This document shows, in pieces, positions 1-64,000 of a stretch of DNA of 64,000 bases; within the stretch, counting starts at the first letter, position 1, and every line of letters begins with the position of its first letter. The translations under genes were made by a program, and so were the position numbers. Origin of the DNA: Methanosarcina spelaei (GTDB lineage: Archaea > Halobacteriota > Methanosarcinia > Methanosarcinales > Methanosarcinaceae); contig NZ_LMVP01000112.1 of assembly GCF_002287235.1 (NCBI RefSeq), positions 1-64,000 on the forward strand, read 5' to 3'. A model generated the notes under the pieces. The model was not told where the DNA came from, did no database searches, and saw nothing but the letters and a program-made list of their open reading frames with translations.

Positions 1-943
1 TTTCTAGCTTCAATTTATATCTAAATCGGTTAAATTCCTTTTTTGCCTTTATACTCCATTCTTGATGCTTTTCTTCATTCATAATTACGTTAAGTTCTTC
101 AGATAGAATTTTTTCCAGGAATTTAATCTCATTTTCACGATTGTAAAATATATTCAATAACCTGTATTTTAATAGTTCCTGTTCAATTGTTGTTTTCTTC
201 GGAAAATCGCTAACTATAAGCTTGTTTAAGTGCATCAAACAGTATTGATGCACTAACTTATCCCCAAAAACTTCCTTTAAAATATCTGGGTATCTCTTAT
301 CAAAATCCGTAACAATAAACACAGGTTCTGATGTATCTAGATTTTTTCGTAGAAACGTTTTGATGGTTTCTGAACTTTTATCCTCAAAAAGTTCATCTGC
401 TATTGTTCTTTGAGTTTTTGCATCCAGTAATGTTAAACGGTATTTCTGACAACGTCCCTCTTTTGGATGCTGTTCGTCATAGTGCACCATATGTACATTT
501 TCTAAAATTGGAACATTTTCCTGTTCCATTTCTTTGTTGAATGTTCTAAAAATAGTGCTTCTTGATCTTGGAAATATGAAGCTCATTATATCAGAAATTC
601 CATCATAAGAAACTTTATGGTATCTGAGCACCTGGAAAAAATTATTAAATGAATCAAAAAGTAAAGTTTTCAGACCTTCCCAAAAACTATGATCTTCTTC
701 GTCTGTACTACCACAATTTTGGCATTTGTATCGACCAATGCTGATTTTTCCAAGACCTTTTTTGATGTATAGATTATAGCCGTTATGAACCATAGGAGCA
801 CTGCAAATAGGGCAGGCTGGAGGAATTTTTCTACGAAAAATTCCTCTTGTGGTATATTCGTAATCATTGCTATAACTATCAAAAAGGTATGAGAGAGCAG
901 GGAGTTCCGATAAGTTATTAAGAGTAAGATTTATAATTACCAT
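1..943 (-). CDS. Transposase, zinc-ribbon DDE type, C-terminus outside window
   Basis: An open frame runs from an ATG at 943-941 to the left edge without a stop, giving about 314 residues. Near residues 42-73 there is a zinc ribbon (CPIC and CQNC pairs). The core then shows HYDEQ, which carries a likely first catalytic Asp, and IVTDFDKR, a likely second Asp. These are followed by HQYCLMHLNK, as in many transposases with an RNase H fold. The third acidic residue should lie beyond the edge. The family is not certain: ISH6-like or an unclassified archaeal group are options, because the related MITEs make 8-bp target duplications. The visible part shows no frameshift, so it may be intact. Confidence 0.7.
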   Translation of the reverse strand, partial: MVIINLTLNNLSELPALSYLFDSYSNDYEYTTRGIFRRKIPPACPICSAPMVHNGYNLYIKKGLGKISIGRYKCQNCGSTDEEDHSFWEGLKTLLFDSFNNFFQVLRYHKVSYDGISDIMSFIFPRSRSTIFRTFNKEMEQENVPILENVHMVHYDEQHPKEGRCQKYRLTLLDAKTQRTIADELFEDKSSETIKTFLRKNLDTSEPVFIVTDFDKRYPDILKEVFGDKLVHQYCLMHLNKLIVSDFPKKTTIEQELLKYRLLNIFYNRENEIKFLEKILSEELNVIMNEEKHQEWSIKAKKEFNRFRYKLKLE

Positions 944-1037
944 TGTTTTTGCCGTAACATCATTACATAATTAGAGAATTATAAATTTATGTAGTGATGT
1001 TACACTTACTTTCATCACTAGATTTTGAAACTGAGTC
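1..1037 (-). mobile_element. Insertion sequence, right part only (cut by window edge)
   Basis: This element holds the 5' part of a DDE-type transposase gene and a terminal inverted repeat. The repeat is at 1013-1037, reading outward-in as GACTCAGTTTCAAAATCTAG. A second inverted repeat (954-970 against 987-1003, 16 of 17 bases) lies between the terminus and the start codon and may form a hairpin over the promoter. The terminus matches the ends of two MITEs at 36732-36928 and 48325-48522, so this element or a relative may mobilise them. The other end lies left of the window. Confidence 0.75.
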
Positions 1038-1093
1038 GGCACACATTCAAATAAATAATTTATGACCAAAATATTAAACAATAAAAATATTAG

Positions 1094-1255
1094 AGAGTGG
1101 TCCCTGCCCAAAATCTGCTTGAAAATTGCATTGTTAGAGAACCTGGACACAAAAGTTATAAAGAATTAATAATAAGTAGTTTATGGAGTTTGAAAGTACT
1201 TTCCAGGGAACTCAAACCCCATGAAACAATACCCTATGAGGCAGGATTAAGTTAG
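1094..1255 (+). pseudogene. Possible 3' remnant of a gene disrupted by the IS
   Basis: A stop-free frame opens after a TAG at 1091-1093 and closes at TAG 1253-1255. Its residues look protein-like (EPGHKSYKELIIS, then SLWSLKVLSREL, then PHETIPYEAGLS), but there is no plausible start. It lies just inside the terminus of the insertion sequence, so it could be the tail of a gene truncated by that insertion. I do not recognise the family and chance is possible over only 53 codons. Confidence 0.25.
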
Positions 1256-1317
1256 CTTTGCGTATATTTAAGCTTGCCTGTTTCTGCCTCCTGGGTAAAA
1301 TATACAGGAGTTAAAAT

Positions 1318-1872
1318 ATGAAACATGGTAAGAGACTGTTAATAGGAACGCTATTTTTAATTATATTTCTCGTAAATATGACAGCTCCGGCATCGGCATA
1401 CTCAGTCAAAGGATTTTATTGGCATTCTGGACATGCTACTATGCACAAAGATTCTTCAATTCCAAGCACTTGGACAACTTCTTTCAATAATGCTGCTAAT
1501 GCATGGACTAATGCTGGTACAGTTTTCTATTATTCTTGGGCTGCTGCATCCGATAATATACTGTACTATACACCGCTCTCGAATAATTCTATATTAGCAA
1601 CAACCCATTATGACGCTACTGGCGATGTATATAACAGTTTTTACATAGAATTTAATAGTAATAAGGCTTGGTCTACCGCTTCAAATGGGGAATCTGGAAA
1701 GTTTGATGTTGAGAGTGTAGCTGCTCATGAGTTTGGACATGGGTTAGGCTTAGGGCATTCTATTGTTCTTTATGCAACAATGTTTGAAAGTACAGCAGCA
1801 GGTGAAATCTCAAAACGTTCTCTGCATAAAGACGACATAGATGGTATCAAATCTATTTATAGAGGGCTGTGA
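1318..1872 (+). CDS. Secreted matrixin-like zinc metalloprotease
   Basis: The protein has 184 residues. Residues 1-27 form a signal peptide (basic start, hydrophobic core, cleavage near ASA-Y). The extended metzincin zinc site HEFGHGLGLGH spans residues 137-147, with the three His ligands at 137, 141 and 147 and the catalytic Glu at 138. A Met-turn candidate follows (Met155 in YATMFES), and the C-terminus DDIDGIKSIYRG is typical of the end of matrixin catalytic domains. No propeptide with a cysteine switch is visible, so it is a minimal catalytic unit. The start has a good ribosome site (CAGGAG). The stop is 6 bases from the next gene, so the two are probably co-transcribed. It should act outside the membrane on an unknown substrate. 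Confidence 0.85.
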   Translation: MKHGKRLLIGTLFLIIFLVNMTAPASAYSVKGFYWHSGHATMHKDSSIPSTWTTSFNNAANAWTNAGTVFYYSWAAASDNILYYTPLSNNSILATTHYDATGDVYNSFYIEFNSNKAWSTASNGESGKFDVESVAAHEFGHGLGLGHSIVLYATMFESTAAGEISKRSLHKDDIDGIKSIYRGL

Positions 1873-1878
1873 TTTGCT

Positions 1879-2559
1879 ATGACTATCAGAAATAGTGCAA
1901 AATATGGGGTTATTTTGATCGGAGCATTTTCTTTGCTGATGGTAGGCTTTTTAACGCTATCTGATTCATCGCAAGATACTCTCAAAACAGTAGAACAACC
2001 TGATTATTCAGAAGCAACCACTATAGATAAACCCTCAAGCAACGTCGATACCGATAAACTAAGAACTATTGGTATGAGTGGGTCACTTGAAGAATACTCT
2101 TACGATGACCTAAATAACCACGCAGATACTGTTATAATAGGTAACGTTAAGGAAATTCTTCCACCTAAATGGAACACTGGACAGATAAATAAGTCATCTA
2201 CTGATAAGATCAAACGAGGCGAACTCATCTATACTGATATCATAATAAGTGTAGATAAATACCTTAAAAATCCGTTATCTTCTAATGAAGTTACCGTAAG
2301 AGTGGTTGGTGGGACAATTGGAAATATTACTATGACATCAGATATTGAACCTAATTTCAAACCTGGTGAAGAAGTTTTACTCTATTTATCCAATGATACT
2401 TACCCATACACTAAGGATGTTGATTCTGAGCATTTTGTAGTTACAGGATACGTACAAGGTAAGTTCAAGTTAACTGATGATGGAAAAGCTGTAAGACCGG
2501 ATAAAACTGTCAGTCAGGAGGAATTACTGAGCACAATTAAAAATAAGTCAGCTGTTTAA
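1879..2559 (+). CDS. Membrane-anchored extracytoplasmic protein of unknown function
   Basis: The protein has 226 residues. Residues 10-30 are a hydrophobic segment that should act as an uncleaved anchor or signal. A low-complexity Ser/Thr/Asp-rich linker runs to about residue 65. The rest is a compact predominantly beta-looking domain containing VIIGNVKEI, TDIIISVDKYLK, TVRVVGG and GEEVLLYLSND. Domains with this pattern occur in secreted proteins of archaea and Gram-positive bacteria, but I cannot give a function. The gene starts 6 bases after the matrixin stop. That makes a shared transcript likely and suggests it could be a partner, substrate or inhibitor of the protease (inference only). 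Confidence 0.7.
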   Translation: MTIRNSAKYGVILIGAFSLLMVGFLTLSDSSQDTLKTVEQPDYSEATTIDKPSSNVDTDKLRTIGMSGSLEEYSYDDLNNHADTVIIGNVKEILPPKWNTGQINKSSTDKIKRGELIYTDIIISVDKYLKNPLSSNEVTVRVVGGTIGNITMTSDIEPNFKPGEEVLLYLSNDTYPYTKDVDSEHFVVTGYVQGKFKLTDDGKAVRPDKTVSQEELLSTIKNKSAV

Positions 2560-2577
2560 GTAGCCTTTTAAGGCTAC
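2560..2577 (+). terminator. Hairpin terminator after the protease pair
   Basis: A perfect palindrome (GTAGCCTT / AAGGCTAC) starts one base after the stop codon at 2557-2559 and is followed by an AT-rich stretch with a T run. Confidence 0.6.
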
Positions 2578-2808
2578 ATAATTTTTGTGATGATTAGTTA
2601 ACATGGAATTTGTGAGACTGTTGAAAAGGTAGAATTTCAGAAAAGTTTATGAAAGGAAGAAAATTAACCTTTCTTTCTAAGCTTTTTCTAAGGTTACTTT
2701 TCAGGATGATACAAACACTCAGAAAAAAATTAGTCTTTCTGAAACAACGAACAAAAAGAAAAAATTTAATAGAAGATTAAAGTTATAAAGTAATTCTTGA
2801 CTACTGCT

Positions 2809-2859
2809 TTCTTGAATTTTTCTTTTTCTTGAATTTTTCTTTTTCTTGAATTTTTCTTT
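2809..2859. repeat. Three tandem 17-bp units
   Basis: TTCTTGAATTTTTCTTT is repeated three times without change. It lies in the 956-bp gene-poor stretch between the protease pair and rpsJ. Apart from this repeat and the decayed ORF at 3011-3240, I see nothing supportable in 2578-3533. Confidence 0.8.
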
Positions 2860-3010
2860 TTAACTGCATATATTCTGTAAGTAGTAATTGTCCATTCTTG
2901 AATTTCGTTCTATTAAACCATATTTTTCAGGGTTTTTGTGAATTTTTTTAAGCAAAAATAACCATTCTTTGTTATTGATAGTAAAAGGACGCTTATTAAT
3001 TTGTCCTTTC

Positions 3011-3240
3011 TTAGGTGCCAGTGTATTTCATCGCTCCTGTATCAAATTGTAGGACTCTATTGTCTTTGTCAATACCTATCTGAAGCCTATCATACAGCAT
3101 ATATCCAAGATAGCTTCGTTTTATCAACTTTGCTCTAATAGTTTTTAATCTAGTGTCAGTGAAAGCAGAAGGAGCTTTTCACTCTTCCTGGCTCAGTATA
3201 GGCTTTACAACCGGTTTCAAACTGCAAATTCTCCACGATC
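3011..3240 (-). pseudogene. Decayed small gene of unknown family
   Basis: On the minus strand a well-composed frame ends at TAA 3013-3011. It reads backwards through GYMLYDRLQIGIDKDNR and AFTDTRLKTIRAKLIKRSY to an in-frame TGA at 3181-3179, at a place where the sense looks like Gln-Glu-Glu-(stop)-Lys-Ala-Pro. The same frame continues on the other side of the stop (SLKPVVKPILSQEE). This looks like a roughly 75-residue protein broken by one nonsense mutation, and no start codon was identified. UGA readthrough is the alternative but there is no sign of an element for it. Confidence 0.4.
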
Positions 3241-3533
3241 AGTTCTGACTATCTTCATGGGTGTCATAAGTGGTAACTTTGCCATATTGTGTTATGAGTA
3301 AAAAAGGATGTCATTAAGGATAATATCTGCAAACCCTATCTAAGCAAGATCAGATTTACAAGAAGATAAAAGTTGCAGAAACGCTGGCGGAAAGAGCGTC
3401 TAGATTGACGGCCGCCGGCAGATTCCTCATAAATTTATACTGAGAAAAATAGTCTATTCTAAAGTAAAGAAATGGAAAAGAAGTTTGCAAGACCGGGTAC
3501 AGAAAGTTTCTGTAGCCTGTCTCGATCTCTCGT

Positions 3534-3878
<345 letters not shown>

Positions 3879-5147
3879 TTATCTCTGCTTAACACTCATG
3901 CACATACCGGCGGCGATTGTCATACCCATATCACGGATAGCGAACCTGCCGAGCTGTGGAATTTCCTTTACTGGCTCGATAACCATCGGTTTTGTTGGTT
4001 TGATGGTAACGATTGCTGCGTCTCCGGCCTTAAGGAAGGTCGGGTTTTCTTCCTTTACCTGCCCGGTCTTCGGGTCCAGCTTCTTGTCAAGAGAAATCAG
4101 CTGGCATGCTGTCTGGGAGGTGTGGGCATGGAAAACAGGGGTGTATCCGGCAGTGATTGCGGAGGGGTGCTGCAGAACGACAATCTGTCCTACGAACTCG
4201 TCAGCAACCTTTGGCGGATTGTCAACAGGGCCACAAACGTCTCCTCTGCGGACATCGGCCTTGCCGATTCCACGGACGTTCCAGCCAATGTTGTCTCCTG
4301 GGAGAGCCTGCGGAATTTCTTCGTGGTGCATCTCAATGGATTTAACTTCTCCGGATGCTCCACCTGGCATGAAGACGATCTTGTCACCCTTTTTCATGAT
4401 ACCGGTTTCGACTCTACCTACAGGGACAGTTCCGATACCTGAGATGGTGTATGCGTCTTCCACAGGGACCCTGAGTGGAAGATTGGATGGTTTTGATGGT
4501 TCTTTGAGGTTGTTGAGGGAGTCCATGATGGATGGGCCTTTGTACCAGGGTGTCTTGTCACTGAGTTTGACGATATTGTCACCGTAGAATGCAGAGGTCG
4601 GAATGAAGGGAATTTCGCTTGGCTTGTACCCGATCATTTTAAGAATACCGGATACCTGTTCCACGACTTCCTTGTACCTGGCTTCGCTGTATTCTACTGC
4701 ATCCATCTTGTTGATTGCGACAATCAGCTGGTTAATACCGAGGGTTCTGGAAAGGAAAATGTGTTCCTTGGTCTGGGCCATTACACCATCAGGAGCTGCG
4801 ACAACAAGGACAGCAGCGTCAGCCTGGGAAGCACCTGTGATCATGTTCTTTACGAAGTCACGGTGGCCTGGGCAATCTACGACTGTGAAGTAGAATTTGT
4901 CTGTGTCGAATCTCTTGTGAGCGATGTCAATTGTAATACCTCTTTCACGCTCTTCCTTAAGAGAGTCCATAACCCATGCGAAGGCGAAAGATTCTTTACC
5001 CTTCTGCTTTGCTTCTTCTCTAAACTTCTCGATGATATGTGGAGCTACAGCTCCTGCATCGAACATTAAGCGTCCTACGAATGTTGATTTTCCGTGGTCA
5101 ATGTGACCAATCACTGCTAAATTCATGTGCGGTTTATCAGCTGCCAT
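3879..5147 (-). CDS. tuf: Translation elongation factor 1-alpha (EF-Tu homologue)
   Basis: This 422-residue GTPase delivers aminoacyl-tRNA to the ribosome A site. The G1 loop is GHIDHGKST (residues 13-21), G3 is DCPGH, and G4 is NKMD. Domains II and III follow ([21 protein letters not shown], then the region around [12 protein letters not shown]). Length and layout match archaeal EF-1A. The ATG at 5147 is preceded by CAGGAG. It lies 353 bases downstream of EF-2, and this gap probably carries its own promoter, so tuf and rpsJ may be expressed separately from the rest of the cluster. Confidence 0.97.
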
Positions 5148-5439
5148 ATTATAATTCTCCTGTAATTCTGGATGAGTTTCATTCGTATATCAAATATTTA
5201 CTATATTAATATTAGGGCGGATCTCAATACTGATTCATCTTTTCTATATTATTTCGTCCGATCAATATTGCCAGTTTTCCCTTTCCGGACTCCTTCTTGA
5301 ACCGCCACTTTTTAAATTTCCAGTGGTCTGGACTGCTTTCCCCAATATAGGCATACCTTATCTTAAAGCTTTCCGATTGGCCATATACCCGAACCGATAG
5401 GGATACTCCTCCCTTCCAGATCGGTCCGGGTGCTCTTAT

Positions 5440-5476
5440 CTATCCTGTCTGAGGATAGGTATATCCATATAAATAT
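5440..5476 (-). promoter_or_regulatory. Probable tuf promoter with leader hairpin
   Basis: In the 353-bp gap between EF-2 and EF-1A the minus strand reads ATTTATATGG at about 5476-5466, a good archaeal TATA box. About 10 bases downstream is a stem (CTATCCT / AGGATAG, 5440-5458) that would sit at the 5' end of a long (near 290 nt) leader, or could end the EF-2 transcript. A second, weaker AT-rich box lies near 5200. Confidence 0.35.
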
Positions 5477-5500
5477 TAAGGGAAAAGCGGAAAATTCCGC

Positions 5501-7693
5501 TTACATTGAAAGGTAATCAGCGGCTTTGGGCAATTCTTTCTTCAGGCCCTTCCTTTCTCTGATCTGGCCCACAATTTCGTTCTGAATACTGGTAGGCACG
5601 ACGTCAAATCCTCCGAATTCGGTGCTCCACATGGCACGTCCTTCAGTCGCAGACCTGATCTCACCAGCAAATCCGAACATTTCAGCTACAGGCACTCTAG
5701 CCTCAATAATTGCCAGGTCTCCTTCCGTAGTCATGTTAAGAATAATTCCACGGCGGCCTTGCAGTTCCTTTGTTGCACCACCCATTAAAAGCTGGGGTAC
5801 CTGAACAAAAACCTTCTGATAAGGTTCGAGCAGGGTGTCGTCTGCCATAAGCATGCCTGCCTGAATTGCTTGCCTTGAAGCTGGAATTACCTGGGCTGGG
5901 CCTCTGTGGATTGCGTCTTCGTGAAGCTTGGCATCTACGAGCACGCATTTAACGTTTGCCACAGGTTCCCTTGTAAGTGGGCCTGCACGCATGACTTCCT
6001 CAAACCCATCAAGCACAAGTTCCATTGTCTCATTGAGGTACTGAATACCCTTGGTCATATCAATGAAGATATTGGAATTGTAAATACCAACAATGCCCTT
6101 TGCTTCTTCTTTATCCATCCCGAGTTCCATGAGCTTTTGCCTGCGTTCAAGTTCAGGCAGATTCATGCTGATATCGCCGGACTTGATCTGACTGACAATC
6201 TCGGTGTCAAGGGGTTCCACAAAGATATAAAACCTGTTGTGCCTGTTCGGGGACTTCCCTTCAACAGCATCGATCCTCTTCTTAATGGTTTCCCTATAAA
6301 CGACGATTGGCTTGCTCGTGGTGATTTCCACGTTCTTGTCCCTTTGAATCCTGTGGGCAATAACCTCAAGGTGAAGTTCTCCCATGCCTGCCATCAGGTG
6401 TTCCCCTGTTTCCTCGTCAAGAGTGATCTGAAGGGTCGGGTCTTCCTTTGCAACCTGTCTGAGCACCTCAATTAGTTTGGGCAAGTCTTTGGTGTGCTTT
6501 GCTTCCACAGCCACAGTCACCACAGGCTCGCTTACGTGCCTTATGCTTTCGAAAGGCGCCATGTCTTCGAGAGTTGTTACAGTGGATCCCACTATTGCTT
6601 CTTTTAAACCGGTAACTGCGGCAATGTTTCCTGCAGGAATCTTGTCTACCTCAAGCCTTTCAGGGCCCATAAAGATACCTACCTGCTGGACTCTGCTCTT
6701 CTTTGCAGTACCTGAGGTGTAGACTTCCATTCCACGGGTAAGAGAACCACTAAATAGCCTTCCTGTTGCAACTTCGCCTGCATGAGGATCAACGGAAATG
6801 TCAGTTACCATGAATGCAAGGTCACCGTCTGGATTTGCATGGATCATGGACTCTGCTATTTCAGATTTCTCGTCCCCATGCCAGATTGCCTTTACCCTGC
6901 CTTTCTGGGCTTCAAGTGGGTTTGGCAGGAAGTGAATAACCATGTCAAGGACAGCTTCGTGCAGCGGGCATTTTTCTGCAAGAGTCTTCATGTCCCCAGC
7001 TTTACAGTAATCGTATACGTCATTAAAAGAGACACCGGTTTTCTTCATCATGGGCACACTGATTGCCCAGTTGTAAAGAGCTGACCCAAAAGCAACAGTT
7101 CCGGCGGCAGCATCGACTTTCCAGCCTGCCTTGAACTTTTCCGGGTTCATGTTCTTGATGAGCTTGTTCACGTGATCAATGACTTTCCCAAGACGGACCT
7201 GCATTTCCTGAGAATCAACTTGCAGCTCATTGATCAGTCGGTCGACCTTGTTAACAAAAAGTACAGGTCTAACATGTTCCCTGAGTGCCTGCCTCAGCAC
7301 CGTCTCGGTCTGGGGCATTGTACCTTCTACTGCGTCCACGACAACAACAGCTCCGTCCACGGCTCTCATGGCACGGGTGACGTCCCCACCAAAGTCAACG
7401 TGTCCTGGGGTATCGATCAGGTTAATCAGGTAGTCTTCATTATCAAAAGTGTGAACCATGGAAACGTTAGAGGCGTCGATTGTGATACCTCTTGCCTGTT
7501 CCTCTTCGTCGGAATCCATGAATAACTGTCTGCCTGCAAGTTCCTTCGAAATCATGCCGGCACCGGCTAACAGGTTGTCCGATAATGTAGTTTTTCCGTG
7601 GTCAATGTGCGCAACAATCCCGATATTTCTTATCCTTGCCGGTTCATTCATGAGCGTCGTTACGCGCTCGACCATTTTCTTCCTTCGTCCCAT
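5501..7693 (-). CDS. fusA: Translation elongation factor 2 (EF-G homologue)
   Basis: This is a 730-residue translocation GTPase of archaeal EF-2 size. G1 is AHIDHGKTT (residues 26-34), G3 is DTPGHVDF, and G4 is NKVD. The diphthamide site is present: His596 in [14 protein letters not shown], the residue that archaea and eukaryotes modify. The start [11 protein letters not shown] is the usual archaeal EF-2 N-terminus. It lies 69 bases behind rpsG on the same strand and has a separate promoter region only on its downstream side. Confidence 0.97.
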
Positions 7694-7762
7694 GCTAATA
7701 CCTTTTAAACAAATGTAATCTAGATCTATAACTTCTTATATCGAGGCAACCCGCATAAGCGA

Positions 7763-8769
<1,007 letters not shown>

Positions 8770-8858
8770 TTAAAATTGATCTCAATTTTATAGAGGCATA
8801 CTGGATGCCAGATTGTCCTTCAACGCCGGATTAATGGATCAATGTAAATTAAGTTAAA

Positions 8859-9284
8859 TTACTGCAAGATCACATCTTCTATATTATGATGGCGACGGGC
8901 AAGCATCTTCACTTTTTCAATATTCTTCCCGTTGCGGCCTATGGCAAGCCCCTTCTCTTTATTGGGTACCTCTACATAAGCTAATCGCTTGCCATTTTTG
9001 TTTATAATGTTTACCGAACTCACGGACACAGGTCCGAAGGCGTTCTTCAGGAAGGTGACAGGTTCATCGGAATATTCCACAAGTTCTATGGGTTTGTCCA
9101 GAGTCTTTTTAACACGGTTTATATTCTCCCCATTTCTGCCTATAGCAAGTCCCATATCACCCTGTTTTACGACATATACAAGCCTTTCCTCTTCAGGGAT
9201 ACAATCGAGGATTTTAGCCCGTGTCATATTTTCAAATAACGCAATGTACTGGATGCTTTCTGCAGTAAGTCTTATTTCACCCAA
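8859..9284 (-). CDS. nusA: NusA-like KH-domain transcription factor
   Basis: The protein has 141 residues and consists of two KH RNA-binding domains only, each with its GxxG loop (GRNGENINRVKK and GRNGKNIEKVK). Archaeal NusA lacks the N-terminal polymerase-binding and S1 domains of bacterial NusA, so this length is normal. The start is TTG at 9284-9282, with a GGAG site 11 bases upstream. It is the conserved neighbour between rpl30e and rpsL and probably works in transcription elongation or termination. Confidence 0.93.
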   Translation of the reverse strand: MGEIRLTAESIQYIALFENMTRAKILDCIPEEERLVYVVKQGDMGLAIGRNGENINRVKKTLDKPIELVEYSDEPVTFLKNAFGPVSVSSVNIINKNGKRLAYVEVPNKEKGLAIGRNGKNIEKVKMLARRHHNIEDVILQ

Positions 9285-9304
9285 GACGTTGCCAACTCCT
9301 TCTA

Positions 9305-9604
9305 TTAAACTATAGCTGCCAGGATATCGGATTCTCCTACATCGAGGATTGCCATGGCTGCAATCGTAAAGGGCTTACCACATACTGGCCCGAGTTCTAC
9401 ACTTGTGCCATCGAATTTCAGGACAGGGACATTTGTTGCCTGAACTTTCTTTTTAATTTCTTCGGGGCAGTTTGATGCCAGGACCACCATTTTTGCAGAT
9501 CCGTCTGCTGCTGCATCCACAGTCCGGTTGGCTCCAATTATTACTTTTCCTGTTTTCACAGCTTTAATAAGAGATTTATCAACATTGATCTTCATTTTCA
9601 TCAA
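9305..9604 (-). CDS. rpl30e: 50S ribosomal protein L30e (eL30)
   Basis: The protein has 99 residues and the L7Ae/L30e fold: [21 protein letters not shown] at the start, then [14 protein letters not shown] and [18 protein letters not shown]. It belongs to the large subunit or acts as a kink-turn binding protein. The first codon of the open frame is TTG (9604). The ATG at 9601, or the one at 9595, is the more likely start. It sits 21 bases ahead of nusA in the usual archaeal order. Confidence 0.93.
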
Positions 9605-9852
9605 CTCTGTCTCAAATGAGCTCGTCTACTCTGTCTCTTTCCTAATAAAGATTTCCCAAGCTCGGTTATATGGTACTCTAAAATACCCGATGCCTTATAT
9701 CTATTTTCTGGTTATGAGCCTCGCAGACTCAAGTTTCTGCATCAGGGTTTTCCAAGTTTCGTAAAGGTAACGTATACCTGATCTGAAATGGTCTTCTATC
9801 AGGCTACGAATTTAAATAATTATAGGTTGAGTTTCAGGTTTTTTGCAAACCT

Positions 9853-11037
9853 TCACTCTTCCTCGGCTTCAACTTTCTCTATTTTTCGGCTTATAAGGTG
9901 CACATCTCCGGTACCCATGCGGATAGGCTGGCCGACGATAATGTTTTCCGTGACCCCCTGGAGCTGATCCACATCACCGCGCATTCCTGCATCCAGCAGG
10001 TGATTTACCGTAACTTCAAAAGCTGCACGGGCAAAGACACTTGCCTTTTCACCTGAAATTCCGTGTCTTCCTATCTGTTTTACTTCCCCGTCACAGGTCA
10101 TGAGATCGGCCACAAGCATAATATGCCGGATGTCTACAGTTAGACCCTGTTCGCGCAGGGTATCTGTTGCTTCCTTAATAATCGCGTTCCTTGCAGCTTC
10201 GATTCCAAGTACTTCATAAATTTCGTTAATATTATTTGTACTTGTCCTTGTCTTATCCACGCCGTCGAACTGAAGCACTTCACGCAGGGCCGAACCTTCG
10301 GTATAGAGAGTATATTCTTCCCCTTCCTTACGGACTACAACACGCTTAATCCCTTCTATCCCTTTCAGGGTAACGTTGTGGATGCTTTTTGCAAGCTGGA
10401 GAAGCTCTCTGTAAGAAGGTTCTCCAGGGGAAATGATAATCTGGTTATCTATATCCTGGGAAATAATAACCATTACGTTCAATTCTTCGTTAAACTTTTC
10501 TTTTACCTGATCTATAGTAATATTCCTGCCTTCCATCGCCTTCTCATGCAGGTCAATTATCAATTTCATCTGGGAAAGATCAGTGGTCACATCAGCAATG
10601 TGGTCGATTTTCGTTGCTTCGATTTCCCAGGCAAGGACTCTAGTCTTCTCCCTGTTGTAAGCATAATCTTCAGGATTCTCTTTTGAAAGAGCAATCGTCA
10701 TCATAGGAGTGCTCGGAATTTTTCGAGCATCCACAATTTCGATAAGACGGGGCAGACCGAGAGTGACGTTAATCTCAGCCACACCAGCGTAGTGGAAGGT
10801 ACGCATTGTCATCTGAGTGCCCGGCTCCCCTATGGACTGGGCTGCAATCACACCGGCAGCATCACAGGGCTCAATGCATGAGATGTGATACTCTTCCATT
10901 ACCTTTTCTATAATCTCTTCCATTTCCTTCTTACTTACTCCGGCTTTGATGACATCCTCCTTGAGAGTATTAAGGATATTCGAAGGGAGAGGCAGATCTT
11001 TTATCATGCCATCGATTGTACTTTCACTAATACTCAT
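9853..11037 (-). CDS. rpoA2: DNA-directed RNA polymerase subunit A''
   Basis: The protein has 394 residues, the C-terminal part of the split largest subunit. It has the bridge-helix/trigger-loop region ([40 protein letters not shown]) and the C-terminal jaw and clamp parts ([18 protein letters not shown]). Its ATG shares one base with the rpoA1 stop (TGATG), so A' and A'' are translationally coupled. A 248-bp gap separates it from rpl30e, which may carry an internal promoter or processing site. Confidence 0.97.
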
Positions 11038-13679
11038 CAGGCCACCTCCCGGTTTGCTACGGAATTGACAATCCTGTGGATTGTATCCGGTTTGCTGAAA
11101 TCGCTTTTTGTAGGGTTAATTCCATCTTCTCCAAATTTAAATTGTACAAGCACGCCTCTGGTATCCCTGACTGTAAGGTCATACTGGACCTCCAGGTCCT
11201 GGAGAGCATTGACAAGCCTTCTCTGCAGGTACCCTGATTGTGATGTCCTGACTGCAGTGTCCACAAGACCTTCCCTACCACCGATTGCGTGGAAGAAATA
11301 TTCAGTCGGGTTAAGCCCGCTCTTGTAGCTTGCCTTTACGAATCCGTGGGCGTCCGAACCAAGATCTCCCTTCTGGAAATGGGGTAATGTCCTGCCTGCA
11401 TATCCTCTGCGGATACGTTCTCCACGCACGGCCTGCTGGCCAACACAAGCTGCCATCTGAGTAAGGTTCAGGATGGAACCTCTGGCCCCTGAGCGGGCCA
11501 TAATAACTGCCGAGTTTTCAAGCCCCATATGGCTGTCTGCTATGTTACCGGTCTCGTCCCTGGCTTTTCCGAGCTTCTGCATAATGCTCATTTCAATTGT
11601 CTCATCAAGGGTTCTTCCAGGAAGGGGTTCAAGCTCTTTATTCTGGTAAGACTTGATAAGGTTTTGCACAGCATCTTCAGCTTTGTTAAGGACTTCATTG
11701 ATCTGGATTCTTGCTTCTTTCGGAATATCTTCATCAGCTATTCCGAAACTCAGGCCTGTCCGCATGATAGCCCTAACTGCAAGCATGGTCATATTGTCTA
11801 TAAAGCGGGCTCCGGCTTCAGGGCCAATTTCCTTGATAATACGATCCTGAACTTTTCCTTTGAATGCTCCGATGGCCGCCTCATCTATTGTACCTGCAAT
11901 GAGTTCTCCGTCCTGGATTACCACATAGGCATCGTTTGGACACTCCTCTTTCTTACAGGTATCACAGTGCGAGCAGACCTGGGCTGAAAACTGTGCATTA
12001 AGATTTTTGGGCAGGATCTGGCTGAAGATTTGTTTTCCTGTCCAGTAGGGCTTTCCGTCGGAATCGTACCCTGCAGGGGAAGGCAACTCTTTAATATCGC
12101 TTTTCCGGAGCATATCGTAAGCGTCATCGGCTAAGATATGATTCTCAAAACGTGTAAGCAGGAAAAGCCCTGAAATATGGTCATGGATCCCACCTATAAT
12201 AGGACCTCCGAAACGTGGGGAAAGAATATTTTCCTGAACCTGCATCAGGACTTTTGCCTCAGCCCTGGACTCTTCGGTCTGAAGGGCATGCATGTTCATC
12301 TCGTCCCCATCAAAGTCAGCGTTATATGGAGGACATACAGCAGGATTCAGCCTGAAGGTCTTATTCGGAAGTACTTTCACAGAATGAGCCATAATACTCA
12401 TCTTGTGAAGAGATGGCTGCCTGTTAAAAAGCACAATATCTCCGTCCTTTAACTGACGTTCCACTACCCATCCGAATTCCAGCTTTTCTGCAAGGTCGTC
12501 TTTGTTTACATTTGTAACTTTTATGCGCCTGCCGTCAGGACGCAGTACGTAATTTGCACCGGGGTGCACATCCTCTCCGTTACGCACGTAAATCTTAAGC
12601 TGTTCTACATTCCTTGGTGTTACTACTGAGGGCATTGTCAGGGTCCGTGCAATAGGCATTGGAACCCCTACCTCATTAATGCTCAGGTTCGGGTCAGGAG
12701 AGATTACCGTACGTGCAGAGAAGTTAACACGCTTACCTGACAGACTTCCTCTGAAACGCCCTTCTTTACCCTTCAAACGTTGGGATAGGGTCTTTAATGG
12801 CCTTCCTGACCTGTGTCTTGCAGGAGGTATTCCTGAGACTGAATTGTCAAAGAAGGTTGTAACGTGGTACTGAAGGAGCTCCCAGAGGTCCTCAATAATG
12901 AGCTGAGGAGCGCCAGCTTCCCTGTTTTCCTGGAAGCGCTGGTTAATTCTGATAATATCTACGAGTTTATGGGTCAGGTCGTCTTCACTGCGCTGCCCGG
13001 ATTCAAGGGTAATCGAAGGACGAACCGTAACAGGAGGTACGGGCAGGACCGTAAGGATCATCCATTCAGGCCTTGCGTTCTTTGGGTCCATTCCGATAAC
13101 CCGAATATCGTCATCAGGGATATTCTCGAAACGGTCCCTTATCTCGGTAGGGGTTAACTTCTCCCCGTTTTCGAGATACTCGCTGGGTTTTTCGAATTTT
13201 ATTTCCAGCTGTTCCTCGTTGCAGTAGGGGCAGGTCTTTACTTTGCTAGCTTCCTTATAAGCCTCGTTAATCATGTCATCGGGCATATGTCCGATTTCCT
13301 CAATGCCTATAAGCTGGTCCAGAAAGTGCTGTTTCTGTGCAGGGTCAAGCAAGAGCCTGCTGCATTTCCTGCAGGTTGCCCTGAGTAGTTTTCGGATTAC
13401 TTTATTAAAACCAACATGAACTACCGGAGCTACAAGCTCAATATGCCCGAAGTGTCCAGGACACTCGCCTGCTCTCCCTGAACAGGTCTTGCAGCGAAGA
13501 CCGGGGTCAATGACTCCGAGTCTTGTGTCCATAAGTCCCATGTCAATTGGAAACCCGTCATCATCATAAGTATCAGCTGTGATGATCGGGGTCGAACTCA
13601 TTTTACGGATCTCTTTTGGAGACAGTAATCCGAATTTAATAGAAGCAATTCTTTTCGGAATAGGAGGTACATTTGCCAT
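11037..13679 (-). CDS. rpoA1: DNA-directed RNA polymerase subunit A'
   Basis: The protein has 880 residues, the N-terminal part of the largest subunit. The clamp zinc site starts at C63-x2-C66-x6-C73-x2-H76. A second zinc-type cluster (CRKC, then CPYC) and a CxxC pair near residue 570 follow. The magnesium-binding active site [12 protein letters not shown] starts at residue 453 with Asp455, Asp457 and Asp459 all present. It lies 12 bases after rpoB1. No inteins are present. Confidence 0.97.
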
Positions 13680-13691
13680 ATCTGCCTCACC

Positions 13692-15506
13692 TCATACCGC
13701 ATCTTCAAGTTTAAGCCTGGGAGCAACTCCCAGAGATTTGATTTCGTCCAGCAGCAACTTGAATGCATAGCTCATCTCAACAGGATATATATCCGTGTCA
13801 GCTCCACAGGTTGAGCAAAAAGCTACATTTCGCTGCTTGTCATATGTTGCAATCATTCCGCAGTGAGAACAGACAAGTTCCACAACCTTGTCCGATTCAT
13901 CGAGCAGCCTTTCTTTTAGCGACATGGCAGCTCCGTGCCCTACCAGCACATCACGCTCCATTTCTCCGAATCTGAGACCACCTTCTCTGGCTCGGCCTTC
14001 GGTTGGCTGGCGGGTGAGCACCTGTACAGGTCCGCGAGACCGCGCATGCATCTTTGAAGTGACCATATGGTGCAGTTTCTGGTAGAGAATAACCCCAACA
14101 AAGACATCTGCAGGAATCATTTTGCCGGTTGCTCCATCGTAGAAAATTTCTTTTCCGGTATGGGCAAACCCATGCTTTTTCAGGGCTTCTCTGAGATCTT
14201 CTTCATTTTCTCCGGAGAAAGCTGTTGCATTGACTCTTCTTCCTTCCATGGAACCTACTTTTCCGCCAATCATTTCAAGGACGTGGCCTACAGTCATACG
14301 GGAAGGAATTGCATGCGGGTTGATCATCAGGTCCGGAGTAAGGCCTGATTCCGTAAAAGGCATATCGGCAATCGGGACTTTCAGGCCGATAACTCCTTTT
14401 TGCCCGTGCCTTGAGGCGAATTTGTCCCCAATGTCAGGAATCCTTTCATCCCTTACCTTTACTTTGGCAAGCCTGGTCCCATTAATGGATTCTGTCAAGA
14501 TGACCGTGTCAACAATTCCGGTTTCATTTGACCGCATTGTGATCGAGCTTTCTCTCCTCTGCTCGACTGCAATCCCGAAGTCCGACGGTTCTTCAAGGAA
14601 CCTTGGCGGACTGGTTTTTCCGATAAGCACATCATTGGGGCCAACCGGGGTTTCTGGATTTACAAGCCCGTCCGTATCCAGGTTCGCATAGGCTTCTGCA
14701 CTGCGTGCTCCACGATATTCTGAGTCAGGAATCTCGAACTTATTTTCCTGCCCACCCGGATATCTTCGTTCTTCTCCTTCGAAAGTTCTGAGAAAGTGGC
14801 TTCTTCCGAGGCCTCTTTCTATTGAGCCATTATTGAAAATCAGGGCGTCTTCAATGTTATACCCTTCATAGGACAGGATTGCGACAACGAAGTTCTGACC
14901 TGCAGGTCTGTCGTCAAAACCTATTGCTTGCGATGTTCTTGTCTTGGTCATTGCCCTCTGAGGATAGTGGAGCACATGGGCTCGGGTATCAGGTCTGAGC
15001 TTCTGGTTTGCAGTTGCAACTCCGATACACTGCTTAATCATGGCTGCACCCATGGTATTACGCGGAGAGGCATTATGTTCAGGATAAGGAACCATTCCGG
15101 TAGAGATTCCTAAAATAAGTTCAGGATCAATCTCCATGTGAGTGTGATCTGGAGTAAGGTCAGCCTCATAGAGTCCGATATAGGCATTTTCCTCTTCTTC
15201 GGCATCAAGATACTCTATACAGCCTTCTTTTACCAGGTCATCAAAGTTGATTTCTTTGTTCCTAATTTTCTCTACATGCTCTTCAGTTACCCTGGGAAGT
15301 CCGTTCTCCACAACTAAAAGTGGTCTTCTTGCTCTGCCCATATCGGAGTTTATAATTACTTCTCTTGTGTTGTTGTTAAGAGCGACATTGACCTGTCTGG
15401 ATATGAACCCCTGCCGCCTCATCCTTCTTAGCTCGTCTGCAAGCTCAGAAGGGTTATCATGGGTCCCGACAAGCTCCCCGTTTATGAATACTTTTGCTTT
15501 AGTCAT
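13692..15506 (-). CDS. rpoB1: DNA-directed RNA polymerase subunit B'
   Basis: The protein has 604 residues, the C-terminal half of the second-largest subunit. It contains the hybrid-binding part ([11 protein letters not shown], then [13 protein letters not shown]) and the anchor region ([17 protein letters not shown]). The C-terminal zinc clamp [11 protein letters not shown]...CSTCG is intact. It starts 14 bases after the stop of rpoB2. B/B' splitting is typical of euryarchaeal methanogens. Confidence 0.97.
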
Positions 15507-15520
15507 CTAGCATCGACCCC

Positions 15521-17116
15521 TCAATCACCGAACGTTGATCCGGCATCGTCCATGTCTGAATAATCGTAAAAATCATCATCTTTGTATTTGGTTTCGGGTT
15601 CCGGAGTTTCTTCATATTCTTCAACAATTTCTTCTCCGAACTCATCGAATAAGGTTTCTTTTATTTTGACCGGGAGTTCAGGTACCTTTACAACCACACG
15701 CTCGACGTTTAAGTCATGGAGGATTTTCTTTATCCCTTCGGTATCTTCTATACCTGTTGAAAGTTCAACCATCTCGGCAAAGTTTTTCACCAGGCCACAG
15801 TTTGGGCCTTCAGGAGTTTCCGATGGACAGAGCCTTCCCCATTGGGTTGCGTGCAAGTCTCTGGCCTCAAAGTGAGGCTGGGCTCGTGAAAGGGGCGAAA
15901 TTACCCGGCGCAGATGGGAAAGAGTAGAGATGTAGTCGTTTCTGTCAAGGAGCTGAGACACACCTGTTCTTCCTCCAACCCAGTTTCCGGTTGCCAGCGG
16001 GTGTTGCAAGCGGTCAGTCAATACGTCAGCCCTGACTATTGTAGCAACGTTAAGTTCTCGATTTCTCATGTTTGCGCGTTCGAGCTGGTATTTTATGTCT
16101 CTTGCAAGCCTGTTGAATGATACCCTGAAGAGATCTTCCATCAAGTCTCCTGCAAGTTTCAGCCTTTTGTTTGCATAGTGGTCTTTGTCGTCTTCCGAAC
16201 GCTTGCCAAGGGCCAGTTCGAAACATGACTCAGCCATTCTTGCCAGGAAGTGAGCTTTGGAGATCCTGTCTCTCATGTCATTTCCAAGATGAGGGAACAG
16301 GTACCTGTCAATAACATAGTTTGCTCTTTTTATCTGGTATTCTTTGGCCTGACCTGCAGCAACCCTGGCTCCGATTTTCTCGATTGCTTCTTCCTGGGTT
16401 TCAACTTCGGCTTCTTCAAGGTTCTCCAGCATGAATTTTATAATTTCGGGATCACTTGAAACTGCATTTACAATGTCTTCGTCAGTTACGATCCCAAGAG
16501 CTCTCATAAGAGTAATAAAGAACACGCGGCCTGAGATCGAAGGGAAGGAAACTTCGAGCAGGGATTTTCTTCCTCTTTCTACGATTACAAGGGCTCTGTA
16601 TCCGCGTTTCTGTGAGAAAACCTTCGCAACCTCTATAGTGTCACCGTACCTTTCCCCATATTCTACAAGAATTTTGTTAGGAGCGAGGTCTTCAAGGGTC
16701 ATAACCACTCTTTCGGTACCGCCTATAATGAAATATCCTCCAGGATCAAGCGGATCTTCCCCATAACGGATTTTTTCAGTTTCGCTAAGCCCTGGAAGGT
16801 TACAGATCTTGGACTTGATCATGATGGGAAGCTGTCCTATTTTTGCTTCCATTACTTCGGACTCAACTCCGTCCTTTACCACGCTCATTTCGAGGTATAG
16901 AGGACCTGAGTACGAGAGGTTCCTGAGCCTTGCTTCGTTGGGATAAAGTTTTTCGATTGCCCCGTCGGCTTCCTTTACCACAGGATGTTCTACCCTTATC
17001 TTGCCTAGTTTGAGGTAGGTATCCTCGATATCGGTTTCTATTATTCTCTGTTCATCTATTATTTTTTGCAGCCCGTAATCTATAAACTTGTTAAATGAGT
17101 CTATATGGTGCTGCAC
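15521..17116 (-). CDS. rpoB2: DNA-directed RNA polymerase subunit B''
   Basis: This is the N-terminal half (lobe and protrusion) of the second-largest subunit, 531 residues from the GTG at 17116. Conserved blocks are GYFIIGGTERVVMTLEDLAPN, GNWVGGRTGVSQLLDRNDY and CPSETPEGPNCGLVKNF. The start is doubtful. In frame upstream of the GTG there are about 18 more residues (ALETSILAQAYFTRDKI) that look like the usual B'' N-terminus, yet no ATG, GTG or TTG precedes them before an in-frame TAA. A GAGG ribosome site lies 8 bases before an ATC at 17170-17168. Either initiation is non-canonical or the protein is N-terminally short. Confidence 0.95.
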   Translation of the reverse strand: MQHHIDSFNKFIDYGLQKIIDEQRIIETDIEDTYLKLGKIRVEHPVVKEADGAIEKLYPNEARLRNLSYSGPLYLEMSVVKDGVESEVMEAKIGQLPIMIKSKICNLPGLSETEKIRYGEDPLDPGGYFIIGGTERVVMTLEDLAPNKILVEYGERYGDTIEVAKVFSQKRGYRALVIVERGRKSLLEVSFPSISGRVFFITLMRALGIVTDEDIVNAVSSDPEIIKFMLENLEEAEVETQEEAIEKIGARVAAGQAKEYQIKRANYVIDRYLFPHLGNDMRDRISKAHFLARMAESCFELALGKRSEDDKDHYANKRLKLAGDLMEDLFRVSFNRLARDIKYQLERANMRNRELNVATIVRADVLTDRLQHPLATGNWVGGRTGVSQLLDRNDYISTLSHLRRVISPLSRAQPHFEARDLHATQWGRLCPSETPEGPNCGLVKNFAEMVELSTGIEDTEGIKKILHDLNVERVVVKVPELPVKIKETLFDEFGEEIVEEYEETPEPETKYKDDDFYDYSDMDDAGSTFGD

Positions 17117-17326
17117 TATCTTGTCCCGTGTAAAATAAGCCTGCGCCAGTATACTTGTTTCTAATGCGATGATAGCACCCTCTTTGCTTTATTAGAATGA
17201 AAATCAAGAGATTCTGATCCTTGGGTCGATGTGCAACTGTTGAGTTTTGCCATACGATAGTGCTGGAATTCAAAAAGGCATTCCGTGAAGAAAATATGAT
17301 CGTGAAAGCGGTTTACTCCCCTCCGC

Positions 17327-17563
17327 TTACTCGATCACAAGTCTGTAATACTCTGCCTCCCCTGCAGTTTGACTTTTTCTTGTGATTTTCACTACGTCTC
17401 CGACAACAGCTCCGATTTCTTTACTAACAGGATCTTGCACTTTGATTTTCGGAAGTTGTTCCTTTTCAATGGAATACTTGCTTAAAACAGACTTTAACTC
17501 GCCTTCAGGCATGATTTCATGTTTAGGGACCGACTCATGGTCGAGCAGGCTGAATTTTGTCAA
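17327..17563 (-). CDS. rpoH: DNA-directed RNA polymerase subunit H
   Basis: The protein has 78 residues, the archaeal homologue of the C-terminal domain of eukaryotic Rpb5 (ILPKYSI-type core: VLSKYSIEKEQLPKIKVQDPV, then IGAVVGDVVKI and YYRLVIE at the end). The start is TTG at 17563-17561, with a strong GGAGG site 8 bases upstream. It is the first protein gene of the polymerase operon, behind a TATA box at 17641-17650. Confidence 0.95.
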   Translation of the reverse strand: MTKFSLLDHESVPKHEIMPEGELKSVLSKYSIEKEQLPKIKVQDPVSKEIGAVVGDVVKITRKSQTAGEAEYYRLVIE

Positions 17564-17640
17564 ATCCTTTCCTCCAAAAACAAAGTATTCAAAAAATTTA
17601 TCAAACTAATCTCTCTTGTGGATGGCCTTTCCACCGGATA

Positions 17641-17650
17641 TTATATATAG
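17641..17650 (-). promoter_or_regulatory. TATA box of the rpoH operon
   Basis: The minus strand reads CTATATATAA directly below the tRNA gene and about 78 bases above the rpoH start. Archaeal spacing of about 25 bases would put transcription start near 17617 and give a leader of roughly 54 nt. Confidence 0.5.
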
Positions 17651-17654
17651 AACA

Positions 17655-17731
17655 TGGCGGGCCCGTAGGGATTTGAACCCTAGGCCGACTGGTTAAAAGC
17701 CAGTCGCTCTGCCTGACTGAGCTACGGGCCC
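17655..17731 (-). tRNA. tRNA-Lys (anticodon TTT)
   Basis: The gene folds as a full cloverleaf on the minus strand. The acceptor stem is GGGCCCG / CGGGCCC, the anticodon arm is ACTGG-CTTTTAA-CCAGT, and the T arm contains GGTTCAAATCC. The anticodon TTT (17697-17695) reads Lys codons. The 3' CCA is encoded (17657-17655). No intron is present. Confidence 0.97.
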
Positions 17732-18573
17732 AGTTAATTTTCTTCCTTCACTTTACTTTTCACACGGTGATTCTCTTATGCTGCCCTGCTGCCCCGCTGC
17801 ATCAGGGAGCACCTATCACACCAGTGCAACCCTCTAATTCCAGCTATTCTATAAATAGTTTATGGTGAGAATATATTTTCTTCCGTAATTCCTATATATT
17901 TAAGGTAAAATTATTTCTTCCGTGGCGAATTTCAACCGGAATTATTCCAATCTTGCCGGAAAAATATATGTACGAGAATTTTCAACTTTTTAAAAGTAAG
18001 GCCAACAATTCAATTTATTTCTCTTATTTCCGGGTAACTTGAGACTTTTGCCCCGTTATTAATGATAGTCTTAATTTCCCGGCAGTCACCCTCCAAAAGT
18101 AAAGTATCAATTAACCAAAGTCGAATTCAAATTCTTGAATTTAAGCATTTTTTAAAAATGTAATTATGGTCTATCCTGAACTCCAATACTTTATTTATTA
18201 ACCTTTTTCGGAATTACAGTACTAGTGTTGAGTCAAACAAATGTCGTATAAAATCGAGTGCCGTTATATAGGGATCATTGAATCCTCGATAATTGACTTG
18301 ACACTAGTAAGGATGTTATATAATAGAATAGTGATGATTTTGTAATATGGAACTCAAAAACTCGGTGGAATTTGCTAACAACTGAAGAATTGCCAGCTAG
18401 ACTATATACTTAAGCATAAGCGACATCGAGAATTAAAATAAGGGGTTATATTCTAAAGGGTATGCATATTTTTCAGTTAGCTTCAAACTTATTAGTTTTT
18501 CAGCTCCGATAGACTACACAGAACCCAATATGCTAATATTTATTTTTCAGATCGTACTAAGGAGATTATCTAT
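17732..18573. other. Gene-free AT-rich spacer
   Basis: 842 bases between tRNA-Lys and the P5CR-like gene. A TATA-like CTATTTATAG (minus strand, about 17861-17852) may serve the tRNA. An 88-bp palindromic element lies at 18221-18308. I see no further coding sequence. Confidence 0.6.
18221..18308. mobile_element. 88-bp MITE-like palindromic element
   Basis: Terminal inverted repeats ACTAGTGTTGAGTCAA (18221-18236) and TTGACTTGACACTAGT (18293-18308) match at 14 of 16 positions. Inside, AATCGAG and CTCGAT extend the symmetry. It has no coding capacity. It is likely a non-autonomous transposable element, although the parent is not in this window. Confidence 0.6.
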
Positions 18574-19416
18574 ATGGTCTTGAAAAGTGATGATTTTCTA
18601 GCCAATGAGATAATAGGCATAATTGGAGCCGGATTTCTTGGAAGAACCCTTGCAGAGACACTTATCGAACATGGATTTCCCAAAGAAAAGCTTATGATTT
18701 CTTATGGAGGGAAACCTTCAACTCTTGAAAGCATAAAAAAAGCAGGTTTAATCGGAAATATTACAGATAACAAGGTCATATGCCAGAAATCAACAATTAT
18801 ATTTATTGTCATTAAACCTCAATCCCTTAAGGAGCTTAAGAACCTTCCTTTCACAAATAATTCCCTTGTCGTCTCCTGCATGGCTGGCATTTCGTCAGCT
18901 TCAATGGAAGGAGCATTAGGCATTAAAGTATTCAGGATAATGACAAGTGGACCGGATACAATAAAAAGGAAAAAAGGTATTGTAGCAGTTTACCCTCAAA
19001 ATGACACTTTAATAAATATCCTTTCATTTTTGAACTTAAGAGTTCATGAATTGCAAGATGAGGAAAGTATACATGTTTTTACAGTGGGAGTATGTCTTCC
19101 AGCGGCTCTTCTTATTGCAAATAAAATAGGGCTAAATATAGAAGATTCAATAGAAACAATTGATAAAGAATATTGTGGTTTTAGAGAGATTTATTACTGG
19201 GCTAAAAATGTTTTACCGGTTTTTGATTCTGAGAAGGCCCAGACAAATTATATAGAGCATATGAGTACAGAGGGCGGAATAACGGAATCAATAGTTAATA
19301 GCTTAAAATCTGGAGACACATTTTTGGACTCACTGAGAAAAGGTATTGCAAGGAGCAAAGAAATTTCGACCTTTGCCATGTTCGCATTAACTGGTGACGA
19401 TAAGAGTAATGACTAA
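18574..19416 (+). CDS. Pyrroline-5-carboxylate reductase-like oxidoreductase
   Basis: The protein has 280 residues. The N-terminal Rossmann fold has the dinucleotide motif GIIGAGFLGRT (Gly18, Gly20, Gly23), then VIKPQSLKEL and VSCMAGIS as in the ProC family. The C-terminal helical dimer domain contains STEGGITESIV (about residues 231-241), the place where true ProC has its SPGGTT substrate loop; the difference makes proline synthesis uncertain. The ATG follows AAGGAG. It stands alone, with a MITE-like element upstream and tandem repeats downstream, and has no proline gene beside it. An NAD(P)H-dependent imine reductase of unknown substrate is the safe call. Confidence 0.7.
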   Translation: MVLKSDDFLANEIIGIIGAGFLGRTLAETLIEHGFPKEKLMISYGGKPSTLESIKKAGLIGNITDNKVICQKSTIIFIVIKPQSLKELKNLPFTNNSLVVSCMAGISSASMEGALGIKVFRIMTSGPDTIKRKKGIVAVYPQNDTLINILSFLNLRVHELQDEESIHVFTVGVCLPAALLIANKIGLNIEDSIETIDKEYCGFREIYYWAKNVLPVFDSEKAQTNYIEHMSTEGGITESIVNSLKSGDTFLDSLRKGIARSKEISTFAMFALTGDDKSND

Positions 19417-19470
19417 GAGTGTTCGAAAAGTCAAAGATAACTGTAAAAGTACAAAGTCTGTAAAGGTCTA

Positions 19471-19530
19471 TAATATTGAGTACCTTAATATTGAGTACCT
19501 TAATATTGAGTACCTTAATATTGAGTACCT
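19471..19530. repeat. Four exact 15-bp tandem repeats
   Basis: TAATATTGAGTACCT is repeated four times with no mismatch, starting 55 bases after the stop of the P5CR-like gene. The perfect copies suggest recent slippage. A short frame across it (Asn-Ile-Glu-Tyr-Leu repeats) has no ribosome site and is not called. Confidence 0.9.
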
Positions 19531-19751
19531 GCTCAAGTTATTTAAACTGCTCTTGTCAAGGTATAGTGAATCCCAAAATTTTCTGACAGGTTCTAGGTCT
19601 CTGGATGCATTTGACTTCTAAGTTCCTGAATACATTTGACTCGATATTCAGATAGAGTTAAAACGCACGTGAACTTTTAGTCTTGCTTTATCAGATTCGA
19701 GAATGGATTTTGGATAAATCCGTCCTGCAAAGAAACTCTTACATGTTTTCC

Positions 19752-20321
19752 TTAAATGCTTATATTTGCACCGAGCAGTTCAACAAAGGCTCTTAACCAG
19801 GCTGGGTGATTTGGCCATGCTTGAGCTGTTACCAGGTTTTTGTCTGTAACTACTGGTTTCGATTCCCAGTCAGCACCGGTTAACCTGCATTCCGGAGCAC
19901 ATGCCGGGTATGATGTTACCTTGTAGCCTTCCAGGACTTTAGCCGCTGCCAAAAGCTGCAGTCCGTGGCAAATGACTGCTACAGGCTTGTCAGCCGCAAA
20001 GAAATCCTGTACAAGTTTAATTGTCTCATCATACATACGGATGTATTCAGGGGCTCTGCCTCCAGGGACGACCAGACCTGCATAATCGTCCGCATTTACT
20101 TCAGCCGCGGACACATCTACCGGAATGCGATGCCCGGAAAGCTCGATATAGGTATCGAGCGTGGTGAAGTCGTGTACGACCAGTTGTAGCATATCCCCAG
20201 TTTTTTTGTTGGGTGCCGCTATATCTACCTGGTAGCCCAGCATCTGGAGTGACTGTTGGGGTACCTTCACCTCATAGTCCTCGGCGCAATCGCCTGTTAA
20301 GATCAGGATTTTCTTGGACAT
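19752..20321 (-). CDS. DJ-1/PfpI family protein
   Basis: The protein has 189 residues. The nucleophile elbow VICHGLQLL has Cys118 followed by His119, and Glu14 in the DCAEDYE motif sits where the family keeps its active-site acid. VVPGGRAPEYIR is the usual loop. Family members act as glutamine-amidotransferase-like proteases, glyoxalases or deglycases; which applies here cannot be told. The ATG is preceded by GGGAAGGA. It is monocistronic. Confidence 0.9.
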   Translation of the reverse strand: MSKKILILTGDCAEDYEVKVPQQSLQMLGYQVDIAAPNKKTGDMLQLVVHDFTTLDTYIELSGHRIPVDVSAAEVNADDYAGLVVPGGRAPEYIRMYDETIKLVQDFFAADKPVAVICHGLQLLAAAKVLEGYKVTSYPACAPECRLTGADWESKPVVTDKNLVTAQAWPNHPAWLRAFVELLGANISI

Positions 20322-20638
20322 TTATTTTCCTTCCCGTGGTTTTAGCAATTTCAAGTCGTCTATTTATTTTTTTTCCAGGATGACCGACTCAGTTCAAAAT
20401 CAGTTCCAGAAGTAGCTCTAACATCACTTATCTAATCTGTAATTGTGTTAAGTGGTTATGTTGCGAAACACATATTAATATTTCTTTAACGGCTATAATT
20501 TCTAAATATAATACCAGCTAAACATCAGGAGAATGTCAGTTATAAAAAGAGAACACCAGACAACAAAAGGACAACAATAGATAATAGATGATAATAGTAG
20601 AGAGAACTTCGATAAATCTATGCTTTTAAGCAATATTT

Positions 20639-20704
20639 ACTTAAATCTGTTTATATTTATTTGTATTCATGACTTAAATCTGTTTATATTTATTTGTATT
20701 CATG
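20639..20704. repeat. Two exact 33-bp tandem repeats
   Basis: A 33-bp unit starting ACTTAAATCTGTTTATATTT occurs at 20639-20671 and again at 20672-20704, without mismatch. Confidence 0.9.
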
Positions 20705-20813
20705 AACACCCCTCGCTGATTTTGCTCTTAAAAAGAATACAAACGTCTGTGGCAGGCCTGAAACTGGTGTCATTGTGGTATTTAAAATAATAGACTGAGA
20801 TTATGAGTTAATA

Positions 20814-21160
20814 AGAAGTTCAAAACAACAACTGCATCGGTACACGATTCTCAGGTAAAGTTGTCAGAAGAATATGAAGCGGTTTATAGGGATAAAGGAT
20901 ACTTTGGAGCAAAATCAAAAGGTTATGATGCAATAGTGAGAAGAGCAGTCAGAGGACACACGCTGGAAATAAAGGATGTATTAAGATAAAGAGAATTAGT
21001 TCAAAAAGAGTTTCAAGGAAACGAATATACGTAGTAACTAAAGAGACATTTAAAGCGGGAAGAGTTCTTGTTACTACGGTTAAAAGAGTAAATTTATGTT
21101 ATATACGGCTTTATGTTACAATCTACATCAGTTAAAGATATTGAAAATAAAAGGAGTATA
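20814..21160 (+). pseudogene. IS5-family transposase fragment (3' part, frameshifted)
   Basis: The reading frame shows KTTTASVHDSQVKLSEE, then YRDKGYFGAKSKGYDA with the second catalytic Asp, then RRAVRGHTLEIKDVLR and a stop. A shift gives KRISSKRVSRKRIYVVTKE, TFKAGRVLVTTVKRV, and a further shift gives TALCYNLHQLK. The N-terminal half and both termini are missing or unrecognisable, so this is a dead remnant with at least two frameshifts. Confidence 0.8.
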
Positions 21161-21284
21161 TTGAAGATAGCATAAACTATCTTTAAGATCAAAGAATTAA
21201 GGATAAGGAAAGCTAAAAATAAGAACTTAATGGAGAAATTAGCTTGCTAGATTAAAGAAATTTCTACGAAGAAAAAATATGAGA

Positions 21285-22655
21285 TTAATCGAAGTCTTTG
21301 ACTAATTTCTTTACTTCTTTTGGTGTAAAATCTTCAGTTTTTATCAAACCCGTTCCATGTATTTGTGTTCCTTCAGATAGTGAACGTGAGGTTAGTTCTT
21401 TAACTAAATACCCTTTTTCTTTACATATTTTGTATAATCTGGTTCCATATAAGGGTGTTGCAATCATAACTGATGGCTTAACATAATATTCTTTCTCAAG
21501 CATTGCTGCAAACTGCAATGTCTTTTCCATATTTTCTTTCTTTTCACCTGGAAATCCAATAACAAAAAATGCTGACAATGGCATATCTAAAGCTTTACAC
21601 ATTTTTGCGGTTTTAATAACATCCTCTAAACGTAGGTGTTTATCAATAATATTGTCTAATATGAATTGATCACCGGACTCAACTCCTATTGTTAAATTGG
21701 TACAACCTGCTTTCTTCATCTTTTTAAGTAACTCAATGGTTAACCTATCAGCTCTGATTCCATTTGGTGTGTCCCAACTGAATTTAATATCTTTTTCAAT
21801 TATGCTATTTATAATATCCTCAAATCTTTTTGTATCCAGCGTAAGATTATCATCTTCAAAATGTATATGTTCAATGCCATAATTCTCAATAACATGCTCT
21901 ATATGTTTGATAATATATTCTTGTGAGTGCGCTCTCCAAACTTTTCCCATATGTAGATGGATAGAGCAAAAAATGCAATTATAAGGGCATCCCCTACTTG
22001 TTATCATCGAAATTTCTCTTAGGTGTTTTGTTGAGCGTTGTCTAACTTTCTTAGGGTTGGTGAACGTCTCCATATCCACTAAATGATACGCTGGGAAAGG
22101 AATGTCATCCAAGTTCTCTATAAACTTTTTTCTTGGATTTAATATTATATCATTATTTTTTCTATAAGCGACTCCTTCAATATTATTTATGTTCAGTTTT
22201 CCTTCGTGGTATTTGAGAATATCAAGCATCGTATATTCTCCTTCGCCAATAACTGCAAAATCAACACTGTTAGTATCTTCCAAAAATTCTGCTGCCATTA
22301 CTGAAACATGTGGACCTCCAATAACAGTTGGAATATTAGAATCTATATCTTTGACGATTTCAGAAACTTTAATAGCATTGTCTAACTGAGCAGTAAAAGG
22401 GTTTGTTATACCTACAATATCTGGTTTACTTTGCTTTATTTTCTCTTTTATCTTTTCCCATGGCATGCCGAAGTACTTTGTATCTCCTATTTTTTGGGAC
22501 TTGTAATCAGTAACACGTGTATCTAATATTTCCACATCATATCCATTTTTTTCTAATATAGCTGCTATATACATTATTCCTAATGGCAGTCCAATCCCCA
22601 CACATTTTGAACCTGGAAAAAATGTTAAAGGAGGATTAATTAGAAGGATTTTCAT
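21285..22655 (-). CDS. B12-binding domain radical SAM protein
   Basis: The protein has 456 residues. Residues 1-140 form a cobalamin-binding-like domain (MKILLINPP, GIGLPLGIMYIAAILE, then TVIGGPHVSVMAAEFL). The radical SAM core follows, with its cluster motif at Cys223, Cys227 and Cys230 (RGCPYNCIFC) and HFEDDNLTLD and TIGVESGDQF further on. Enzymes of this build carry out methylations or ring and chain rearrangements, so the substrate is open. The ATG follows GGTGGA. Dead IS5-type elements lie on both sides and no partner gene accompanies it, which suggests an acquired or relict island gene. Confidence 0.88.
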   Translation of the reverse strand: MKILLINPPLTFFPGSKCVGIGLPLGIMYIAAILEKNGYDVEILDTRVTDYKSQKIGDTKYFGMPWEKIKEKIKQSKPDIVGITNPFTAQLDNAIKVSEIVKDIDSNIPTVIGGPHVSVMAAEFLEDTNSVDFAVIGEGEYTMLDILKYHEGKLNINNIEGVAYRKNNDIILNPRKKFIENLDDIPFPAYHLVDMETFTNPKKVRQRSTKHLREISMITSRGCPYNCIFCSIHLHMGKVWRAHSQEYIIKHIEHVIENYGIEHIHFEDDNLTLDTKRFEDIINSIIEKDIKFSWDTPNGIRADRLTIELLKKMKKAGCTNLTIGVESGDQFILDNIIDKHLRLEDVIKTAKMCKALDMPLSAFFVIGFPGEKKENMEKTLQFAAMLEKEYYVKPSVMIATPLYGTRLYKICKEKGYLVKELTSRSLSEGTQIHGTGLIKTEDFTPKEVKKLVKDFD

Positions 22656-22704
22656 GTTTATTCCACCTCTTATATTTTTAGTATTTTTTGCCTTTTTAAA
22701 TACT

Positions 22705-23560
22705 GAGCCTATCCCAAAAATTCATTTACTCTAATTATTGCTGCTACCGTTATAACTCCTAAATATGATTTGTCTTTAATTCCGTGTCTTGGCAATACTT
22801 TCTTGCGTGACTCTATCCAACTAAAAAACCTTTCTACTATGCTTTTATTTTTATAGTCTTCCTGATCAACCTTTCTTGGAATTCCTCTCTTCTTTTTCGT
22901 CCTATTTCTTTTATTTATTAGTATATTGGACTTTATTCCTCTTTTCCTGTTATATTTCCTAATTTAAGCCGTATCATACATTGTATCAGTTGTCACTTTG
23001 GAAGGACTGTTGACAGGTCTTCCTACAGGTTTCTTTATGTTGAAATTTTTAAGTGTAGGTATATAAACTGTTGAATCATTCTTATTTGTAGGAACAATAA
23101 TAATCAAGAGGGATGGGCCTTGTAAATCTACTAAAACGCTTATTTTTATTCCTTTTATTTTTGTGGCCGTTGTATCCGATATTTTTCCATTTTTTAGCCG
23201 GAAAATTCTTTGCATCAGTAAAACAGTAAGAAAGATCTATTTTATTCAAATCGTAACCTTTGTTTAAAAGTTCATTGAAAATCTTCTGATAAACACCATG
23301 TTCACATAGGTACAGATGGGATCTATTTACTGTTGACTTAGATCCATATTTCCTGGGAGCGCCTTTCCACGTACAACATGTCATAACAAGGTACAAAATA
23401 CCGTTCATTAACTTCCCCATATTTGTACATGGCCTTCCTGTATGCGGTTTCTGTGGGGGAAGATAAGGTGCCATGGATCCCCATAGAACATGGTCGATTT
23501 CACGAAATGACATAAAGGTAAATTTATAATTTTAATCTAATATTACTTTTTGGATGGCTC
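22705..23560 (-). mobile_element. Decayed IS5-type insertion sequence
   Basis: The left terminus GAGCCTATCCCAAAAA (22705) faces a degenerate right terminus reading GAGCCATCCAAAAAG on the other strand (23560). The span of 856 bp fits a small IS5-type element. The same terminus frames the 88-bp MITE at 47848-47935. The transposase inside is broken. Confidence 0.8.
22709..23513 (-). pseudogene. IS5-type transposase, frameshift plus nonsense mutation
   Basis: Translation starts at ATG 23513 with MSFREIDHVLWGSMAPYLPP and RPCTNMGKLMNGILYLV, the DUF4096-type N-terminus. It runs through the first catalytic region (FTDAKNFPAKK) and then shifts frame near 23100-23200. The second frame gives KIKGIKISVLVDLQG and TTDTMYDTA, then a TAA at 22966-22964. 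It continues in the same frame as IRKYNRKRGIKSN and SIVERFFSWIESRKK, which carries the catalytic Glu, and ends inside the terminal repeat. The gene cannot make an active enzyme. Confidence 0.85.
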
Positions 23561-24009
23561 ACTGTACATTATAAAATTACAACAGGAAACCACTCTCATG
23601 ATATGCTGTGAGTAGTTAATACATAAGTAAAAATTTAAAAGTTATATATTTAGCTCAGTTTTAACTGGCACTACTTTTGGATAAAAAATACATTCGTGAT
23701 CAGGATTATTTTTCATTTTCTATTAAGTTTAAATACGATCTACAAAAAATATGTTATTTTCATCACTTTTTGTAAACCTGAAAAATGTAATTCGATGTAA
23801 CATATCTAATTATTACATATAATAAAATAATACATATAACATTGCAACATCAATATATTTATTTATATTTCTTAGGTTAAGGAACCAGTTAACCATAATA
23901 TGACTACTGCAATTACCTAGGCATCTTGATTTACTTTACAGATTTACAGAAAAACATGATAATAGTAACGCATTTCTATCATATGTATCTTAACCGATGA
24001 CGAATAAAA
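23561..24009. other. Gene-free AT-rich spacer
   Basis: 449 bases of very AT-rich sequence between the dead IS and the UPF0280 stop codon. I see no ORF, RNA or convincing hairpin. Confidence 0.6.
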
Positions 24010-24783
24010 TCACGCTTTGGTTATATACTCATACCTGACATCTGCCCTTGTAATCCTTGGTACCTGTCCCCACATACCAATATATTCTCCCTGGATTACA
24101 AGTGCCCCTTTTATTCCTGGAATTTCTTTCACGGCTTTAAAAGAAGCCTCTACGGATTCCTTTCCTATACCTACCTCATTTCCAAGAGCCGTTGCAGCCG
24201 CATCCGCCAGAGAAACATCTTCTGAGAATACTGCAGCTGCATCAGCCATTCCGAAGCTGATTGAAGGGCCAACTGTTCCTGCTGAGGTGCATACGCCTGT
24301 AATCGAATCTCTGGGTCCGAATACCAGTCCCAGGTTTTTAATAGGGGACTGCCCTGCATAGATCCCAACCACAACAGGTCTGTCATTGATGAGTGCAATA
24401 TCCCCGCCGTTGTCGACAATAGCATACTTTGCTCCTGCTTCAACCATTGCTTCCACTGCAAGAGCCGAAATTGTGCCTGCAACCGCACTCATTGGCCCTA
24501 TGCCCATAATGTTTCCTGCTTTTACCATCCTTTTTACAATTTCAGGGGCATCTTCAGGGCATTCGTAGGGTTCAAGAGTGAGCTGAAAATAAGGGTCCGA
24601 AAGAATGTAAGTCTCAAGAGCTGACCTGTGAACGTGAATTGCTTCTTTTGCAGCTTCAATATGTTCCTGCTTGTCGGCTGCAATGGTAACTATAGTTTCT
24701 TTGAGCTGGAAATGTTCTTTAATCGGGGTTCTGACAGTTTTTTTATCGGGTTCTTTATCAGGTTCTTTTATAAGATCTGGCAT
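24010..24783 (-). CDS. UPF0280 family protein
   Basis: The protein has 257 residues. The family-defining stretch is present: [35 protein letters not shown] and [26 protein letters not shown]. The fold resembles ApbE, the FAD-dependent flavin transferase, but no biochemical role is established and methanogens keep it widely. A charged N-terminus of about 25 residues precedes the domain. No strong ribosome site stands before the ATG at 24783, so the start could lie slightly downstream. It runs on the same strand as the DUF460 gene, 114 bases behind it. Confidence 0.88.
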
Positions 24784-24897
24784 ATTGATTCAGATGGTAT
24801 TTATTGCTTAAAAAAGAGGTGCTCCCGAGTTCCCTCCCTGGAGAAGGAAGTGATATGCAAGCAAGACTGAGGCAGACATGAAATTTTAAGGACCTTT

Positions 24898-26886
24898 TTA
24901 AACCAGGCCCCTGCGTCTTTCACTCCTGTATTCATCAAAGAGGCTCTGCAGTTCATCTTCCTTGGCTTTGTGGCGTTTTTCATCAGCTTCTTTTTCCCAG
25001 GCTGCAATTGCAACTTTAAGGATTTCCGGCTCGGCCATTGCAAAGTCTTCAGCTCTTTCAAGCGGAATATTTTTTAAGACCGGCACATCGCCTTTGAAGA
25101 AGGTTTCCTCGGCTGCGTGCGAAATATCCTCAGGGATGAGTACGGCCCGGACTCCGGCTTCTACAAGGATCTGAGCGGTTGCAGTTCCGCCTCCGCTTGG
25201 ATTTTCAAGGAAAACTACATCGCCTGTCTTAAGTCCGTATTTTTCCTTTGTTTCGGCAATGGATTCCTTCGTAAAAGCGGCAATAACTTTGACAGCCGTA
25301 CCTTCGCCACGGACCTCCATTTTCTGAATTTTACGCAGCTTGTTGCTTCTGCGCCGGAGCTCCTTTACGGTTTTATTTTTATGGCTGACTTCTTTCTTCA
25401 GGCTTTCAATTGTTTCGTCCCTTATTTTGATTTCTTTTGATTTTCGGATTTCGCTGTAAGCTTCCTTTTTGAAGCTGTTCAGTCTTGATTCAAGCTTTGA
25501 GATTTTCCTGTCTTTTGCTAGCAGTTCTTTCTTCAGTTCCTCAAGATATTCCTGAAGGTTCTGGATCTGCTCGCTCTGCCTCTGGACCGTTTCTCTTATT
25601 TTTAGGTGAGACTCGTCAACTGACCTGTCCTCTGTCTTTTCGGCATGCTCTCTTTGCCTCGATTTTTCAGGCTCACCCGAAACCCGAACTTTTTCGATTG
25701 CCGCTTCTATTGAAGCTCCACGGATTACATGAAATTTTATCAACTCAAGATCGGCATTCTGCGGAGCTTTCTTTTCAATTCTGGAAAAGATATTCTTATA
25801 ACTCCTGTAAGTGAGAAGAGCCGCAGTCAATGCATCCCTTTCGTGGTCATTGGAATAACCGAAAGTCTTTCCAAGCGCTATTTTTTCCTCGGCAGAAACC
25901 TCGATTCCGGGACTTGCAGGTACTGCATTAAAGCTTCTTCGAATTTTCTCAACCGAGCCAGGCATTGGAGTTACGTCGCTGGCAATAACTGCAGGTTTTC
26001 CGTATTCGGCAATAAGTTTGACCACTTCGTCAGGAGCCATTCCCCTGGAGCTTTTCAAGTAAAGAAGCTCTCCTTCAAGAGAGAGAATCGCTATTCCCAC
26101 GGTTGTTCCGGGATCGATTCCCACGATTGTGAACTTACGTCTCGGGTTCTTCGGTTTAAGGGGAATATATCGGATTTTATCGCGTTCAACACTTCTTACG
26201 CTTACCTGAGCGTCGTTACTTGCCATTGGATGTATTGGTACCTCTCCACGCTTTGCATAGACAGTGAATTCAGACCTGACATAGCCTCCGAAACCTTTTA
26301 CATTTACGGCTTCGAATCTGATGCCTTTTTCCCGAGAAAGATCTTTCAGGGTATTCTCAATCTCCCTGCTCCTTTGCAGCACAGCTCCATGTACCTTCCT
26401 GCGGTACCGGTTCTGGCTCCAACCTCCTCTTCCCAGGGAACGGGCTCTACTGACTTTAATTTTTGTAATATCTTCAAAAAGAGAAACCTCATGTCCAACC
26501 CCCATATCTGCAAGGCGGGCACATATTTCGGCTTCATCGTTCGGGTTTTCGGGATCAAAAGAGAGACCGTGTTTCCGTGCTAGTCTTACAAGCGGTTCGG
26601 GATGCAGCCCACCTGTGACCTGAACGAGTTTAACACCTTCAGGCAGTTTTTCCATAAGAGAAAGGAGCTCACTTCGGTTAGCTGCAAGCTCGAAAATATT
26701 ATCAACAGCTATTATCTCCGGCCTTTCTCGCTGGATCATATTAAAGATTTTCTGGCGACGGAGCATACTTTGATGAAGAACCTCCCCGTCCTTAAGGATA
26801 GCAAGTGCGTACCTGGGAAGTTCCCTTGCCCTGGGAGAACCCCGGGCAATATCAATTCCATATATAATCCTTTTTTGCATGAGCAT
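24898..26886 (-). CDS. DUF460 domain protein (RNase H-fold)
   Basis: The protein has 662 residues, an archaea-specific conserved protein. IIYGIDIARGSP at the start and VGIDPGTTVGIAILS near residue 255 are the acidic RNase H-like motifs. A long coiled coil follows at about residues 415-530 (runs of Glu, Lys and Arg: SEQIQNLQEYLEELKKELL). The C-terminal module is GDVVFLENPSGGGTATAQ. Activity is unproven; the fold suggests nucleic-acid binding or cleavage. Two close ATG codons begin it (26886 and 26880). Confidence 0.88.
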   Translation of the reverse strand: MLMQKRIIYGIDIARGSPRARELPRYALAILKDGEVLHQSMLRRQKIFNMIQRERPEIIAVDNIFELAANRSELLSLMEKLPEGVKLVQVTGGLHPEPLVRLARKHGLSFDPENPNDEAEICARLADMGVGHEVSLFEDITKIKVSRARSLGRGGWSQNRYRRKVHGAVLQRSREIENTLKDLSREKGIRFEAVNVKGFGGYVRSEFTVYAKRGEVPIHPMASNDAQVSVRSVERDKIRYIPLKPKNPRRKFTIVGIDPGTTVGIAILSLEGELLYLKSSRGMAPDEVVKLIAEYGKPAVIASDVTPMPGSVEKIRRSFNAVPASPGIEVSAEEKIALGKTFGYSNDHERDALTAALLTYRSYKNIFSRIEKKAPQNADLELIKFHVIRGASIEAAIEKVRVSGEPEKSRQREHAEKTEDRSVDESHLKIRETVQRQSEQIQNLQEYLEELKKELLAKDRKISKLESRLNSFKKEAYSEIRKSKEIKIRDETIESLKKEVSHKNKTVKELRRRSNKLRKIQKMEVRGEGTAVKVIAAFTKESIAETKEKYGLKTGDVVFLENPSGGGTATAQILVEAGVRAVLIPEDISHAAEETFFKGDVPVLKNIPLERAEDFAMAEPEILKVAIAAWEKEADEKRHKAKEDELQSLFDEYRSERRRGLV

Positions 26887-27620
26887 CTATATTTTATTTT
26901 TTATAGAATATATATTTAACTGCGCCTGTTTTACTATTTAAAATTATTTATAATATAGCTTCTTGAGTTGTTTGTCAGATATTTCAGGAAAGACAAGCAT
27001 AGTCCAGATGAAATGCACATAGTCCGGATAGGCCTTCGAGCTAGTATCCGAATTGTGCAGGTTTGAAGAACCCTTGATTTAGCTGTTATTTCACAGCGTA
27101 CTCCATTTAAAACTTCAGTTTACTGGTTGCAGTACTCTTTGCTGTTTGGATTTCTTTTCACGAAATTTCCACTTGCTACTATATTCTCTAATTTTTTATT
27201 TTGTGCACAGTAAAACGGTCTCCTGGTAATACCATCTGTTGATAAGGATTGCCTTTGTATAGCATTTACTTTCTTAAAAATTACCAAATTTGAAATTTGC
27301 AGGTTTGATTACAAAAACAGTATCTAAAGACTCAAAATGACAGGAAGCACCTGTTAAGCTCTTATGTACTGAATTCCGGAAACGATTGAATTAATTTGGG
27401 AATACTGTCAAAAGTATCATATATGGGGACTATAAATATAACAGTTAGTAAGTATTGAGAGTACTTTACACAACTTTCGGGGTTTGTTTTAAGAATCTTT
27501 CTCTTGATACATGCAGATTCTCGAGAATAAACTAAAAATTGTAGCGCAGTGAGTGCGAAAATACCATAGTATATGTAATATAATAAATTTGATAGTATAA
27601 TCTAATTTGAGGTGTAAAAG
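26887..27620. other. Gene-free spacer between divergent genes
   Basis: 734 bases between the DUF460 gene (minus strand) and the small secreted protein (plus strand). Near 27570-27590 the run TATATGTAATATAATAAA could be a TATA region for the latter. No ORF, RNA gene or inverted repeat of note was seen. Confidence 0.55.
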
Positions 27621-28016
27621 ATGTTGAAAAATCGGCTTATAATAGCAGGTTTAGTGATATGTTTAGTCCTGGCAGCGATGCCAGCGGTCTTGAGTGCTGC
27701 ATCTTCTCAAAGTCAGGAAATATCTCTCTCAGGCGGTCAGCAATCAACAGCCCCAGTCACATTGGGAAAATCAATGTCTACAACAGCTGTGACCAATAAT
27801 ATAGCAACCAAGTACTGGCTTGAACTGAAGGCCTATCCGTCTTCCAATACAAGATCTCTTTGGCTCTATGCAGGTAATGGCTGGAGGTGCTTATCCAACC
27901 CATCCGAAAACATTGAAACCTCCGTACAAAATGCATTTGCTAACCCTGACATCTTCCAGGTTAAGGTCTGGTACTCTGGACAGAAAATTGTCGGATTAAC
28001 AGTAGTAACTAAATGA
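27621..28016 (+). CDS. Small secreted protein of unknown function
   Basis: The protein has 131 residues. A signal peptide covers about residues 1-26 (cleavage near VLSAA-S). A Ser/Gln/Thr-rich linker of about 30 residues follows. The remaining 70 residues form a compact domain with several Trp residues (KYWLELKAYPS, SLWLYAGNGWRCL, VKVWYSGQKIVGLTVV), which looks like a beta-sandwich. I do not recognise a family. The ATG has GAGGTG 7 bases upstream. It is monocistronic and a hairpin terminator follows. Confidence 0.75.
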   Translation: MLKNRLIIAGLVICLVLAAMPAVLSAASSQSQEISLSGGQQSTAPVTLGKSMSTTAVTNNIATKYWLELKAYPSSNTRSLWLYAGNGWRCLSNPSENIETSVQNAFANPDIFQVKVWYSGQKIVGLTVVTK

Positions 28017-28135
28017 TTATAACTGTGTAATTATAACTATATAATTATAAATAAGGTAAGTTTTTAAATTGAACCGAAAAATAAACTTAAAGTCTGTTTG
28101 CAGATCATGACTCTGCATATTTTTCGGGCTTAAGC

Positions 28136-28158
28136 AGTTGCCTGGAAAATAGGCAACT
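28136..28158 (+). terminator. Hairpin terminator after the small secreted protein gene
   Basis: The stem AGTTGCCT / AGGCAACT with a 7-base loop is followed by TTTAGTTTTT. It lies 120 bases beyond the stop at 28016. Confidence 0.55.
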
Positions 28159-28288
28159 TTTAGTTTTTAAAGTTTCCATAAATAGAATTTTTAGGTTTTT
28201 ATAATAATTTATAAGTAATCTTTCTCATTTGGAAGTGATTTTTTCCATTTGGAAGTAGCCGTTTTTCATTTAGAGGAGTTTTATCTTA

Positions 28289-30916
28289 TCAAACTCCCTT
28301 AAAATAATGCCCTGTAGTATACTCAACTCCCTTTGCAGGTTTCAACCTGATTTCTTTTCCTGCAAGAGCTTCTTTGTATGCTTTTATAATCTCTTTTATC
28401 TCAGCCTGAGTATTGAATGAAAGGTCAAGACAAAGCACATCCACACCGTAATCTTTCAGGTTTTTGACGTACTTCAGCATATCAAGCACTTTTGAGTTAT
28501 AAATCAGGGTCCGGGTCCCCAGGCGTTCTACCGGAAATTCGGAACCTTCCTGGTCAACAAGAAGCACTTCGCTGTCCTTTCTTACAATTCGTCTATCAAC
28601 AAGGGGCTTTAAAAGGTCATTTTCCGTAATTAGCATGAGTTCTCTGCCGTAAACAAAAATTTCGGTCTGTCCTGAGCTTTTACATATTTGAAGTGCTTCG
28701 CAGATACTTTTTATTTCGCTCAGGTTCAGTTCACTTGAAAGAGTTGCTCTGTACGCTCCTGCCTGGTAGAAGGTACTGGCTGTAAAAGAGTTGAAAATAT
28801 TGAACTCTTTTCCTGCGGTAAAGGGTATTGAAAGCTCTTTTGCAAGCTGTACGGCCCCTAACTCGGAACAGGCTATTCCGAAGCCTGCCTCTTTAACTTT
28901 TTCCAGTAGGGGTTTGAGTTTATCCAGTTCATGATCATGACTTATAAGGGGAACCCGGAAAACAATTTCAACCCTTTCGGCTTTCAAATCTTCAAGCTTT
29001 TCTGCATTTTCTGGCGCAGCAAGTTCTTCAAACTTCGAAACTGGAATATAGATAATATCTGCACCGACAAACGCAGCCTCAAAGAGAGAAGAAATTTCAT
29101 TTACTTCAACACTAAGAAGGAGCCGCTTTGAAGCTGATTTTTTGCCTATTGTCTTATTGTGGGCCTCACCGAGAGTCTCACTTACGGCTGGAGGTTGTTT
29201 ATCCTGGCCACTCGCTTCAATGCTATGGTTTTGAGAGTTACACAGGTAACTGAAATCTTCAAGCTCCGGGTGTTTTTGCTCTCTTTTATCTCCACTGAGG
29301 ACTTTCTCAAGCAGGAGGTCTGCTGCCTTTCTCCTTGCATTTTTCAACACACCAACCGGAATGAAAATGTTTTCATCAGCTTCGATCTCAACAGAAACGG
29401 CCTCAAAGGAAGTATCCCCAAGGCTTTCCATCGTTTTTCTTATCTGCTCGGTCGTTGTTGGGGCTTTTTCAGCTTTCTGGACGATGTAATTGCCCGTAAA
29501 TTCTAAAACGAGAGCCTTCTCTCTTCTCTCTTCTGTGGTCTCTCTGGGCTTTTTACATTCTTGTCCGATTACAACAGTAAATTGCTCTCCTTTCCTGGCT
29601 CTTACTTTCAGGTTTACAGGAAGTGTTTTCAGTTTAGTTTTTTGAAGGGCATCGAGGAGCTGAGTGTCTGTTGTGAGGTAGAGCTCATCGCCTCTCTGGA
29701 CTGCTCTTCCGGTCTTCGAGCTGATTTCAAGCCCTACTTTTTCACCTTTTTTCGCACTTTTTATATGCTCATCTGAAACTGTGATTATGCCTGTAACTGC
29801 TGAGCCAAGCATTCTCTCTCGCGTGAAAATACTTATACCGTCTTTTACCTGGATGTCCTGGTTCAGCCGAACCGTAAGTTTTGTGTTTCCTTTTGACCGA
29901 GAAATATCCAGGACTTTTCCAAGGAACGCCCCGTAGTTTGAACTGTATTTTGGATGAGATACGCCTTTTTCTCCGAGTATGAAGCCCCTTGTAAAGCCTC
30001 TGTAAAAGAGTTTCGCAAGCTCGGCGTCTCTTGCTTCAAGTTCCTCTTTTGTCGGGTTCTCTCCCGGGCTGCAGATTCCTTTGACTGCAGCTTTATAGGC
30101 AGCGGCACTTGCAGTAACGTACTCGGGCTTTTTCATCCGCCCTTCTATTTTTAGGCTTACAACTCCGGTTTTTATGATATCCTCAAGCCCTGTAAGTGTG
30201 GAGAGTTCGGCACAGCTTATGGGATAACTGCCTCCAATATGTCTTTCGTCAACTTCTCTGCCGTTTACCACGAATCTGTACCTACGTCGGCAGGGCTGGG
30301 CACAGGCTCCCCTGTTTGCGCTCCTGCCATGCAGGAAACTGCTGAAAAGGCATTTGCCCGAATAAGAGTAACAAAGAGCTCCATGTACGAAAACCTCAAT
30401 TTCTGCGTTTGAATGGTCTACTATATCTTTTACCTCAGCTGTGGTAAGTTCCCTTGAAACTATTACTCTTTTTGCTCCCAGACCTGCTACAAAATCGACT
30501 CCTCCTCTATTATGGATAGTCATCTGGGTGCTTGCATGAATCTCGAGGTCCGGATAGATTTCATTTAAATGCCTGAGAAGCCCAAGGTCCTGAAGGATAA
30601 CTGCATCGATTCCGGCTGCATATGCGCAGTCTACTATCTCAAGAGCATGTTGCAACTCTTTTTGTTTGATCGGGATATTGAGGGCCAGGTAAACCAGAAC
30701 TCCATGTGAGTGTGCCAGTTTCACGGCCTCGTCAAGATTCTCAATAGTGAAATTCTTTGCACCCTGACGGGCATTAAATTCACCGACCCCGAGATAGACT
30801 GCATCAGCTCCTCCTCGAATTGCAGCAAGCAGGGCTTCTTCGTCGCCTACGGGAGCCAGGACTTCAGGAGGAGTACAGGTATAATCAGGAGTGAAGGTAT
30901 AATTTTCAGTAGACAT
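28289..30916 (-). CDS. Peptidase U32 family protein (RlhA/TrhP-like)
   Basis: The protein has 875 residues, a double-module U32 protein. The N-terminal barrel begins APVGDEEALLAAIRGGADAVYLG, followed by the cysteine-bearing signature EVFVHGALCYSYSGKCLFSS, then NRGACAQPCRRRYRF and SLKIEGRMKKPEYV. The long C-terminal half repeats barrel-like elements (AAFVGADIIYIPVSKFEEL). Bacterial relatives are either collagenase-like proteases or, with this build, tRNA/rRNA hydroxylation enzymes (TrhP, RlhA). The cysteine pattern favours the RNA-modifying type (inference). No strong ribosome site precedes the ATG, so the mRNA may be leaderless. Confidence 0.88.
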   Translation of the reverse strand: MSTENYTFTPDYTCTPPEVLAPVGDEEALLAAIRGGADAVYLGVGEFNARQGAKNFTIENLDEAVKLAHSHGVLVYLALNIPIKQKELQHALEIVDCAYAAGIDAVILQDLGLLRHLNEIYPDLEIHASTQMTIHNRGGVDFVAGLGAKRVIVSRELTTAEVKDIVDHSNAEIEVFVHGALCYSYSGKCLFSSFLHGRSANRGACAQPCRRRYRFVVNGREVDERHIGGSYPISCAELSTLTGLEDIIKTGVVSLKIEGRMKKPEYVTASAAAYKAAVKGICSPGENPTKEELEARDAELAKLFYRGFTRGFILGEKGVSHPKYSSNYGAFLGKVLDISRSKGNTKLTVRLNQDIQVKDGISIFTRERMLGSAVTGIITVSDEHIKSAKKGEKVGLEISSKTGRAVQRGDELYLTTDTQLLDALQKTKLKTLPVNLKVRARKGEQFTVVIGQECKKPRETTEERREKALVLEFTGNYIVQKAEKAPTTTEQIRKTMESLGDTSFEAVSVEIEADENIFIPVGVLKNARRKAADLLLEKVLSGDKREQKHPELEDFSYLCNSQNHSIEASGQDKQPPAVSETLGEAHNKTIGKKSASKRLLLSVEVNEISSLFEAAFVGADIIYIPVSKFEELAAPENAEKLEDLKAERVEIVFRVPLISHDHELDKLKPLLEKVKEAGFGIACSELGAVQLAKELSIPFTAGKEFNIFNSFTASTFYQAGAYRATLSSELNLSEIKSICEALQICKSSGQTEIFVYGRELMLITENDLLKPLVDRRIVRKDSEVLLVDQEGSEFPVERLGTRTLIYNSKVLDMLKYVKNLKDYGVDVLCLDLSFNTQAEIKEIIKAYKEALAGKEIRLKPAKGVEYTTGHYFKGV

Positions 30917-32097
30917 TTTTGATCAGTTTGTTCTTTCCGACTGGAAGGTTTTGTAATTATGAAGAGAAAACTATGCAAACGATTTGTACTAGAGGTTTAA
31001 CAACATGCAGGTAAATAAATAAAGGTGAATAAAGGCAAGTAAAGGAATAAGTTCAATTTAAGACGTAAAGGTGCTTCTCGCATAAAAAATGGATGGGTAA
31101 GCCCATGATTTATTACTGTAAAGAAAACTTATTGCAAACCTGAAATTTTAACTTACTATTGTCATAAATCTGATCTTATTGTTTTAAATCTGATCTTATT
31201 GTTTTAAATCTGATCTTATTGTTGTAAGTCTTATATTATCTTTGTAAGTCTTATATTATCGTTGTAAGTCTTATCTTATCGTTGTAAATCTGATCTTATT
31301 GTTATAGAGCTGATTTTTTGGATCGGTAGCTGTTCGATCTCAGATTCATTTCCTCTTATTTGCAAATTTAATTGCCTATGAGTAAATCTAATGTTTTTCC
31401 AGAGTTTTTACTTAGATCCGAACTATTTTATACATTTTTAGTTTTAGACCTATTGTTATGCTCTTGCTTAAACTCGTTCTAAATTATCTACTTAGGTGCT
31501 TTTAAAATCCATATTAAATAACCTGTTAAAATAAAAACGAGTGCAAATCTATATATAGATTCGTAAATATTTTTTACTATATAGAATTAGCTGTGACCAG
31601 ATAACTATCCGAATCTGGTTTTACTTGCTTTGTTGCATGATTGCGCAGGATTCTTAGTTCGTTTGAATCCTCTTTACTCTTTAAACGGTGAAGCTTCGTA
31701 AAACGAATGAGTGCTGCAGGAATGCGCACAAATTAACCCCAGATTATACGCAGTTACCAGTTCGGCATAGACAGACTAATTAATTCTGCAACAAGGCAAC
31801 AATACTTGAATCTGCGTATTTTCAGAAGCTTCGTCCAGGATGAGTTATGACCTCATGCAAACTATTTGAGAGGACCTACTCTTACTGCCTCGGTCCTTCA
31901 AGAATAGGTAAAACTTTAAGAAAACACCAATCTCTACAGAAACACAATATAATATACTTCTCTTTGAACAGGTTTTTCCGCCTGACAACGGTAAAAATAG
32001 TCCCGGAATCTCAAAACCAGGTCTCTGAAATGAAAGTTTCAGAGTTTCAAAACCAGGCCTTTGAAAAAATGGTTTTGCAGCATAAGGAGGGCCTGGT
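30917..32097. other. Long non-coding stretch
   Basis: 1,181 bases between the U32 gene and the MATE gene, which are divergently transcribed. It contains the 20-bp tandem repeat array at 31161-31320. Upstream of the MATE gene the phrase CAAAACCAGG occurs twice (32013-32065) around a TGAAA/TTTCA hairpin and may belong to the mRNA leader. No gene was recognised. Confidence 0.55.
31161..31320. repeat. Eight 20-bp tandem repeats
   Basis: The unit GTTTTAAATCTGATCTTATT and close variants occur in strict 20-bp phase from 31161 to 31300, with a degenerate eighth copy to 31320. Three inner copies share the variant GTAAGTCTTAT. There are no spacers, so it is not a CRISPR array. Confidence 0.9.
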
Positions 32098-33570
32098 ATG
32101 GTAAATGATGAAGAAATGAGATCCGGGAATATAGTGAGTTTATTCCTGAAGTTTGCATTTCCGACCGTTGTTGGAGTCGTCATTGCCGGGATCCAGGGAA
32201 TAATTGATGGCTTTTTTATAGGAAACGCTATCGGTAGCCAGGGGCTTGCAGCAATTACCCTCGCCTATCCCGCTTATCTAGTTATAATCGCTATAGGGGT
32301 GATTATTGGAATCGGTGCATCCAGTCTGACAGCCCTGCAGCTCGGAAAAGATAATCTTAGCCAAGCCCTGGATATAGTACACAATGCTTTTTCTCTATGT
32401 CTTTTTACAGGAGTAGTTTTTACTGTAGTCGGACTGGTTTTCTGTGAAACCTCAATCAGCATCCTTGGAGCCAGCGGGTCTGCTCTAGCTTTTGCCCGTG
32501 ATTACCTGAGGATTATCTTCGCTGGCTCGATCTTTATAATCCTTTCAGTTGCCCTTGAACCGCTGGTAAGGAATGACGGAAAACCCAGGCTCTGTATGAA
32601 TATCATGATTGCAGGGGTAATTGTAAATCTTGTGCTTGATTACCTTTTTATCATGCATATGGGCATGGGAATGGAGGGTGCCGCTTTTGCCACAATAATT
32701 TCCTTTGCTCTCCCGGCATTACTGCTCACGAATTACCTTTTTGGCAGGGGGGCAAAAATGAAACTCAGGCTTAAAGCCATGAAATTCAAACTCAGCACCC
32801 AGATCCAGATCCTTGGAGCCGGACTTCCGTCTTTCGTGATGCAGTTCTCACTGGCTCTTGTGCTCTTTGCGCATAATTATATGCTGCTCAGGTACGGTTC
32901 CGAGCTTGCGGTCTCAGCCTACGGCGTTATAGGGTATGTCTTTTCAATTTTCTCCATGCTTTTCGAGGGAATAGCTCTGGGAGTACAGCCGATTATAGGT
33001 TTCAATTACGGAGCTGGCTATTACGAAAGAGTTTCGAAAACTTTGAAACTGACAATTCTTTCATGTATCCTGACAGGAGTTGTCGGATTTCTATTAATTT
33101 CCCTCTTCCCCGAAAAAGTGATACAGATCTTCAGCCAGGGAGATTCTGAACTTCTGGAAGTTACCCTGCGAGGAATGGATATTTTCATATTCTCTTTGCT
33201 CGTTGAAGGTACTGTGCTCCTCACTGCCATCTATTTCCAGTCAATAAACCGGGTCAGAGCAGCACTCTTTATCTACCTTGGAAAGATTTTTGTTGTTCTC
33301 TTTCCTCTGCTCTTTATCCTGCCGGTTTTCTTCGGCCTGGATGGAGTGTGGGCTGCATCTCCGGCTACGGAGTATATAATGATGCTGGTAGTTCTGGTAA
33401 TGCTTTCAAAGGAATTCAAGCTTCTCAGGCATGATGCAAAGGTAGAATCCAGGCACTCAGCCGGTACAACAAAAGTATTACCTGTAGTCGGAAATAGCGG
33501 GAAAGCTGATATTGAGGAAAGTTCTAGATTTGTTACTTTCAGGCCTGCCGAAAAAGGAGATATTTCGTGA
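32098..33570 (+). CDS. MATE family efflux transporter
   Basis: The protein has 490 residues with 12 predicted membrane segments in two six-helix halves. Family landmarks are FLKFAFPTVVGVVIAGIQGI at the start, FIGNAIGSQGLAAITLAYP, and in the second half GIALGVQPIIGFNYGAG. These proteins export cationic compounds, or other small molecules, in exchange for Na+ or H+. The C-terminal 45 residues are a polar tail. The ATG at 32098 has AAGGAGG 11 bases upstream. The gene stands alone, with a hairpin terminator after it. Confidence 0.92.
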   Translation: MVNDEEMRSGNIVSLFLKFAFPTVVGVVIAGIQGIIDGFFIGNAIGSQGLAAITLAYPAYLVIIAIGVIIGIGASSLTALQLGKDNLSQALDIVHNAFSLCLFTGVVFTVVGLVFCETSISILGASGSALAFARDYLRIIFAGSIFIILSVALEPLVRNDGKPRLCMNIMIAGVIVNLVLDYLFIMHMGMGMEGAAFATIISFALPALLLTNYLFGRGAKMKLRLKAMKFKLSTQIQILGAGLPSFVMQFSLALVLFAHNYMLLRYGSELAVSAYGVIGYVFSIFSMLFEGIALGVQPIIGFNYGAGYYERVSKTLKLTILSCILTGVVGFLLISLFPEKVIQIFSQGDSELLEVTLRGMDIFIFSLLVEGTVLLTAIYFQSINRVRAALFIYLGKIFVVLFPLLFILPVFFGLDGVWAASPATEYIMMLVVLVMLSKEFKLLRHDAKVESRHSAGTTKVLPVVGNSGKADIEESSRFVTFRPAEKGDIS

Positions 33571-33635
33571 GAGACTTTTCCCAGAAATCCATGCTTTTGG
33601 AATCCATGTTTCTGAAATCCAACTTTTAAGGCTTT

Positions 33636-33664
33636 AAAATGGAGCAAAAACTCTTCTCCATTTT
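33636..33664 (+). terminator. Hairpin terminator after the MATE gene
   Basis: The stem AAAATGGAG / CTCCATTTT with an 11-base loop lies 66 bases past the stop and is followed by ACTTTTATAT. Confidence 0.6.
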
Positions 33665-33779
33665 ACTTTTATATCTTTGATTTCAAACGGAAACTTTAGA
33701 TGAAATTTCAGATGGAAGCGTCATCTCACGCTTCTGCTGTTTGCTTCTATTATTTCATTTTTTCAAGAATTATAACCCA

Positions 33780-35243
33780 TCAAATCCTGTCAGGAGTTTT
33801 CATAAGATCAATGCTTCTATGGGTCTCACTGACTATGCATTCAACTTTTTTATCCTCAAGCCTGCCTTTTTCTTGCATGGAATAAACGCATTCAATAAAA
33901 TTTTCAAGCTCTGTCAGTGATTTTTCTTCCTCTCCTTTTCCCAGATAAGCGATTGCACTATCTAGCTTTGCATTGAGAACAGTTGCTGTAGAGGGTTGCA
34001 GGCACAGGGAATTTAAGTAGTTTTTGAGTTTTTTCAGTCCTTCTACAGGCTCGATTGACCCTGTTTCCTCAGAGGTTTCAAGTGTGAACATATATATGTT
34101 GTAATGTTGCCAGTATCCGTCGCGATTATCTACCCAGACTATCCTGTTCCCGTAAATATCAGGATCGGACTGTGAGGATCCTTCAGTTACAACCGACATT
34201 TCTTTTGAAGTAGAAAGATCATACATGTAAATGTCGCTGTCCGGATAAGCACCTGAATGTTTCCTACGGTAATCTACCCATACAATTTTATCTCCATAAA
34301 TAGCCGGGTTAGCCTGATTATATTCATTTGTGGTAATCTGAGACTCTTTACACGTAGAAAGGTTGTACATGTAAATATCCGCGTTTCCGTTACGCATATC
34401 AGTCCAGACTATTTTATCATCGTATATTACAGGACCAAGCTGATCTGATTCATCTTTGGTGAGCTGAGTTTCCCTGGCAGTGGAAATATTGTACATGTAG
34501 ATATCATTGTTTCCCTGCCCGTTGCGGCTGTCTGTCCATACAATCCTGTCATCGTAAATAGCAGGATATTGCATTAGCCCGCTGGTTGTGATCCGGGTTT
34601 CCCCGGAAGTGGAAAGATCATACATGTAGATATCGTATTTTCCATTTCGCATATCAACCCATACAATTATATCCTCATAGATATCGGGCCCTATTTTATA
34701 CGATCTGAAGTTAGTAACTCTTCTTTCCGTAAGAGTAGAAAGATTATACATGTAAATCTCTGGATATCCATTCCGGCTATCTATCCAGACTATCCTGTCC
34801 TCATAAACCGTCGGATCATACCCGTCAAATTCGTTAGCAGAGACATTTGACATCGTGGAATTTGAAAGGTCGTACATGCAAACATCGGCGTCTGTTGTAC
34901 TGTTATACCATACTATTTTATCACCGTAAATAGCAGGACAATAGTGCACTGTTACTCTTTCACTGGTCGTGACCTGAGTCTCTACTCCTGGTGCTGCCTC
35001 CACTTCCTGAGCTCGATCATAAGACGATATTTCTGTTACTGCTTCTGTCGATGCTTTGGTTTCTGTTTCTGTTTCTGTTTCTATTGCTGTTTCTGTTTCT
35101 GTTTCTATTGCTGTTTCTATTTCTGTTTCTACTGCTGTTTCTACTGCTGTTTCTATTGCTATTTCTGTTGCTGCTGTTATCCCCACACTCCCAAATAATA
35201 AGAAAACTAGAACGGAAATTAACAACCCCGGTTTAATCTTCAT
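33780..35243 (-). CDS. Secreted TolB-like seven-bladed beta-propeller protein
   Basis: The protein starts at the ATG at 35243, which has GGGGGG 5 bases upstream; an upstream in-frame ATG at 35285 lacks a site. A signal peptide (KIKPGLLISVLVFLLFG) is followed by a linker of about 50 residues made almost wholly of Glu, Thr, Ala and Ile (ETAVETEIETA pattern). Seven repeats of about 40-48 residues follow, each built as PAIYGDKIVWxD, then DIYMYNLST. A helical tail of about 90 residues ends it. The propeller family binds proteins or sugars at cell surfaces. Ligand and partners are unknown. Confidence 0.85.
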   Translation of the reverse strand: MKIKPGLLISVLVFLLFGSVGITAATEIAIETAVETAVETEIETAIETETETAIETETETETKASTEAVTEISSYDRAQEVEAAPGVETQVTTSERVTVHYCPAIYGDKIVWYNSTTDADVCMYDLSNSTMSNVSANEFDGYDPTVYEDRIVWIDSRNGYPEIYMYNLSTLTERRVTNFRSYKIGPDIYEDIIVWVDMRNGKYDIYMYDLSTSGETRITTSGLMQYPAIYDDRIVWTDSRNGQGNNDIYMYNISTARETQLTKDESDQLGPVIYDDKIVWTDMRNGNADIYMYNLSTCKESQITTNEYNQANPAIYGDKIVWVDYRRKHSGAYPDSDIYMYDLSTSKEMSVVTEGSSQSDPDIYGNRIVWVDNRDGYWQHYNIYMFTLETSEETGSIEPVEGLKKLKNYLNSLCLQPSTATVLNAKLDSAIAYLGKGEEEKSLTELENFIECVYSMQEKGRLEDKKVECIVSETHRSIDLMKTPDRI

Positions 35244-35576
35244 AATGCCCCCCAAATGATAAAAAACTTGGAAATTAATTTTCAAATTAAAATAATATTT
35301 TCATAAGTCTATATTAATGAATATGAAATAAATGTAAGAACTTAATAGATATTGTTTTAAAATTAGTATTTGACCAAAGAAATTCATTTTTAACCTTACT
35401 TACCGTTATTTTTCCTTCAGTTCTTTTTTCTTTTGATTCCTGAGGTTTCCTTCCTGTCTGGCTTGAGGGATAAAAATATCTCTCAGCCTTGTTATTAACA
35501 CATAAAATGAAAAAGGCTGGTATTCTAAGTCGCCTTATGGTAACTCTTTGCCAGGTGGCAGAGGAGATTCGTTAAT

Positions 35577-36641
35577 ATGGAAAAAACAAAAATCCTGGAA
35601 AAAGTTTTCAAAGTTTTTCTTATCTTTGTACCGCTGAGTCTGTTCGCAGAATATACACACTCTTCGCCCATAGCAATATTTGTTTTAGCTTCTCTTGCGA
35701 TCATACCGCTTGCAAAATTTATCGGTGAATCGACAGAGGAGATTTCGGCATATACAGGCCCAGCGCTGGGTGGGTTATTAAACGCTACCTTCGGGAACGC
35801 GACAGAATTAATCATAAGTTTTTTTTCCCTGCAAGCAGGACTTACTGAAATGGTAAAGGCATCGATTACGGGATCCATCATTGGAAACCTGCTTTTGATT
35901 CTGGGCATGGCATTTTTCTTCGGAGGCCTTGGAAAAGATGAGCAGAAATTCAATACGACAGCCGCAAAGACAAGCGCCTCTACTCTCTTTCTTGCAACAG
36001 CAGCTATTGTAATGCCGGCTGTCTTCGTTCTGACTTCAGAAAACCCTTCAGCCGAGACGATCGAGACCTTAAGCATTGCAGTTTCGGTCATTATGGCCGT
36101 GTCGTATCTGGCGAGCCTGCTTTTCTCGCTTCACACCCACAAGCACTTATACACTGTCGACACGTCAGAGTGCGTTGCCAGGTGGAGCGTCAAAAAATCT
36201 GTTTCGATTCTTCTCGCATCAACCGTTACGGTTGCTGTTATGAGTGAAATCCTGGTCGGCTCCATAGAGCCGCTGGCTGAAAGCTTCGGCTGGACTGAAC
36301 TGTTCATAGGTATGATCTTCATAGCAATTATCGGAAATGCTGCGGAACACGTCTCTGCCATCACAATTGCAATTAAGGACCGGATGGATCTGTCACTTCA
36401 GATTGCAATTGGCTCGACAACTCAAATAGCTATGTTTGTCGTGCCGGTCCTGGTATTCACAAGTTATTTCTTTAAGAACCCCATGAATCTGATTTTCACC
36501 ACCTTCGAACTTGCTGCCATAGTCTCTGCTGTTTTAATGGTCAAGTCCATAATCGAAGACGGCAAAAGCAACTGGTTTGAAGGACTACAGCTTCTGGGAA
36601 CATATGGAATAATGGTTGTGGTCTCTTTCCTTCATCCATAA
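35577..36641 (+). CDS. Calcium/proton (cation) antiporter, CAX family
   Basis: The protein has 354 residues and about 11 membrane segments. Both inverted-repeat motifs of the CaCA/CAX superfamily are present: GGLLNATFGNATELIISFF in the first half and GNAAEHVSAITIAIKDRMD in the second, each with the acidic ion-binding Glu. An acidic stretch (GESTEEISAYTG) precedes the first. It probably exchanges cytoplasmic Ca2+ or another divalent cation for H+ or Na+. The ATG follows GAGGAG. It is monocistronic. Confidence 0.93.
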   Translation: MEKTKILEKVFKVFLIFVPLSLFAEYTHSSPIAIFVLASLAIIPLAKFIGESTEEISAYTGPALGGLLNATFGNATELIISFFSLQAGLTEMVKASITGSIIGNLLLILGMAFFFGGLGKDEQKFNTTAAKTSASTLFLATAAIVMPAVFVLTSENPSAETIETLSIAVSVIMAVSYLASLLFSLHTHKHLYTVDTSECVARWSVKKSVSILLASTVTVAVMSEILVGSIEPLAESFGWTELFIGMIFIAIIGNAAEHVSAITIAIKDRMDLSLQIAIGSTTQIAMFVVPVLVFTSYFFKNPMNLIFTTFELAAIVSAVLMVKSIIEDGKSNWFEGLQLLGTYGIMVVVSFLHP

Positions 36642-36723
36642 ACGACAAAAAATAAGCGACAAAAATAGGAGTGCAATAGCCAGGAAAGACCGAAAGTTTG
36701 CCAAATACTTATATTTCTTATGT

Positions 36724-36936
36724 ATCTTGCAGACTCTGTTCCAAAATCCAGTGATTTTTGCATTTTTGATAGAAAGTCTTAATTAGCAAGAAGAATCCAG
36801 TTTTTATCAAAATCGATATTCGCTATCTAAAGACTTGAATCACTAAGTTGTATTACATGGATGGTGACCATTTATAAAATCTAGTGATTTTGAGTTTTAC
36901 ATTCATCACTAGATTTTGGTACTGAGTCATCTTGCA
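36724..36936. mobile_element. 197-bp MITE (copy A) with 8-bp target duplication
   Basis: The element spans 36732-36928. Its ends read GACTCTGTTCCAAAATCCAG inward from the left and GACTCAGTACCAAAATCTAG inward from the right. Exact 8-bp direct repeats ATCTTGCA flank it (36724-36731 and 36929-36936). Its whole length matches the reverse complement of 48325-48522 at roughly 80%. There is no coding capacity. A subterminal hairpin (AAATCTAGTGATTTT against its partner) lies near the right end. The termini match the insertion sequence at 1013-1037. Confidence 0.9.
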
Positions 36937-36968
36937 AGTAACTGTATTGAACAAGTAGAGATTTTCGG

Positions 36969-37132
36969 TCAAGCAGTTTTTTTAAACGGCTTGCGGTCAT
37001 TTTATCTTTATCAGTATTTTTCGCTCAAGCCTTTTTTTAAAAGGCTTGCGGGCAAGCAGTTTTTTTAAACGGCTTGTGATCAGGCCGTTACTATGGGTTT
37101 TTGATCAAACTTTTTTTGAAAAAGTTTGCGGT
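36969..37132. repeat. Cluster of four hairpin-forming dispersed repeats
   Basis: Four related units of about 30 bp, of the form CAAGC-T run-GCTTGCGG, lie at about 36969-36999, 37023-37052, 37052-37082 and 37104-37132. Each can form a stem around a T/A-rich loop (for example CAAGCCTTTT / AAAAGGCTTG). A fifth copy is at 56289-56311. They lie just beyond the stop of the radical SAM gene (minus strand) and may act as its terminator. Confidence 0.8.
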
Positions 37133-37147
37133 TCTGCTGAAAAAGAG

Positions 37148-38239
37148 TTAGTTTTTCTCACTGTATTTCAAGAGGTTACTCTTGAAGTAATCCTTACTTA
37201 TGTTGTTTTTTCCAGGATAACAGCAGTAAGGGTTTTCAAATTTGGAATCCGTTGTAAAATAACAGGCTCCTCTGCATCCACCCCTGCAAATATCTCCTTT
37301 ATTGCAATCTTTGCAACTGCCTGTCAGCATACTCGTATCGAAATTTCTATTATAAGCAAAATTGCCTTCTTTATACCAGATTTCGGATAAGGATTCCTCA
37401 CGTAAATTACCTTCTATGAACTCGTCCGAATAGAGTGACTCGCAACCTTTAACATTGCCTGTACTACCTATCCCGACAACTCTCAAACCTGCCTGACATC
37501 CTGACCATGAGCATATTGTTCCGAACTCGCCCCTTAAGTATAATTCATTCTCATCAAAATATCCGATGTTGTCTCCTGCATAGATAGCAATCTTCTGTTC
37601 TTTACGCTTTTCTCGAATAAATCTGGTAATCAGGGGTACTTTTGCAGGGTCGAGGAGAAGATTTTTTTTATCGGCCATGTTTCCCATAGGGTTAACGATC
37701 TGCATCTGCCAGAGCTTTATTCCCTTTTCCACAAGTAAATCGTACATTGGCCATAAATCCTCAAAGTTTCTATCTATCAAACTGGTTACAATAGCTACAG
37801 GGATGCCTTCTTTGTTAAGTATCTCCAGGGCTTGCATTACTTTTTCGAACGAAGTGCTTACATTTCTCATATTGTTATGATTGCTTTCCATTCCGTCAAG
37901 AGAAATTCCCACGTTAGTTAGTCTGGCATATTTTATCTGGGCAATTTGTTCATTTCCAAGTAAAAACCCGTTGGTAATAAGATTAACAGCAACCCCTTTC
38001 TCAGATAACTTCCTTGATATTTTTTCCCATCCCTCATACAGAAAAACCTCGCCTCCAATGAGAGTTACCTGCTTGCATCCGAGATCTGCCAGTTGTTCGG
38101 CTACGTTAAGACATTCATCAACCTTGAGTTCATTTTCTCTAGCTTTTCCTGCTATAGAACCACAGTGCTTGCACTTCATGTTACATTTTAGTGTAAGTTC
38201 CCACACACAAAATTCAGGTTTGTATTCACTTGTATTCAT
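37148..38239 (-). CDS. Radical SAM/SPASM protein, candidate peptide maturase
   Basis: The protein has 363 residues. The radical SAM cluster motif is Cys19, Cys23, Cys26 in LTLKCNMKCKHC. LIGGEVFLYEG is the GGE motif that binds S-adenosylmethionine. The C-terminal third is a cysteine-rich SPASM-type domain for auxiliary iron-sulfur clusters (CSWSGCQAG, GNVKGCES, GSCKDC, DICRGGCRGACY, YCCY). SPASM enzymes mostly modify ribosomal peptides or make cofactors. A 45-codon ORF resembling a precursor lies 287 bases upstream on the same strand, supporting a RiPP maturase. The ATG has GGAG 8 bases upstream. No exporter or protease is adjacent. Confidence 0.9.
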   Translation of the reverse strand: MNTSEYKPEFCVWELTLKCNMKCKHCGSIAGKARENELKVDECLNVAEQLADLGCKQVTLIGGEVFLYEGWEKISRKLSEKGVAVNLITNGFLLGNEQIAQIKYARLTNVGISLDGMESNHNNMRNVSTSFEKVMQALEILNKEGIPVAIVTSLIDRNFEDLWPMYDLLVEKGIKLWQMQIVNPMGNMADKKNLLLDPAKVPLITRFIREKRKEQKIAIYAGDNIGYFDENELYLRGEFGTICSWSGCQAGLRVVGIGSTGNVKGCESLYSDEFIEGNLREESLSEIWYKEGNFAYNRNFDTSMLTGSCKDCNKGDICRGGCRGACYFTTDSKFENPYCCYPGKNNISKDYFKSNLLKYSEKN

Positions 38240-38371
38240 CTCTATTACTCCATAAGAGCAACCTGATCCGAAGCCTGTAAGATGGATCTGAGCATTCTGA
38301 CATTCTATTGATTTAAATATTATATTAAAAATATTATTCAGACTTTAATCTGAAAAAAGTTTAAAACATAT

Positions 38372-38388
38372 GGGGATATTAATTCCCC
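38372..38388 (-). terminator. Hairpin between precursor ORF and radical SAM gene
   Basis: The short stem GGGGA / TCCCC has a 7-base loop and is followed on the minus strand by AT-rich sequence containing T runs. It could partly stop transcription so that the small ORF is made in excess of the enzyme, as is common for precursor peptides (inference). Confidence 0.35.
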
Positions 38389-38526
38389 TCAAATTTTTTC
38401 CTATCAGGGTTTATGCATTTGCGAAACAAAGTCAAGAACATGTAAGCTTGTTAAAATCAGTACATTTTAGATTTTTGGTTTTTTGCTACTGATTTTGTCG
38501 TTCAACCCACAAGTTCTAGTTCAATT

Positions 38527-38664
38527 TCATTTTAGAGGCACACCGTATAAAGGTCTGACAATGCCGTAAAGAGGTACAGGTCGAGGTTCTGTTATCGGTA
38601 GTCCGATGTATACCTCTCCCCCGGACCCAGGATACAACATCAGAATATTTTTGCTAATAATCAC
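38527..38664 (-). CDS. Candidate RiPP precursor peptide, 45 aa
   Basis: The ORF starts at GTG (38664-38662) with GGAG 9 bases upstream and ends at TGA 38529-38527. The N-terminal part (ISKNILMLYPGSGGEVYIGL) would be the leader. The C-terminal 17 residues, PVPLYGIVRPLYGVPLK, carry the motif PLYG(I/V) twice. It is on the same strand as the SPASM radical SAM gene, with 287 bases and a small hairpin between them. The family was not recognised. Evidence for coding is the ribosome site, the repeated core and the neighbour. No transcription or conservation data could be seen. The Tyr and adjacent residues are the natural targets for cross-linking. Confidence 0.6.
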   Translation of the reverse strand: MIISKNILMLYPGSGGEVYIGLPITEPRPVPLYGIVRPLYGVPLK

Positions 38665-39170
38665 TATTTCACTCTCCTTTATCACTAATGTTGGTTAAAA
38701 CTGGATTGTGTAATTATTACTATTCAAGCAATATAATTAATAGGGAAATTCAATTTAGAAACATAAAGTCTTCTTAATTATCTATAAAGATGGCAAATAG
38801 TTATCAAAAAACAATAATTATTATCAAATTTAACTTATAGATTGCCAAAACTTCATTCCATTGGATAACTGCTTTGGGATAAATGAGAAAGGTCTGCTAT
38901 ATGAAGAAAGAGCTTTTGGGTACGTTTTTTCTATTAATCCGTTTTTTTGCATTCAAAATTAGTGAAGAATTTCAGGTAATTCCTGTTACTCTATTTCATA
39001 TCAACACACGAATATAATCTTTGAAGTCGCGGTAGAGACAGCAAAATATTGCAAATTGAAACCGGCAGCATGCAGGCCAGGTCATATTTCAACTGTGCAC
39101 AAAATTTTAGAATAAAATATAGTTTCTTCTTCATGCTTTAATGGATGTAAATTAAAAAAAAGTATGTTAG
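38665..39170. other. Gene-free stretch upstream of the precursor ORF
   Basis: 506 AT-rich bases. The minus-strand run TTATATTGC near 38735 could be the TATA box of the precursor transcript. A decayed copy of the TadC-like gene end lies at 39012-39095. Nothing else was supported. Confidence 0.5.
39012..39095 (-). pseudogene. Duplicated 3'-end fragment of the TadC-like gene
   Basis: This 84-bp stretch matches 42092-42172 (codons near the C-terminus of the secretion membrane protein) at about 80%, including the near-exact run GCATGCAGGC. It carries two single-base insertions relative to the intact gene, so it no longer encodes the same peptide. It lies 3 kb left of the intact copy, in the same orientation, with two secreted-protein genes between. 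Confidence 0.75.
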
Positions 39171-39455
39171 GGACTAAATAGATCAGGTGAGGCAGGTAAT
39201 CAATCCAAAGAGGTAACCATCAAAAGCAATGAATCTAAACACATTTATAAAGCTTTAACTGATATTATTGGAAATTACGAAGGTTCAACGACCTGTTCAA
39301 AAAAAGAGTATAATTATGCTTTTAGTGAGTTTCTTGAGAAAAATAGATGGGATATTAGTGTTGAAGGAAAAATCTTCGTATATTATAGGACAAGATGGTG
39401 TAAAATTGTTGATAATGATCATGAAAGTGAAGTAAACGCTATTATGGAGAACTGA
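39171..39455 (+). CDS. Small protein of unknown function, start unclear
   Basis: An open frame of 94 codons, bounded upstream by TAG 39168-39170, reads like real protein (YKALTDIIGNYEGS, EYNYAFSEFLEKNRWDI, YYRTRWCKIVDND). The stop is 2 bases from the next gene's ATG, so the two should be co-transcribed. No ATG, GTG or TTG occurs in frame before the last few codons. A GAGG site lies a few bases ahead of ATC at 39219-39221, which would give 78 residues. Otherwise the 5' end is lost by frameshift or truncation. The family was not recognised. Confidence 0.45.
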   Translation, partial: GLNRSGEAGNQSKEVTIKSNESKHIYKALTDIIGNYEGSTTCSKKEYNYAFSEFLEKNRWDISVEGKIFVYYRTRWCKIVDNDHESEVNAIMEN

Positions 39456-39457
39456 TT

Positions 39458-40114
39458 ATGAAACTTAAGCTATTCAGTATGCTTTTTGTTGCTATGCTCG
39501 CAATTCCATTAGCTTCGGCTACGGGAAATTATGTAACTCCTACAAAAGAGCAAGTCACCCAGGTCATGCTCGATTACAACCTCAGTAACCAGAACAATTC
39601 CTACCAACTAGCCTGCGAAATCGGTCAATATGTTTCAGAAGAGTATGGTTGGAATTGTGATATCAGAGAACTTAATTTCACAAAACATAATCCGATTTAT
39701 ATCAATGTCTTCTATCCGGCAGCCAGTAATAAAAAAGGATATGAGGCGTACTACGGCTGGTTCGGACCCCAAAAGAAGGAAGTAACAAACTTTTATGACA
39801 AGAGTAAAACCGTGTCGTATAGAGACTGGGGGTCTTCCAGGAAGTTTGATTGTGGAATTACGGGAGTTACCAGTTATAACATTCTGAAAAGTTATTTTGG
39901 GAACACGTCTGAACAGACAACCGATCCCGTGCCGCCAGATTCAGAAAGTACGCAGCCTGTTGAGAAGAATGACTCAGGAATACAGAATATTGTAAACGGA
40001 TCTGCCAATACTGTGAATAATCAAGGTATTATAGGTACGATAGAACAGTACTGGTTTGATTTTAAGAATGCAAATTTGTCGAATGTAACTTTTAATTTCT
40101 TCGGGGGTAATTAA
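39458..40114 (+). CDS. Secreted protein of unknown function
   Basis: The protein has 218 residues with a signal peptide at 1-21 (cleavage after ASA). A globular domain to about residue 150 contains QLACEIGQYVSEEYGWNCD and AYYGWFGPQKKEV. It has three Cys residues after the signal, which could form disulfides outside the cell. A Pro/Ser/Thr/Asn-rich linker is followed by an Asn-rich C-terminus (NLSNVTFNFFGGN). Several NxS/T sequons suggest N-glycosylation. The ATG has GGAG 8 bases upstream. A terminator overlaps its end. Confidence 0.75.
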   Translation: MKLKLFSMLFVAMLAIPLASATGNYVTPTKEQVTQVMLDYNLSNQNNSYQLACEIGQYVSEEYGWNCDIRELNFTKHNPIYINVFYPAASNKKGYEAYYGWFGPQKKEVTNFYDKSKTVSYRDWGSSRKFDCGITGVTSYNILKSYFGNTSEQTTDPVPPDSESTQPVEKNDSGIQNIVNGSANTVNNQGIIGTIEQYWFDFKNANLSNVTFNFFGGN

Positions 40115-40130
40115 AGCCCCTTTCTTTTTT
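40102..40130 (+). terminator. Terminator overlapping the 39458 gene's stop
   Basis: GGGG pairs with CCCC across a 10-base loop that includes the TAA stop, followed by TTTCTTTTTT. Confidence 0.6.
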
Positions 40131-40359
40131 GGTGAAATTACTTTGAAATTGGCTTTAGTATTGAACTTCTGGCTTTGTTGAAATCTAAAGCTCAGTTATT
40201 ATAAAAAGAGTTTTAAATAAAGTGCTTCTTCCATTTTTTTACTACAAAAACATTGGAGCACCTAAAATAAGTGATTCCAAGTAACAGTAGAAGTATTAAG
40301 TTTGAACTTATTCTGAAGACTATTTAGTCTTCCAGACTGGATCCATACGTAAAAATGCT

Positions 40360-40536
40360 GCTCTTCGCTGTTTCGAGTGGGTAACTTGCATTGGTCTCTT
40401 AAAATATCAACGTAACATATGTAAAATTTAGGAACACTTATGATTGAAAATCACATTCAAGCTTGATGTTTCTCTTTTTGCCGGGTTACTTTGCAACTGG
40501 TCAATTATTTTCAACCCACATAAAATAGCGAAGAGC
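40360..40536. mobile_element. 177-bp MITE-like element
   Basis: Terminal inverted repeats of 23 bp are GCTCTTCGCTGTTTCGAGTG (from 40360) and, read on the other strand, GCTCTTCGCTATTTTATGTG (from 40536), matching at about 18 of 23 positions. No target duplication was clear and no coding capacity is present. It occupies part of the 723-bp spacer 40115-40837, in which I saw no gene. Confidence 0.6.
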
Positions 40537-40837
40537 CGTAATTATCTTATATCCCATTTTCCGCAGTATTTTTTGAAAATCAATACTTTTCCTGATTACG
40601 CTTTTGCAACAGATTTAAGTAATTTATACACTTAATTGCACTTGATAAAAATTGAATAATATCATTTTGGTCTCTAAATACACTATATTTGCTTTTACCT
40701 CTGTATAAAAGTTCAGTAAATTCGTGTTAAATTGAAAATTGATAACAGAAAAAACCATGAAATCTGAAAATTTACTACGGAAAGTGGGATTGGTAGTAGA
40801 CTGCACAACTACATATACATACTGTATAGGGGTATAA

Positions 40838-41950
40838 ATGAGAAATATACTTTATTTTTTAATGGCATTTTTTATAGTGGCAATGGTTTCATGTGCTGGA
40901 GCAGTTACAATTACAGTAGATGACGATATTGAGGGAGCAAATTATAAAAGCATACAGAATGCTGTTGACAACGCAACTGATGGTGATATAGTTCTTGTTT
41001 ATCCAGGAAATTATACGGAAAATGTGTATGTAAATAAAGAATTAACAATTACTTCTCTCTCTGAAAATCCAGTCGATACCATTATTTATGCTGCTAACTC
41101 TGAAGATGACGTATTCAATGTTGTAGCAGATAACGTAACTATTAATGGCTTTGGTATAAGTGGTGCTAGAACAGATCAGTATGGAGACGATAAAGCCGGA
41201 ATTTATTTTGAGGGAGTCAACAATAGTGTCATAAAGAAAAATAATGTTTTTTCAAATGGTTATGGCATTTTTTTGTTAGACTCGTACAACAATACGCTTA
41301 CTGAAAATGATGCATATATGAGTGGAATCGGTGGGATTTTCTTATGGAATTCAAGTAACAATAAGCTGAATTATAATCTCATAAACTCGACTAATCATGA
41401 TGGCATCTATATATACACATCTAGTAGTAATAATGAAATAAGTAATAATACTGTCAGTTATGCTGGACTTGGGATTAAATTGGTTTATTTATGTGAAAAC
41501 AACACGATTACTAATAATACTATATCAAACACTAATTTAGGAATTTTTCTTAGAGAATCAAGTCGTAATTTTCTGATTAGCAACGTTGCAAATCTTAATG
41601 GCTGGAGTGGTATAGATCTTGAGTACAGTACAGAAAACAGACTATACAACAACACTGCAAATTTTAACAATAATAATGGAATATTTTTGGTAGAATCAAG
41701 TGACAATAAGTTAGATTATAACAATGCCTCAAATAATATGGAATATGGCATAAACATCAATAACTCCAGCAGGAACAACATATTAATTGGTAACATTGCA
41801 AATTCAAATGGTAAGGAAAATATTCATATTGTTGATCCAGAAAACAATACAGTAAACAGTTCAGGTCAAGAATTGCCATTTCAAGGCTCTATATTAACAA
41901 TTATTGCAATTGCAACTACGGCTTTAATTCTTGGGAAAAGATGCAGATAA
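40838..41950 (+). CDS. Surface protein with right-handed parallel beta-helix repeats
   Basis: The protein has 370 residues. After a signal peptide (about 1-22) come ITVDDDIEGANYKSIQNAVDNA and GDIVLVYPGNYTENVYVNK, the start of the NosD/pectate-lyase-like fold. About 10 short turns of roughly 22 residues follow, each with NN-I-x-x-N or SSNN-x-x-x-x-N spacing. The C-terminus is one membrane helix (ILTIIAIATTALILG) with basic residues, so it is anchored outside. No catalytic acidic cluster was recognised. Such proteins are frequent in Methanosarcina envelopes. Many NxS/T sites are present. Confidence 0.85.
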   Translation: MRNILYFLMAFFIVAMVSCAGAVTITVDDDIEGANYKSIQNAVDNATDGDIVLVYPGNYTENVYVNKELTITSLSENPVDTIIYAANSEDDVFNVVADNVTINGFGISGARTDQYGDDKAGIYFEGVNNSVIKKNNVFSNGYGIFLLDSYNNTLTENDAYMSGIGGIFLWNSSNNKLNYNLINSTNHDGIYIYTSSSNNEISNNTVSYAGLGIKLVYLCENNTITNNTISNTNLGIFLRESSRNFLISNVANLNGWSGIDLEYSTENRLYNNTANFNNNNGIFLVESSDNKLDYNNASNNMEYGININNSSRNNILIGNIANSNGKENIHIVDPENNTVNSSGQELPFQGSILTIIAIATTALILGKRCR

Positions 41951-42074
41951 GATAGCATAAATAAAGATAACTAATCAAACTCGCCTTGACAGAAATCCAC
42001 AAAATACCATTTATTTTCGCTTTGTGATCAATTTTTGGATGAACAGTAATCACCAGTTTACTATAACTCTTATT

Positions 42075-44015
42075 TCACACCAGTCCCTTGAAGATAACTC
42101 TTGAGGCTGCGGTAGAGACTGCAAATATTGCAATTGAAATTGGAAGCATGCAGGCAAGGTCGTATTTCAACTGAGTCCGGTCTCCTCCGTATTCCACCGA
42201 GCCTGCAAAACGAGTAAGGATAGCACTGATCAGGACAATATAAACCCCTATTGCAAGCAGGAAATGGTCAGGAGAGATTGACTGGGAAAAAGCTGCCTGT
42301 CCGATTTCTACTGGCATTCCTGACATGTCGGCAGGAATTCGGTTTACCCTTTCGGCTACTTGGTTCAGAATTTTCGTAATAACCTCAGAAAGGGCAAGGG
42401 TAATTCCTGCAATAAGTGGGGCGAAAATCACAGCAGTAGAACGCATAGTTGAGGTGACATCGTAAAGGGAGCGCCGAATTCTTTCTTCGACTGTTCCAAG
42501 CTCTTTCAAATGGTCTGCAAGTTTTATAATCGAGGCGCCTGCAGCTTCATGGTTTTTGTGGATGCTTTCCGTAAAAAGGAGCATTGTGTTCCGAATTCTT
42601 TCCGAATATATGTGTCTGAAGGCTCCGAAATCTTCGTCAAAAATTGCGGCTTTGAGATTTGTCCTCATACTGAGCAGGTTCATTGAAATTTCCTGAAAGG
42701 CTTCTCCGATTTTTGAGCCTTCCATAGTCCTGGCAGTATGGGCAAAAGCTTCTTCAGGGGCTTTTCCTTCGGAAATTCTCCTGCCGAGTACAAAAAGGGA
42801 ATCTGCAAATTCCTGTTCCATCTTTTTTATTCGGTCTCTTATCTTCTTGTAAGGGACAGCCGAGAAATAAAGGTAAACTGAAATCCCGATTGTTCCACCC
42901 AGAATAAGCGGGAGCGTAGGTGAAAAATATCCTTCCAGGGGTGCGGTTGCTACTATTCCTCCTGGATTTCCTAACCTCAACAGGAGATATCCTAAAGGTG
43001 CTATAATGCAGAGTAGCAGGACTGAGAGCGTTAAAGCAAAGCGTTTTTTCTGCTTGATATCTGCAAGCTCAGGATGAGAATCCGGAATTTGCCTGGGAAT
43101 AAAAGCAACCGGTCTTTGCATAAGAATATATTCTGAGTAGAGGGCAGCAAGAGCCGGAAAAATCAGGTCATAGAGGAAGATAAGGTCTATTATTTCAGGT
43201 TTCATTCCTACAACTGTAACCGCAGGCAGAAGAGCTACAAGGGCGAGTGGGATCAGAATGAAAATCGAGTAGAGAATATAACTTGGGGTCTTCAGTTTTG
43301 CTGCAAAGGCATCCATAAGACTTTCCGTGCCTTCGAGGCTTATGTCCAGGGCACGGTTCAGGGTTATAACCCTCTGAGCCTCATCAGGTTCGGCTGTCGA
43401 GCTCTTTATAAGATGGAGAGAACGTTTGAAATATTCGCTATTTCTTCCCCACAGGTCGGCAAAAGAAAGGAGAGCATCATCCATGCTGCTGTAAATCCTG
43501 AGGTTCAGGTCCCAGGCTAGTTTTCTCAGGTCCTTTGCAAGTGGCCTCTCGGAATTTCGGGCTGCAAAAAGTACGGCATGTTCCAGGTTAGGAACAAGTT
43601 TCATGGACATGACTATATAACTCAGGATTTCAGGAATGTCTCCAAGTGAGGAGATTTTCATAAACCCTGCTCTGAGTTTCACATACTCGCTCAGGTAATA
43701 GAGCGTTAACAGAGGAACGACAAAGGTAAGGATTCCCATTATAGTAAGTACTCTGGCATCAAAACTTCTTGAAAGCATCAGGAAAAGGTCTACTGTTGCC
43801 AGCAGGATTAAAGTTGCAAAGGTTCCTGCATAGGAAAAGAGGACGGTTTCGAAAGCTTCAAGTTCATAACCGGTAAACCTGAGAGCATCCCTGTACTCCC
43901 GGCTTACACTCTTTTCGCAGCGCTTGCGGAAGGCAGCAGGGTCAGGGACAGCTAATATCCACTGCTTTGCTGTGGTTTTGCAGGCTCGCACATACCAGTT
44001 GCTCTCTTCGTCCAT
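42075..44015 (-). CDS. Type II/IV secretion system membrane protein (TadC/GspF/ArlJ type)
   Basis: The protein has 646 residues with two GspF-like modules. Each combines a cytoplasmic helical bundle (SLGDIPEILSYIVMSMKLVPN, then EQEFADSLFVLGRRISEGK) with clusters of membrane helices, nine or more in all. It is the platform protein that works with the ATPase upstream to assemble pilus-like filaments or move proteins. It lies 34 bases behind the ATPase on the same strand, with GAGGT before the ATG. Its last codons exist as a decayed duplicate at 39012-39095. No prepilin gene or peptidase lies in the window. Confidence 0.88.
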   Translation of the reverse strand: MDEESNWYVRACKTTAKQWILAVPDPAAFRKRCEKSVSREYRDALRFTGYELEAFETVLFSYAGTFATLILLATVDLFLMLSRSFDARVLTIMGILTFVVPLLTLYYLSEYVKLRAGFMKISSLGDIPEILSYIVMSMKLVPNLEHAVLFAARNSERPLAKDLRKLAWDLNLRIYSSMDDALLSFADLWGRNSEYFKRSLHLIKSSTAEPDEAQRVITLNRALDISLEGTESLMDAFAAKLKTPSYILYSIFILIPLALVALLPAVTVVGMKPEIIDLIFLYDLIFPALAALYSEYILMQRPVAFIPRQIPDSHPELADIKQKKRFALTLSVLLLCIIAPLGYLLLRLGNPGGIVATAPLEGYFSPTLPLILGGTIGISVYLYFSAVPYKKIRDRIKKMEQEFADSLFVLGRRISEGKAPEEAFAHTARTMEGSKIGEAFQEISMNLLSMRTNLKAAIFDEDFGAFRHIYSERIRNTMLLFTESIHKNHEAAGASIIKLADHLKELGTVEERIRRSLYDVTSTMRSTAVIFAPLIAGITLALSEVITKILNQVAERVNRIPADMSGMPVEIGQAAFSQSISPDHFLLAIGVYIVLISAILTRFAGSVEYGGDRTQLKYDLACMLPISIAIFAVSTAASRVIFKGLV

Positions 44016-44049
44016 ATTTTTTACCTCTTACAACATCTCCATCTAACAA

Positions 44050-46806
44050 TCATTTCCCTTTATCCGAACCTTTTCTGGCAAAATTCTCAAACCAGGTTTC
44101 CCACTGCCTATAAAGAGTTTCCAGGTCATTCCTGCAGTCGGATTCCAAATTATCTGCAGAATTAACCGCACGGCTATTCACTGAACTATCTATGAGATTA
44201 TTTCCATACTCATTTTCGTATGACTCTCCTTTCTTCATGGAGTCTGAAAGCAGCCAGAACATGTTATTTGCCTGGCTAACGGCTTCGGCTTCCAGCAAGA
44301 ATGATTTTTTTAGCCCTTCAATTGCTATTTTTTCTTTTATTCTTGCCCGAAGTTCGATATTTTTTAAGGCTCTATCTATGGAAATCCCCCATTTCCTGGC
44401 AATCTTTTCTATAAGTTCGGATTGTCCTTGCTCCAGAGCCTTTTCTGCAAGCAAGCAGTCCTGATATGCATAATATTTCATTATATCCGTAAAGATATCC
44501 GAAGGCTCGGGATTTTCGATTACTGCACTGGTGATTTCTGCAATATGGCTCACCCGTTTTAGTTTTTTCATGCTGCCTTCAAGCCTTATACCTGAGCAGA
44601 TAATTACGGCATCCGTCGCTTTAAACGAGGCTGGAGGAACTCCAAGGGTGTGCACGATTCTCTCATATACGTTTTCGGTAGACGAACCGTGAATGGTCCC
44701 TATAACCGAGTTTCCGGCTTTTCCAACCTGCATGGCTTCATATAGCACTTTTACTTCCTCCCCCCGCACTTCACCAAGCACAAGGGCGGAATTCCCAAGA
44801 CGCAGAGCTGCTCGAAGCGCAGTTTCAGGGCTCATTTCAGCTCCTGATTTCAAAACCGAGGACTGTGAGCTCATTCCCTGAACCTTCCAGCCCAGGCTCT
44901 GAAGCTCCTCGATGGGGAGCTCATGGGTATCTTCGATTGTAAGAATCCTGTACTTCTGTGGAATCTCAAGCAGCATGGCAGACAGCAGGGATGTTTTTCC
45001 TGCTCCGACTTCTCCTGCTACCAGGACTGAAGCTTGCCCGTCCATTAGAAAGCTTAAAAGTCCGGCTGCATATGGGGAAACCGAACCTGTATTGATCAGC
45101 TTAGGCAGGGTCCAGGGTGAGAGGGAATGCTTTCTGAAGGCATAAGCAAGCCCACTTGCACTGAGAGGGTCTCCGATTACCGAAACCCTTACCCCGAAAG
45201 CCTCAAGGTTAAGTTCCAGCACAGGAATCGCTTCTCCAAAGGGCCTTCCACTGATGATCCTGAACCTGGAGACAAGGGCATCAAGGTCGTCCTGCGAGAG
45301 AAAAACATTACTTACGCATTCCTCTCCCTCCAGCACAACATGTACAGGATTTTTGTCGGCAGGAGCATTAATATATACATCTGTAATCCTGGCATCGGAA
45401 AGCAGGTCTTCAACTATCCCTAGTCCGTTCGTATATCTTGCAAGCAGGTCGGCGTAACTTTCCAGTTCGTCAGGGCTGCAGGCTTTCCCGCTTGCGAGCA
45501 ATTCTTCCTCCAGAAGCGCTTTTGCCATGCGCCTGAAATACTCCCTTGCTACGACAGGATCTGTAAAAGCAAGGTCTTTTGGTCTGTGTTTGATCATTCG
45601 CATCCGGACTTTTTCAAGCAGTCTGAGGTCTTCCTCCCTGAGATTATATTCCGGAGGTCTGATCATGTAAAGTTTTTCCGGCCTGTCAATATAGCGATAA
45701 ATTGAAACCTCAAGTTTCCTGCCTTCCCTACCGTCTATGTCGTAGCACTCAAGAAATTCGGTATTTTCAGGCACATCTGCATAGACTCTGGAACTGGAAA
45801 AAGGGGGCCTAACATGGGGTTTGATGTCACTTTCATAGTCAAAAAGCTCTTCTGCCGCACTTTTATTTTTCTCCAGTTTTTCCTTCAGGTTTTCAGTTGC
45901 CAGAAATGGAAAGTGTCTGGAAATTTCTACCAGAGTTATTTCTCCTGACGTGTTCTTTATCAGGTTTCCTGCCATTTTTCTTATTGTTTTTTCTATCGTT
46001 TTTCCCTGTCCCTTTTTGGAATCTTCTACCTGCTCTTTTAATAAAACTCGAACTTCAGATTTTTTGATAACAGGAATTTCAGGAAAAACGGATAGTTTTC
46101 CTTCAATTTCATAAAGCATCTGATAAAAGCGCTCGGAACAAGCTTTGCAAACTGAAGTAGTTTCCGAATCCTTTTCCGAATCCTTTTCCGAATCCTTTTC
46201 TGTAACTCTTCTTGTAATTTTTCCTGTAAATCTCTCAGGGACTCTTTCCAAAATTGTTCCCATAACTTTCTGTGTAACTCTGTCTGAGTTTTTATTCAGC
46301 ATTTTTCCCTGAATAAACCGTTTTATTTCCAGCCTGGCTTTTAAAGGGTCAGCCTCTACGGTTTTAGCAAAAGAAGCAATTATTTCTTTTCTTTCCAGTT
46401 CGCAGTTTTTCTTTGCAGACAAAGTACAGGCTCTGGGAACTTTTTCCGCGCTTTCATACGCTGTTACGATTCCCTCAAAACCTGCAAGAATGTAAAGTAA
46501 AGATAGAGCTTCTCCTTCGTAGTCTCGCTCATACAACCTTGAGAGCACCAGACAGTTGGCCTTGACCTCTTTTTGCAGAATTCCGAGAATGTTTTTTCTG
46601 CAGTGCATGTCGTTAAGGGAAGATCCCGAATCACATTCCCTACAATTGATAACAATGGTTTTTCGGCTTTTTGTCTGCTTTATCCGGTAAGAGCAGGTTT
46701 CCTCTACCTTTTTATTCTGTACGGAAAGACTGCCATAATTAAGGGCATTGACAGCATCCTGAAGTTTTGTCTTTATATTCAAATAAGACCCCCATTTCCC
46801 TATCAA
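44050..46806 (-). CDS. Type II/IV secretion system ATPase (TadA/ArlI type) with long N-terminus
   Basis: The frame covers 918 residues from TTG 46806; a TTG at 46782 with GGGGG upstream is the likelier start. The catalytic half is complete: P-loop GEVGAGKTS near residue 600, TIEDTHELPIEEL, Walker B and Asp/Glu box LVLGEVRGEEV, and GTIHGSS. The N-terminal 380 residues are unusual: a CREC...C cluster near residue 55, CKAC near residue 220, and a tandem EKDS repeat near 210-217. The CxxC pairs could bind zinc. It forms a two-gene operon with the membrane protein. Part of its 5' coding region is duplicated as a fragment at 52387-52459. Confidence 0.88.
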   Translation of the reverse strand: MIGKWGSYLNIKTKLQDAVNALNYGSLSVQNKKVEETCSYRIKQTKSRKTIVINCRECDSGSSLNDMHCRKNILGILQKEVKANCLVLSRLYERDYEGEALSLLYILAGFEGIVTAYESAEKVPRACTLSAKKNCELERKEIIASFAKTVEADPLKARLEIKRFIQGKMLNKNSDRVTQKVMGTILERVPERFTGKITRRVTEKDSEKDSEKDSETTSVCKACSERFYQMLYEIEGKLSVFPEIPVIKKSEVRVLLKEQVEDSKKGQGKTIEKTIRKMAGNLIKNTSGEITLVEISRHFPFLATENLKEKLEKNKSAAEELFDYESDIKPHVRPPFSSSRVYADVPENTEFLECYDIDGREGRKLEVSIYRYIDRPEKLYMIRPPEYNLREEDLRLLEKVRMRMIKHRPKDLAFTDPVVAREYFRRMAKALLEEELLASGKACSPDELESYADLLARYTNGLGIVEDLLSDARITDVYINAPADKNPVHVVLEGEECVSNVFLSQDDLDALVSRFRIISGRPFGEAIPVLELNLEAFGVRVSVIGDPLSASGLAYAFRKHSLSPWTLPKLINTGSVSPYAAGLLSFLMDGQASVLVAGEVGAGKTSLLSAMLLEIPQKYRILTIEDTHELPIEELQSLGWKVQGMSSQSSVLKSGAEMSPETALRAALRLGNSALVLGEVRGEEVKVLYEAMQVGKAGNSVIGTIHGSSTENVYERIVHTLGVPPASFKATDAVIICSGIRLEGSMKKLKRVSHIAEITSAVIENPEPSDIFTDIMKYYAYQDCLLAEKALEQGQSELIEKIARKWGISIDRALKNIELRARIKEKIAIEGLKKSFLLEAEAVSQANNMFWLLSDSMKKGESYENEYGNNLIDSSVNSRAVNSADNLESDCRNDLETLYRQWETWFENFARKGSDKGK

Positions 46807-47181
46807 CTTCTTAATTTATCTTCAAATGTATTAAGTTTTTTTGACTGATGGGGAAATGGGGCTATTAATTTGCTGATAAAATTACGTTTAACTGTAGGAG
46901 GATTACGACAACTATTAACCTTAACTGGTTTACAGGCTATATAATCAGATTCAAGCTACTTCACGGCTTGTGAGTTTTCCATAAAAACAGAGCTGAAAGA
47001 GACGGGAAAAATGACACGTAGGGGTCCGAAAAATGGGAAAATATAGGATATAAGAGATTTAGAGAAAACAAACATGATATTCCTTGAATAACATGCACAA
47101 CTATATGAAAATGCATGCTGATGGCAGCATTTTCATGCTAAAATATGTTGAGTTTTTAGATAGCATGTAAAACTTATTGCC
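46807..47181. other. Gene-free spacer with hairpin
   Basis: 375 bases between the marC stop and the ATPase start. The stem TGAAAATGC / GCATTTTCA at 47106-47135 (12-base loop) lies 47 bases beyond the marC stop on the minus strand and may end that transcript. No ORF was supported. Confidence 0.5.
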
Positions 47182-47820
47182 TCATGTTGTTAACTGGTAT
47201 AGATTTACTATCCCTTTAACAGTTAAATCCACTGCAAGAGCAGCAAGCAAAAGTCCCATCAGCCTTGTAAAGACCAGCATCCCGTTATATCCTATCAGCC
47301 TGTGAATTCCCCTTGAGAATTGGAATATGTAATAGCAGATAACGAACGTCAGTATGATTGATACGAGAATTATTATTTTTTGCACAATTGCTTCTGTTCC
47401 TCCCATCAGGACAATCACTGTACTGATCGTACCCGGTCCTGTCAGAAGCGGGAGGCTTATCGGGAAGATCCAGATGTCTTCTCTTTCCTGAGAGTGAGAA
47501 ATCTCTTCTTCAGTAATCCTCCCCTTTGAGACTTTAGCATGCATCATATCAAAAGCAATGCTGAAAAGCAGGATTCCTCCTGCAACCCGCAGTGAATCTA
47601 CGCTAATGCCGAACAGGTTAAGTATGATATTTCCTGCAATTGCAAAAAATACGGCAATTGCGCACGCAAGCATGACTGACTTTTTTGCGATTTCGTTTTT
47701 CTCCTCATTTGTCATCTTGCTGGTCAAAGAGATGAAAGTCACTACTCCGCTGATAGGGTTGACAACAACGAAGATAATTGTGAAAACGTGGATTAAAAAC
47801 CCGAGGTTTTCGGTTATCAC
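47182..47820 (-). CDS. MarC family membrane protein
   Basis: The protein has 212 residues and six predicted membrane segments. Landmarks are NPISGVVTFISLTSKMT near the start, FGISVDSLRVAGGILLFSIAFDM, and PISLPLLTGPGTISTVIVL. MarC proteins are inner-membrane proteins of unproven transport role; the name comes from a disproved link to antibiotic resistance. The start is GTG at 47820, with AGGAG 6 bases upstream. The gene stands alone. Confidence 0.92.
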   Translation of the reverse strand: MITENLGFLIHVFTIIFVVVNPISGVVTFISLTSKMTNEEKNEIAKKSVMLACAIAVFFAIAGNIILNLFGISVDSLRVAGGILLFSIAFDMMHAKVSKGRITEEEISHSQEREDIWIFPISLPLLTGPGTISTVIVLMGGTEAIVQKIIILVSIILTFVICYYIFQFSRGIHRLIGYNGMLVFTRLMGLLLAALAVDLTVKGIVNLYQLTT

Positions 47821-47847
47821 TTATTTCTCCTGCCCGTTTTTACTTTC

Positions 47848-47935
47848 GAGCCTATCCCAAAACATTATCTAATCTACTATTACCGCCAATATTATAACTA
47901 CTAGTCTGGTATTATATTGGTTTTGGGACAGGCTC
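47848..47935. mobile_element. 88-bp MITE derived from the IS5-type element
   Basis: Ends are GAGCCTATCCCAAAAC on the left and, read inward, GAGCCTGTCCCAAAAC on the right (15 of 16). The left 55 bases also resemble the left end of the dead element at 22705. Possible 3-bp direct repeats (TTC) flank it. It lies 28 bases upstream of the marC start, so it may affect that promoter. Confidence 0.8.
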
Positions 47936-48715
47936 TTCTTATATTCATACCAATTTTTCTTTTATACTATTTCCGGTTGTATCCCCAGGTTATTGAACAG
48001 GAAATCTGAACGTTAACAATTCCTTCAAACTCAACAAACGTAGTTCTAATATTCAATTTCTCTGTTTTCAGGTAGGTCACACCACAAAGCTAAATGATCT
48101 ACTTCCACTAAATAAGACAAATTTTAAGGAAAAATCTGGTAATTCGTCACTGGTATTTGGTCAGTTAGTTCAAATTACGTAGACATCTCATCCGGTTTTA
48201 TTATATAATAGTAACTTAGATTTTCGTGTCACCTTTAAATTATCTTTACTTTTCCAATAGTTTTAAAGCTTAGGGTCAAAGTTTTATAATTTAATATAGT
48301 TTATATATTTTCAAGATTATACTAGACTCAGTACCAAAATCCAGTGATGAATGTAAAATTCAAAATCACTGGATTTTGTAAGTGGTCACAATCCGTTTGA
48401 TACGACATTGGGGTTGAAGTCTTTAGATATCGAATATTGATCTTGATGAAAACCGGATTCTTCTTTCGAATTCAGATTTTCAATCAAGAAATACAAAAAT
48501 CACTGGATTTTGGAACAGAATCATTATACTACGTTAATAAATATCTTTATCTACTATTTTTCAAATTTTGTAATAATTGTTATAACGAGAATGATTTTAT
48601 ATATTTAATAAATCAAACATCTTTTAGAAGAATAAACTCACTTGTAAGTGGTTGTAACAATAATATCCTAAAGTTAGGTACTTCGCCGTCAAAGAGAAGA
48701 GCCTGAAGGGGAAAA
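47936..48715. other. Gene-free spacer between MITE copies and the kinase
   Basis: 780 AT-rich bases containing MITE copy B at 48325-48522. The remainder shows no supportable ORF. The kinase promoter should lie between 48530 and 48700. Confidence 0.5.
48316..48531. mobile_element. 198-bp MITE (copy B) with 8-9 bp target duplication
   Basis: The element spans 48325-48522. Its left end reads GACTCAGTACCAAAATCCAG and its right end, read inward, GATTCTGTTCCAAAATCCAG. The direct repeat ATTATACTA lies on both sides (48316-48324 and 48523-48531) without mismatch. It is the reverse-orientation counterpart of copy A. Terminal bases agree with the insertion sequence at 1013-1037. Confidence 0.9.
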
Positions 48716-51700
48716 ATGAATGGAAAAATTTCGAACAATGCGGATCCTGTAATTTGTGTTGGAAAAGATGGTACGGTTCTTTACTCAAATGAGGTTAGTG
48801 AGCTCTTGAATGAATTGGAGGTGACAGTAGGAGAAAAACTGCCTTTAAGTATCGTAGATATTGTACAAAAAGTAATTACCCAGAATCATTCCGAAAAAAC
48901 GGAAATTAAAGTGGGAAATAGAGTATATCTGGTTGTTTTTCACCCGTTACCTGAACAAGAATGTGCAAACATTTTTGGACTCGATATAACTGACCATAAA
49001 GGTCTTGAAGAAAAAACTCAGGGTAGTGAAGCTAGGGAGGTGGCAAACCTTGAGCTGGCTGATATTCTTGATGTTCCAGCGGTCCAGTCCCTCATGTATG
49101 ATTTACATGAACTCACTCACATTACCATAGCTCTGGTTGATCTCAAAGGTAATATTCCGGTAAGTGTTGGATGGCAGGACATCTGCACTAAATTCCACAG
49201 GGTTCACCCCGAAACCTGCAAGCACTGTGTGGAAAGCGACACAAAACTGTCCCTTGGCGTTCTCCCTGGAGATTTTAAGCTGTACAAATGCAAGAATAAT
49301 ATGTGGGACGTAGTAACCCCGCTTATTGTGGACGGTCAGCATATAGGCAATATCTTCTCAGGACAGTTCTTTTTTGATGACGAGCCTCTGGACTATGAGC
49401 TTTTCCGATCCCAGGCTAGAAAATACGGCTTCAATGAGGACGAGTACATAACCATGCTCGAAAAAGTTCCACGGTTAAGTAGGGAAGCTGTGAACAAAAA
49501 TATGTCCTTCTTCGTGAAACTTGCCAATATGATCTCACAACTAAGTCACAGTAACTTCAAACTTGCCAGGTCACTGAGGGAACGCGATATTCTGGTGGAT
49601 AAACTAGAGAAAAGCAGGGAAGACCTTGACCGTGCTCAAACTGTAGGAAATATCGGAAGCTGGCGTCTGGATGTGCGTACAAAAGAATTGACATGGTCCG
49701 ACGAAAACCACCGTATTTTTGGCATCCCAAAAGGCACCCATTTGACTTATGAGACCCTCCTTTCTCAAACTCATCCTGATGACAGGGAATATGTTGATAG
49801 TAAATGGAAGGCGGGATTAAAGGGTGAACCATATGACATTGAACATCGCATTGTTGTTGATGGTAAGATTAAGTGGGTACGTAAGAAAGCACATTTTGAA
49901 TTTGACAAAAGTGGAAAAGTTATCGGCGGCTTCGGCATAACACAGGATATTACTGAGCGCAAAGAAGCAGAAGAAAGGCTTAAACTGGCAAGTAAACATA
50001 ATCGCAGTCTGATTGAAGCCAACATCGACCCTATCATTACAATTGGTCCTAACGGAAAAATAACCGACGTTAATAACTCCACTGAAATAGTAACTGGTTA
50101 TTCAAGGGAAGAACTCATAGGCACAGACTATTCTAATTATTTCACTGAACCTGAGAAAGCCAAAAAGGGATATCAACTTGTATTTCAGGAAGGATTTGTA
50201 CGAGATTATTCACTAGATATTAAGCATAAAGATGGACACATAACTCCGGTTTTATATAATGCTTCAGTTTACAGAGATGAGGCTGGCGAAATTATAGGAA
50301 TGTTTGCTGCAGCACGTGACATCTCTGAACTTAAAAAGGCAGAAGAGAAAATCCAAATACTGGCAAATGCTGTCGAATCATCCGAAGATGCAATTATAAC
50401 CGAATCTCTTGATGGGGTTATCACAAGCTGGAATAGAGGAGCAGAGAAAATTTATGGCTATTCCGTTGAAGAAGCTCTGGGAAGAAATATATCAGCACTC
50501 GAGCCGGAAAATCTGAAAGGGGATACAAAACAGTTAATTGAGAAAATTAAACGAGGAGAAAGAATTCGTAATTATGAGACTTTAAGGTTGAAAAAGGATG
50601 GGACGATAGTAGACGTTTCAGTAACCCTTTCTCCAGTTTTTGATACTTCTGGAAAGCTTGTAGCCATTTCAACAATTGCCAGAGATATTACTGAGCGCAA
50701 AAAAGCAGAAGAAGCCCTTAGAAGAGCACATGATAGTTTGGAAATAAAAGTTAAAGAACGTACATCTGAGCTTGAAAAGGCTTATGAGTCCTTGATGGAA
50801 GAAAAAAGAAGACTCTCTGAAGCTCAAAAAATAGCTCATATCGGAAATTGGGATTATGATCTCGTAAATGATAAATTATACTGTTCTGACGAAATGTATA
50901 GTATTTTTGGACATAAGCCCCGGGAAGGTATGAGTTACGACAAACTTTTAGGTTATGTGCATCCCGAAGATCGAAGCTATGTGGATAATGCAGTTAAAAA
51001 AGCTTTAAATGAAAAGTCCTTTAGCATTGATCACAGGATTATCTCAGCTGATGGAGAAGAGCATATAGTCCATGCACAGGGCGAAGCTTCTTATAATGAA
51101 AATAAAAGCCCAATTCGAATTAAAGGAATAGTTCAGGACATCACAGAGCGTAAGAGAGCAGAGGAAAAGATCAGGATATTAGCGAATGTTGTAGAATCCT
51201 CAAACGACGCTATTATAACTGAATCTCTGGAAGGTACTATTACAAGCTGGAATAAGGGAGCGGAGCAAATTTATGGTTATTCGGCTGAGGAAGTTCTGGG
51301 GAAAAATGTCTCAATCGCTGAACCGGATAATCTTAAAGGAGAAATAAAAAATTTAATCGAAAAAATTAAACAGGGGGAAGAAATCCAGCATTACAAAACT
51401 GTACGGTTAAAAAAGGATGGTACAACAATAAATATTTCAATAACTTATTCTCCTGTTTTTGATGCTTCTGGAAAGCTGATTGCTATCTCATCTATGGGTA
51501 GAGATATTACTGAGCAAGTCAATGCGGAAAGACTTCTGGCAAAAGCCGAAGAAGCCCGAAAAAAAGAAATTCATCACAGAATAAAAAATAATCTGCAAGT
51601 GATCTCTTCCCTTCTTGACCTGCAGGCTGAAAAATTCAGAAGCAGAGGATGTGCCGAGGATTCCGAAGTTCTTAATGCTTTCCTTGAAAGCCAGGACAGA

Positions 51701-52237
51701 GTTATGTCAATTGCTCTTATCCACGAAGAACTGCACGAAGGCAGAGGAAACGATACATTAAATTTCTCGTCGTATATTAAAAGGCTTGTTGAAAATCTCT
51801 TTCAGACTTATAAAGTTGGAAATATCAACACAAACCTTAACATTGAACTGGAAGAAAACATTTTCTTTGATATGGATATTGCTGTCCCACTAGGAATAAT
51901 CATTAACGAACTTGTATCTAACTCCCTAAAGTACGCATTTCTAAATAGAGATAATGGAAAAATTCAAATCAAACTTCACATGGAAGACTCCGCAAAATGC
52001 GCAGGTAAAGATCAGGGAAGCACAAAAGAAAGTTACAACGGTACCGATTTTGTTTTAACAATCTCGGACAACGGGATTGGTATTCCTGAGGACTTTAATT
52101 TGGAAGATTCCAATTCTCTTGGATTACAGTTAGTGGAAACCTTAGTAGATCAGTTAGGGGGCGAAATTGAATTAAAAAGGGATTCTGGGACTGAGTTCTG
52201 TATAAGATTTACAGTACCAGTACAGAATGAAAAATAG
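48716..52237 (+). CDS. PocR-PAS multidomain sensor histidine kinase
   Basis: The protein has 1,173 residues. Order: a short PAS-like N-terminus (1-95), a PocR ligand-binding domain (about 110-275) with Cys residues in HPETCKHCVES and LYKCKNNMWDV, then five PAS domains at about 300-420, 425-545, 550-670, 690-830 and 830-945. Two of these are PAS_3 type, with HPDDREYVD and HPEDRSYVD. A HisKA_2 dimerisation box (EIHHRIKNNLQ) has likely phosphoacceptor His954. The ATPase domain has NELVSNSLKYAF, DNGIGIPEDF and LGLQLVETLVDQLGGEIE. No membrane segment is present, so it senses a cytoplasmic ligand or redox state. No response regulator is beside it. PAS domains 3 and 5 are near-duplicates. Confidence 0.92.
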   Translation: MNGKISNNADPVICVGKDGTVLYSNEVSELLNELEVTVGEKLPLSIVDIVQKVITQNHSEKTEIKVGNRVYLVVFHPLPEQECANIFGLDITDHKGLEEKTQGSEAREVANLELADILDVPAVQSLMYDLHELTHITIALVDLKGNIPVSVGWQDICTKFHRVHPETCKHCVESDTKLSLGVLPGDFKLYKCKNNMWDVVTPLIVDGQHIGNIFSGQFFFDDEPLDYELFRSQARKYGFNEDEYITMLEKVPRLSREAVNKNMSFFVKLANMISQLSHSNFKLARSLRERDILVDKLEKSREDLDRAQTVGNIGSWRLDVRTKELTWSDENHRIFGIPKGTHLTYETLLSQTHPDDREYVDSKWKAGLKGEPYDIEHRIVVDGKIKWVRKKAHFEFDKSGKVIGGFGITQDITERKEAEERLKLASKHNRSLIEANIDPIITIGPNGKITDVNNSTEIVTGYSREELIGTDYSNYFTEPEKAKKGYQLVFQEGFVRDYSLDIKHKDGHITPVLYNASVYRDEAGEIIGMFAAARDISELKKAEEKIQILANAVESSEDAIITESLDGVITSWNRGAEKIYGYSVEEALGRNISALEPENLKGDTKQLIEKIKRGERIRNYETLRLKKDGTIVDVSVTLSPVFDTSGKLVAISTIARDITERKKAEEALRRAHDSLEIKVKERTSELEKAYESLMEEKRRLSEAQKIAHIGNWDYDLVNDKLYCSDEMYSIFGHKPREGMSYDKLLGYVHPEDRSYVDNAVKKALNEKSFSIDHRIISADGEEHIVHAQGEASYNENKSPIRIKGIVQDITERKRAEEKIRILANVVESSNDAIITESLEGTITSWNKGAEQIYGYSAEEVLGKNVSIAEPDNLKGEIKNLIEKIKQGEEIQHYKTVRLKKDGTTINISITYSPVFDASGKLIAISSMGRDITEQVNAERLLAKAEEARKKEIHHRIKNNLQVISSLLDLQAEKFRSRGCAEDSEVLNAFLESQDRVMSIALIHEELHEGRGNDTLNFSSYIKRLVENLFQTYKVGNINTNLNIELEENIFFDMDIAVPLGIIINELVSNSLKYAFLNRDNGKIQIKLHMEDSAKCAGKDQGSTKESYNGTDFVLTISDNGIGIPEDFNLEDSNSLGLQLVETLVDQLGGEIELKRDSGTEFCIRFTVPVQNEK

Positions 52238-52302
52238 TATAATCGGACCTTCATACAATACTCAGTTTATAAATCTGCTAATTTTTATCAACTGGTTTTC
52301 TT

Positions 52303-52387
52303 CACTTTTCTACAAAACAATTTTGTCAACTAATTTTTCACTTTTCTACAAAGCAGTTTTGTCAACTAATTTTTCACTTTTCTACAA
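52303..52387. repeat. 36-bp tandem repeat, about 2.4 copies
   Basis: The unit starts CACTTTTCTACAAAACAATT; copies lie at 52303-52338 and 52339-52374 with two differences, and a partial third runs to 52387. It is in the 3' region between the kinase and the convergent pyrophosphatase gene. Confidence 0.85.
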
Positions 52388-52459
52388 GGAAGATCCCGGA
52401 ATCACATTCTCTGAACTAATACCTGCAATTGATAACATTCTCCGGTTTTTCGTCTGCTT
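52387..52459 (-). pseudogene. Duplicated fragment of the secretion ATPase 5' region
   Basis: This stretch aligns with 46619-46682, inside the ATPase gene's N-terminal codons. The runs GGAAGATCCCG, AATCACATTC, CAATTGATAACA and CTGCTTTA are shared, with indels that break the frame. It ends where the pyrophosphatase stop codon begins and is non-functional. Confidence 0.6.
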
Positions 52460-52956
52460 TATTTTTTCTGTGTAGTATATCGATCTTTAGCTTCCTGAAG
52501 TACAGTGACTGCAGTTTCGAGGCTTTTCCAACCGATAACTTTCACTTGTTTTTTATCTAAGTTCTTATAAGTTTGGAAAAAGTGAGTGATTTCCTTAAAT
52601 AAATGCGGTGGGACCTGGTCTACTGACTCAATATAATTCCACATCGGATCGTTCTTTGGAACGCACAGGATCTTCTGATCTCTTCCTTTATAATCTTCCA
52701 TATCAAATAATGCTATAAGATATACATCGATTACACAGCCCTGAAATGTGGGCTCCCAGGTTAAAACCATAGCATCTAAAGGGTCACCATCAAGGGACAG
52801 TGTGTCCGGGAAAAAACCATAATCCGAGGGATATACCATTGAAGAAGAAAGCATTCTGTCGAACTTAATCAGTCTCTTTTCTTTATCATATTCGAACTTG
52901 TTTCGGCTCCCTTTTGGAATTTCAACAATTACGCTTTCTACCTGTCTTTCAGTCAT
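52459..52956 (-). CDS. ppa: Inorganic pyrophosphatase (soluble, family I)
   Basis: The protein has 165 residues. The metal-binding Asp motif DGDPLD (Asp56, Asp58, Asp61), KFDRMLSSSMVYPSDYGFFP and VPKNDP are family I landmarks. It hydrolyses pyrophosphate to phosphate and so drives biosynthetic reactions. Fluoride is a classic inhibitor of this enzyme class. The gene lies 42 bases behind the DUF190 gene, on the same strand as crcB, so an extra fluoride-induced supply would make sense. The ATG at 52956 is preceded by GGAAGTG. Confidence 0.95.
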   Translation of the reverse strand: MTERQVESVIVEIPKGSRNKFEYDKEKRLIKFDRMLSSSMVYPSDYGFFPDTLSLDGDPLDAMVLTWEPTFQGCVIDVYLIALFDMEDYKGRDQKILCVPKNDPMWNYIESVDQVPPHLFKEITHFFQTYKNLDKKQVKVIGWKSLETAVTVLQEAKDRYTTQKK

Positions 52957-52998
52957 ATTAGCACTTCCAGCTATTTTTTGCTTCCAGGTACTTACCTT

Positions 52999-53379
52999 TT
53001 ACTTATTTTTATCACTGCCATAAAATACAATTTTAACTTTTTCTTCTGTGATCAACCCTTGGTTAATTACCTCATCTAATTTTGGTCTGATTCTCTCGAT
53101 ATTTTCTTCAAGATCAGAAACCTCAATGAGTATTGGCATATCAGTTGATAGACGCAATATAGAAGTTGTATGAATGCGGCTGTGTTTTCCAAAGCCAGCA
53201 ATACCCCTAAAAACAGTAGCTCCGGCTATACCTTCAGCTTTTAGCATTTCAACAATATACATGTACAAAGGCTTACCTTTGTAGTGATCAGATTCCCCAA
53301 TAAATATCCTTAACAATATGGCTGTAGACTCATTCTTCATGCAATTCTCCTCACAACCTTTCACTCTATCCGTTTTCAT
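52999..53379 (-). CDS. DUF190 domain protein
   Basis: The protein has 126 residues from the ATG at 53379, which overlaps the crcB stop by 4 bases and has GGAGGG upstream. A second ATG at 53340 has GAGGAG and would give 113 residues starting MKNESTAILLRIFIGE. The ferredoxin-like domain includes LLRIFIGESDHYKGKPLYMYIVE and GIAGATVFRGIAGFG, typical of DUF190. The family is often beside crcB and may act as a cytoplasmic regulatory partner, although its role is unproven. Confidence 0.9.
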   Translation of the reverse strand: MKTDRVKGCEENCMKNESTAILLRIFIGESDHYKGKPLYMYIVEMLKAEGIAGATVFRGIAGFGKHSRIHTTSILRLSTDMPILIEVSDLEENIERIRPKLDEVINQGLITEEKVKIVFYGSDKNK

Positions 53380-53774
53380 TTCATCCCTCCCAATAGGTAA
53401 GAGCTGACACTCAGAGCTACAATCTTACCTAAATATACAGCCATTATGGAAAATAATACTGTTGATACTACATTTATCGCCATCAGCATTAATTTTGAGT
53501 CATCAAGCAACCGGAACGATTCATAACCAAACGTTGACAATGTCGTAAAAGCTCCTAAAATACCTATTGTCAGAAATATTCTGGTTTGGTCACTAAACAG
53601 GCCCTGGTATTCGGAAAGGTACATTATTAAACCTAAAAAGAAACTTCCGATCGTATTTATGGTTAATGTACCTACCGGAAAACTGACAAAACCGTTTTGA
53701 ATCCATCCACCTAATACATATCTCAAGGTAGCACCTATGAAGCCGCCTATACCTACCAGTAAAACAGTATACAC
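53376..53774 (-). CDS. crcB: Fluoride ion channel CrcB/FluC
   Basis: The protein has 132 residues and four membrane helices. The conserved GATLRY (Arg18), GTLTINTIGSFFLG (Asn40) and GAFTTLSTFGYE are present. Fluc channels work as dual-topology dimers; this single-copy gene fits a homodimer. They expel fluoride from the cytoplasm. The start is GTG at 53774 with GAGG 7 bases upstream. It is the first gene of a three-gene unit (crcB, DUF190, ppa), and a fluoride riboswitch lies 21 bases upstream. Confidence 0.95.
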   Translation of the reverse strand: MYTVLLVGIGGFIGATLRYVLGGWIQNGFVSFPVGTLTINTIGSFFLGLIMYLSEYQGLFSDQTRIFLTIGILGAFTTLSTFGYESFRLLDDSKLMLMAINVVSTVLFSIMAVYLGKIVALSVSSYLLGGMK

Positions 53775-53795
53775 ATTAAAACCTCAATAATTAAT

Positions 53796-53853
53796 GTAGA
53801 AGTCATCAGCATAAGCGGTTTAGACTACAAGTCTTGGCGGACCTCATCGCCTA
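53796..53853 (-). ncRNA. Fluoride riboswitch (crcB motif)
   Basis: On the minus strand the RNA begins GGCGAUGAGGUCCGCC, the crcB-motif 5' hairpin (GGCG / CGCC around AUGAGGUC). A short extra hairpin (AGACU-UGU-AGUCU) follows, then AAACCGC and the 3' strand GCUGAUGACUUCUAC. The loop GAGGUC can pair with GACUUC, with one G-U pair, to make the fluoride-binding pseudoknot. It lies 21 bases from the crcB start codon, so it probably controls access to the ribosome site. Sequence and neighbour agree. Confidence 0.87.
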
Positions 53854-53873
53854 TAGGATACCTTTTTCCTTTC

Positions 53874-53886
53874 ATTAATTAAATAG
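53874..53886 (-). promoter_or_regulatory. TATA box of the fluoride operon
   Basis: The minus strand reads CTATTTAATTAAT, with GTAAA before it as a possible BRE. A start about 25 bases downstream falls near 53855, exactly at the 5' edge of the riboswitch. Confidence 0.5.
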
Positions 53887-53979
53887 TTTACTCAAAGGCT
53901 CCGTCTAGCGAAGTATAACTATTAATATTTTTGAATTCTATCGTTTTTAGGATTTCTAATTATGTTCTACTTTTTGTAA

Positions 53980-55191
53980 TCAGTATTCAAAAACAGCTTC
54001 AATCAAGGGTTCTGCAAGTTTAATCACATCTTCTTTAAATGCGTATATATCTTCCAAAACCGCAGAATTTTTTCCCCCTAATAGTTCCTGCTTCAGTTTT
54101 TTACCTAAAATATCGTCATTTCCCGCTGCCAGCCTGAGCACGATAGAACCCGGGAAAATTTCAGTCCTGCAGGAGACTCTATCGCAATCCCCGTCCGTGA
54201 TCCCGATAATAGGAATCCCGAGCCTGGAGAGAATATCGCCTGCTATTATTGTGGTGTCATCTCCCACGGTAACTGCGAATTCAGCATTGGCAGCTAACTC
54301 AAAAGTATCTTCTGCAGCATGGTCTATAATCACGACTCTGCCTGCGGTTGGTCTGGAAGAAAAAACCGAGTCTTTGCCGTGTACGTTCGGTTTCCGGCCT
54401 TGCAGGGGAGAGAAATTGCTTCTTCTCAGGTCGCCGCTTTTTACCCAGGATTTTTCAAGGTCAATAGGATCTCTTTTTTCATAATTATGAAGTTTTTCGA
54501 GCCCGTGCTCTTTTATTTCTCCCCCTTCTATTGCGACAATAAAGCCGTTTTCGGAGGTTATGCTTACTTCGGAAGAAAAGGTTTTTCCAATCACGATTCC
54601 GTTTACCAGAATATTTTCTCCGGGAAAAACGCCTGAAATTTTGCGGATTACCCGAACTTTACCTATTGCAGAGCACTTATCTACAAAAACGGAATTTTGA
54701 ACTCTTGAACTTTGAAGGGGCAAAGGACTTTCCACAGAAAGCTCCAGAATTTCAGAAAGCTTCTCAAGATATTCTCCGTACTCTCCGGCTTTTTTATTGA
54801 GATATCTCAAAATTCCAGCTGTACTTGCCGGGCTTTCGATCTGGACAAGAGGCTTTATCTCCGGCTTTCGAAGCCGAACAGCAACCATTTCTCCAAACAC
54901 CTTCCCGGTTTCGATTGTTTTTCCCCGGTTAAGGAGGCATACAATATCTGAGGTTTCGAAGAGAGATTCAATGCAGGCACTGGGCTTCTGATGCTGGCTT
55001 ATATCTATAATGTTTTCAAGCCCGGCATCCAGAACAGCTACTTTTCCCATAGTTCCTCCAAGCCTTGCCTCGACTTTGCCTACGCAGGAAAGCTTTTCAA
55101 AAACTCTTTTCGCCTCTCCCGAATCAATAACTTCGGGCCCGTGGATTACCAGACCAATTTTCATTTTCAGCCCGTTTGACGGAAGAAACAT
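53980..55191 (-). CDS. DUF2117 domain protein
   Basis: The protein has 403 residues, an archaeal conserved protein. The N-terminus (MKIGLVIHGPEVIDSGEAKRV, GTMGKVAVLDAGL, DIVCLLNRGKTIETGKVFG) defines the family. The C-terminal half has a second domain (GRVVIIDHAAEDTFELAANA, FAVTVGDDTTIIAGDIL, IPIIGITDGD). No function is assigned. The ATG at 55191 has GAGGA 9 bases upstream; the ATG at 55164 starts right at the family's N-terminus and cannot be excluded. Confidence 0.85.
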   Translation of the reverse strand: MFLPSNGLKMKIGLVIHGPEVIDSGEAKRVFEKLSCVGKVEARLGGTMGKVAVLDAGLENIIDISQHQKPSACIESLFETSDIVCLLNRGKTIETGKVFGEMVAVRLRKPEIKPLVQIESPASTAGILRYLNKKAGEYGEYLEKLSEILELSVESPLPLQSSRVQNSVFVDKCSAIGKVRVIRKISGVFPGENILVNGIVIGKTFSSEVSITSENGFIVAIEGGEIKEHGLEKLHNYEKRDPIDLEKSWVKSGDLRRSNFSPLQGRKPNVHGKDSVFSSRPTAGRVVIIDHAAEDTFELAANAEFAVTVGDDTTIIAGDILSRLGIPIIGITDGDCDRVSCRTEIFPGSIVLRLAAGNDDILGKKLKQELLGGKNSAVLEDIYAFKEDVIKLAEPLIEAVFEY

Positions 55192-55225
55192 ATTAATATG
55201 ATCCTCAGTACAACCCTTTATCTTT

Positions 55226-55291
55226 TCTCTTTCATTTCTCTTTCATTTCTCTTTCATTTCTCTTCCATTTCTCTTTCATTTCTCTTCCATT
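55226..55291. repeat. Six 11-bp tandem repeats
   Basis: The unit TCTCTTTCATT runs six times, two copies with TTCC for TTTC. It lies in the shared upstream region of two divergent genes. Confidence 0.9.
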
Positions 55292-55333
55292 AATATTTCA
55301 CATTATTAGCCGAGAATTATAGAAAACTAAATT

Positions 55334-55409
55334 ACTGATAGCTAAATTACTTACTGATAGCTAAATTACTTACTGATAGCTAAATTATTTACTGATAGCT
55401 AAATTAAGG
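55334..55409. repeat. Four 19-bp tandem repeats
   Basis: ACTGATAGCTAAATTACTT occurs four times in exact 19-bp phase, with changes only in the last bases of copies three and four. It is 59 bases upstream of the UPF0173 gene start. Confidence 0.9.
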
Positions 55410-55467
55410 ACAACTGGATTCTTTATTGTTACACTCATATAAAAAGTAACTACTTTGAGGCAAAAAG

Positions 55468-56160
55468 ATGGCTGACGTAAAAATTACCTGGCTCGGACAT
55501 TCGGTTTTTTTGTTCGAAGCCGAAACGAAATTGTTAATCGATCCTTTTATCTCTGGGAATCCACTGGCTCCGTGCAGCCCTGAAGAACTGAACCCTGACA
55601 TAATAGCTGTGACTCACGGGCACCGTGATCACCTTGGGGATACGATCGAGATCGGAAAACGGACTGGATGCCGGATAATCTCAGTTCATGAGGTTGCAAA
55701 CTATATAAAATCAAAAGGAGTTTTTGCAGAGGGCATGGGCAAGGGCGGTACAGTAAACGTAGAGGGTATAAAGTTAACTATGACTGAAGCACTCCATTCC
55801 TCTTCAATCGATGCCTCTGGTTTCAGTTTCGATGGCGGCTCCCCGGCAGGTTTCATTATACGAATCAACGGCCATTCAATCTACCATGCCGGAGACACCG
55901 GAGTATTCGGGGATATGCAGCTCATAGGTGAACTCTACGAACCTGAACTTGCCCTCCTCCCCATAGGCGACAAATTTACGATGGGTATAAAAGAAGCCAC
56001 AAAAGCGGTAGAACTAATTCAGCCCAAAATTGTAGTTCCAATGCACTATAACACCTTTGATGTAATTAACCAGGACCCTCTCAAATTCAAACAGGCTGTA
56101 GAATCAAAAACTAATACAAAAGTTATCATCATGCAGCCAGGCCAGTCAATTGAACTCTAA
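55468..56160 (+). CDS. UPF0173 metal-dependent hydrolase (metallo-beta-lactamase fold)
   Basis: The protein has 230 residues. The zinc motif HGHRDH gives His50, His52, Asp54 and His55. Further ligands are likely in YHAGDTG and in [23 protein letters not shown] is the usual N-terminus. These are small cytoplasmic hydrolases of the L-ascorbate-6-phosphate lactonase/UlaG-like type; substrate unknown. The ATG follows TTGAGG. It is divergent from DUF2117 and probably monocistronic. Confidence 0.92.
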
Positions 56161-56477
56161 ATCCTAATACCCTTCTACTCAACTCTATATTTCCACAACA
56201 GTTTGGCAGCAACCGTTGCGCCGGTTTATCATGCCTATAGAGTTTTGGGATAAGTTTCTCAAATCCAAACACTGCTTGGGTTTTCGCTCAAGCCTTTTTT
56301 GAAAAGGCTTGCGACTTGGACAGCGGAAGTATTAAAAATAATAAGTAAATTATAAAAATATATGTATGAATTTAACTGCCGGTTTAAGCTGTACACTTAA
56401 AGCCGTATTAAATATTAATTTCCTTATTGTTTACCTATACGATTTTATAGAATTAATACTATGACATCGGAATAACC
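56161..56477. other. Spacer with one hairpin repeat
   Basis: 317 bases. The hairpin CAAGCCTTTT / AAAAGGCTTG at 56289-56311 is a fifth copy of the repeat family at 36969-37132 and may terminate the UPF0173 transcript. No other feature was seen. Confidence 0.6.
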
Positions 56478-57740
56478 ATGACTACTAATGTAAAAACGAT
56501 TCCACTCGCGTTCGGAAGCGGGATTTTGGAGCTGGATATGCCTGAGAAAAACATATCCAGTATTATCCTGCCTTCAGAATTAAAAATAACGGAAGAAGGG
56601 GCTTCCCTTATTAAAAAAGCACTTGAAAATCCTATGAAAAGTAAAAGGCTTTCTGAAATTGTAAACCCGAACTCTAGGGTTGCAATCATAGTTAGTGACG
56701 TTACTCGGCCAACTCCTACTGCAAAGCTTCTTCCGCCTTTGCTTGAGGAACTTTATCTGGGCGGAGCAAAAAACGAGAATATTACTATTGTTTTTGCCCT
56801 CGGGCTCCATCGAAACCAGACTGAAGAAGAGTGTCGTCAGCTCGTAGGAGAAGAAATCTTCGAAAAAATAAGATGCGTCCAGCACGACAGGAAAAGGTGC
56901 AGGCTTCTAGGGGAAACAAGTTTCGGAACGCCAGTCGAGGTCTTCGAAGAAGTAGTTGACTCCGACGTTATCATAAGTACAGGAACCCTGGAATTTCACT
57001 ATTATGCAGGTTACGGAGGTGGAGGAAAGTCCATCCTTCCAGGTGTAAGTTCGGAGAAATCCATTCTCTCATTCCATAGCTTTTATAGCAAACTCTTTGA
57101 AGGAGACCCTCTATCAGGCAGAACTGACAGTCCGGCAAGACAGAATATTGAGGAAGCTGCAAGGATTGCAGGTCTTGACTTCATCATAAATGTTGTACTT
57201 GACAGCAAAAAAGAGATAGTTGCTGCCGTTGCAGGCGATTTAATCGAAGCTCACAGAAAAGGCGTGAAAGTTGTCGATTCCATGTATAAAGTGCCTGTAG
57301 AGTCTGCAGATGCTGTAGTTGTTTCTTGCGGTGGTTTTCCAAAGGATATTAACCTTTACCAGGCAACTAAATCCCTTGAAAATGCCACCTCTGCTGTAAA
57401 AAGAGGGGGTTCAATTATTCTTGTAGCCGAAGTTTCCGAGGGAATAGGAAACAAAGTTTACGAGTGCTGGAACAGGGAATGCGGGGCTCCTGAAGATGCG
57501 GTCAAACGTTTCAAGAACCATTTCGAGTTCGGCGGGCACAAAGCTGCTATTGTAGGGAGGGCTGCGAAAGAATTCAAACTTTACCTGGTATCAAAGCTTC
57601 CGGAAACGGAAAGTAAAAATGCTTTTTTTATACCGGCAATGAGCATAGATGAAGCACTCGAAAAGGTTCTTTCCGAGAATCCTGATGCTAAAATCCACGT
57701 TATGCCAAATGGTGGGTGGACCTTACCTGTAAAGCAATAA
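56478..57740 (+). CDS. LarA-family nickel-pincer racemase homologue, copy 1
   Basis: The protein has 420 residues (DUF2088/LarA). LarA carries a nickel-pincer cofactor attached to a Lys. The residues line up: His111, His174 (EFHYYAGY), Lys184 (GGGGKSILPG) and His200 (SFHSF), next to SDVTRPTPT, the nucleotide/substrate loop. It should racemise or epimerise a 2-hydroxy acid, but the substrate is open. The region around His200 (ILSFHSF) differs from the usual NH. Copies 2 and 3 lie downstream. No LarB, LarC or LarE cofactor genes are in the window. Confidence 0.85.
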   Translation: MTTNVKTIPLAFGSGILELDMPEKNISSIILPSELKITEEGASLIKKALENPMKSKRLSEIVNPNSRVAIIVSDVTRPTPTAKLLPPLLEELYLGGAKNENITIVFALGLHRNQTEEECRQLVGEEIFEKIRCVQHDRKRCRLLGETSFGTPVEVFEEVVDSDVIISTGTLEFHYYAGYGGGGKSILPGVSSEKSILSFHSFYSKLFEGDPLSGRTDSPARQNIEEAARIAGLDFIINVVLDSKKEIVAAVAGDLIEAHRKGVKVVDSMYKVPVESADAVVVSCGGFPKDINLYQATKSLENATSAVKRGGSIILVAEVSEGIGNKVYECWNRECGAPEDAVKRFKNHFEFGGHKAAIVGRAAKEFKLYLVSKLPETESKNAFFIPAMSIDEALEKVLSENPDAKIHVMPNGGWTLPVKQ

Positions 57741-57960
57741 AAAGATACTATAATAAAAAGACGAAGGTTTGAACTGCCTTTAAAATTACCTCCGTCTCTA
57801 AATCATCTTTCCCTCTAAAACTACTTTTTTCTTTTGAAATTACCTTAAAAATAACCTTCTTTCTTAAAATTACCTTCTAGTCCTTTTTATACTTGTTTTC
57901 CCTTATTATTGTAAACAATAAAAAGAAAAATAGTATCAAGATAAAAACATCGGCGTAAAC

Positions 57961-59265
57961 ATGACTGCAAACATAAAAAAAATGTCACTTGCTTTTGGAA
58001 GTACAAGAATTGAGTTTGAAATTCCTGAAAGAAATCTTGCCAGTGTTATTTTACCTTCAGAATTTGAAACAAAAGAAGAAGGAACTTCTCTTATTAAAAA
58101 AGCGCTTGAAAATCCCATAAAAAGCCGACGGCTTTCTGAGATTGTAAAACCTGATTCGAAGGTTGCAATCATAGTTAGTGATGTTACGCGGCCAACTCCT
58201 ACTGCAAAGCTTCTTCCTCCTCTTCTTGATGAGCTCTATCTTGGAGGAGCAAAGGACGAAAATATTACTATCGTTTTTGCCCTAGGGTTACATCGAAACC
58301 AGACTGAAGAAGAATCCCGAAAACTGGTTGGAGAACAAGTCTACGAAAGAATTCGCTGCATCCAGCACAGCAGGAAAAGGTGCAGGTATCTTGGAGAAAC
58401 GAGTTTTGGAACGCCAATCGAGGTATTTGAAGAAATAGCAGACTCCGACGTTATCATAAGCACAGGAACCCTGGAATTCCACTATTATGCGGGATACAGT
58501 GGAGGAGGGAAATCTATTCTTCCGGGAATCAGTTCGGAAAAATCTATTCTTTCTTATCATAGTTTTTATAGCAAACTCTTTGAAGGTGATCCTCTCTCAG
58601 GCAGAATCGACAGTCCTGCAAGAAAAAATATAGAAGAAGCTGCAGGGGTTGCAGGCCTTAAATTTATCCTTAATGTCGTGCTTAGCAGCAAAAAAGAGAT
58701 AGTTTCTGCCGTTGCAGGCGATTTCATCGAGGCCCACAGGAAAGGCATGGAAGTTGTTGATTCCATGTATAAAGTGCCTGTAGAACCTGCGGATGCAGCA
58801 ATTGTCTCTTGTGGAGGGTTTCCAAAGGATATTAACCTTTTCCAGGCGACGAAATCCCTTGAAAATGCAGTTTTTGCCGTAAAAAAAGGAGGCTCAATAG
58901 TGCTTGTGGCCGAATGTAATGAGGGAATTGGAGATAAGGTATATGAGCGCTGGAGTACAGAATGCAAAACCCCCGATGAAGCAATACGGAAATTCAGAAA
59001 ATGCTTTGAATTCGGCGGGCATAAAGCTGCCACTGTTGGAAGGACTGCAAAAACATTCAAACTTTATCTTGTCTCAAAACTTCCGGACACTGAAAGCAGA
59101 AGTGCCTTCTTTATTCCCGTAAAAAACGTAGAAAAAGCGCTTGAAAAGATTCTTTTCGAAAATCCTGATGCTAAAATCCATGTTATGCCCAACGGTGGAT
59201 GGACTCTGCCTGTAATGAGACAAAAAGATACTATAATAAAAGATGAAGACCTGAACGATCTTTAA
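57961..59265 (+). CDS. LarA-family nickel-pincer racemase homologue, copy 2
   Basis: The protein has 434 residues, close to copy 1 over its full length and with a 12-residue acidic C-terminal addition (DTIIKDEDLNDL). The catalytic set is kept (HRNQ, EFHYYAGY, GGGKSILPG, SYHSF). Codons from 58093 to 58223 are identical to copy 3, while flanking parts are much more diverged. The gap to copy 1 is 220 bases, and each copy seems to have its own upstream sequence. A similar phrase (TTTTTATACTTGT...CCTTATTAT) occurs upstream of this gene and again after it, so the spacer was duplicated with the gene. Confidence 0.85.
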   Translation: MTANIKKMSLAFGSTRIEFEIPERNLASVILPSEFETKEEGTSLIKKALENPIKSRRLSEIVKPDSKVAIIVSDVTRPTPTAKLLPPLLDELYLGGAKDENITIVFALGLHRNQTEEESRKLVGEQVYERIRCIQHSRKRCRYLGETSFGTPIEVFEEIADSDVIISTGTLEFHYYAGYSGGGKSILPGISSEKSILSYHSFYSKLFEGDPLSGRIDSPARKNIEEAAGVAGLKFILNVVLSSKKEIVSAVAGDFIEAHRKGMEVVDSMYKVPVEPADAAIVSCGGFPKDINLFQATKSLENAVFAVKKGGSIVLVAECNEGIGDKVYERWSTECKTPDEAIRKFRKCFEFGGHKAATVGRTAKTFKLYLVSKLPDTESRSAFFIPVKNVEKALEKILFENPDAKIHVMPNGGWTLPVMRQKDTIIKDEDLNDL

Positions 59266-59562
59266 GATTGCCTTATAGTTCTTTTTTATACTTGTCTATC
59301 CTTATTATAAATAATAAGGAGAAATAGGTCCGTTTAAGGAAAAATGGATCCGTTCCAAAAATTTCATAATAAATATTTAAATGATAAATATATAAATATA
59401 TAATGATGAAAACGTCTGCTTTCTTATCCTGTTTTCTATTTCCGGTGAATATTGATGTACTAAATCTCATTACACTTTACATTTTTACTATTTCAGTGTA
59501 TCTTTATTATAATATTTTACAGCGGAACTGATATAAGTGGGTAACTTCCTTATCTTTTTGGG
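59266..59562. other. Spacer between LarA copy 2 and UPF0228
   Basis: 297 AT-rich bases. The first part repeats the spacer found before copy 2. No ORF was supported. Confidence 0.5.
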
Positions 59563-60141
59563 GTGATAACTATTAATAAAAAGAAAAAAATTTTGATCTT
59601 CATTGTTTTTCTTGTTTTCATCGCACTTGCAGGAATATTTTTAAAACTGCCAATTTTTACGCCAACATCCGCCGGTGAAAAACAATCAGATATGGTAGCT
59701 GGTTTAGTAATTCAATTCAGAGCTGGAACTACTGAACCGGAAGCAAAAAATATTCTTGATGACCGTAACCTGCCTACATACAAATTCGATTATAATATAA
59801 TTAATACACCAGGATACTACATAATAGTAGATAAAAATAAAACGAACGATATAAGAGATGAGTTGAGAAAAAGACCAGATTGGACTGACTCTGTATTCCC
59901 TGATATAGACAAAGGAGATTACTACATAATTACAGTAACTGAGCAAGCTATTCAGGATAAAAATTTCCTTGAGATACTGGAAAAAAATAATATTGCACTG
60001 GAAAAATTTGTATGGTGTCGCGCTCAATTCGGAGAACGCCCTATGAGTGGGATTTCAAAGGAACGCGCAAATGAATTAAAGGGTGAACTCGAAATGAACA
60101 AAAACGTTTTCTTAGTAGAGTTCGAAACTATTTTCTCATAG
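59563..60141 (+). CDS. UPF0228 family protein, membrane-anchored
   Basis: The protein has 192 residues. Residues 9-30 form a membrane anchor (ILIFIVFLVFIALAGIFL). The conserved part (QSDMVAGLVIQFRAGTTEPEAK, YYIIVDKNK, WTDSVFPDIDKGDYYIITV, FLEILEKNNI) identifies UPF0228, a family typical of Methanosarcina with no known function. The start is GTG at 59563, directly after a GGG run, so the ribosome site is weak. It sits between two LarA copies and looks like an insertion into the array. Confidence 0.85.
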   Translation: MITINKKKKILIFIVFLVFIALAGIFLKLPIFTPTSAGEKQSDMVAGLVIQFRAGTTEPEAKNILDDRNLPTYKFDYNIINTPGYYIIVDKNKTNDIRDELRKRPDWTDSVFPDIDKGDYYIITVTEQAIQDKNFLEILEKNNIALEKFVWCRAQFGERPMSGISKERANELKGELEMNKNVFLVEFETIFS

Positions 60142-60251
60142 GCGATTTTTTAACAATAGAACCAGCATCTATAAAAGAGGATATCTATAGTTAACAAATA
60201 AAAGAAGACAATTACAAAAACAAATATCAAAAAACAAGTGAAGTGCCAAAT

Positions 60252-61511
60252 ATGATTGCAAACACAAAAACAATATCATTAGCTTTTGGGAGCATGGCAC
60301 TTGAGCTGGATATTCCGGAGAGAAACATATCCAGTATTATTCTGCCTTCGGAACCTGAGATAAAGGAAAATGGGGTTCCTTTAATTAAAAAAGCGCTTGA
60401 AAATCCCATAAAAAGCCGACGGCTTTCTGAGATTGTAAAACCTGATTCGAAGGTTGCAATCATAGTTAGTGATGTTACGCGGCCAACTCCTACTGCAAAG
60501 CTTCTTCCTCCTCTGCTTGATGAGCTCTATCTTGGAGGGGCAAAGGACGAAAATATTACTATTGTTTTTGCCCTCGGGCTCCATAGAAATCAAATTGAAG
60601 AGGAATCCCGAAAACTGGTTGGAGAACAAGTCTACGAAAGAATTCGCTGCATCCAACATGATACTGGCAGGTGCAGACGTATCGGTATGACCTCCCGTGG
60701 AACCCCGATTGAGATTTTTGAAAATATTCTGGACACCGACGTTGTTATAGGGATCGGAAGCATTGAGTTCCATTATTATGCAGGATATAGCGGTGGGGCA
60801 AAGTCAGTACTTCCTGGGGTAAGTTCGAAAGAAACAGTTATCACAAACCATAAAATGATGATTGACGAAAAAGCTGTTTCCGGAAGGGTTGATGGGCCTG
60901 TCAGGCAGGACATGGAAGAAGCCGCAAAAATTTTCGGCCTTGATTTCATCCTGAATGTGGTGCTTGACAGCAAAAAAGAGATAGTTGCTGCTGTTGCCGG
61001 CGATTTTATCGAGGCTCACAGGAAAGGTGTGGAGGTTGTGGATTCCATGTATAAGGTGCCAGTGGAGCCTGCGGATGCGGTAGTTGTTTCCTGCGGAGGT
61101 TTTCCTAAAGATATCAACCTTTTTCAGGCAAATAAAGCGCTTGACAACGCAACTCAGGCTGTGAAACAAGGTGGTTCCATCATCCTTGTAGCCGAATGCG
61201 CTGAAGGAATAGGAAACCAGGTATATGAATGCTGGAACAGGGAGTGCCGAAGCCCGGATGAAGCAATAGAGCGTTTTAAAATCTGTTTTGAGTTCGGAGG
61301 ACATAAAACAGCAATAATTGCAAAAATTTCAAAGAAGTTTAAACTTTACCTGGTCTCAAAGCTTTCGGACAAACAAACAAAAAGTGCTTTCTTTACTCCC
61401 ATGCAAAATGTAGAGGATGCCTTATATGCAGTGCTCTTGGAAAATCCTGATGCAAAAATTCACCTTATGCCCCACGGAGGGCAGACCCTGCCTGTTAGAA
61501 AAGAGAACTGA
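60252..61511 (+). CDS. LarA-family nickel-pincer racemase homologue, copy 3
   Basis: The protein has 419 residues from the ATG at 60252; a GTG at 60243 would add three. His111, His174, Lys184 and His200 are kept. Here the last lies in ITNHKMM, the canonical LarA form, whereas copies 1 and 2 have a Phe/Tyr-His there. Copy 3 also has its own middle section (DTGRCRRIGMTSRGTPIEIFE). It is therefore the best candidate for an orthodox lactate-type racemase; the others probably take different substrates (inference). It follows UPF0228 by 110 bases. Confidence 0.87.
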   Translation: MIANTKTISLAFGSMALELDIPERNISSIILPSEPEIKENGVPLIKKALENPIKSRRLSEIVKPDSKVAIIVSDVTRPTPTAKLLPPLLDELYLGGAKDENITIVFALGLHRNQIEEESRKLVGEQVYERIRCIQHDTGRCRRIGMTSRGTPIEIFENILDTDVVIGIGSIEFHYYAGYSGGAKSVLPGVSSKETVITNHKMMIDEKAVSGRVDGPVRQDMEEAAKIFGLDFILNVVLDSKKEIVAAVAGDFIEAHRKGVEVVDSMYKVPVEPADAVVVSCGGFPKDINLFQANKALDNATQAVKQGGSIILVAECAEGIGNQVYECWNRECRSPDEAIERFKICFEFGGHKTAIIAKISKKFKLYLVSKLSDKQTKSAFFTPMQNVEDALYAVLLENPDAKIHLMPHGGQTLPVRKEN

Positions 61512-61576
61512 TAACTTCCTAAAATGAGCAGTGAGTAAAGAATCAAAACTAAAAAATAAACTGCGGAAGTGCAGGC

Positions 61577-63232
61577 TTAAACGCCTGCCGAATCCGCTGT
61601 ACTGCTTGACGCTTTTTCTAAGTTTTCTTCTTCATCTTCAAACCTTAGCCTGAAAGCCTTCTTCAGGAATTCAGGTGAAAGTTGAGGTGTCACAAAGCTT
61701 ACCACAACCAGGGCAAGGAAAGAGAGTGGTGTTGCAATCAGGATTGGGTCCACAAGGGTCCAGGTACCTGAAAGTAAAGTTTCCTTGCCGAAGATTGCCA
61801 TACAAATCTTGAGAGGTGCTGCTTCTTTTGCATGGACAAAAGTCAGCCAGAAGAGGCTGCTTAAAGATCCTATTACAAGGCTTGCAGTTGCGCCTGCTTT
61901 TGTAGTGCGCTTCCAGAAAAGTGCTCCAATAAACAGGGGCAGGAAGGCAGCCGTACATAGACCCATGAACATCGCAGTTGCTCTGGCGATAATGCTTCCA
62001 GGCAGGATATATGCCAGAATAACTGCTACCAGGATTGTAAAGGCGATTCCTATTTTTGTAACGTGGACGGTTGCCTTAGACTTGCCTTTCATTATACTCT
62101 GCTGGTAAACGTCGTATCCTATTGCTGTGCCCATTGTGTGAAATTGAGCGGCTGCAGTAGACATTGCAGCTGCAAGCAGGCAGAGCATAAAAATTGCTAC
62201 AAACATCTCAGGCAGTGCGTGGTTGAGGAACGTGGGCATTATAAGGTCAGTGTTTCCATCAGGGACAACCTGAAGAGATATCTTGCCCATTGTCCTGTAG
62301 AAATATACGTTGGAAAGGGCTCCTATAGCATATGCGACTCCTACCATCATAAGGAGGAAAGGACCTCCTATGGCAACTGCTCTTTTTAGAGAGCGGTCGT
62401 CCTTTACAGTCATGAATCTGACTGCAAGCTGCGGTTGTGCAAGTACTCCGATTCCTACTCCCATTATAATTGTGGAAATCATTGTCCACCAGATAGGGGA
62501 GCCAAAGGTCGGCATCGAGGTCCAGCCCTGGTGTCCCTGAGCTACAAGGGCAGGAGGAACAAGGTTTGCCATGTTTGTAAGAGCCTGGTGAGCTTCAGTA
62601 ACTCCTCCAAGCATACTGTAGGTGTAAATAAGTATAAAACCCATTCCTAATATCATTAGAATAGCCTGCATAGCATCAACATACATAACTGAGAGAAGGC
62701 CGCCTTTAATCACGTAAGAAGCAATAATAATCGTGAATATTATAAGTGCAATGTTATAATTTACTCCCAGTGTTGTCTCAAGGAATCTTCCGGCTCCGAT
62801 AATAACGCTGGAAGCATAAAGAGGCATGAAAACTCCAATCAGAAGCCCGGAAAAAGCTTGAATAAACTTTGACTGGAAACGCTTTCCAATAAACTCTGGA
62901 TAAGTTATAGCTCCCAAATTTAGCCCCATACGTCTTGTTCGAGGCCCGAACACCACAAAGGCTATGAAGATTCCAAAAAAGATATTCATAAAAACAAGCC
63001 ACAAAAGTCCCATTCCTAAAGATGCGGCTACTCCACCGAACCCTATAATCGCGGAAGTGCTGATAAATGCAGCTCCATAGGAGAGAGCCATAATTGCAGG
63101 ATGCACGCCTCGGCCGGCGAGCATATACCCTTCGGGCTGGGAGTTCTTTTTGTATCCCAGGTAGGCGACGTAGAAAGTGGCTCCAAGATATACAATAAGA
63201 AATAAGATAAGAACTGAAATACTGACTGCCAT
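61577..63232 (-). CDS. Sodium:solute symporter (SSS family)
   Basis: The protein has 551 residues and about 13 membrane segments. Family landmarks are EGYMLAGRGVHPAIMALSYGA, TSAIIGFGG and ALPEMFVAIFMLCLLAAAMSTAAAQFH, which holds the Na+-site helix. The layout resembles transporters for organic acids and proline. The C-terminus ends in an acidic cytoplasmic tail. The ATG at 63232 has GGAA about 10 bases upstream. The small accessory gene lies 89 bases upstream. Substrate not assignable. Confidence 0.92.
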   Translation of the reverse strand: MAVSISVLILFLIVYLGATFYVAYLGYKKNSQPEGYMLAGRGVHPAIMALSYGAAFISTSAIIGFGGVAASLGMGLLWLVFMNIFFGIFIAFVVFGPRTRRMGLNLGAITYPEFIGKRFQSKFIQAFSGLLIGVFMPLYASSVIIGAGRFLETTLGVNYNIALIIFTIIIASYVIKGGLLSVMYVDAMQAILMILGMGFILIYTYSMLGGVTEAHQALTNMANLVPPALVAQGHQGWTSMPTFGSPIWWTMISTIIMGVGIGVLAQPQLAVRFMTVKDDRSLKRAVAIGGPFLLMMVGVAYAIGALSNVYFYRTMGKISLQVVPDGNTDLIMPTFLNHALPEMFVAIFMLCLLAAAMSTAAAQFHTMGTAIGYDVYQQSIMKGKSKATVHVTKIGIAFTILVAVILAYILPGSIIARATAMFMGLCTAAFLPLFIGALFWKRTTKAGATASLVIGSLSSLFWLTFVHAKEAAPLKICMAIFGKETLLSGTWTLVDPILIATPLSFLALVVVSFVTPQLSPEFLKKAFRLRFEDEEENLEKASSSTADSAGV

Positions 63233-63321
63233 AATAGATCATTCCAAAATAGTTCGTTACTGTTTTTCTCAGGCTTTATTAAAAACTCGATTTAATATGA
63301 ATTTTTAAACAAATCCTGATT

Positions 63322-63504
63322 TTATTCCAAGTTTGCCGGTATTGGGTCACCGTCTTGAGTCACTGTCTTTTTACTGCTGCTCTTTACTGTCTTCGCTTCA
63401 TTTCCTTCTTTCCAGTAATAAGCCCCATAAACCAAACATCCCAGTGCACTTAATATACTGGCCAGATACCCAAGCCAGATATACGGATCATCTATTCCTA
63501 ACAT
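63322..63504 (-). CDS. Symporter small accessory protein
   Basis: The protein has 60 residues. MLGIDDPYIWLGYLASILS and then ALGCLVYGAYYW give one membrane helix, followed by a charged tail of 28 residues. The composition and the position 89 bases upstream of an SSS symporter match the small proteins that occur with such symporters in archaea and bacteria. The ATG follows GGAAGG. It probably acts as a subunit or a folding aid of the transporter. Confidence 0.8.
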   Translation of the reverse strand: MLGIDDPYIWLGYLASILSALGCLVYGAYYWKEGNEAKTVKSSSKKTVTQDGDPIPANLE

Positions 63505-63653
63505 CTACACACCTTCCTGAAAAATATCCTGGTAATAGTTAACGTGATACTTGTTAGCATTGTACATCTAACTTTTTGTTATTTAAACATATTGAGTAAG
63601 ATAAAACTCCAGTATAAAGTAACGAAGTGAACTTTATAGATTACATAAACAAT

Positions 63654-63699
63654 TAATTATAATTTCACCACAGGTCTAATTATAATTTCACCACAGGTC
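63654..63699. repeat. Two exact 23-bp tandem repeats
   Basis: A 23-bp unit (starting TAATTATAATTTCACC and ending ACAGGTC) occurs twice without mismatch at 63654-63676 and 63677-63699. Confidence 0.9.
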
Positions 63700-63835
63700 T
63701 GTATGATATATTCTTCATACTTCATACAGATGTGGGAATTGAAAAGAGTGACTTTTTACCTCTGGCTGCCTGGTTATAATAATGAATCCAGGACTGGAAA
63801 ATAACTTTTAAGCAGGGATTGCGGAAAACAGGGAA

Positions 63836-63931
63836 ATGGAATTTAAGTGTTCTGGATGCGGAACATGGAAAAACGCTTTATTGAAAACAGACCGTCTTGT
63901 TCCAAAAAAATTTCTTCTTCTGCCATTATAA
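63836..63931 (+). CDS. Possible 31-codon zinc-finger-like peptide
   Basis: ATG at 63836 has AGGGA directly upstream. The peptide starts MEFKCSGCGTWKN, with a CxxC pair, and ends in a basic and hydrophobic stretch. It is too short to be sure; it may be chance or the first part of a broken gene. Confidence 0.2.
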   Translation: MEFKCSGCGTWKNALLKTDRLVPKKFLLLPL

Positions 63932-64000
63932 GTAAATTTCACAGCAAGAAAAAAATAGCTTACACTCAAAACTCGGAGCTGGCAAATGAAATATAAAATA

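Follow-up and report, generated by a model that had tools for sequence, protein, structure and literature searches.

Gene arrangement and conservation

The window analyzed here is a 64,000-nucleotide stretch of a Methanosarcina spelaei contig (NZ_LMVP01000112.1), to which contigs of Methanosarcina sp. UBA11020 and UBA289 are the closest that carry a name. Its minus strand holds a precursor peptide gene of 45 codons and a stop (38527..38664), which starts at GTG behind a GGAG ribosome-binding site (38674..38677) and whose product ends in PVPLYGIVRPLYGVPLK with a repeated PLYG motif, as originally predicted. A radical SAM gene (37148..38239, minus strand) begins 287 bases further on, at the distance and on the strand first reported. 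The precursor reading frame stays open upstream of the GTG in the window; we take the 45-codon start to be correct, since in the orthologue alignment the same codon is ATG in three relatives and a TAG stands just upstream of it in one. A purine-rich GGAG or GGATGG is retained at the ribosome-binding site in relatives.

When small ORFs beside homologues of the enzyme were surveyed, a check proposed with the original prediction, a PLYG-type ORF was found to adjoin the same radical SAM gene in six Methanosarcina genomes (the window, L017, L018, L019, L020, and L021). In pairwise codon alignments of the six precursor orthologues, dN ranged from 0.01 to 0.17 and dS from 0.09 to 2.8, dN was smaller than dS in every pair, and all length changes involved whole codons within the linker. 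These features lift the ORF beyond chance and, judged by its substitution pattern, mark it as a translated gene under selection, dN lying far below dS and not near the ratio of 1 that would have spoken against a coding role. A short conserved precursor is thus genetically linked to a modifying enzyme in the six genomes and in wider loci, and the original proposal of a RiPP-type precursor and a SPASM radical SAM maturase in an archaeon is supported by a conserved pair of genes under selection.

The intergenic gap contains a short hairpin (38372..38388, minus strand; 5-bp stem, −8.3 kcal/mol) that had been suggested to set the ratio of precursor to enzyme. The hairpin exists, but apart from the window it is intact in the near-copy L017 alone; this lack of conservation argues against a regulatory role, and the structure is probably not functional.

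No gene besides the precursor and the enzyme is kept across the non-syntenic loci, in which a protease, an exporter, and a partner protein were looked for, and the flanking genes that are shared belong to the Methanosarcina chromosomal background. So does a MATE-type efflux gene, which lies on the opposite strand at a distance of about 5 kb; the earlier remark that no transporter or protease lies nearby holds for linked genes. Queries with a Nostoc PlpY-like ORF and with PqqD matched nothing in the genome, a search in which short proteins are easily missed, and none of the neighboring ORFs is shared across the loci compared as a PlpY candidate. Short repeats of the type AAGCCGTTTAAAAAAACTGCTTG lie directly downstream of the radical SAM gene (37000-37120) and also occur in another genome, G015.

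A strong enzyme match was obtained in 10 of 31 Methanosarcina genomes, one of which (G003) belongs to a second archaeal group described below, and a class-wide search added close relatives in three further genomes. Relatives of the system are also present in Methanoperedens, and viral contigs yielded none. The system is decaying in two genomes: the enzyme gene is broken in G017 (L024), and in G015 (L063:2837-3277) an intact precursor is accompanied by an enzyme reduced to its last 49 residues. Within Methanosarcina, the locus is an accessory and patchy trait. The persistence of the ORF beside a 49-residue remnant would suit an enzyme that acts on another protein or a cofactor, the small ORF being an unrelated neighbor. 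We regard this as highly improbable, given that the two genes are linked in six close genomes, that the linkage recurs with the same motif and different leaders in more distant archaea and bacteria, and that G015 is most simply explained by a recent deletion of the enzyme gene.

The radical SAM/SPASM enzyme

The enzyme, a predicted splicease of 363 amino acids, has the CxxxCxxC radical SAM cluster motif at residues 19 to 26 (38162..38185, minus strand), seen in the sequence and the alignment, and a SPASM domain for auxiliary Fe−S clusters (37301..37498, minus strand; Pfam PF13186, residues 248 to 313, 4.4e-07), confirming the SAM motif and cysteine-rich SPASM domain first described. The SPASM cysteines C248, C266, C309, C312, C318, C322, and C339 are invariant in the alignment of archaeal and bacterial relatives. 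The best NCBIfam model, TIGR04103 (nif11-class peptide radical SAM maturase 3), which we take to be equal to IPR026482, scores 268 bits (1e-79) against a curated cut-off of 725, and the near-equal second model, TIGR03913 (GDL-motif maturase), scores 265 bits against a cut-off of 591.75. The PlpX splicease is a SPASM radical SAM enzyme of subclass IPR026482 (PMC11002830). The precursor leader matched no Pfam or NCBIfam model, and neither the Nif11-like leader that goes with TIGR04103 nor the DUF1843 match that goes with TIGR03913 was found in it.

In the phylogenetic tree, the archaeal enzymes form one clade (support 95/93) with Nostoc nif11_3, the GDL/DUF1843 enzymes, and enzymes of Agathobacter, Aegiribacteria, and Clostridia, which together with the TIGR04103 match relates the enzyme to PlpX. 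This XYG clade, so called after the motif discussed below, stands beside the second archaeal group, and six sister enzymes without such motifs fall outside it. Paralogues in this genome are remote: the two most similar radical SAM enzymes share 31% and 29% identity, and the nearest one likewise falls outside the clade. The enzyme ends about 24 residues past the last SPASM cysteine, while aligned bacterial relatives run on. An AlphaFold model based on nine archaeal sequences had a mean pLDDT of 53 and was set aside.

The precursor core resembles a splice tag

Residues 26 to 45 of the precursor constitute the core region EPRPVPLYGIVRPLYGVPLK (38530..38589, minus strand), which is almost invariant in the six genomes (consensus EPRPVPLYG[IV]VRPLYGVPL[KE]). 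It carries two conserved sites of the XYG type that characterizes spliceotide cores, L32-Y33-G34 (38563..38571, minus strand) and L39-Y40-G41 (38542..38550, minus strand), at both of which the PlpXY motif predicts tyramine excision. The natural sites of PlpXY are MYG and LYG, and the ten-residue PlpA2 core is a portable tag that works without a leader, tested as GGPIRPLYGLPI and as a GYG variant (PMC10533398). The window core matches this tag, PIRPLYGLPI: VRPLYGVPL and IRPLYGLPI are identical at 6 of 9 positions and conservatively exchanged at the other three, the longer stretch IVRPLYGVPLK shares R, P, L, Y, G, and P with the tag, and 1 of 2,000 shuffles equaled the match. Core conservation and likeness to the PlpA2 tag both support the idea that the repeated PLYG motif is the likely target of the enzyme. 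The precursor, whose family had not been recognized, is thus recognizable by a PlpA2-like core, while its leader does fit no known leader family.

XYG motifs beside related enzymes

Comparable motifs accompany other enzymes of the clade. The Nostoc Nif11 precursor ends in RGSIALYGLPPELF, including ALYGLPPELF; Azospirillum DUF1843 peptides carry RMLYGG and KPYGVA; an ORF next to the Agathobacter enzyme ends in FGPVMYGTGVRM with the motif VMYGTG; and next to clostridial enzymes lie PIRPLYGIEPPVRPLYGIEP and MLYGIQPLYGIKPLYGIA, precursors from Clostridia having the sequences NPPVRLFYGIKGPIIVDPIRPLYGIEPPVRPLYGIEP and TVKYGVMPKWPPIMLYGIQPLYGIKPLYGIA. Among archaea, the neighbors in G006 and G029 carry PVLKYGVV and VPMYGVI, Methanoperedens precursors carry VLLYGVRFP and IVKYGAPPV downstream of a YLTDWQ module, and G200 has tandem precursors with VRYG, LKYG, TLYG, and FRYG. 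Tandem precursor genes with repeated YLTDWQ leader modules and XYG cores are seen at L032:300-1300 (reverse complement), where a third copy is frame-broken. The archaeal leaders differ (SKNILxLYPG, TDGTIDEMN, and YLTDWQ modules) while XYG is constant, and over the whole clade, dissimilar leaders go together with a recurring XY plus small residue. The clade does not keep strictly to XYG, as KYR and KYA replace YG in the archaeal relative G209 (L034) and several clostridial relatives carry VYAGP. An automatic count of loci in which one nearby ORF on the same strand contains at least two XY(G/A) sites gave 19 of 25 in the clade and 1 of 15 among control radical SAM loci, or 17 of 25 against 1 of 15 once two ABC transporters (L072 and L075) were removed; the count is descriptive, because the 25 loci include six close relatives of one another, and the Fisher value calculated from it is subject to the same reservation.

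These loci bear on the kind of modification, for which cross-links with 2-Da losses had been expected. SPASM radical SAM enzymes form many such bonds on small peptides, and the conserved Tyr of the precursor would agree with cross-linking or a different oxidative modification of Tyr or adjacent residues. Such a reaction nevertheless seems unlikely here: the RPLYGxP core and the families closest to the enzyme are those of the splicease group, the core is free of Cys, and the clade shows variation at the positions near Tyr apart from the small residue that follows. Tyramine excision at XYG, with a loss of 135 Da per site, is instead what the family, the core motif, and the homologous loci indicate.

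The closest characterized counterpart is PlpXY/PlpA of Pleurocapsa sp. PCC 7319, which likewise has a nif11_3-type SPASM radical SAM enzyme and XYG (MYG, LYG) targets (PMC10533398, PMC11002830), its core PIRPLYGLPI corresponding to VRPLYGVPLK of the window. The window system differs in being archaeal, in an enzyme that lacks a C-terminal extension and is about 50 residues shorter, and in that no PlpY, no Nif11 or nitrile-hydratase-like leader, and no adjoining epimerase or other maturase was found. Clostridial loci of the same clade (G607, G573, and G548), which from their sequences are spliceotide-like, have repeated RPLYGI or PLYGIK cores, but their leaders are of the ELLDMVGG type and their enzymes, of about 510 to 530 amino acids, have a C-terminal extension. 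The GDL-motif peptide/DUF1843 systems resemble the window system in the near-equal HMM score; their LYG or PYG, however, lies near the N-terminus of a 55- to 65-amino-acid protein, in contrast to the C-terminal core of the window, and they have several paralogous substrates per locus. The closest bacterial enzymes, similarly short and up to 44% identical, come from the clostridial VYAGP-repeat loci (G804, G676, and G744) and group with the archaeal clade (support 95/88), although the candidate substrates there are long, have a zinc-ribbon tail, and contain VYAGP many times, a motif of the type XYA and not XYG. Next to the bacterial enzymes closest to the archaeal clade, such proteins with numerous VYAGPE/VYAAP repeats and the zinc-ribbon tail (L068:289-1401, reverse complement; L069; L074) are possible multi-site substrates with XYA in place of XYG.

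A putative archaeal spliceotide system

The locus is thus probably an archaeal two-gene spliceotide system, in which the enzyme would remove tyramine at each LYG. The short peptide would be translated, the radical SAM/SPASM enzyme would act on its two LYG sites, and at each of them tyramine (C8H9NO, −135 Da) would be excised and the chain rejoined, leaving an α-keto-β-leucine residue. The mature peptide would carry two ketoamides (...RPVPL*GIVRPL*GVPLK) and be 270 Da lighter than the precursor; two keto-leucine units are the most likely outcome because the window core matches the portable PlpXY tag. Counting against splicing are the score far below the TIGR04103 cut-off and its tie with TIGR03913, the dependence of PlpX on PlpY, for which no counterpart was found here, and the KYR/KYA and VYAGP motifs of relatives.

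As predicted from its genes, the splicease system looks minimal: a PlpY or RRE partner was not found, the leader is not of the Nif11 type, the enzyme lacks a C-terminal extension, and neither a protease nor an exporter is linked. Tentatively, one may picture a helper-free splicease of 350 residues, which would need neither PlpY nor an RRE, recognize its substrate chiefly through the core (RPLYGxP), and produce ketoamide peptides within methanogens, perhaps directed at their own or rivals' proteases, e.g., the proteasome. Protease inhibition has been reported for bacterial spliceotides (PMC10373908, PMC11117315), and a ketoamide that follows Pro-Leu would fit this activity; by analogy, it would most simply be the role of the product. 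Splicing would also be compatible with a product that serves as an intracellular regulator or stays protein-bound instead of being a secreted protease inhibitor. With no linked exporter or leader protease, the mature peptide could remain unprocessed, but patchy presence in the genus favors an accessory trait, and we hold an intracellular or protein-bound product to be possible but less likely than not.

To our knowledge, tyramine-excision splicing is a rare reaction so far described in bacteria. The published genome-mining list of Scott et al. 2022 reportedly holds 939 predicted splicease systems, and the Methanosarcina system would add to the known ones unless it is already among them; our search, outside which that list falls, found no literature naming both "splicease" and "Methanosarcina." Backbone splicing by tyramine excision has been reviewed as widespread in bacteria (PMC10373908), and experimentally validated archaeal RiPPs are few, mostly lanthipeptides (PMC12144867). 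If the prediction is true, this splicing extends to methanogenic archaea, where it takes an apparently minimal form with two genes; archaea would gain one more RiPP class, the recognition requirements of a splicease would become directly testable, and a small enzyme for putting ketoamides into proteins would be at hand.

In the second radical SAM group, which is the sister of the XYG clade, a conserved protein of 110 to 120 amino acids is encoded about 65 to 71 bases upstream (L036:981-1400, L037:194-535, L038:1017-1412, and L067:1038-1397, the last in reverse complement). This protein ends in ..NIADD..AGDYISLQNY.. and is free of XYG repeats.
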